NCBI GenBank assembly: GCA_017302355.1
Contig: JAFLDQ010000036.1
Coordinates: 1 to 26,353 of the forward strand
Direction of reading: 5' to 3'
DNA: 26,353 nucleotides
From: Dechloromonas sp.
GTDB taxonomy: Bacteria; Pseudomonadota; Gammaproteobacteria; Burkholderiales; Rhodocyclaceae
Positions 1 through 26,353 of this stretch are shown here, one piece after another (positions within the stretch are counted from its first letter, which is position 1; every line of letters begins with the position of its first letter). The position numbers and the translations under genes were made by a program. The notes under the pieces are model-generated. The model did not search any database. It was not told the origin of the DNA and worked only from the letters and a program-made list of their open reading frames with translations.

Positions 1-2
1 GA

Positions 3-257
3 ATGAATACTTTGGCTAAATCGGTGCGCTTCGACGATTCGATGATGTGGGTCAGCCTGGCCGACGGCCGCCAACTGGGCGTGCCGCTGGCCTTCTTCCC
101 CCGGCTGTTGCAAGCGCAACCCGAACTGCGCGCCGCCGTTGTCATCAGCGGCGGTGGCCTGGGGCTGCATTGGGATGAACTCGACGAGGACATTTCCGTG
201 CCCGCCTTGCTCGCCGGGCAAGGCGACATGACGGCATCGCGCAAGCTGGCGGCATAA
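3..257 (+). CDS. DUF2442 domain protein
   Basis: An 84-residue protein that reads as a DUF2442 family member. Visible hallmarks are an N-terminal strand segment (VRFDDSMMWVSLADGR), a central GVPLAFFPRLL motif, and the closing LHWDELDEDISVPALLAG motif, where tryptophan, Asp/Glu and 'DISV..LL.G' are the conserved part of the family. DUF2442 proteins are small and poorly characterised, and often sit directly downstream of a DUF4160 gene in a pair resembling a toxin-antitoxin module. Any such partner would lie left of the window. The start is only two bases from the window edge, so the ribosome binding site and a possible longer N-terminus cannot be judged. Family assignment is fairly firm; function is unknown. 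Confidence 0.8.
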   Translation: MNTLAKSVRFDDSMMWVSLADGRQLGVPLAFFPRLLQAQPELRAAVVISGGGLGLHWDELDEDISVPALLAGQGDMTASRKLAA

Positions 258-358
258 GCATCGCGATGGGGCTGGTTTTGTCCGGGCCGGTGCTTTGGCG
301 TAGCGCCGGAGGCCTTGCGGGCTGAGTGTTCGGCGGGCGGATGGCGGAATGCCGCCGG

Positions 359-520
359 CTAGCGGAAAAACCATCTGGCGATGGCGAGCAAGCTCAGGAT
401 AAAGCCGGCTGCGACCAGCAGCAGGACCAGTCCGCCGGCGCCGGATGTGCCGGAAAAGAACAGCATGGCGGCGAGCAGCCAGCATAGCCAGGCAAGACGA
501 ATTTGAGTGGTAAGGGTCAT
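359..520 (-). CDS. Small two-helix membrane protein, function unknown
   Basis: A minus-strand miniprotein of 53 residues, beginning MTLTTQIRLAWLCW and ending IARWFFR. It has two hydrophobic stretches, about residues 8-24 and 28-47, separated by a short Ser/Gly turn (SGTSGAGG), so a membrane hairpin is likely. The chosen ATG has GGAG six bases upstream. Another in-frame ATG lies two codons earlier at 526, but GGAG touches it directly, which makes it the poorer start. Only the tail of a longer minus-strand frame is taken as the gene; the upstream part of that frame is antisense to the next gene and looks non-coding. It is divergent from the PcfJ-like gene, with about 130 bases between the starts. 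I do not recognise the family. Confidence 0.5.
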   Translation of the reverse strand: MTLTTQIRLAWLCWLLAAMLFFSGTSGAGGLVLLLVAAGFILSLLAIARWFFR

Positions 521-653
521 GTTCATCTCCGGGTGACTCCAGCATGATAATGGCTTGGCAGGCTCATGTTTTGAGCCTGTTGTCGGCCATACTGTGTTCA
601 CGCCCGGTTTTGCCCGCCACGCCACGCTCATCCCTTCGCCGAACAGCCGCCCG

Positions 654-2594
654 ATGCTCGCCTCACTCCCGGATTCGCTCTCCCCTGTTCCCGTCCGCCG
701 CTGGTGCGCGCGCCTCTGGCTGCCCGGCGCCGCGTTGGCGGGGCGCGAGCGCGACGAACAGGCGCGGCTCTGGCTGCTGCTGGACGATGGCCGCGTGCTC
801 GTCTTCCGCCTGGCCCATGCCGCGCCCGACGATGCTTTCCTCGATGCCGTGGCCTCGGTGGTCATCGACGACGCGCGCGGCGACACGCTGGAAATCGCGC
901 TCGATACGCCGACCCGCGCAACTTTTCTGGTCCTGTACGGCGCACCGGCGTCGCCGGTGGGGTGCGTGGAGGAATCTGTACCGGCGTTTGGCGCGGCGCT
1001 CGCGTTTCATGCGAGCCTCGATGGCGAGGCGCTGGCCGCCCTCGCCGACATGGCCGGCCCCAACACTTTCTGGGCCAGCGCACGCAATTACAACCGGCTC
1101 GCCGCGCATGCCCGACGCCAGGAGCGTTTGCAGGCGCTGACGCGCTTTCCCTTCCTGGTCGCGCCCATCCTCCTGAGTCGGCAGCGCTGGCCGAATCTGT
1201 CCGATGCCAAGCGTTACCGCTGGCGCGCCCATGACGCGGCGGTGGTCGAGGCGATCGAGCAGGGACGCGATCTGGTCGGGGCGCTGGCGACTTGCTACGG
1301 CATTTCGCGGGGGCTGGTGCGTTCGCCGTTCTGCGCGGCGCCGTGGGTTGCCTCCACGGGTCTTCCGCTGGCTGGATTCCTCCAGTTCGTCGACGCCATC
1401 CCGCCTAATCGGCGACCGCAGTCGGTGGCCGAGGTCGACGCTTATTCCAGCCACTTGCCCGCGCTGTGGGGCCTCTTTGGCACGCACCGGCAGTTCGGCG
1501 CCCGCGCCTTCCGGGCGGGCTATGCCGGGGTTTGGGAATCGCTCGAACGGCGATTCCCGGCGCTCAACGAGTCCATCGTCGATACAGTGGACTATCTGCA
1601 GGTTCTGGTGCGCTGGCTTGTGGCGAAGCATCGGTGGCAGATCGATTTTTGCCGCCTTGCCGCGCTGTGGGCCGGCGAACGCGGGCTGGCCTCGTTGCTG
1701 CTTGCGTCGACCCGCTGGCACGAGTTTCGCCAGCAACGCAGCGGTGGTTGCGACGACCCCGGTTTCCCGGGCGCAGTGCCTGCCATCGTCGGCCAGTGGC
1801 GCGAGGGTGCCTGGCAGGCCAGTGAATTGGCGACCCGCGAGCGTCTCGTCGAAGAGGGTCTGGTCATGCGCCATTGCGTTGCCGACTATTGGGAGGGCTG
1901 CGTTCGTCGCGCCAGCCGGGTCTTCGCGCTCGAATCGGGTCCGGGTGGCGGCGAGGGCGAGGCTTGTTCCGATCGGCGCGAGCGGGCCACGGCGCTCTTC
2001 GAGGACGAGGCCGGCGGCGCGCTGCCAAGGTATCGCCTTACCCAGTTGCGCGGCCCGAGGAATGCGCCGGCCAGCAAGGCGATGCATGCCTTCGCGCGAC
2101 GCGTCGCGCACGAGTTGAACGCGCCGTCATATGCCGGGCGGCGCGCACTGGCCAGTCGGGGTATCAAGATCAAGCTGAACCGGCAGGCGCCGCCCGAACT
2201 CGACGAGGCAAGCATCCAGGTGCTGGCCGCGCTGCTGGCGCTGCCGCCTTGGCCGGTGGCGGGGGAGGATGGCGGGATGCCGGCGAACCGGCTGCGGGCG
2301 CCGGTCGCGGGCTACGCCTATGCCTGCGATCCGGCCCGCGAGGCGTTTTTCGCCACGGGCCAGCCCCTGGCCCTGATTCGCGAGCCGGAGAACCCCCATG
2401 ACAGCCAGGCGATCCGGATCGAGTGGCGAGGAGAGAAGGTCGGTTACGTGCCGCGTCCCGACAATGCCGAACTGGCCGCGCAGATCGATGCCGGCGCGAC
2501 ATTTGCCGCGCGTATCGGCGACTTCGTTGCGCAGGCGCCGCTGTGGCAACGGCTGTGGTTCGAGATCGTGCTCGACGGCGGCGAGCGGCCGTAG
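654..2594 (+). CDS. PcfJ-like protein with C-terminal HIRAN domain
   Basis: A large protein of 646 residues from this ATG. The frame is open from 555 with only a TTG there, and neither start has a strong ribosome binding site. The middle region, about residues 380-505, matches the PcfJ-like family: 'TRERLVEEGLVMRHCVADYWEGC' around residue 405 is the typical EG..MRHCV..Y...C block, followed by the 'RYRLTQLRGPRNAPASKAM' block where PcfJ proteins have a conserved Q..G..N. The last 100 residues (about 547-646) form a HIRAN domain, recognisable by REPENPHDSQAIRI and GEKVGYVPRPDNAELA. HIRAN domains occur in SWI2/SNF2 helicases such as HLTF, where they bind single-stranded 3' DNA ends. The N-terminal 380 residues are not recognised. 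DNA binding is inferred; the cellular role is unknown. Confidence 0.75.
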   Translation: MLASLPDSLSPVPVRRWCARLWLPGAALAGRERDEQARLWLLLDDGRVLVFRLAHAAPDDAFLDAVASVVIDDARGDTLEIALDTPTRATFLVLYGAPASPVGCVEESVPAFGAALAFHASLDGEALAALADMAGPNTFWASARNYNRLAAHARRQERLQALTRFPFLVAPILLSRQRWPNLSDAKRYRWRAHDAAVVEAIEQGRDLVGALATCYGISRGLVRSPFCAAPWVASTGLPLAGFLQFVDAIPPNRRPQSVAEVDAYSSHLPALWGLFGTHRQFGARAFRAGYAGVWESLERRFPALNESIVDTVDYLQVLVRWLVAKHRWQIDFCRLAALWAGERGLASLLLASTRWHEFRQQRSGGCDDPGFPGAVPAIVGQWREGAWQASELATRERLVEEGLVMRHCVADYWEGCVRRASRVFALESGPGGGEGEACSDRRERATALFEDEAGGALPRYRLTQLRGPRNAPASKAMHAFARRVAHELNAPSYAGRRALASRGIKIKLNRQAPPELDEASIQVLAALLALPPWPVAGEDGGMPANRLRAPVAGYAYACDPAREAFFATGQPLALIREPENPHDSQAIRIEWRGEKVGYVPRPDNAELAAQIDAGATFAARIGDFVAQAPLWQRLWFEIVLDGGERP

Positions 2595-2669
2595 CGCACC
2601 GCTCAAGGCGTGGCGATTTCCGGCGCCGCTGCTGTGGCACAATCCGCCATCCCGTTTTCCGCGGCCGCC

Positions 2670-3353
2670 ATGAAATTCGCCCTGTCCCTGATCGCACTCG
2701 TCCTGCTCGCGCTGATTATCCCGCTCTTCATTCCCGGCGCCGGTAAGCAGGCGGGCGTCGATCCGAACGCCAACCTGCCGTGGCAGATCTCGGTGGACGG
2801 GCAGGGCGGCAGCACGGTGTTCGGGCTGCGGCCGGGCATCAGCACGCTCGGTGACGTGCGGCAGAAACTCGGTAACGAGATCGAGGTGGCGATCATCGCC
2901 GAACCGAACGAAATCGGCCTGCTGGAAGGCTATTACGCGCAGCTGCCGCTCGGTTTCGTGCTGGCGAAGATGGTGGTTACGGTCGACGCCACAAACGAGG
3001 CAATTTCCGCGATGCGCGAGCGGGCGCTCAAGGCCAAGCACATGGAGAGCACGACGCGCCGCATCACGCTGCATCCGGATGACCTGGCGGCGGCCGACCG
3101 CCTGCCGATCCGCGCCATCAGCGTCATTCCGACGGTGAATCTGGACGAGGCGACGATCGTCCAGCGCTTCGGCGAGCCGGGCGAGCGCATCGTCCTTTCC
3201 GACAGACGCACGCACCTGCTGTACCCGAAGCAGGGGCTGGATGTCGTGGTCGACAAGGATGGCAAGGAGCTGCTGCAATACGTTGCGCCGCAACAATTCG
3301 CCCGGCTGCGCGAGCCGCTGCTGGCGGCGCCGGGGGAAATCCGGCAACGCTGA
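2670..3353 (+). CDS. Membrane-anchored or secreted protein, function unknown
   Basis: A protein of 227 residues starting MKFALSLIALVLLALIIPLFIPGAGK. This N-terminus is a short basic start plus a 17-19 residue hydrophobic stretch, so a signal anchor is likely, with the rest in the periplasm. The mature part contains 'STVFGLRPGISTLGDVRQKLG' (about residues 48-68), typical of a domain that pairs a substrate-like strand with a helix, and later 'RAISVIPTVNLDEATIVQRFGEPGERI', which repeats the 'T..DV...LG/FG.P' pattern. The protein may therefore hold two copies of a SmpA/OmlA-like small alpha-beta unit; this is a pattern impression only. The start was chosen because the hydrophobic segment begins there; the frame is open from 2610. 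It is followed 71 bases later by ndk, which has its own promoter. Confidence 0.65.
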   Translation: MKFALSLIALVLLALIIPLFIPGAGKQAGVDPNANLPWQISVDGQGGSTVFGLRPGISTLGDVRQKLGNEIEVAIIAEPNEIGLLEGYYAQLPLGFVLAKMVVTVDATNEAISAMRERALKAKHMESTTRRITLHPDDLAAADRLPIRAISVIPTVNLDEATIVQRFGEPGERIVLSDRRTHLLYPKQGLDVVVDKDGKELLQYVAPQQFARLREPLLAAPGEIRQR

Positions 3354-3376
3354 GCCGGGCGCGCGCGCTCCATATC

Positions 3377-3385
3377 TGCTAAAAT
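3377..3385 (+). promoter_or_regulatory. Probable extended -10 promoter of ndk
   Basis: TGCTAAAAT lies about 40 bases before the ndk start. TAAAAT is one base from the TATAAT consensus and carries the TGN extension, which can replace a -35 box. I see no good -35 hexamer at the right distance. It sits in the 71-base gap between genes. Confidence 0.5.
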
Positions 3386-3424
3386 CCTCCGTTTTTCAAC
3401 CGACTAGCATTGCGGAGCAATCAC

Positions 3425-3853
3425 ATGGCCATCGAACGCACCCTCTCCATCATCAAACCCGACGCCGTCGCCAAGAACGTCATCGGCCAGATCTATTCCC
3501 GTTTCGAAGGCGCCGGCCTCAAGGTCATCGCCGCCCGCATGACCTGGCTGTCCGCCCAGGAAGCCGGCCAGTTCTACGCAGTGCACAAGGAGCGCCCCTT
3601 CTTCAAGGATCTGGTCGAGTTCATGACCTCCGGCCCGGTGATGATCCAGTGCCTCGAAGGCGACAACGCCATCGCCAGGAACCGCGAGCTGATGGGCGCC
3701 ACCGACCCGAAGAAGGCCGACAAGGGCACCATCCGCGCCGATTTCGCCGAATCCATCGACGCCAATGCCGTGCATGGCTCCGATGCGCCGGAAACCGCGG
3801 CCGTGGAAATCGCCTTCTTCTTCCCGGGTATGAACACCTATTCGGGTCGTTGA
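3425..3853 (+). CDS. ndk: Nucleoside diphosphate kinase
   Basis: Transfers the terminal phosphate of ATP to nucleoside diphosphates through a phosphohistidine, balancing NTP and dNTP pools in the cytoplasm. The product is 142 residues, the normal bacterial length. The N-terminal [15 protein letters not shown] is the family signature, and [16 protein letters not shown] contains the active-site His117 followed by the conserved GSD. The start is set by the MAIERT beginning, usual for Ndk, with GGAG seven bases upstream at 3414-3417. That site lies inside a small inverted repeat. The gene is followed ten bases later by rlmN, an order common in Betaproteobacteria, and both are probably transcribed from the promoter before ndk. 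Confidence 0.97.
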
Positions 3854-3863
3854 TCCAAGCCGT

Positions 3864-4958
3864 ATGACCGTCAACCTGCTGGATTTCGATGCCGAAGGCC
3901 TGACCGCCTGGTTTGCCGGGCAGGGCGAAAAGCCCTTCCGCGCCAAACAGGTGCTGCGCTGGATCCATCGTGCCGGCGTGGCGGATTTCGACGCCATGAC
4001 CGACATCGCCAGGAGCCTGCGTGAAAAGCTCAAGGCGAAGGCGGTCGTGGCGCCGCCGGCGGTCGTTTCCGACAAGCTGTCGGACGACGGCGCGCGCAAG
4101 TTCCTGGTCGATGTCGGCAACGGTAACGCCGTCGAAACGGTGTTCATTCCCGAGGACGACCGCGGCACGCTGTGCGTGTCCACGCAGGCCGGCTGCGCGC
4201 TCGATTGCGCTTTCTGCTCGACCGGCAAGCAGGGTTTCAACCGCAACCTGACGGTGGCCGAGATCATCGGCCAGCTGTGGCAGGCCAACCAGGCGCTCGG
4301 TGCGGTCCACGGCGACGAACGGGTCATTTCCAATGTCGTCCTGATGGGCATGGGCGAGCCGCTCGCCAATTTCGAGAACTCGGTCACGGCGCTGCGCCTG
4401 ATGCTCGACGACAACGCCTACGGCTTGTCGCGCCGCCGCGTCACGGTGTCCACCTCGGGGCTGGTGCCGGTCATGGACCGCCTGCGCGACGAGTGCCCGG
4501 TGGCCCTGGCGGTGTCGCTGCATGCGCCGAACGACCGCTTGCGCGACGAACTGGTGCCGATCAACCGGAAGTATCCGCTCAAGGAACTGATGGCCGCCTG
4601 CCGGCGCTACCTGGAAAAGGCGCCGCGCGACTTCATTACCTTCGAGTACGTGATGCTCGCCGGCATCAACGACAGCGACGCGCACGCCCGCGAACTGCTG
4701 GCGCTGGTGAAGGGCGTGCCCTGCAAGTTCAACCTGATCCCCTTCAACCCCTTCCCAAGCTCGCCCTTCCGGCGTTCGCCGGGCGAGCGGGTGCGCCGGT
4801 TTGCCGATATTCTGATGCAGGCCGGCATCGTCACCACGACGCGCAGGACACGCGGCGACGACATCGACGCAGCCTGCGGCCAGTTGGCCGGGCAGGTGCA
4901 GGACAAGACCCGGCGCACAGCCGGGCGGATCATTCCCCTTCAGGAGGCAAGAGCATGA
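3864..4958 (+). CDS. rlmN: Dual-specificity RNA methyltransferase RlmN
   Basis: A radical-SAM methyltransferase making 2-methyladenosine at A2503 of 23S rRNA and at A37 of certain tRNAs. The protein has 364 residues, normal for RlmN. The iron-sulfur cluster motif CALDCAFC gives Cys111, Cys115 and Cys118. '[13 protein letters not shown]' is the GEP/SAM-binding element, and '[17 protein letters not shown]' is typical of the RlmN/Cfr family. Near the C-terminus [12 protein letters not shown] supplies Cys338, the counterpart of the second catalytic cysteine (Cys355 in E. coli) that handles the methyl adduct on RNA. The stop overlaps the start of pilF as ATGA, so the two are translationally coupled. 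The ndk-rlmN-pilF-rodZ order is classical. Confidence 0.97.
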
Positions 4959-5833
4959 CTGGCTCGAGAATGAAAGTGAGGATTCTGGCCTTGTGCCTCG
5001 GCGCATGCGGTGCGCTCTCCGCGCACGCCCAGCAGAAACTGGAGTGGGTCACGATTCCCCCGGTGACGAACGCGCCCGGCGTCAGCCCTGGCGTCAGCTC
5101 TGGCGGTGGGCCGGTCAACGCCCCGGAGCCGGAGGCTGCGCAAGTCAGGCCGGCCGAGCCGAAACAGCGCTCCAGGATTCATACCGAGCTGGCGGCCGCC
5201 TACTATCAGGCCGGTAGCATGGCGGTGGCGCTTGAGGAAACACGCATCGCCCTCGAGGCGGATCCCGAGAATGTTCAGGCGCTGAGCGTGCGCGGCCTGG
5301 TCCATGCCCAGCTCAAGGAAAACGCCAAGGCCGAGGAGGATTTCCAGCGGGCGCTCAGGATCGCCCCGAAGAATCCCGACGTCAACAACAACTACGGCTG
5401 GTTCCTCTGCGACATCGGCCAGCCGCGGCAGTCGATCCAGTACTTCCTGAACGCGCTGAAGGATCCGCTCTACGAAACGCCCGAGGTGGCCTACACCAAC
5501 GCCGGCAGTTGCGCGATGAAGGCCGGGGATGTCGACGGAGCGCTGAATTATCTGCTGGAGGCGCTGCGCCTCTCCAGGAACGCCGCCCCGGCGATCCGCT
5601 ACAAGCTGGCGGAACTGCTCTATCAGCGCGGCAATCTCGACGAGGCGAAAGTCTATCTGGGCGAGGCGATCAAGGCGATGGAGCCGCCGTCCGCCGAGGC
5701 GCTCTGGCTTGCCGTCCGCCTCGAGCGCAAGCTCGGCAACAAGGCGGGCGAGGGAAACTACGCGTCGCAGCTGCGTGGCCGCTATCCGACATCGAAGGAA
5801 TACCAGGCCTTCCTCAAGGGGAATTTTGAATGA
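4955..5833 (+). CDS. pilF: Type IV pilus biogenesis/stability protein PilF (PilW), TPR protein
   Basis: A 292-residue tetratricopeptide-repeat protein. PilF is the pilotin that brings the PilQ secretin to the outer membrane in type IV pilus assembly. The start has AGGAGG seven bases upstream and overlaps the rlmN stop. The N-terminus is a signal peptide that can be read two ways: a lipobox-like LGAC at Cys18, or an ordinary cleavage site after SAHA. A Pro/Gly-rich linker follows. TPR units begin near residue 70 ([19 protein letters not shown]), then '[19 protein letters not shown]', '[18 protein letters not shown]', '[17 protein letters not shown]' and '[18 protein letters not shown]'. The [10 protein letters not shown] block is characteristic of PilF/PilW. 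No other pilus gene lies in the window; pilF is usually separate from the rest and placed between rlmN and rodZ. Confidence 0.92.
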
Positions 5834-6726
5834 CCGAGACAGTCAGCCCTGATCTGTCGACTGCCGCAACCGGCGAGGCGGGCAGCGGGATCCTCCCGGG
5901 GGTCGGCGCCCGTCTGCGGCGGGCGCGCGAGATGCGCCAGATGACGATCGACGATGTCGCGCTGGCCCTCAAGCTGGGGCCGCGCCAGGTCGAGGCGCTC
6001 GAGAACGGCAACTGGCACGGTTTGCCGGGGCACACCTTCATTCGCGGTTTCGTCCGCAACTATGCCCGCGCCCTGCAGATCGACGCCGGGCCGCTGATGG
6101 ATCAGCTGGACGACACGCTGGAGAAGCCGGCCGACAGCCTGAACGTTCCCGCGGGCCGGCCGGCGACGATGCCGAGCGGCCCGCAGCGGCGCAACCGCCC
6201 GCTGATTCTCGCCGGTCTGGTGTTCGTGGTGCTGGCGGTGCTGGCCTATGCGCTCTTGCCCGATGACCTTTCGGCGCTGCGCGAGCGTGTTCAGGGATCG
6301 ATCGATTCGGTGGCGCGCAAGGAACCGGCGCCGGCGCCGTCAACCGGTTCGCCGGCGGCGACCCCGGCGGCGTCCAGCGAACCCGTATTTCCGCCGGGTT
6401 CGACGCAACATCAGGTCATGAATCCGCAGGCGCACGCGCCCGCCGAGATGGCCCCGGCGCCGCTTGCCGCACCGGCGGCGCGTACGGACGATGCGCCGCT
6501 GCGCTTCGTGTTCACCGGCGAGTCGTGGGTCGAGGTGCGCAACCGCGACAACAAGGTCGTCTTTACGCAGGTCGGCGCGGCCGGCTCCGAACAGGCCGTC
6601 GCGGTTGCGGGGCCGCTGTCGCTGGTCATCGGCTACGCTCCGGGCGTGAAACTGTTCTGGCGCGGCCAGGCCGTCGATCTGGCGCCGCATACCAAGGGCG
6701 AAGTCGCCCGCCTCGTCCTGGAGTAG
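5830..6726 (+). CDS. rodZ: Cytoskeletal protein RodZ
   Basis: A bitopic inner-membrane protein that links the MreB actin-like filament to the elongation machinery and supports rod shape. Of 298 residues, about 23-90 form the helix-turn-helix domain ([19 protein letters not shown], then [27 protein letters not shown]), which in RodZ binds MreB rather than mainly DNA. Basic residues precede a single membrane span at about 124-143. A Pro/Ala-rich periplasmic linker of roughly 75 residues follows, and the C-terminal 75 residues are the DUF4115 domain with the typical '[16 protein letters not shown]' start. The start overlaps the pilF stop as ATGA. The last codons carry the ribosome binding site of ispG. 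Confidence 0.94.
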
Positions 6727-6730
6727 GCCG

Positions 6731-7960
6731 TTGACTGCGGTTGCCCGGCGGTTGACGCGCGAGTGCCTGATCGGCCATGTGCAACTGGGCGGCGGCTTGC
6801 CGGTCGTCATCCAGTCGATGACCAACACCGATACCGCCGACTACCTGTCCACCGCGTTGCAGACCGCCGAACTGGCGCGCGCTGGTTCGGAGCTGGTGCG
6901 CATCACCGTCAATACTCCGGAAGCGGCGGCGGCCGTGCCGAAGATCCGCGACCATCTCGACAGGATGGGTTGCGACGTGCCGCTGATCGGCGACTTCCAC
7001 TACAACGGCCATCGCCTGCTGACCGGGGAGCCGGCCTGCGCCGAAGCGCTTGCCAAGTACCGCATCAACCCCGGCAACGTCGGCTTCGGCCGGAAGAAGG
7101 ACGAGCAGTTCGCGCAGATGGTCGAGCTCGCCTGCCGCCATGACAGGCCGGTGCGCATCGGCGTCAACTGGGGCAGCCTCGACCAGGATTTGCTGGCGCG
7201 AATAATGGACGAAAATTCGCGTCGACCGCAACCGCTTGACGCCACCGGGATCATGCGTCAGGCGATGGTCACGTCGGCGCTCGAGTCGGCCGCGAGAGCC
7301 GAGCAAATCGGGCTGGCCGGCGAGAAGATCATCCTGTCGTGCAAGGTGTCGAGCGTGCAGGACCTGATCGCCATCTACCGCGAACTGGCCGGGCGCGCCG
7401 ACTACGCGCTGCACCTCGGGTTGACCGAGGCCGGCATGGGGTCGAAGGGCATCGTCGCGTCCACCGCGGCGCTCGCCGTGCTGCTGCAGGAAGGCATCGG
7501 CGACACCATCCGCATCTCGCTGACGCCGGAGCCGGGCGGTTCGCGCGCGCAGGAAGTCATCGTCGCCCAGGAGATCCTGCAAACGATGGGGCTGCGCGCC
7601 TTCGCGCCGCTGGTCGTGGCCTGTCCGGGGTGCGGGCGGACGACCTCGACCTTCTTCCAGGAACTGGCCGGCGAGGTGCAGGATTTCGTCCGCGCCCGAA
7701 TGCCGGAATGGAAGCTGCATTACGACGGCGCCGAGAACATGACCCTGGCCGTCATGGGCTGCATCGTCAACGGCCCGGGCGAGTCGAAGCACGCCAACAT
7801 CGGCATCTCGCTGCCGGGCACCGGCGAAGCGCCGTCGGCGCCGGTCTACGAGGACGGCGTCAAGACGGTGACGCTGAAAGGCGACCATATCGCCGGCGAA
7901 TTCAAGGACATCATCGAGCGCTACGTCCGGCGCACCTACAGGAAGAAACTGCCGGCATGA
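6731..7960 (+). CDS. ispG: 4-hydroxy-3-methylbut-2-enyl diphosphate synthase
   Basis: The penultimate MEP-pathway enzyme, an iron-sulfur protein converting MEcPP to HMBPP. The product has 409 residues with IspG blocks: '[12 protein letters not shown]' near the N-terminus, 'CRINPGN'-type [12 protein letters not shown], 'RIGVNWGSL', '[16 protein letters not shown]', and the C-terminal cluster domain with ACPGCGR (Cys298, Cys301) and [10 protein letters not shown] (Cys344 and catalytic Glu351). The start is a TTG, with GGAG seven bases upstream spanning the end of rodZ; I see no ATG near the expected N-terminus, so TTG is well supported. A 40-residue insertion relative to the E. coli enzyme, around the sequence after 'NWGSL', is normal for the betaproteobacterial form. 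The gene overlaps hisS as ATGA. Confidence 0.96.
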
Positions 7961-9246
7961 GTCAGAAGCTGCAGGCCGTGCGCGGGATGAACGACATCCT
8001 GCCCGACGAGGCCGAATTCTGGGAAATGTTCGAGGACACCGTCCGTTCGTGGCTGAAGAGCTACGGCTACCGGCCGATCCGCCTGCCCATCGTCGAGCCG
8101 ACGCCGCTCTTCAAGCGCGCCATCGGCGAAGTGACCGACATCGTCGAGAAGGAGATGTATTCCTTCATCGACAGCCTCAACGGCGAAGCGCTGACGCTGC
8201 GCCCGGAAGGGACGGCCGGTTGCGTGCGCGCCGTCATCGAGCACAACCTGATCGCCCGCCAGCCGCAGCGGCTCTACTACATCGGCCAGATGTTCCGCCA
8301 CGAGCGGCCGCAGAAGGGCCGCTATCGCCAGTTCCACCAGGTCGGCGTCGAGGCGCTTGGCTACGAGGGGCCGGACATCGATGCCGAAATGATCCTGATG
8401 GGCGCCCGCCTGTGGGCCGACCTTGGCCTGGACGGCATCGAGCTGCAGATCAACAGCCTCGGCCAGCCGGAGGAGCGCGCCCGCCACCGCGCGGCGCTGG
8501 TCGCCTACCTCGAGGAGCACGCCGAACTGCTCGACGACGATTCACGGCGCCGCCTCCACAGCAATCCGCTGCGCATCCTCGACAGCAAGAATCCCGATCT
8601 GCAGGAACTGTGCGCCGCCGCGCCCCGGCTGATCGATTTCCTCGGCCCCGAATCGCTGCTCCATTTCGAAGGCGTGCAGCGTGTCCTGCGCGACGCCGGC
8701 CTGCACTATACGGTCAACCCGCGCCTGGTGCGCGGGCTGGACTATTACAATCTGACCGTGTTCGAGTGGGTCACCGATCGCCTCGGCGCACAGGGCACCA
8801 TCTGTGCCGGCGGGCGCTTCGACGGCCTGGTCGAGCAACTGGGCGGCAAGCCGGCTCCGGCCTGCGGCTTCGCCATGGGCGTCGAGCGGCTGATCGCGCT
8901 GATCCGCGATGCCGGGGGCGAACCGGCCGGCGCGGCGCCGGATGTCTATCTGGTGCATCACGGCGAGGGCGCTTCGCGGCTGGCCTTCCGCGTCGCCGAA
9001 GGACTGCGCGATCAGGCGATCGATGTCCTGCTGCATTGCGGCGGCGGCAGCTTCAAGTCGCAGATGAAGAAGGCCGACGGCAGCGGCGCGACCTTTGCCG
9101 TCATCATCGGCGACGACGAAGCGTCGACCGGGGAAGCACAACTCAAGCCGTTGCGCGAGGAAGGGGCGGCGCAGTTGAAACTGAAAGTCGATGATCTGGC
9201 GGAAGCCATCATCGGACAATTGATCGATTCGGACGAAGAGGAATAG
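7957..9246 (+). CDS. hisS: Histidine--tRNA ligase
   Basis: A class II aminoacyl-tRNA synthetase charging tRNA-His in the cytoplasm. The length is 429 residues (E. coli has 424). It starts with the standard '[14 protein letters not shown]' block. Motif 1 lies around '[17 protein letters not shown]', motif 2 is [16 protein letters not shown], the HisRS-specific histidine-binding signature is [15 protein letters not shown], and motif 3 is [11 protein letters not shown]. The C-terminal 90 residues form the anticodon-binding domain, with '[22 protein letters not shown]'-type sequence. The start overlaps the ispG stop, with AGGAAG about 11 bases upstream. This is the true synthetase; the paralogous regulatory subunit HisZ is further right in the same window. 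Confidence 0.97.
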
Positions 9247-9250
9247 GCAG

Positions 9251-9898
9251 ATGGCGCATTACGACCTCGAAGAACAGGAACAGATAGATACGCTGAAAAC
9301 CTGGTGGAAGATGTACGGCAACCTGGTGACCGGCGTCGTCGTCGCCGGTTCGCTGGCGGTGATCGGCTGGCAGGGCTGGAACTGGTATCAACGCAGCCAG
9401 GCGGCGCAGGCGTCGGCCATCTACGGCGTGCTCGAGCAGGCGGTCGCCGCGCGTGATGCGCAGAAGGTCAAGGCGGCGGCCGGTGAACTGGCCGAGAAGT
9501 TCGGCGGCACCACCTACGCGGCGCTTGGCGCACTGGTTGCCGCCCGCCAGTCCTTCGAGGCCGGCGACCTGAAGACGGCCAGGGCGCAACTGACCTGGGC
9601 GGCCGAAAACGGCGAGGACGAAATCAGGGATCTCGCCCGCCTGCGCCTGGCCTCCGTGCTGCTCGACGAAAAGGCTTACGACGAAGCCCTGAAGCAACTG
9701 GAAGCGGCGCATGCCGCGGCCTTCGCCGCCCGTTTCCTCGAACTCAAGGGCGATGTGCTGGCGGCCGCGGGCAAGAAACCCGAGGCGCGCGCGGCGTACC
9801 AGGCGGCTCTGGACAAGGGCGAGGTTCGCGAGGGCAGGGGCGGCGCCGGCCGCGAGTTGCTGCGGCAGAAGCTCGACAGCCTGGGTGAGGTGGCATGA
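9251..9898 (+). CDS. YfgM-like tetratricopeptide membrane protein
   Basis: A 215-residue inner-membrane protein of the YfgM (DUF2133/TPR_21) type. In E. coli YfgM associates with the SecYEG translocon and the chaperone PpiD, and helps hand over periplasmic proteins. Here a short cytoplasmic start rich in acidic residues (YDLEEQEQIDTLKTWWK) precedes one membrane span at about residues 23-42. Helical TPR-like repeats follow: 'YGVLEQAVAARDAQKV', 'ARLRLASVLLDEKAYDEAL', and 'LELKGDVLAAAGKKPEARAAY'. The start lies four bases after the hisS stop with a GAGGAA element upstream. Its place between hisS and bamB is the same as in E. coli and supports the call. Confidence 0.9.
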   Translation: MAHYDLEEQEQIDTLKTWWKMYGNLVTGVVVAGSLAVIGWQGWNWYQRSQAAQASAIYGVLEQAVAARDAQKVKAAAGELAEKFGGTTYAALGALVAARQSFEAGDLKTARAQLTWAAENGEDEIRDLARLRLASVLLDEKAYDEALKQLEAAHAAAFAARFLELKGDVLAAAGKKPEARAAYQAALDKGEVREGRGGAGRELLRQKLDSLGEVA

Positions 9899-11058
9899 TG
9901 ACGCCGCGCCTTGTCCCGTTGCTGGCGTTCGCCAGCCTGTTCGCCGGCGGCTGCTCGACCATGTCGGACGCCATCGATTCGATCAATCCCTTCGCCTCGT
10001 CGGGGCCGAAGATGGCCAAGCTCGAAGCGGTCACCCCGACCATCGACGTCCGCGAGCAATGGTCGGCGAGCGCCGGCAAGGCTGGCGACTACGTGTTCAG
10101 GCCGGCGGTGGTCGGCGACGCGGTCTTCGTTGCCGCCCGCAACGGCGAGATCAGCAAGCTGGTTGACGGGCGCCGGGAGTGGACGATCAACGCCGGACAA
10201 CCGCTGTCGGCCGGCGTCGGCGCCGATTCCCGCCTGGTGGTGGTGGCGACGGGCAAGGGCGAGGTGCTGGCATTCGCCGCCAGCGACGGTCAGCCGCGGT
10301 GGACTGCCAAGGTTTCGAGCGAGGTCCTGGCGGCGCCGGCGGTCGGGGCCGACGGCGTCGTCGTCAAGAGCGGCGACAATCGGGTGGTGCTGCTCGATGC
10401 CGCCGATGGCGGCCGCAAGTGGGTCTACCAGCGGTCGACGCCGACGCTTTCGCTGCGCAGCGCGGCGCCGCCGGTTTTTGCCGACCGGTTCGTCTTTGTC
10501 GGCTTCCCCGGCGGCAAGCTGGTCGCCCTGGCAATGCAGAATGGCGCTCCGGTCTGGGAGGGGCCGGTCGCTTCGCCCAAGGGGGCGACCGAACTCGATC
10601 GCGTGGCCGATATCGTCTCGGTGCCGGTCATCGACGGACGGCAGATCTGTTCGGTGGCCTTCCAGGGCAGGGTCGCCTGTTTCGACATGGGTCAGGGCGG
10701 CGCGCTGCTTTGGGCGCGTGACATTTCGTCGGCGGCGGGGCTGGCGCTCAGCGACCGCTACCTGTTCGTCACCGACGAGCGCGGCGCCGTGCATGCGCTC
10801 GATCGCACCTCGGGATCGAGCCTGTGGAAGCAGGACAAACTGCTCAATCGCCGGGTTTCCGGCCCGGCCGTCCAGGGCCGCGTGGTCGCCGTCGGCGATG
10901 CCGAGGGAGTGGTCCATTTTCTGGGGCGCGACGACGGCAGCTTCGTGGCGCGCCAGAAGACCGACGGCGCGCCGATCCGCACACCGGTCCAGACGCTGGG
11001 TGCGGGCTTCCTGGTGCAGACCAGCGGCGGCAATGTCAGCGCGATCGAGGCGCGATGA
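9895..11058 (+). CDS. bamB: Outer membrane protein assembly factor BamB
   Basis: A lipoprotein of the BAM complex that inserts beta-barrel proteins into the outer membrane. Of 387 residues, the first 20 form a lipoprotein signal ending FAGGC, with Cys20 the probable acylated residue. The rest is a beta-propeller of PQQ-like repeats, each with a 'G..V....G.V.ALDA.+G...W' pattern, for example '[16 protein letters not shown]' and '[16 protein letters not shown]'. Both ATGs at the start (9895 and 9898) are possible; GAGG lies four and seven bases before them respectively, so the second may be the true start. The gene overlaps the yfgM-like stop upstream and the der start downstream, which implies coupled translation in the conserved yfgM-bamB-der order. 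Confidence 0.95.
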
Positions 11059-12386
11059 AGCCGACCCTCGTTCTGGTCGGCCGCCCCAATGTCGGCAAGT
11101 CGACGCTGTTCAATCGCCTGACGCGCTCGCGTGACGCCCTCGTCGCCGACCTGCCGGGGCTGACCCGCGACCGCCATTACGGGCACGGAAAACTCGGGAG
11201 CAAGCCCTATCTGGTGGTCGACACCGGCGGCTTCGAACCGCTGGCCAAGGACGGCATCGTGCACCAGATGGCGCGCCAGGCCGAGCAGGCCATCGCCGAA
11301 GCCGATGCGGTGATCTTCGTCGTCGATGGCCGCTCCGGCGTGACCCCGGTCGACAAGGAAATTGCCGACAAGCTGCGCCGCGCGGGGCGGCCGGTGGTGG
11401 TTGCGGTCAACAAGGCGGAAGGCATGAAATCCGGCATGGTCGAGGCGGATTTTCACGAACTCGGCCTCGGCGAGCCGAACGCCATTTCCGCCGCGCACGG
11501 CGAAGGGGTCCGCGGTCTGGTCGACCTGGCGCTCGCCTCGTTTCCCGAGCCGGAAGAGGACGAGGAGAAATCCGCGGCGGTGCGGGTGGCGATTGTCGGT
11601 CGCCCGAATGTCGGCAAGTCGACGCTGATCAACACCCTGCTCGGCGAGGAGCGGGTGATCGCGTTCGACGCGCCGGGAACGACGCGTGATTCGATCGAGA
11701 TCGATTTCGAACGCGGCGGGCGCCAGTACGTGCTCGTCGATACGGCCGGCATGCGCAAGCGCGGTAAGGTATTCGAGTCGGTCGAGAAATTCTCGGTGGT
11801 CAAGACGCTGAAGTCGATCGAGGAAGCCAACGTCGTCATTTTGATGGTCGATGCCCAGGCCGACGTCTCGGACCAGGACGCCCGCATCGCCGACTTCATC
11901 GTGCAGTCCGGGCGGGCGCTGGTGGTCGCGGTCAACAAGTGGGACGGGCTCGATTCGCATGTCCGCGAGCAGACCCGCGCCATCCTCCAGCGCAAGCTGA
12001 AGTTCCTCGACTTCGCCAAGTTCCATTTCATCTCGGCCAAGCGCAACGTCGGACTCGAGGCCCTCTTCCGTTCGGTCAATGCCGCCTATGCCGCGGCGAT
12101 GACCAGCCTGTCCACGCCGCGTCTGACGCGCGTGCTGGCCGATGCGGTGGCCCGGCAGCCGCCGCCGCGGCATGGCATGTTCCGGCCGAAGCCGCGTTAT
12201 GCCCACCAGGGGGGATCCAATCCGCCGATCATCGTGGTCCATGGCAATGCCGTCGATCAGATCGGGGACAGCTACCGGCGCTACCTGGAAAGCACGTTTC
12301 GCGAAGCATTCAAGCTGCAGGGCACGCCGTTGCGCATCCAGTTCGTCACCGGCAGGAATCCCTTTGCCGACCAGGGCAAGACGTAA
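11055..12386 (+). CDS. der: Ribosome biogenesis GTPase Der (EngA)
   Basis: An essential GTPase with two tandem G domains that assists 50S subunit assembly. The product has 443 residues, typical for Betaproteobacteria and shorter than the 490 of E. coli. The first P-loop is GRPNVGKS at residues 9-16, with DTGGF and NKAE as G3 and G4. The second is GRPNVGKS at 182-189, with DTAGM and NKWD. The C-terminal KH-like domain holds '[20 protein letters not shown]', the usual KH-domain 'K..Y..Q....PP' core. The ATG overlaps the bamB stop. Downstream comes a 74-base gap with a promoter and then hfq. Confidence 0.97.
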
Positions 12387-12391
12387 AAACC

Positions 12392-12421
12392 TTGGCATCC
12401 CGAGGCAAACTTGGGTACATT
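12392..12421 (+). promoter_or_regulatory. Probable sigma-70 promoter of hfq
   Basis: TTGGCA at 12392-12397 and TACATT at 12416-12421 are separated by 18 bases, just after the der stop and about 40 bases before the hfq start. Four or five of six positions match each consensus box. This would give hfq and the hflX-hflK-hflC genes a promoter separate from the upstream run. The match is by eye only. Confidence 0.45.
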
Positions 12422-12442
12422 AGTAAACTCATAACAACATGA

Positions 12443-12697
<255 letters not shown>

Positions 12698-12760
12698 TCG
12701 GCGCATCATCATTTCCCCGTCCGTGTGGCGGGCCCGCGGTTCCAGCTTCCGGAAATTCCC

Positions 12761-13915
12761 ATGAATGAACGTCCCGCTGCCGGCGAGCGTGCGGTGGTCG
12801 TTCAGCTTGATTTCGGCCAGGGTGATCTTGCCGATCAGCTCGAGGAAGTGCGGCTGCTGGTCGATTCGGCGGGCGGCCTGGTGGTCGCCGAAGTGTTCGG
12901 CCGGCGCCACGCCCCCGACCCGAAGACTTTCGCCGGCAAGGGCAAGGTCGAGGAGATCGCCGCCATGCTGGGGGCCGGCGAGGCGGATCTGGTCATCTTC
13001 AATCACCAGCTCTCGCCGGCGCAGGAACGCAATCTTGAGCGTGAACTCAAATGTCGCGTGATCGACCGGACCAGCCTGATCCTCGACATCTTCGCCCAGC
13101 GTGCCGCCAGCGCCGAGGGCAAGCTGCAGGTCGAACTGGCCCAGCTGGAGCACCTGTCGACCCGGCTGGTGCGCGGCTGGACCCACCTCGAGCGCCAGCG
13201 CGGCGGCATCGGCCTGCGCGGACCGGGCGAGAAGCAGTTGGAAACCGACCGCCGTCTGCTCGGCAACCGCATCAAGCTGCTCAAGGAGCGCCTGAAGAAG
13301 CTGTCGCGGCAGCGCGGCGTGCAGCGCAAGGAGCGGATGCGCGGCGACGTGCTCAATGTCTCGCTGGTCGGCTACACCAATGCCGGCAAGTCAACCCTGT
13401 TCAACGCGCTGACCCATGCCGGCGTCCTTGCCGCCGATCGGCTTTTCGCAACGCTGGATACCACGTCGCGCCGGTTGTGGATCGAGGGTGCGGGCAACGT
13501 CGTCGTTTCCGATACCGTCGGTTTCATCCGCGATCTGCCGCATTCGCTGATCGATGCCTTTCATGCCACGCTGGAAGCCGCCGCCGACGCCGACCTGCTG
13601 CTGCATGTCGTGGACAGCGCCAGCCATGCCCGCGACCAGCAGATGTTCGAGGTGAACAAGGTTCTCGAGGAAATCGGCGCCCGCAAGGTCCGGCAGCTGA
13701 TCGTCTGGAACAAGATCGACCTGACCGAGGCGGCGCCGGGAGTCGAGCGCGATGAATATGGTAATATCGCGCGCGTTCGCATCAGTGCGCGTTCCGGCGA
13801 GGGCCTGGAACTATTGCGCGAATCCCTCGCCGAATATGCCCTGGCCAAGGCCGAAACCGTCCATGACGAACTGGCCGCCGCCGCTCGCGATGCCCAACCC
13901 GATTACATTAGCTGA
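12761..13915 (+). CDS. hflX: Ribosome-splitting GTPase HflX
   Basis: A GTPase that binds the ribosome and splits stalled or heat-damaged 70S particles. Of 384 residues, the N-terminal domain (about 10-195) contains the family hallmarks 'PDPKTFAGKGKVEEI', 'DRTSLILDIFAQRA' and 'LRGPGEKQLETDRR', followed by a basic coiled-coil linker. The G domain begins with GYTNAGKS at 204-211, then TLDTTSR (switch I), DTVGFI (G3) and NKIDL (G4). The ATG was chosen over an upstream in-frame GTG at 12725 because the protein then begins with a normal HflX N-terminus and a GGAA element lies just before it. It is preceded by hfq and followed 36 bases later by hflK. Confidence 0.96.
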   Translation: MNERPAAGERAVVVQLDFGQGDLADQLEEVRLLVDSAGGLVVAEVFGRRHAPDPKTFAGKGKVEEIAAMLGAGEADLVIFNHQLSPAQERNLERELKCRVIDRTSLILDIFAQRAASAEGKLQVELAQLEHLSTRLVRGWTHLERQRGGIGLRGPGEKQLETDRRLLGNRIKLLKERLKKLSRQRGVQRKERMRGDVLNVSLVGYTNAGKSTLFNALTHAGVLAADRLFATLDTTSRRLWIEGAGNVVVSDTVGFIRDLPHSLIDAFHATLEAAADADLLLHVVDSASHARDQQMFEVNKVLEEIGARKVRQLIVWNKIDLTEAAPGVERDEYGNIARVRISARSGEGLELLRESLAEYALAKAETVHDELAAAARDAQPDYIS

Positions 13916-13951
13916 CTCCCAGACCACATGATCCCGACATTAGGAATTTTC

Positions 13952-15271
13952 ATGTCCCTCAACGACCCGCAATGGGGCAACCGTGGCGGCGACGACGGGG
14001 ACAAACCCGGCGGGGGCGGTCCGCGCCGGCCCAATCAGGGGCCGCCCGACCTCGAGGAACTGTGGCGTGACTTCAACCGCAGGCTCAACGGCATGCTCGG
14101 CAAGAAGGGTGGCGGTGGCGGCAATGGCGGCGGGGGCGGCGGGGGCGGCAATGGGCCGCGCCTGCCGCAGATCGACTTCAATCCGAAATTCCTCGGCGGC
14201 GGCGTTGGCCTGCTTGCCGCGCTGGTGGTCGTGATCTGGCTGGCTTCCGGCTTCTACATCGTCGATGCCTCGCAGCGCGGCATCGTGCTCCAGTTCGGCA
14301 AATACAAGGAGACGACCGAGCCCGGCCTGCGCTGGCGCCTGCCGTACCCGATCCAGTCGGTCGACCTGGTCAACCTGACCGGCGTGCGCACCATCGAGAT
14401 CGGCTACCGCGGCAGCGAGCGCAACAAGGTCCTGAAAGAGGCGCTGATGCTGACCGATGACGAGAACATCGTGAATATCCAGTTCGCGGTTCAGTACTTC
14501 CTCAAGGACCCGAGCGAGTACCTGTTCAACAACCGCCATCCCGAAGATGCGGTCATGGGCGCCGCCGAATCGGCTGTCCGTGAGATTGTCGGCAAGAGCC
14601 GTATGAACTTCGTTCTCTATGAGGGCCGCGAACAGATCGCCGCCCAGGCCTCCCAGCTGATGCAGGAGATCCTTGACCGCTACCAGAGCGGCATCCTGAT
14701 CTCCAAGGTCACGATGCAGAACGCCCAGCCGCCCGAGCAGGTGCAGGCGGCCTTCGACGACGCGGTGAAGGCCGGCCAGGACCGCGAGCGCCAGAAGAAC
14801 GAAGGCCAGGCCTATGCCAATGACGTCATTCCCAGGGCCAAGGGAACGTCGGCGCGTCTGATGGAGGAAGCCAGTGGCCACAAGCAGCGGGTGATCTCGA
14901 CGGCCGAGGGTGATGCCTCGCGCTTCAGGCAGGTCCAGGTCGAGTATGCCAAGGCGCCCGAGGTGACGCGTCAGCGCATGTATCTCGAAACCCTGCAACA
15001 GGTGTATGCCAATACGAGCAAGGTCCTGATCGATGCCAAGGGACAGGGGAACCTGCTCTACCTGCCGCTCGACAAGTTGCTGCAGGGGGCTGCCGCCGCT
15101 GCCGCCGCACCGGTCGCCACGGAGCCTGTCGCGGTGTCCCCGGCGCCTGCGGCGCCGTCCAGGCCAGTGCCGCAGGCATCCAATGAAGCGCCGCCGCAGC
15201 TTGATTCCATGACCGGTCAAGGCCGCGGGCGTGAGCCGGCCTTGCGCTCTCGCGACCGGGAGGCCCGTTGA
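13952..15271 (+). CDS. hflK: FtsH protease modulator HflK
   Basis: A membrane protein that with HflC forms a large periplasmic cage around FtsH and limits its proteolysis of membrane proteins. Of 439 residues, the cytoplasmic N-terminus has the typical 'NDPQWG' start and 'PPDLEELWRDFNRRLNGMLG' helix, then a glycine-rich stretch (53-68), then one membrane span at about 85-104. The SPFH/band-7 domain follows, with 'VDASQRGIVLQFGKYKETTEPGLRW' at its start and an Ala/Glu-rich coiled coil around 'EGQAYANDVIPRAKG'. A Pro/Ala-rich tail closes the protein. The start was chosen because AGGA lies close upstream; an ATG at 13928 in the same frame has no such signal. The stop overlaps hflC by one base (TGATG). 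Confidence 0.95.
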   Translation: MSLNDPQWGNRGGDDGDKPGGGGPRRPNQGPPDLEELWRDFNRRLNGMLGKKGGGGGNGGGGGGGGNGPRLPQIDFNPKFLGGGVGLLAALVVVIWLASGFYIVDASQRGIVLQFGKYKETTEPGLRWRLPYPIQSVDLVNLTGVRTIEIGYRGSERNKVLKEALMLTDDENIVNIQFAVQYFLKDPSEYLFNNRHPEDAVMGAAESAVREIVGKSRMNFVLYEGREQIAAQASQLMQEILDRYQSGILISKVTMQNAQPPEQVQAAFDDAVKAGQDRERQKNEGQAYANDVIPRAKGTSARLMEEASGHKQRVISTAEGDASRFRQVQVEYAKAPEVTRQRMYLETLQQVYANTSKVLIDAKGQGNLLYLPLDKLLQGAAAAAAAPVATEPVAVSPAPAAPSRPVPQASNEAPPQLDSMTGQGRGREPALRSRDREAR

Positions 15272-16158
15272 TGAACTCGAGATTCAACTTGCTGGCGGCG
15301 ATTGTCGTGACCGTTCTGGTCGTCGTCGCCATGTCGATGTTTACCGTCGATCAGCGTCAGTACGCGCTGGTTTTCCAGTTGGGTGAAGTCAAGCGGATCA
15401 TCACCGAGCCGGGTCTGAACTTCAAGATCCCGATGATCCAGAATGTCCGCTATTTCGACCGGCGCATCCTGACCCTGGACAACAACGATCCGGAGCGCTT
15501 CATCACGTCCGAGAAGAAGAACGTCCTGGTCGACTCGTTTGTCAAGTGGCGGATCATCGACCCCAAGCTCTACTACATTTCGGTCGGTGGCGATGAGGCG
15601 CGTGCGAAGACCCGCCTGAACCAGACGGTGAACGCCGGCCTGCGCGAGGAATTCGGCAAGCGCACGGTGCATGACGTGATCTCCGGCGAGCGCGACCGGA
15701 TCATGGAAGACATGCGGATCAAGGCCGATGCCGATGCGCGCAAGATCGGCGTACAGATCGTCGACGTGCGGCTGAAAAGGGTCGAGCTGCCGAACGAAGT
15801 GAGCGAGGCTGTCTATCGCCGCATGGAGGCCGAACGCAAGCGGGTCGCCAACGAACTGCGATCCGAAGGAGCGGCCGAAGCCGAGAAGATCCGCGCCGAT
15901 GCCGATCGCCAGCGCGAGATCATCATCGCCAACGCCTATCGCGATGCCCAGAAGATCAAGGGCGAGGGCGACGCCCAGGCCACGGCCATCTACGCGCAGG
16001 CGTTCAGCCAGAACCCCGAGTTCTATGCCTTCTACCGCAGCCTGGAAGCCTATCGCGGCAGCTTCCGGAACAAGAGCGACGTGCTGGTGGTGGAACCCGG
16101 CTCCGATTTCTTCAAGTACATGAAGGGCACCGGGCGCGGGAACGACAAGGGCAAATGA
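15271..16158 (+). CDS. hflC: FtsH protease modulator HflC
   Basis: Partner of HflK in the SPFH-family cage around FtsH. The length is 295 residues: a signal-anchor span at about 5-24, then the band-7 domain beginning '[20 protein letters not shown]' and containing '[26 protein letters not shown]', and then the charged coiled coil ([29 protein letters not shown]). The C-terminus '[18 protein letters not shown]' is typical of HflC. GGGAGG lies seven bases before the ATG. It overlaps hflK upstream and the DUF2065 gene downstream, so the three genes are probably made in fixed proportion. Confidence 0.96.
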
Positions 16159-16340
16159 CCTCGACGCTGCTGCTGGCCTTCGCGCTGATGCTGGTGCTCG
16201 AAGGGATCATGCCCTTCATCGCGCCGGCTGCCTGGCGCGAGACTTTCCGCCGCCTCGTTCAACTCACCGACGGGCAGATCCGCTTCATCGGCCTCACCTC
16301 GATGATCGTCGGCCTGATCCTGCTCATGGTTCTCTCATGA
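16155..16340 (+). CDS. DUF2065 membrane miniprotein
   Basis: A 61-residue protein with two membrane spans (about 3-22 and 43-60) joined by a short cytoplasmic or periplasmic loop containing '[23 protein letters not shown]'. This W.......L......IR..G pattern is the DUF2065 (YjeT-like) signature. The gene starts inside the hflC stop and its stop overlaps the hisZ start, both as ATGA. Its constant place directly after hflC suggests a link with the HflKC-FtsH complex, but no function is established that I know of. Confidence 0.9.
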
Positions 16341-17491
16341 ACTGGCTGTTGCCCGAATACATCGCCGACGCCCTTCCGGCCGAGGCCGATCGCATCGAGC
16401 GCCTGCGCCGGACCTTGCTCGACCATTTCCGCGGTCACGGTTTCGAATTCGTCATGCCGCCGATGCTCGAATACCTCGAGTCGCTGCTGACCGGCGCCGG
16501 CCAGGATCTCAATCTGCGTACCTTCAAGCTGGTCGACCAGCTTACCGGGCGCACCATGGGGGTGCGTGCCGACATCACGCCGCAGGCGGCGCGCATCGAC
16601 GCCCATCTGCTCAACCATCGCGGAGTCACGCGCCTGTGCTATTGCGGCAGCGTGCTGCACGCCATGCCGGCGACCATTTCCGCCAGCCGCGAACCGGTGC
16701 AGATCGGCGCCGAACTCTATGGCCATGCCGGGATCGCCGCCGATCTCGCGGTGATTCGTCTGCTCGCGGGCGCGCTGAAGACGATCCAGGTGGCGGTGAG
16801 CCGGATCGATCTCGGCCACGTAGGCATCTTCCGCGCCCTGGCCGAGGCTGCCGGGCTGCCGCGGGAATCCGAAGGGACGCTGCTCGCCCTGCTCCAGGCC
16901 AAGGATGTTCCGGGCCTGATCGCGGCGTGCGCCGAGGTGCCCGCACCGTTCCGGGAGGCCCTGCAGCGCCTGCCGCAACTGTATGGCGGCGTCGAAGTGC
17001 TCGACCGCGCCGCCGCCGAACTGCCGGCGCTCCCGGCCATCACCGCGGCGCTCGCCGATTTGCGTCATCTCGTCGTGCTCGCTGGCGACCTGCCGTTTTC
17101 GCTCGATCTTTCCGACCTGCGCGGCTATCACTATCACAATGGCGTCGTCTTTGCCGCCTACTGCCCCGGCTACCCGGCGGCGGTCGCGTTGGGCGGCCGC
17201 TACGACGGCGCCGGCAGGGTCTTCGGACGGGCGCGTCCGGCAACCGGCTTTTCGATGGACCTGCGCGAAGTGGCGCGCCTGGCGCCGGCCGGCAGGCCGT
17301 CGCGGGCCATCCTGGCGCCGCAGGTCGGGCATGACGCGAAACTCGCCGCGCACATTGCCGCGCTGCGCGGGCAGGGGGAAATCGTCGTCGAACTGCTGCC
17401 GGACGAAACCGCCTGCGAAGGGCCGGTCTGCGACAGAAAACTGGCGCAGGCCGGCGAGGACTGGATCATCGAAGCAATACAAGAGGACTAG
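16337..17491 (+). CDS. hisZ: ATP phosphoribosyltransferase regulatory subunit HisZ
   Basis: A catalytically inactive relative of histidyl-tRNA synthetase that pairs with the short form of HisG to make the first enzyme of histidine synthesis, and mediates feedback inhibition by histidine. The length is 384 residues, shorter than HisRS because the anticodon-binding domain is missing. It begins '[23 protein letters not shown]', typical of HisZ. It keeps a degenerate catalytic fold: '[16 protein letters not shown]' in place of the HisRS 'LRPEGTAG' region, '[15 protein letters not shown]', and '[26 protein letters not shown]' in place of motif 3. Neither the motif-2 FRHE arginine block nor a G.ER motif 3 is kept, which supports HisZ over HisS. 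It starts inside the DUF2065 stop and has no clear ribosome binding site, so translation is likely coupled. Confidence 0.95.
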
Positions 17492-17493
17492 AC

Positions 17494-18801
17494 ATGGCCA
17501 AGAATGTCATCGTGGTCGGCACCCAGTGGGGTGACGAGGGGAAGGGCAAGATCGTCGACTGGCTGACCGACCATGCCCAGGGGGTCGTCCGCTTCCAGGG
17601 CGGGCACAATGCCGGCCACACGCTGGTTGTCGGCGAACAGGTCTACAAGCTGAATCTGGTGCCCTCGGGCATCGTCCACGACGGGGTCAAATGCTACATC
17701 GGCAACGGGGTGGTGCTCGACATCCATCACCTGCTGGCCGAAATCGCCGAACTGGAGAAGGGCGGCATCGAAGTCCGCTCGCGGCTCAAGATCAGTCCCG
17801 GTTGTCCGATCATCCTGCCCTACCATTCCGCCATCGACAAGGCGCGCGAGGATGCCAAGGCCGGCGACAAGAAGATCGGCACGACCGGCAAGGGCATCGG
17901 CCCGACCTACGAGGACAAGGTTTCGCGGCGCGGGCTGCGGATCTACGACCTGTTTCATCCGGAACGCTTCGCCGGGAAACTGCAGGAAGTCCTGGAATAT
18001 CACAACTTCGTGCTGACCGAGTATTTCAGGGCGCCCGCGGTCGACTACCGCATGGTGCTCGATCAGGCGATGGCCGACGCCGAGCAGATCCGTCCGCTGG
18101 TGGCCGATGTTTCGGCGGCGCTGTACGCGGCCAATCAGGCCGGCCAGAATCTGCTGTTCGAGGGCGCGCAGGGCACCCTGCTCGATATCGACCATGGCAC
18201 CTACCCGTTCGTGACGTCGTCGAACTGCGTCGCCGGTCAGGCTTCCGCCGGCGCCGGCATCGGTCCCGGCATGCTGCATTACGTGCTGGGCATCACCAAG
18301 GCGTACTGTACCCGCGTCGGCGGCGGCCCCTTCCCGAGCGAACTCGACATCGACACCGCCGGCGCACCGGGCTACCAGATGTCGCAGGTCGGCAGGGAGT
18401 TCGGCACCGTCACCGGGCGCAAGCGCCGCTGCGGCTGGTTCGATGCGGCGGCGCTGCGCCGTTCCGGGCGCATCAACGGCCTGACCGGGCTGTGCATCAC
18501 CAAGCTCGACGTTCTCGACGGTCTCGCCGAACTGAGGATCTGCAACGGTTACCGTCTCGACGGCAAGGTTCTCGATCTGCTGCCGATCGGCGCCGATGAA
18601 GTCGCGCGCTGCGAGCCGATCTACGAGACGATGCCCGGCTGGCCGGAAACGACCTTCGGCGCCAGGCGCTGGCAGGATCTGCCGGCCAATGCCCAAGCCT
18701 ATCTCAATCGCCTGGAGGAGCTTTGTCAGGTGCCGGTTGCCATCATCTCGACCGGACCCGAGCGCGACGAGACCATCCTCAGGCAGCATCCCTTCGAGTG
18801 A
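17494..18801 (+). CDS. purA: Adenylosuccinate synthetase
   Basis: Joins IMP and aspartate using GTP to form adenylosuccinate, the committed step to AMP. The protein has 435 residues, the normal length. The N-terminal GTP-binding loop is [16 protein letters not shown] with the catalytic Asp in WGDEGKGK, followed by [12 protein letters not shown] with the catalytic histidine. Further signatures are '[14 protein letters not shown]', '[24 protein letters not shown]' and '[16 protein letters not shown]' near the C-terminus. AGAGGA lies six to seven bases before the ATG, and only two bases separate it from the hisZ stop. It is the last gene of the plus-strand run; a GC-rich hairpin follows 35 bases later. 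Confidence 0.98.
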
Positions 18802-18836
18802 TCTCCGGCTGGCGCCGCCCCGCGCCTGGGGACTTG

Positions 18837-18858
18837 CGCCGCCGCTTCACCGGCGGCG
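18837..18858. terminator. GC-rich hairpin between convergent genes
   Basis: An eight-base perfect stem (CGCCGCCG / CGGCGGCG) with a six-base loop lies between the end of purA and the convergent end of the peptidase gene. There is no T-tract on either strand, so it would be at best a weak or Rho-assisted terminator for both directions. Confidence 0.35.
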
Positions 18859-18865
18859 GGTGCGG

Positions 18866-19816
18866 TCAACGGGCCTGAACGACCCGTTTTCCATCCCCCG
18901 AGGGGACTTGAGCCGCAGGCTGCTCGACCCGCCGGGCGTCGACAAACGGCGGCGCCCTGCCGGGCGCCGCATAGTCAGCCGTCGCCAGTTGGCCGAACTT
19001 CGGCGTGAAGACATGGGGCGGATCGCCGACGGAGAAGCGGAATGGCACTGAAACCATCGCGAACCGGTCGTTCCTGCGCACCAGTTTTTGCACGACGAAA
19101 TGCAGGTGCGGGCCGGATGTGTAGCCGGTGGCGCCCGATTGCCCGATGACGGTCCCGGCGCTTACCCTTTCTCCCGGACGCACGCGGACCCCGCCGGGCG
19201 CCAGGTGGGCGTAGGTTGCCACGGTTTCGTCGGCATGCAGGATGCGGACGTAATTGGCCATCGCCAGCAGCCCACGATCCTTGCCGCCGAAGCGGTTCGC
19301 CGCTTCGGTCTCGATCACCACGCCATCGCGGGCGGCGACGACGGGCGTATTCTCGGGCATCGTGAAATCGACGGCATGCTCGCTGTCCTCGGCGGTGTGG
19401 GTGGTCAGCGGGCCGCCGGGAGCCTGGCTGATGACGAAGCTGCGGCCGTCGGCGAAGGGCAGGCGGTAGGTTGCACGCGGGTCGGGGACGGCGTGGAAGC
19501 TGCCGACGCTGAAGGTCGATTGCGTCGAGAAGCGGAGGCCGCGTCCCGGGTGGGCCGGGCGGACCTGCAGGAGCAGCGCTTCGCTGTAGGGGCGCACCAC
19601 GGCGAAAACGGGCAGGGGCGAGGTCGTGCGGGCATTGTCCGCCGCGCTCAGCGCGAGCCGCACCGACACCGGGGCCGGGCCGCGATTGTGGGCGATCAGG
19701 TCGCTGCCCGAGGCGCTGCGCTCGGCGCGCAGCGAAAAGGGATACGCCTGTCTGGCGCTGGCAACGCCCGGGAGCGTGCAGGCCATCAACAGCCAGAAGA
19801 TCAACAGTCGGCGCAT
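18866..19816 (-). CDS. Secreted M23-family (LytM-like) metallopeptidase
   Basis: A 316-residue exported protein. The N-terminus MRRLLIFWLLMACTLPGVASA is a signal peptide with cleavage after ASA. Residues about 30-120 form a beta-rich N-terminal domain I do not recognise. The C-terminal half is the M23 peptidase fold: 'EHAVDFTMPENTPVVAARDGVV', then 'ANYVRILHADETVATYAHLAPGG', 'GTVIGQSGATGYTSGPHLHFVV'. The GPHLHF pair and the AVDF aspartate are the usual zinc-site residues; the first histidine is placed slightly differently from the LytM H-x3-D pattern, so peptidoglycan cleavage is likely but not certain. The ATG was taken at the signal peptide; a TTG lies five codons upstream and neither has a good ribosome binding site. 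It follows the His-rich gene on the same strand by 75 bases. Confidence 0.85.
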   Translation of the reverse strand: MRRLLIFWLLMACTLPGVASARQAYPFSLRAERSASGSDLIAHNRGPAPVSVRLALSAADNARTTSPLPVFAVVRPYSEALLLQVRPAHPGRGLRFSTQSTFSVGSFHAVPDPRATYRLPFADGRSFVISQAPGGPLTTHTAEDSEHAVDFTMPENTPVVAARDGVVIETEAANRFGGKDRGLLAMANYVRILHADETVATYAHLAPGGVRVRPGERVSAGTVIGQSGATGYTSGPHLHFVVQKLVRRNDRFAMVSVPFRFSVGDPPHVFTPKFGQLATADYAAPGRAPPFVDARRVEQPAAQVPSGDGKRVVQAR

Positions 19817-19891
19817 GGGGCGGGGCAGCAAGGGGGCGACAACTGCACACTGTACCGCCTGGGCGGCATGCCGTCGACGGACCCGCGATGG

Positions 19892-20308
19892 TCAGCGGGC
19901 GGGGACCGCCTGCCAGCCTTCGGGGCAGTAATCGACGTTCGGGTAGTACTGCCCGGCCGATCCGCAATAGTTCCAGTAGCCGGCTGCCCGGCTCCCGTAA
20001 ACCGGGCGTGGTTCGACGAAGACCGGCTGTGGCTCGACGTAGGCCGGGGCGGGCGCGTAGTAGGTCGAGGCGGCAATGCCGGCGGCGATGCCGGTAATCG
20101 CCAGCAGGGCGGCCGGGCCGGCCCAGCCGTAGCCGCGGCGGTGACCGTGGTCATGACGGGGCGGCGCCGGCCGGTAGTCGCCGTGGCCGTGGTGACGGGG
20201 CGCCGGCCGGTAATAGCCGCGGTCGTGTCCGTGGTCGGCCAGGGCCGGGGTGGAAGTTCCGAGCGCGATGCAGAGAGCGCCGCAGAGGGAGAGGATGGTC
20301 GTTTTCAT
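19892..20308 (-). CDS. Secreted His/Tyr-rich protein with conserved C-terminal Cys motif
   Basis: A 138-residue protein beginning MKTTILSLCGALCIALGTSTPALA, a clear signal peptide. The mature part opens with a His/Gly/Arg/Pro-rich region (about 25-65, repeats of HGHD, YRPAP and RHHGHG), then a hydrophobic glycine/alanine segment (AGPAALLAITGIAAGIAAST) that could insert in a membrane. A Pro/Val/Tyr-rich linker (YVEPQPVFVEPRPVY) and a C-terminal block WNYCGSAGQYYPNVDYCPEGWQ follow. That YC....YYP.V..CP.GW ending recurs in many small exported proteobacterial proteins of unknown role. The His cluster could bind metal; this is inference. The ATG sits at the signal peptide, although the frame is open much further upstream. 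Confidence 0.75.
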   Translation of the reverse strand: MKTTILSLCGALCIALGTSTPALADHGHDRGYYRPAPRHHGHGDYRPAPPRHDHGHRRGYGWAGPAALLAITGIAAGIAASTYYAPAPAYVEPQPVFVEPRPVYGSRAAGYWNYCGSAGQYYPNVDYCPEGWQAVPAR

Positions 20309-20490
20309 AAGCCAAACAACGCGGTGGGGCGCTGGCCGATGACGGCGGGGCGAGCCGGACATGTGAGGAATTGTTACAGGCCGGCGTTTCGCCCTGTGAG
20401 ACAATCGCTGCGGGAATGCCGGATGCCGGTTGCCCCGCGAGTGAGGACTTCCTTGAGGGCGCGGTCGACCGGAAAATTGCCGCGAAAATG

Positions 20491-20515
20491 AAAAAAAGCC
20501 TTGTCGAGACAAGGC
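20491..20515 (-). terminator. Rho-independent terminator of tRNA-Leu
   Basis: On the minus strand, GCCTTGT and ACAAGGC pair around a CTCG loop and are followed directly by seven T residues. It lies about 16 bases downstream of the tRNA 3' end, and would end the tRNA transcript before it reaches the downstream minus-strand genes. Confidence 0.9.
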
Positions 20516-20531
20516 CTTCCATCAAGATCGC

Positions 20532-20616
<85 letters not shown>

Positions 20617-20636
20617 ACAGGTGCGAAGAGCGGTGA

Positions 20637-20664
20637 ATTATAAAGAAAGTGAATTGCATGTCAA
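20637..20664 (-). promoter_or_regulatory. Consensus sigma-70 promoter of tRNA-Leu
   Basis: On the minus strand TTGACA (20664-20659) and TATAAT (20642-20637) are both perfect matches, with a 16-base spacer, about 20 bases before the tRNA 5' end. The -35 box overlaps the rnr start codon (20658-20660) by two bases on the opposite strand. Confidence 0.9.
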
Positions 20665-22868
20665 GGAAAAAGCCATCGGCGATCCGCCGTGCGGACCCCT
20701 TCTTTGAGCGCGAAGCGGCCCGTTATGACCTGCCGCTCCCGTCGCGCGAATACGTCTCGCAGATCCTGGCCGACGAGGGTCGTCCGGTCACCTTCGGCGA
20801 ATTGAGCAGACTGCTCGACATCGCCGCGACCGAACAGGAAATGTTCCAGCGCCGGCTCGGCGCGATGGAGCGCGAAGGCCAGTTGATGCGCAACCGCAAG
20901 GGCGCCTACATCCTGCCCGAGCGCGCCAGCCTGACGCCGGGGAAAATCCAGGGCCACCCGGACGGCTACGGCTTCCTGATCCCCGATGATGGCAGCGCCG
21001 ACATCTTTCTCGACCAGCACCAGATGGCCAAGGTGCTGCACGGTGACCGCGCCCTGGTGCGGCTTACCGGCGTCGACCGCAAGGGACGCCCCGAGGGCGG
21101 CATCGTCGAAGTCACCGAGCGCGCCAATACCCGTGTCGTCGGCCGGGTGCTCGTCGAGCACGGTCTGGTCTTCGTGGTGCCGGAGAACAAGCGCATCGCC
21201 CAGGACATTCTGGTGCCACCGGAGAAGAGGGCGAAGATCAAGCCGCAGTCGGGGCAGGTGGTGATGGTCGACATCATCGAACAGCCGAGCAAGTTCGCCA
21301 AGCCGATCGGGCGCATTTCCGAGGTGCTGGGCAATTATGCCGATCCGGGCATGGAGATCGAGATTGCGCTGCGCAAGCACGACCTGCCGTTCGAGTTTTC
21401 GAAAGCGGCGCTGGCCGAGAACAAGGCGCTGCCGGACAGGATCAGAAAGGCCGATCTGGCGGGGCGCGACGATCTGCGCGGACTGCCGCTGGTCACCATC
21501 GACGGCGAAACGGCGCGCGATTTCGACGATGCCGTTTACTGCGAGAAGAAGGGCCGCGGCTGGCGGCTGGTGGTGGCGATCGCCGACGTCTCGCACTACG
21601 TGCAACCGGGCATGGCGCTCGACGCCGAGGCGATGGAGCGCGGCAACTCGACCTATTTTCCGCGCCGCGTCATCCCGATGCTGCCGGAGAAACTCTCCAA
21701 CGGCATCTGTTCGCTGAACCCGGACGTCGACCGGCTGGCGATGGTCTGCGACATGGAGATCGGCGCTGGCGGCGCGATCGGCAAGTACCGCTTCTACCGG
21801 GCGGTATTCCGCTCGCAGGCGCGGCTGACCTACAACCAGGTCTGGTCGTGGCTATCGCGCGCGACGCAGCCGGAAACGGACCTTCATATCGGGTTGCAGC
21901 CGCAGTTGGACAATCTCTACAAGCTGTTCAAGACGCTGCACACGGCGCGCGGCAAGCGCGGGGCGATCGATTTCGAGACCACCGAAACGCAGATGCTCTT
22001 CAATGAACAGGGCAAGATCGAGAACATCGTGCCGGTCGTGCGCAACGACGCGCACCGGATCATCGAGGAATGCATGCTGGCGGCCAACGTCTGCGCTTCG
22101 GATTTCCTTGCGGGCCACAAACAGACCTGCCTGTATCGCATCCACGAAGGCCCGTCGGCGGAAAAGCTCAAGAACCTGCGGACCTTCCTCGGCGAGTTCG
22201 GGCTGGCGCTGGGGGGCGGCGACGATCCGCGGGCCAGGGATTACGCGGTGCTGCTCGAGCAAGTGAAGCAGCGGCCGGATTTTCAGCTCCTGCAGACGGT
22301 CATGCTGCGCTCGCTCAAGCAGGCGCTATACAGCCCGGACAATGTCGGCCACTTCGGGCTGGCCTACGAGCACTACACGCATTTCACGTCGCCGATCCGC
22401 CGTTACCCCGACCTGCTGGTGCATCGCGCGATCAAGGCCGTGCTCGCCGGCGCGAAGTACGCTCCGGCGGGGAACTGGGACGACATCGGCCTGCACTGCT
22501 CGGCGACCGAGCGGCGCGCCGACGAGGCGACGCGCGATGTCGAGAGCTGGCTCAAGTGCTTCTTCATGAAGGAGCGCATCGGCGAGGAGTTCGACGGCAC
22601 CATCTCGGCGGTGACCGCCTTCGGCATCTTCGTGGCGCTCGACACGATCTACATCGAAGGCCTGGTGCATGTCTCCGAACTCGGCGCCGACTACTTCCAG
22701 TTCGACAACATCAAGCACCAGATGCTCGGCGAACGGACCGGTCAGCGTTTCCGTCTCGGCGATCGCGTGCGCGTCAGGCTGGTGCGCGCCGACCTGGAAA
22801 GCAACAAGATCGACTTCGTTCTGGTCGACGAAAAAACGTTGCGAAAAACGGCCCGAACGGGGCGTTGA
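20658..22868 (+). CDS. rnr: Ribonuclease R
   Basis: A processive 3'-to-5' exoribonuclease of the RNase II/RNB family, active on structured RNA in mRNA, rRNA and tmRNA-tagged RNA decay. The product has 736 residues: an N-terminal winged-helix region (about 25-85), cold-shock domains (about 90-245), the RNB domain with TIDGETARDFDDAVYC, whose Asp282, Asp288, Asp290 and Asp291 match the catalytic metal ligands of the E. coli enzyme, and an S1 domain at about 641-725. It ends 11 residues later, so the long lysine-rich tail of E. coli RNase R (813 residues) is missing. An in-frame GTG lies nine bases upstream of the ATG. There is only a weak AAAG-type ribosome binding site. The usual partner rlmB does not follow; convergent serA does. 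Confidence 0.96.
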   Translation: MSRKKPSAIRRADPFFEREAARYDLPLPSREYVSQILADEGRPVTFGELSRLLDIAATEQEMFQRRLGAMEREGQLMRNRKGAYILPERASLTPGKIQGHPDGYGFLIPDDGSADIFLDQHQMAKVLHGDRALVRLTGVDRKGRPEGGIVEVTERANTRVVGRVLVEHGLVFVVPENKRIAQDILVPPEKRAKIKPQSGQVVMVDIIEQPSKFAKPIGRISEVLGNYADPGMEIEIALRKHDLPFEFSKAALAENKALPDRIRKADLAGRDDLRGLPLVTIDGETARDFDDAVYCEKKGRGWRLVVAIADVSHYVQPGMALDAEAMERGNSTYFPRRVIPMLPEKLSNGICSLNPDVDRLAMVCDMEIGAGGAIGKYRFYRAVFRSQARLTYNQVWSWLSRATQPETDLHIGLQPQLDNLYKLFKTLHTARGKRGAIDFETTETQMLFNEQGKIENIVPVVRNDAHRIIEECMLAANVCASDFLAGHKQTCLYRIHEGPSAEKLKNLRTFLGEFGLALGGGDDPRARDYAVLLEQVKQRPDFQLLQTVMLRSLKQALYSPDNVGHFGLAYEHYTHFTSPIRRYPDLLVHRAIKAVLAGAKYAPAGNWDDIGLHCSATERRADEATRDVESWLKCFFMKERIGEEFDGTISAVTAFGIFVALDTIYIEGLVHVSELGADYFQFDNIKHQMLGERTGQRFRLGDRVRVRLVRADLESNKIDFVLVDEKTLRKTARTGR

Positions 22869-22877
22869 CCGCAGCAG
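22710..22877 (+). repeat. Parent copy of a 168-base direct repeat (3' end of rnr)
   Basis: This segment covers the last 53 codons of rnr with its stop plus nine bases beyond it. It aligns without gaps to 25618-25785 in the same orientation; I count about 18 mismatches by eye. The match ends exactly where the rnr terminator hairpin begins. Confidence 0.88.
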
Positions 22878-22906
22878 GGTGGGCAAGCCGTCGCCGGCTG
22901 CCCACC
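22878..22906 (+). terminator. Terminator hairpin after rnr
   Basis: A stem of seven plus five base pairs (GGTGGGC-AGCCG with CGGCT-GCCCACC), with one bulged A and a TCGC loop, starts ten bases after the rnr stop. It is followed by ATTT only, so termination may be partial. It stands between rnr and the convergent serA and could serve both. Confidence 0.6.
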
Positions 22907-22959
22907 ATTTCCGCCCCCGCTCCTCCCGAAACTCCCCTGCCGCCGTCGTCCGCGCCTTG

Positions 22960-24138
22960 TCAGGCGCCGATGACGCGCACGCGAATCACGTGCGGCGTTG
23001 CCTCGATGGAGGCAACCACGTCGGAACCGGGGGCGCCTTCGACATCGATGAGGTTGAACGCCAATTCGCCGCGGCTCTTGTTCATCATGTCGATGACATT
23101 GACCTTGTGCTCGGCGAGGATGGACAGCACATTGCCGAGTACGCCCGAGACGTTCTCGTTGGAAAAGGTGATGCGCGATGTGCCCGGCGAGCGCTCCATG
23201 TTCACGGCGGGGAAGTTGACCGAATTGGCGATGTTGCCGTTTTCCAGGTAATCCATGATCTGGTTGGCCGCCATCACCGCGCAGTTCTCCTCGGACTCTT
23301 CGGTGCTGGCGCCGATGTGCGGCATGGCGATCACATCCGCCCGCCCGAGCATCGCCGGCTCGGGAAAATCGCACACATAGGCGCCGAGCTTGTCCTGATC
23401 CAGACTGCGCAACACGGCGGCCGGGTCCACAATGGCTTCGCGGGCAAAGTTCAGGAGGATGGCGCCCTTCTTGATCGAGGCCAGCGCATCGTCGTTGATC
23501 ATGTGGCGCGTCGCATCCATCGCCGGCACATGCAGCGAAACGTAGTCCGAGCGCGCCAGCAGGGTCGGCAGGTTCTCCATGCGGGTGACCTCGTTGGACA
23601 GGCGCCAGGCGGCGTCGATCGACAATACCGGATCGAATCCCACCACGTTCATGCCCATGGCCAGCGCCATGTCGGCCACCATCGAGCCGATCGCCCCGAG
23701 GCCGACGATGCCCAGGGTCTTGCCCCTGATCTCGTTGCCGGCGAAACGCGACTTCTCCTTCTCCAGCAACTGCGCCATTTCGCCCGCATCGGTCATGCTG
23801 GTGAGCGACTGAACGTAAGCCAGGCCAGGGAGAATGCCGCGCGTGGCCAGCAGCATGCCGGCCATCACCAGTTCCTTGACGGCATTGGCGTTGGCGCCCG
23901 GCGTATTGAACACGACGATTCCAAGCTTGCTGTACTCGGCAACCGGGACGTTGTTTACCCCGGCGCCGGCGCGGGCCGCCGCCAGCAGTGTTCCCGGGAT
24001 TTCCACGCCCTGCAGCTTCTGGCTGCGCAGCAGGAACGCGTCCGGATGACCGATATCGCTGCCGACTTCGTAATTCTGGCGTGAAAACCGTTCCAGTCCC
24101 TTGACTGAAATCTTGTTGTAGGTACGTACTTTGAACAT
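22960..24138 (-). CDS. serA: D-3-phosphoglycerate dehydrogenase
   Basis: The first enzyme of serine synthesis, oxidising 3-phosphoglycerate with NAD. The protein has 392 residues: a substrate domain split around the Rossmann domain, with GLGAIG at 146-151 as the nucleotide loop. Arg233 (FAREAIVD), Glu260 (DFPEP) and His274 (PHIGASTEESEENC) sit in the positions of the catalytic Arg, Glu and His. The last 70 residues form an ACT domain (SRITFSNENVSGVLGNVLSILAEHKVNV), the site of serine feedback in related enzymes. The short form with one ACT domain fits a serA paired with serC. A GAAGGA element lies 11 bases before the ATG. It follows serC by 35 bases, so one transcript is likely. Confidence 0.95.
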   Translation of the reverse strand: MFKVRTYNKISVKGLERFSRQNYEVGSDIGHPDAFLLRSQKLQGVEIPGTLLAAARAGAGVNNVPVAEYSKLGIVVFNTPGANANAVKELVMAGMLLATRGILPGLAYVQSLTSMTDAGEMAQLLEKEKSRFAGNEIRGKTLGIVGLGAIGSMVADMALAMGMNVVGFDPVLSIDAAWRLSNEVTRMENLPTLLARSDYVSLHVPAMDATRHMINDDALASIKKGAILLNFAREAIVDPAAVLRSLDQDKLGAYVCDFPEPAMLGRADVIAMPHIGASTEESEENCAVMAANQIMDYLENGNIANSVNFPAVNMERSPGTSRITFSNENVSGVLGNVLSILAEHKVNVIDMMNKSRGELAFNLIDVEGAPGSDVVASIEATPHVIRVRVIGA

Positions 24139-24173
24139 GATCTTTGTTTTTCCTTCGGTGGATTTATCCCGAT

Positions 24174-25289
24174 TCAGGCCTTGACTTCGTTATAGGCCCA
24201 GGTCAACCACGGCAGCAGGGCCTGCAAGTCCTCGCTCTGCACGGTGGCGCCACACCAGATGCGAATGCCGGCGGGAGCGTCCTTGTAGGCGCCGATGTCA
24301 TGAGCCGCGCCGTGGGTGTCCAGCAACTTCACCATTTGCTTGACCTGATCCGCGCTGACGTCGACGGTCAGGCAGACGCTGGTGTTGGAGCGGGTGGCCG
24401 GATCCCTGGCCAGGAAGGAAATCCAGTCGTTGGTGGCAACAAAATCGGCGATGACCTTGAGGTTGGCTTCACTGCGTGCGATGGTGGCCGGCACGCCACC
24501 GATGCTCTCCACCCAGGCCAGGGCGTCGAGATAGTCGGCCACGCACAACATCGACGGTGTATTGATGGTTTCGCCCTTGAACAGACCCTCGCTGAGTTTG
24601 CCGCCCGAGGTCATGCGGAAGACCTTGGGCATCGGCCAAGGCGGTGAATAGGTCTCAAGGCGGGCCACTGCGCGCGGACCCAGGATCAGCATGCCGTGAG
24701 CGCCTTCGCCACCCAGCACTTTTTGCCACGAGTAGGTCACCACGTCGAGCTTGTCCCATGGCAGCTCCATGGCAAACACGGCGGAGGTCGCGTCGCAAAT
24801 GGTCAGGCCAGCGCGGTCTGCGGGAATCCAGTCGCCGTTGGGAACCTTGACGCCCGAGGTCGTGCCGTTCCAGGTGAACACCACGTCGTTATTGAAATCC
24901 ACGCGGGAGAAGTCGACGATCTCGCCGTAGCCGGCTTCGAGCTTGTTGACGTTGGGCAGTTTGAGCTGCTTGATGATGTCCGTCGCCCAGCCCGAACCGA
25001 AGGACTCCCAAGTCAGCACATCGACGCCGCGTTGCCCAAGGAGGGACCACATCGCCATTTCCACCGCGCCCGTGTCCGAACCGGGAACGACAGCCACGCG
25101 GTAGCCCTCGGGCAATCCCAGAATGCGCGCGGACTCGGAACAGGCCAGACCCAGGGCCTTCTTGCCCAGCGCCGAGCGATGCGAACGCCCCAGGGTGTCG
25201 AGTTGCAGGGTCGAGACGTTGTAGCCCGGGCGCTTGCTGCATGGGCCGGACGAGAAATTGGGATTCTTGGGTTTGACCGTGGGTTGCAT
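24174..25289 (-). CDS. serC: Phosphoserine aminotransferase ([11 protein letters not shown] type)
   Basis: The second enzyme of serine synthesis, a PLP-dependent class V aminotransferase converting 3-phosphohydroxypyruvate and glutamate to phosphoserine. The length is 370 residues. It starts [18 protein letters not shown], which marks the form found in Alphaproteobacteria and some archaea (TIGR01365 as I recall), not the E. coli form with its NFSAGPA start. Lys190 in [14 protein letters not shown] is the Schiff-base lysine, and [14 protein letters not shown] supplies the PLP-holding Asp. The ATG at 25289 was chosen because the conserved N-terminus follows at once; a start 12 codons upstream is less likely. 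The first gene of the serC-serA pair, it has a leader of about 90 bases with a hairpin. Confidence 0.93.
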
Positions 25290-25318
25290 CGTGATCTCGC
25301 GTGTAGGAACAAAGGAAA

Positions 25319-25347
25319 CGGCCAATTACCCTGCGGGTATCCGGCCG
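25319..25347 (-). promoter_or_regulatory. Hairpin in the serC leader
   Basis: CGGCC pairs with GGCCG around an internal loop, and inside it TACCC pairs with GGGTA around a three-base loop. It lies 30 bases before the serC start, within the presumed leader transcribed from a TACAAT-type -10 box at 25373-25378 (minus strand, no clear -35). It could affect translation or serve as a protein site; no known riboswitch is recognised. Confidence 0.35.
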
Positions 25348-25378
25348 ATGCTGGAGGAAGCTCAAGGGCGATATTGTA

Positions 25379-25617
25379 ACAATCCGCATGCCAAAAGACA
25401 CGCTTCAGCCTTGTCTGATGCGTTGTGAGCCTGAGCGGGGAGGCGTCCTTGAAGCGAAGCACGGGCCTGATGCAAGAAGGTGGAGGGGTAAGGGGCAGCC
25501 GGTCGATCATTCCCGAGACGGTGATCAACATGGGCGAAATGCGACTTTGCACGACCGAGCAAATCTGGCAATTTCCTGGCGCTGGCGCGCCGTCGAGGCT
25601 GCACGGCAGGCGACGAC
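25379..25617. other. Gene-poor stretch between serC leader and rnr copy
   Basis: No credible gene is seen here. Frames running through it are short or continue antisense to, or out of frame with, the rnr remnant. A short frame from ATG 25530 (MGEMRLCTTEQIWQF) faintly resembles the start of some IS integrase-type transposases, but it breaks down within 20 codons. Confidence 0.5.
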
Positions 25618-25785
25618 ATCCAGTACCAGATGCCAGGCGAACGCACCGGTCAGCGCTTCCGTCCTGGCGATCGCGTGCGCGTCAGGCGGGTGCGCGCCGA
25701 CCTCGAAAGCCAAGAGATCGACTTCGTTCCGGTCGACGAAAAACCATCGCGAAAAACGGCCCGACCGGGGCGTTGACCGCAGCAG
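25618..25785 (+). pseudogene. Diverged partial copy of the rnr 3' end
   Basis: A remnant of RNase R comprising the last 53 codons, the stop (25774-25776) and nine bases beyond. The frame is intact and reads IQYQMPGERTGQRFRPGDRVR, then EIDFVPVDEKPSRKTARPGR, against IKHQMLGERTGQRFRLGDRVR and KIDFVLVDEKTLRKTARTGR in the full gene. About 18 of 168 bases differ, and many differences change amino acids, so it either decays as a pseudogene or came from another strain's rnr. It corresponds to the end of the S1 domain and the C-terminus. No start codon or ribosome binding site serves it. It has the same orientation as rnr, and serC-serA lies between the two copies. Confidence 0.85.
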
Positions 25786-26097
25786 CGCCGGTGTGGCCGC
25801 CGATCAGCTCTGGAAATCCAGAATTCATATGGCAAGGGTCTAGTTCAGATCAGGACTGACAGGCAAGAATCGACCCTGAAGAGACGTTCGCCGTCTCGGT
25901 AGCCCTGTGGCAGGTTTCTGGGCGGAGCTGTCGTACGACGAAGAGGTTGAGCGAGAACTGCTCGGTCTTTGCCGACCTTGACTTATTGGAGCTTCTTGCA
26001 AAACTATTTTTGGAAGAACTGCCTAAAATTTGCGCCGGCCCCGATTTTTCTGTACACGAATTTGGGGTTAAATCGTGTCTGAAGAAGGAGTCGTAAA
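25786..26097. other. Gene-poor, partly AT-rich stretch before the transposase
   Basis: No gene is recognised. Bases from about 25980 to 26080 are much richer in A and T than the rest of the window (for example TTGCAAAACTATTTTTGG and CCTAAAATTTGCG), which fits the non-coding end of an insertion sequence. A plus-strand frame open from 25860 to 26096 lacks an ATG or GTG and is not called. A palindrome is listed separately. Confidence 0.5.
26054..26078. repeat. Inverted repeat upstream of the transposase gene
   Basis: ACACGA and TCGTGT form a perfect six-base stem, extended by TTT/AAA after one bulged A, with a GGGGTT loop. It ends six bases before the transposase ribosome binding site. It could be part of an insertion-sequence end or a transposase-binding operator; the matching far end lies outside the window. 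Confidence 0.45.
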
Positions 26098-26353
26098 ATG
26101 CTGAATCAATCGAATGTGGGTGGGGTTGCGCCGGGCTTGCCGGAAGGAGCGCGTAGCGCGACTGGAGGCGAGCCCGGCGCGGCCGCCGAGGTGAAGCGGT
26201 GGTCGGCGGGACGGAAGAAGGGGGTCGTGCTGCGCCTGCTGCGCGGCGAGCCGGTCGATGCCGTCTCGCGCGAGGTGTCGGTGCCGATATACAAGCTCGA
26301 ACGCTGGCGCGACCGGGCGCTTGCCGGCATCGACGCCGGCCTCAAGGAACGCG
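26098..26353 (+). CDS. Transposase OrfA-like protein, cut by the window end
   Basis: The first 85 residues of a protein that runs off the right edge. After a low-complexity start it reads VKRWSAGRKKGVVLRLLRGEPVDAVSREVSVPIYKLERWRDRALAGIDAGLKER, with RWSA.RK..VVLRLLRGE....SRE..V....L..WR..ALAG...GLK.R the repeated theme of a group of small helix-turn-helix IS transposase subunits (IS3-like OrfA as I recall). This domain would bind the element's terminal repeats. AAGGAG lies seven bases before the ATG, a strong ribosome binding site. The AT-rich leader and the palindrome before it fit an insertion sequence. Family assignment is from memory of similar proteins; the second subunit and the right end would lie to the right. 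Confidence 0.65.
   Translation, partial: MLNQSNVGGVAPGLPEGARSATGGEPGAAAEVKRWSAGRKKGVVLRLLRGEPVDAVSREVSVPIYKLERWRDRALAGIDAGLKER

Follow-up and report, generated by a model that had tools for sequence, protein, structure and literature searches.

The window (the whole 26,353-nucleotide stretch of Dechloromonas sp. DNA analysed here) quite probably carries the trace of an insertion at the 3' end of its lineage's own rnr gene: after the split from the nearest relative found, genome G042, a fragment of about 2.7 kb, comprising serA, a serC of the serC_2 type and the start of an IS481-like element, would have entered there, with a duplication of 175 bp of the target. The rnr end is now present twice with the insert between its copies, one relative has the site empty, the two ends are sisters in a tree, and one of them has lost the codon-position bias of a working gene. 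From this end product we infer a single insertion event, brought about through template switching or through a staggered break at which a fragment was captured.

The working gene, rnr (20649-22868, plus strand), encodes an intact ribonuclease R of 739 amino acids with Pfam RNB, OB_RNB and S1 domains, which scores over the cut-off of TIGR02063 (852.7 bits, cut-off 597.85) and below that of PRK11642 (862.9, cut-off 982). An earlier note on this DNA had described the rnr 3' end as recurring ungapped with about 18 mismatches in 168 bases, and named a much lower identity on computed alignment as the finding that would speak against it; aligning 22710-22877 with 25618-25785 gave exactly 18 of 168, without a gap. 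Self-BLAST of the window extends the repeat to 175 bp, from 22703-22877 to 25611-25785, both on the plus strand, with 156/175 bases identical (89.1%, E 8e-58). Beyond these limits identity drops to background on both sides, and the next best repeats in the self-BLAST listing are at most 51 bp long, with E 2e-8 or weaker. The left copy (22703-22877) holds the working rnr 3' end, its stop codon and nine further bases; the right copy (25611-25785), a decayed rnr 3' end, covers only the last 54 rnr codons, in frame to the stop (in the rnr frame, IQYQMPGERTGQRFRPGDRVRVRRVRADLESQEIDFVPVDEKPSRKTARPGR followed by the stop). The longest exact run common to the two copies is 22 bp, the right copy is decayed, and it adjoins the flank expected of it, all of which leaves an almost negligible chance that the arrangement is an assembly chimera joining two strains or places.

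The right copy is closest to the window's own rnr. It is identical to that gene at 156/175 positions and to the rnr of G042 at 147/175, and other relatives reach at most 82% over about 125 bp, or match over shorter stretches. When rnr ends were placed in a tree (31 rows, 28 of them distinct, and 124 columns; the rows being L083-L102 from an rnr search of the genus, nine further rnr loci and the two window ends), the right copy came out as sister to the end of the window's own rnr with support 95/86, which, for a tree of only 124 columns, is barely above threshold, and the pair joins the rnr end of G042 (98/94). The end branches within the pair have lengths of 0 for rnr and 0.23 for the copy. 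The earlier note had taken the second gene end to be foreign and expected its best match in the rnr of another genus; the relatives compared give the opposite answer, with the window's rnr nearest and G042 next.

With G042 as the third sequence, the 19 differences between copy and rnr over the 175 bp fall mostly to the copy: G042 has the rnr base at 14, the base of the copy at four and neither of the two at one, the four being those that fit a change in rnr and not in the copy. At 13 further sites both window copies have a base that is absent in G042, and ten of these 13 lie at 22820 or later, in the variable part of the rnr end. By codon position the differences between copy and window rnr are distributed 7/5/7, against 26/24/113 for the differences between the rnr bodies of the window and G042 over 683 codons (Fisher P 0.009 for the contrast). 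The changed codons of the copy comprise 3 synonymous and 12 nonsynonymous ones; those of the G042 tail, compared with the window's rnr, comprise 7 and 7, and in the first 41 codons of that tail only third positions have changed (0/0/7). Because its changes ignore codon position, the right copy looks like a dead, decayed fragment of the local rnr and not like a foreign working gene end, and a foreign origin of the copy was rejected on the tail tree and the codon-position test together. That a second gene end has diverged does not make it foreign, since local decay yields the same percent identity; codon positions and a tree separate the two.

The serC-serA pair does lie between the copies, as the earlier note had reported, within an insert of about 2.7 kb (22878-25610). 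Its left edge is a G+C-rich (74%) spacer downstream of serA (22878-22959), and homology to the serA region of G042 starts at 22954. The serA-like gene (22960-24138, minus strand) encodes a 2-hydroxyacid (phosphoglycerate) dehydrogenase with the Pfam domains 2-Hacid_dh and 2-Hacid_dh_C; its product is below the curated cut-offs (TIGR01327, 226.2 against 454 bits; PRK11790, 210.8 against 404), and the name serA is taken from the operon and these Pfam domains. The serC gene (24174-25289, minus strand) encodes a phosphoserine transaminase of 371 amino acids, placed in the serC_2 type by TIGR01365 (610.6 bits, cut-off 448.2), and the region upstream of it (25290-25405, minus strand) is common to G042 up to 25382 (BLAST to L113).

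What the earlier note had missed stands between serC and the right copy: the truncated left end of an IS481-like insertion sequence (about 25406-25610, plus strand), comprising the terminal inverted repeat region, which begins near 25410, and the opening codons of the transposase. It was recognised by alignment to an intact element in genome G062 (L127), with a score of 94, where 500 mononucleotide shuffles gave at most 36; the part belonging to the terminal inverted repeat was found by alignment without a control run. We call the element only IS481-like because the transposase of its G062 relative, just over the cut-off of Pfam rve (33.0, cut-off 32.6), is below that of NCBI IS481 (55.1 against 224 bits). 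At E 1e-50 a relative of the transposase was found in 1/76 genomes of the genus, G062 itself. In G042 even the best match to the remnant is poor (E 0.018), and a search for the origin of 25383-25617 in G042, G048, G034 and G035 gave nothing convincing (best E 9.3e-4). The remnant stops within a few bases of where the rnr copy starts; because its alignment to the G062 element can be extended as far as 25617, the position of the join is uncertain by a few bases. At this right join, the one compared, the insertion sequence (GCGATGAC) and rnr (TCGACAAC) are alike for a short run of bases. Two ORFs over the right end of the insert (144 and 151 aa) matched no Pfam family, and 22600-26353 matched no Rfam family up to E 1.

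The serC_2 type is patchily distributed, being found in 2/76 genomes of the genus (E 1e-20) and 42/395 of the family (E 1e-40), as could be expected if the serine genes had come from another genus and had brought the right copy with them as a foreign rnr end. We consider this extremely improbable, since the copy matches the window's rnr above any relative compared and is its sister, its changes ignore codon position, and the window's SerC is itself sister to that of G042 with support 100/98 (tree of 33 rows, SerC only). Among the best 120 matches listed, the nearest SerC with an organism name is from Azonexus sp. Within the genus, serC_2 is paired with serA in only 2/76 genomes, both of which also have an ordinary serC_1; G042 and G035 each have an ordinary serC_1 that scores over its cut-off. 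The serC_2 match of G042 (3027592-3028892) is 1.5 Mb from its rnr (1498557). At fourfold sites serA diverges from G042 by 0.25 and serC by 0.32, somewhat above but close to the values for seven other genes, rnr included (0.17-0.26).

Thus serC-serA was probably already in the common ancestor with G042, located elsewhere in one of the lines or in both, and because the two SerC proteins are sisters, a move of serA-serC within the lineage is more likely than the import from another genus that the earlier note had favoured. The source of the fragment would then probably be another place in the same lineage. The copy number of serC-serA is read from the window alone, and a second copy elsewhere in the genome is possible. 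When the flanks of serC-serA were compared over 20 loci (L125, L126, L129-L146), some loci had flanks in common with each other; among the 60 longest pairs listed, the only one to involve the window was the 175-bp repeat itself.

The state before the insertion appears to be preserved in G042. Its DNA is collinear with the window up to rnr over 14.2 kb at 90%, its rnr is 93% identical over a 578-bp query, and the close rnr loci bear the names of Dechloromonas, Azonexus and Rhodocyclales. In G042, rnr runs straight into a homolog of the sequence beyond the right copy, and serC-serA is absent there; the empty site that the earlier note had proposed to look for was thus found, in this one relative. 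The collinear BLAST match (25611-25875, 78%, 267 bp) extends about 90 bp beyond the copy, and 25786-25875, which aligns collinearly with what comes directly after rnr in G042, is the old flank on the downstream side of rnr. Compared with G042, the flank beyond the copy scores 78 (maximum of 37 in 500 dinucleotide shuffles) and the sequence beyond the working rnr scores 28, a value reached by 257/500 shuffles of the same kind. Over the first 32 bp beyond the repeat the copy side agrees with G042 at 22/32 positions ungapped and the rnr side at 13, and 0/100000 mononucleotide shuffles reach 22. When the nine repeat bases are included (L103), the scores are 90 on the copy side and 52 on the rnr side; other comparisons of the rnr-side query score 26-42 (26-39 for the other loci), which points to a weak continuation of that side into G042.

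Part of the right flank may lie within dispersed repeats: 25817-25877 also matches one other place in G042 at 80%, leaving only 25786-25816 outside that match, and 25871-25987 or parts of it have matches in G001, G060, G054, G041 and G023 and on a Thauera plasmid. Position, orientation and the first 31 bases nevertheless support the view that the G042 flank match is one of orthology. On the Thauera plasmid, the dispersed sequence (25817-25987) lies downstream of a tyrosine recombinase gene, at a distance of about 100 bp; it has no Rfam match. Further to the right, outside the repeat, 26017-26353 is the left end of another insertion sequence of a different kind, which runs off the window; it is 72% identical to an element on a Caballeronia plasmid whose next gene has rve and HTH_21 domains, and we take it to be IS3-like.

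Among the matches listed for the 76 genomes of the genus, no relative without serC-serA was seen to bear both rnr-end copies, a pattern that the earlier note had named as contrary to its reading, and in none of them, G042 included, did the rnr tail have a second match of more than 57 bp; these searches scored at most eight and at most four candidates per genome, and in the first of them G036 and G063 had no match reaching the tail. Nor was serA or serC found near rnr at any of 80 rnr loci (0/80), within the sequence around each, several of the loci ending soon after rnr. The earlier note's proposal that a segment entered at the rnr end by recombination and left a second gene end behind therefore stands in outline, and the foreignness of that end does not.

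The same observations bear on whether the segment came from close kin, that is, whether a donor strain already carrying an rnr end with serA-serC recombined in, leaving the right copy as the resident's old end. Such an event would equally place the copy beside the old flank, and the 13 sites common to both ends and absent in G042 mean that a donor of the same lineage would be indistinguishable from the resident. It would, however, require that the donor had earlier undergone the same insertion; all the change in the tree lies on the copy branch, fitting drift after an exact duplication; and no such donor was found among the 76 genus genomes (matches listed) or the 80 rnr loci. We regard import from close kin as unlikely, and prefer insertion at the lineage's own rnr end.

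The usual gene order in the genus is rnr followed by rlmB. The two are on one contig in 69/76 genomes, and the gap between the two matches (rnr end to rlmB start, read by hand) is 83-2,043 bp in 68 of them; in G042 it is 6,696 bp. Of the remaining seven genomes, six have the two genes on different contigs, and in one (G063, also without a real rnr match) rlmB was not found. The G042 interval (L103 14126-19901, L104 1-930) contains autotransporter and phage-integrase genes; it has been rebuilt, and hence is not the usual arrangement of the genus. A carbonic anhydrase gene lies between rnr and rlmB in G048, and G042 has, just before rlmB, a stretch resembling that gene, an apparent remnant on our reading of the sequence.

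That phage-type integrase gene, in the one interval of 6,696 bp, lends something to the idea that the insert is a site-specific integrating element which had its attachment site in the rnr 3' end and whose integrase has since been lost, and a gene end that is restored on one side and displaced on the other is what such elements leave. Yet no integrase, and no complete insertion sequence, was found in the insert among the ORFs scanned, where the genes recognised were serA, serC and the insertion-sequence remnant; the right end of the insert is a broken insertion sequence joined inside rnr and not an attachment core; and the rnr-tail searches of the 76 genomes, G042 included, listed no second match above 57 bp. 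We think an integrating element very unlikely. A wider version, in which cargo has landed repeatedly at the rnr 3' end in this clade (serA-serC and the insertion-sequence remnant in the window, the autotransporter and integrase genes in G042), and serC_2-serA is a movable metabolic block for an element that uses the gene end and leaves a 175-bp scar, is quite improbable.

Integration based on a tRNA gene was rejected, the only tRNA found (Leu, 20532-20616) preceding rnr. A mobile repeat at the rnr end was also considered and was too sparse to call: short stretches similar to the last 41 repeat bases (22837-22877) occur elsewhere in the genus, several of them at other gene ends or inside a putative acyl-CoA-dehydrogenase-like gene (named from its reading frame), and the pattern AAAAACGGNCN{2,12}CGTTGACCGCA occurs at 15 places in 13/76 genomes, the rnr end of G042 included, with one match for the reversed control.

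Returning to the preferred reading, we suggest that the lineage's own rnr received, at its 3' end, a fragment consisting of serA-serC_2, its upstream region and the beginning of the IS481-like element, with a 175-bp duplication of the target. A replication fork could have switched to serA-serC-IS and then returned to the target 175 bases back from where it had left; alternatively, the fragment could have been captured at a break with long staggered ends, which was filled in by 175 bases and joined without long homology. The insertion would have persisted because the left copy keeps rnr whole and the gene unharmed, while the right copy, beside the old downstream flank, would have drifted as a dead fragment. 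The private changes of the copy, 14 in 175 bp (8%), are comparable in order of magnitude to half the fourfold divergence from G042 (about 9-13%), so that, as a rough estimate, the event post-dates the G042 split and is old rather than recent; the earlier note's view that the duplication was not very recent holds. The arrangement may be read as a fossil of metabolic genes changing place, in which the target gene survives through its copied end and the dead copy places the event later than the parting from the nearest relative found. As a rearrangement it is clear but ordinary, and for the field it is a modest example.

Composite transposons can carry metabolic genes, and the window resembles them in having cargo genes beside an insertion sequence; it differs in having a single truncated insertion-sequence end next to the cargo, where two complete flanking insertion sequences of the same kind would be expected, and a target duplication of 175 bp instead of a short one. 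Genomic islands integrate at the 3' ends of genes, including tRNA genes, guaA, prfC and others. As with these, the host gene end in the window has been rebuilt, with rnr intact, and a displaced second end lies at the far side, decayed, at 25611-25785. Unlike them, the insert has no integrase or recombinase gene among the ORFs scanned and no short identical core; the repeat is 175 bp long with one copy decayed, and the cargo is two metabolic genes and a broken insertion sequence. Illegitimate insertion with duplication is known from template-switch or break-capture events and from homology-facilitated illegitimate recombination. The event in the window differs from these in being known from its end product alone, and is like them in its joins without long homology, in an insertion sequence cut at an arbitrary point and in its duplicated target.
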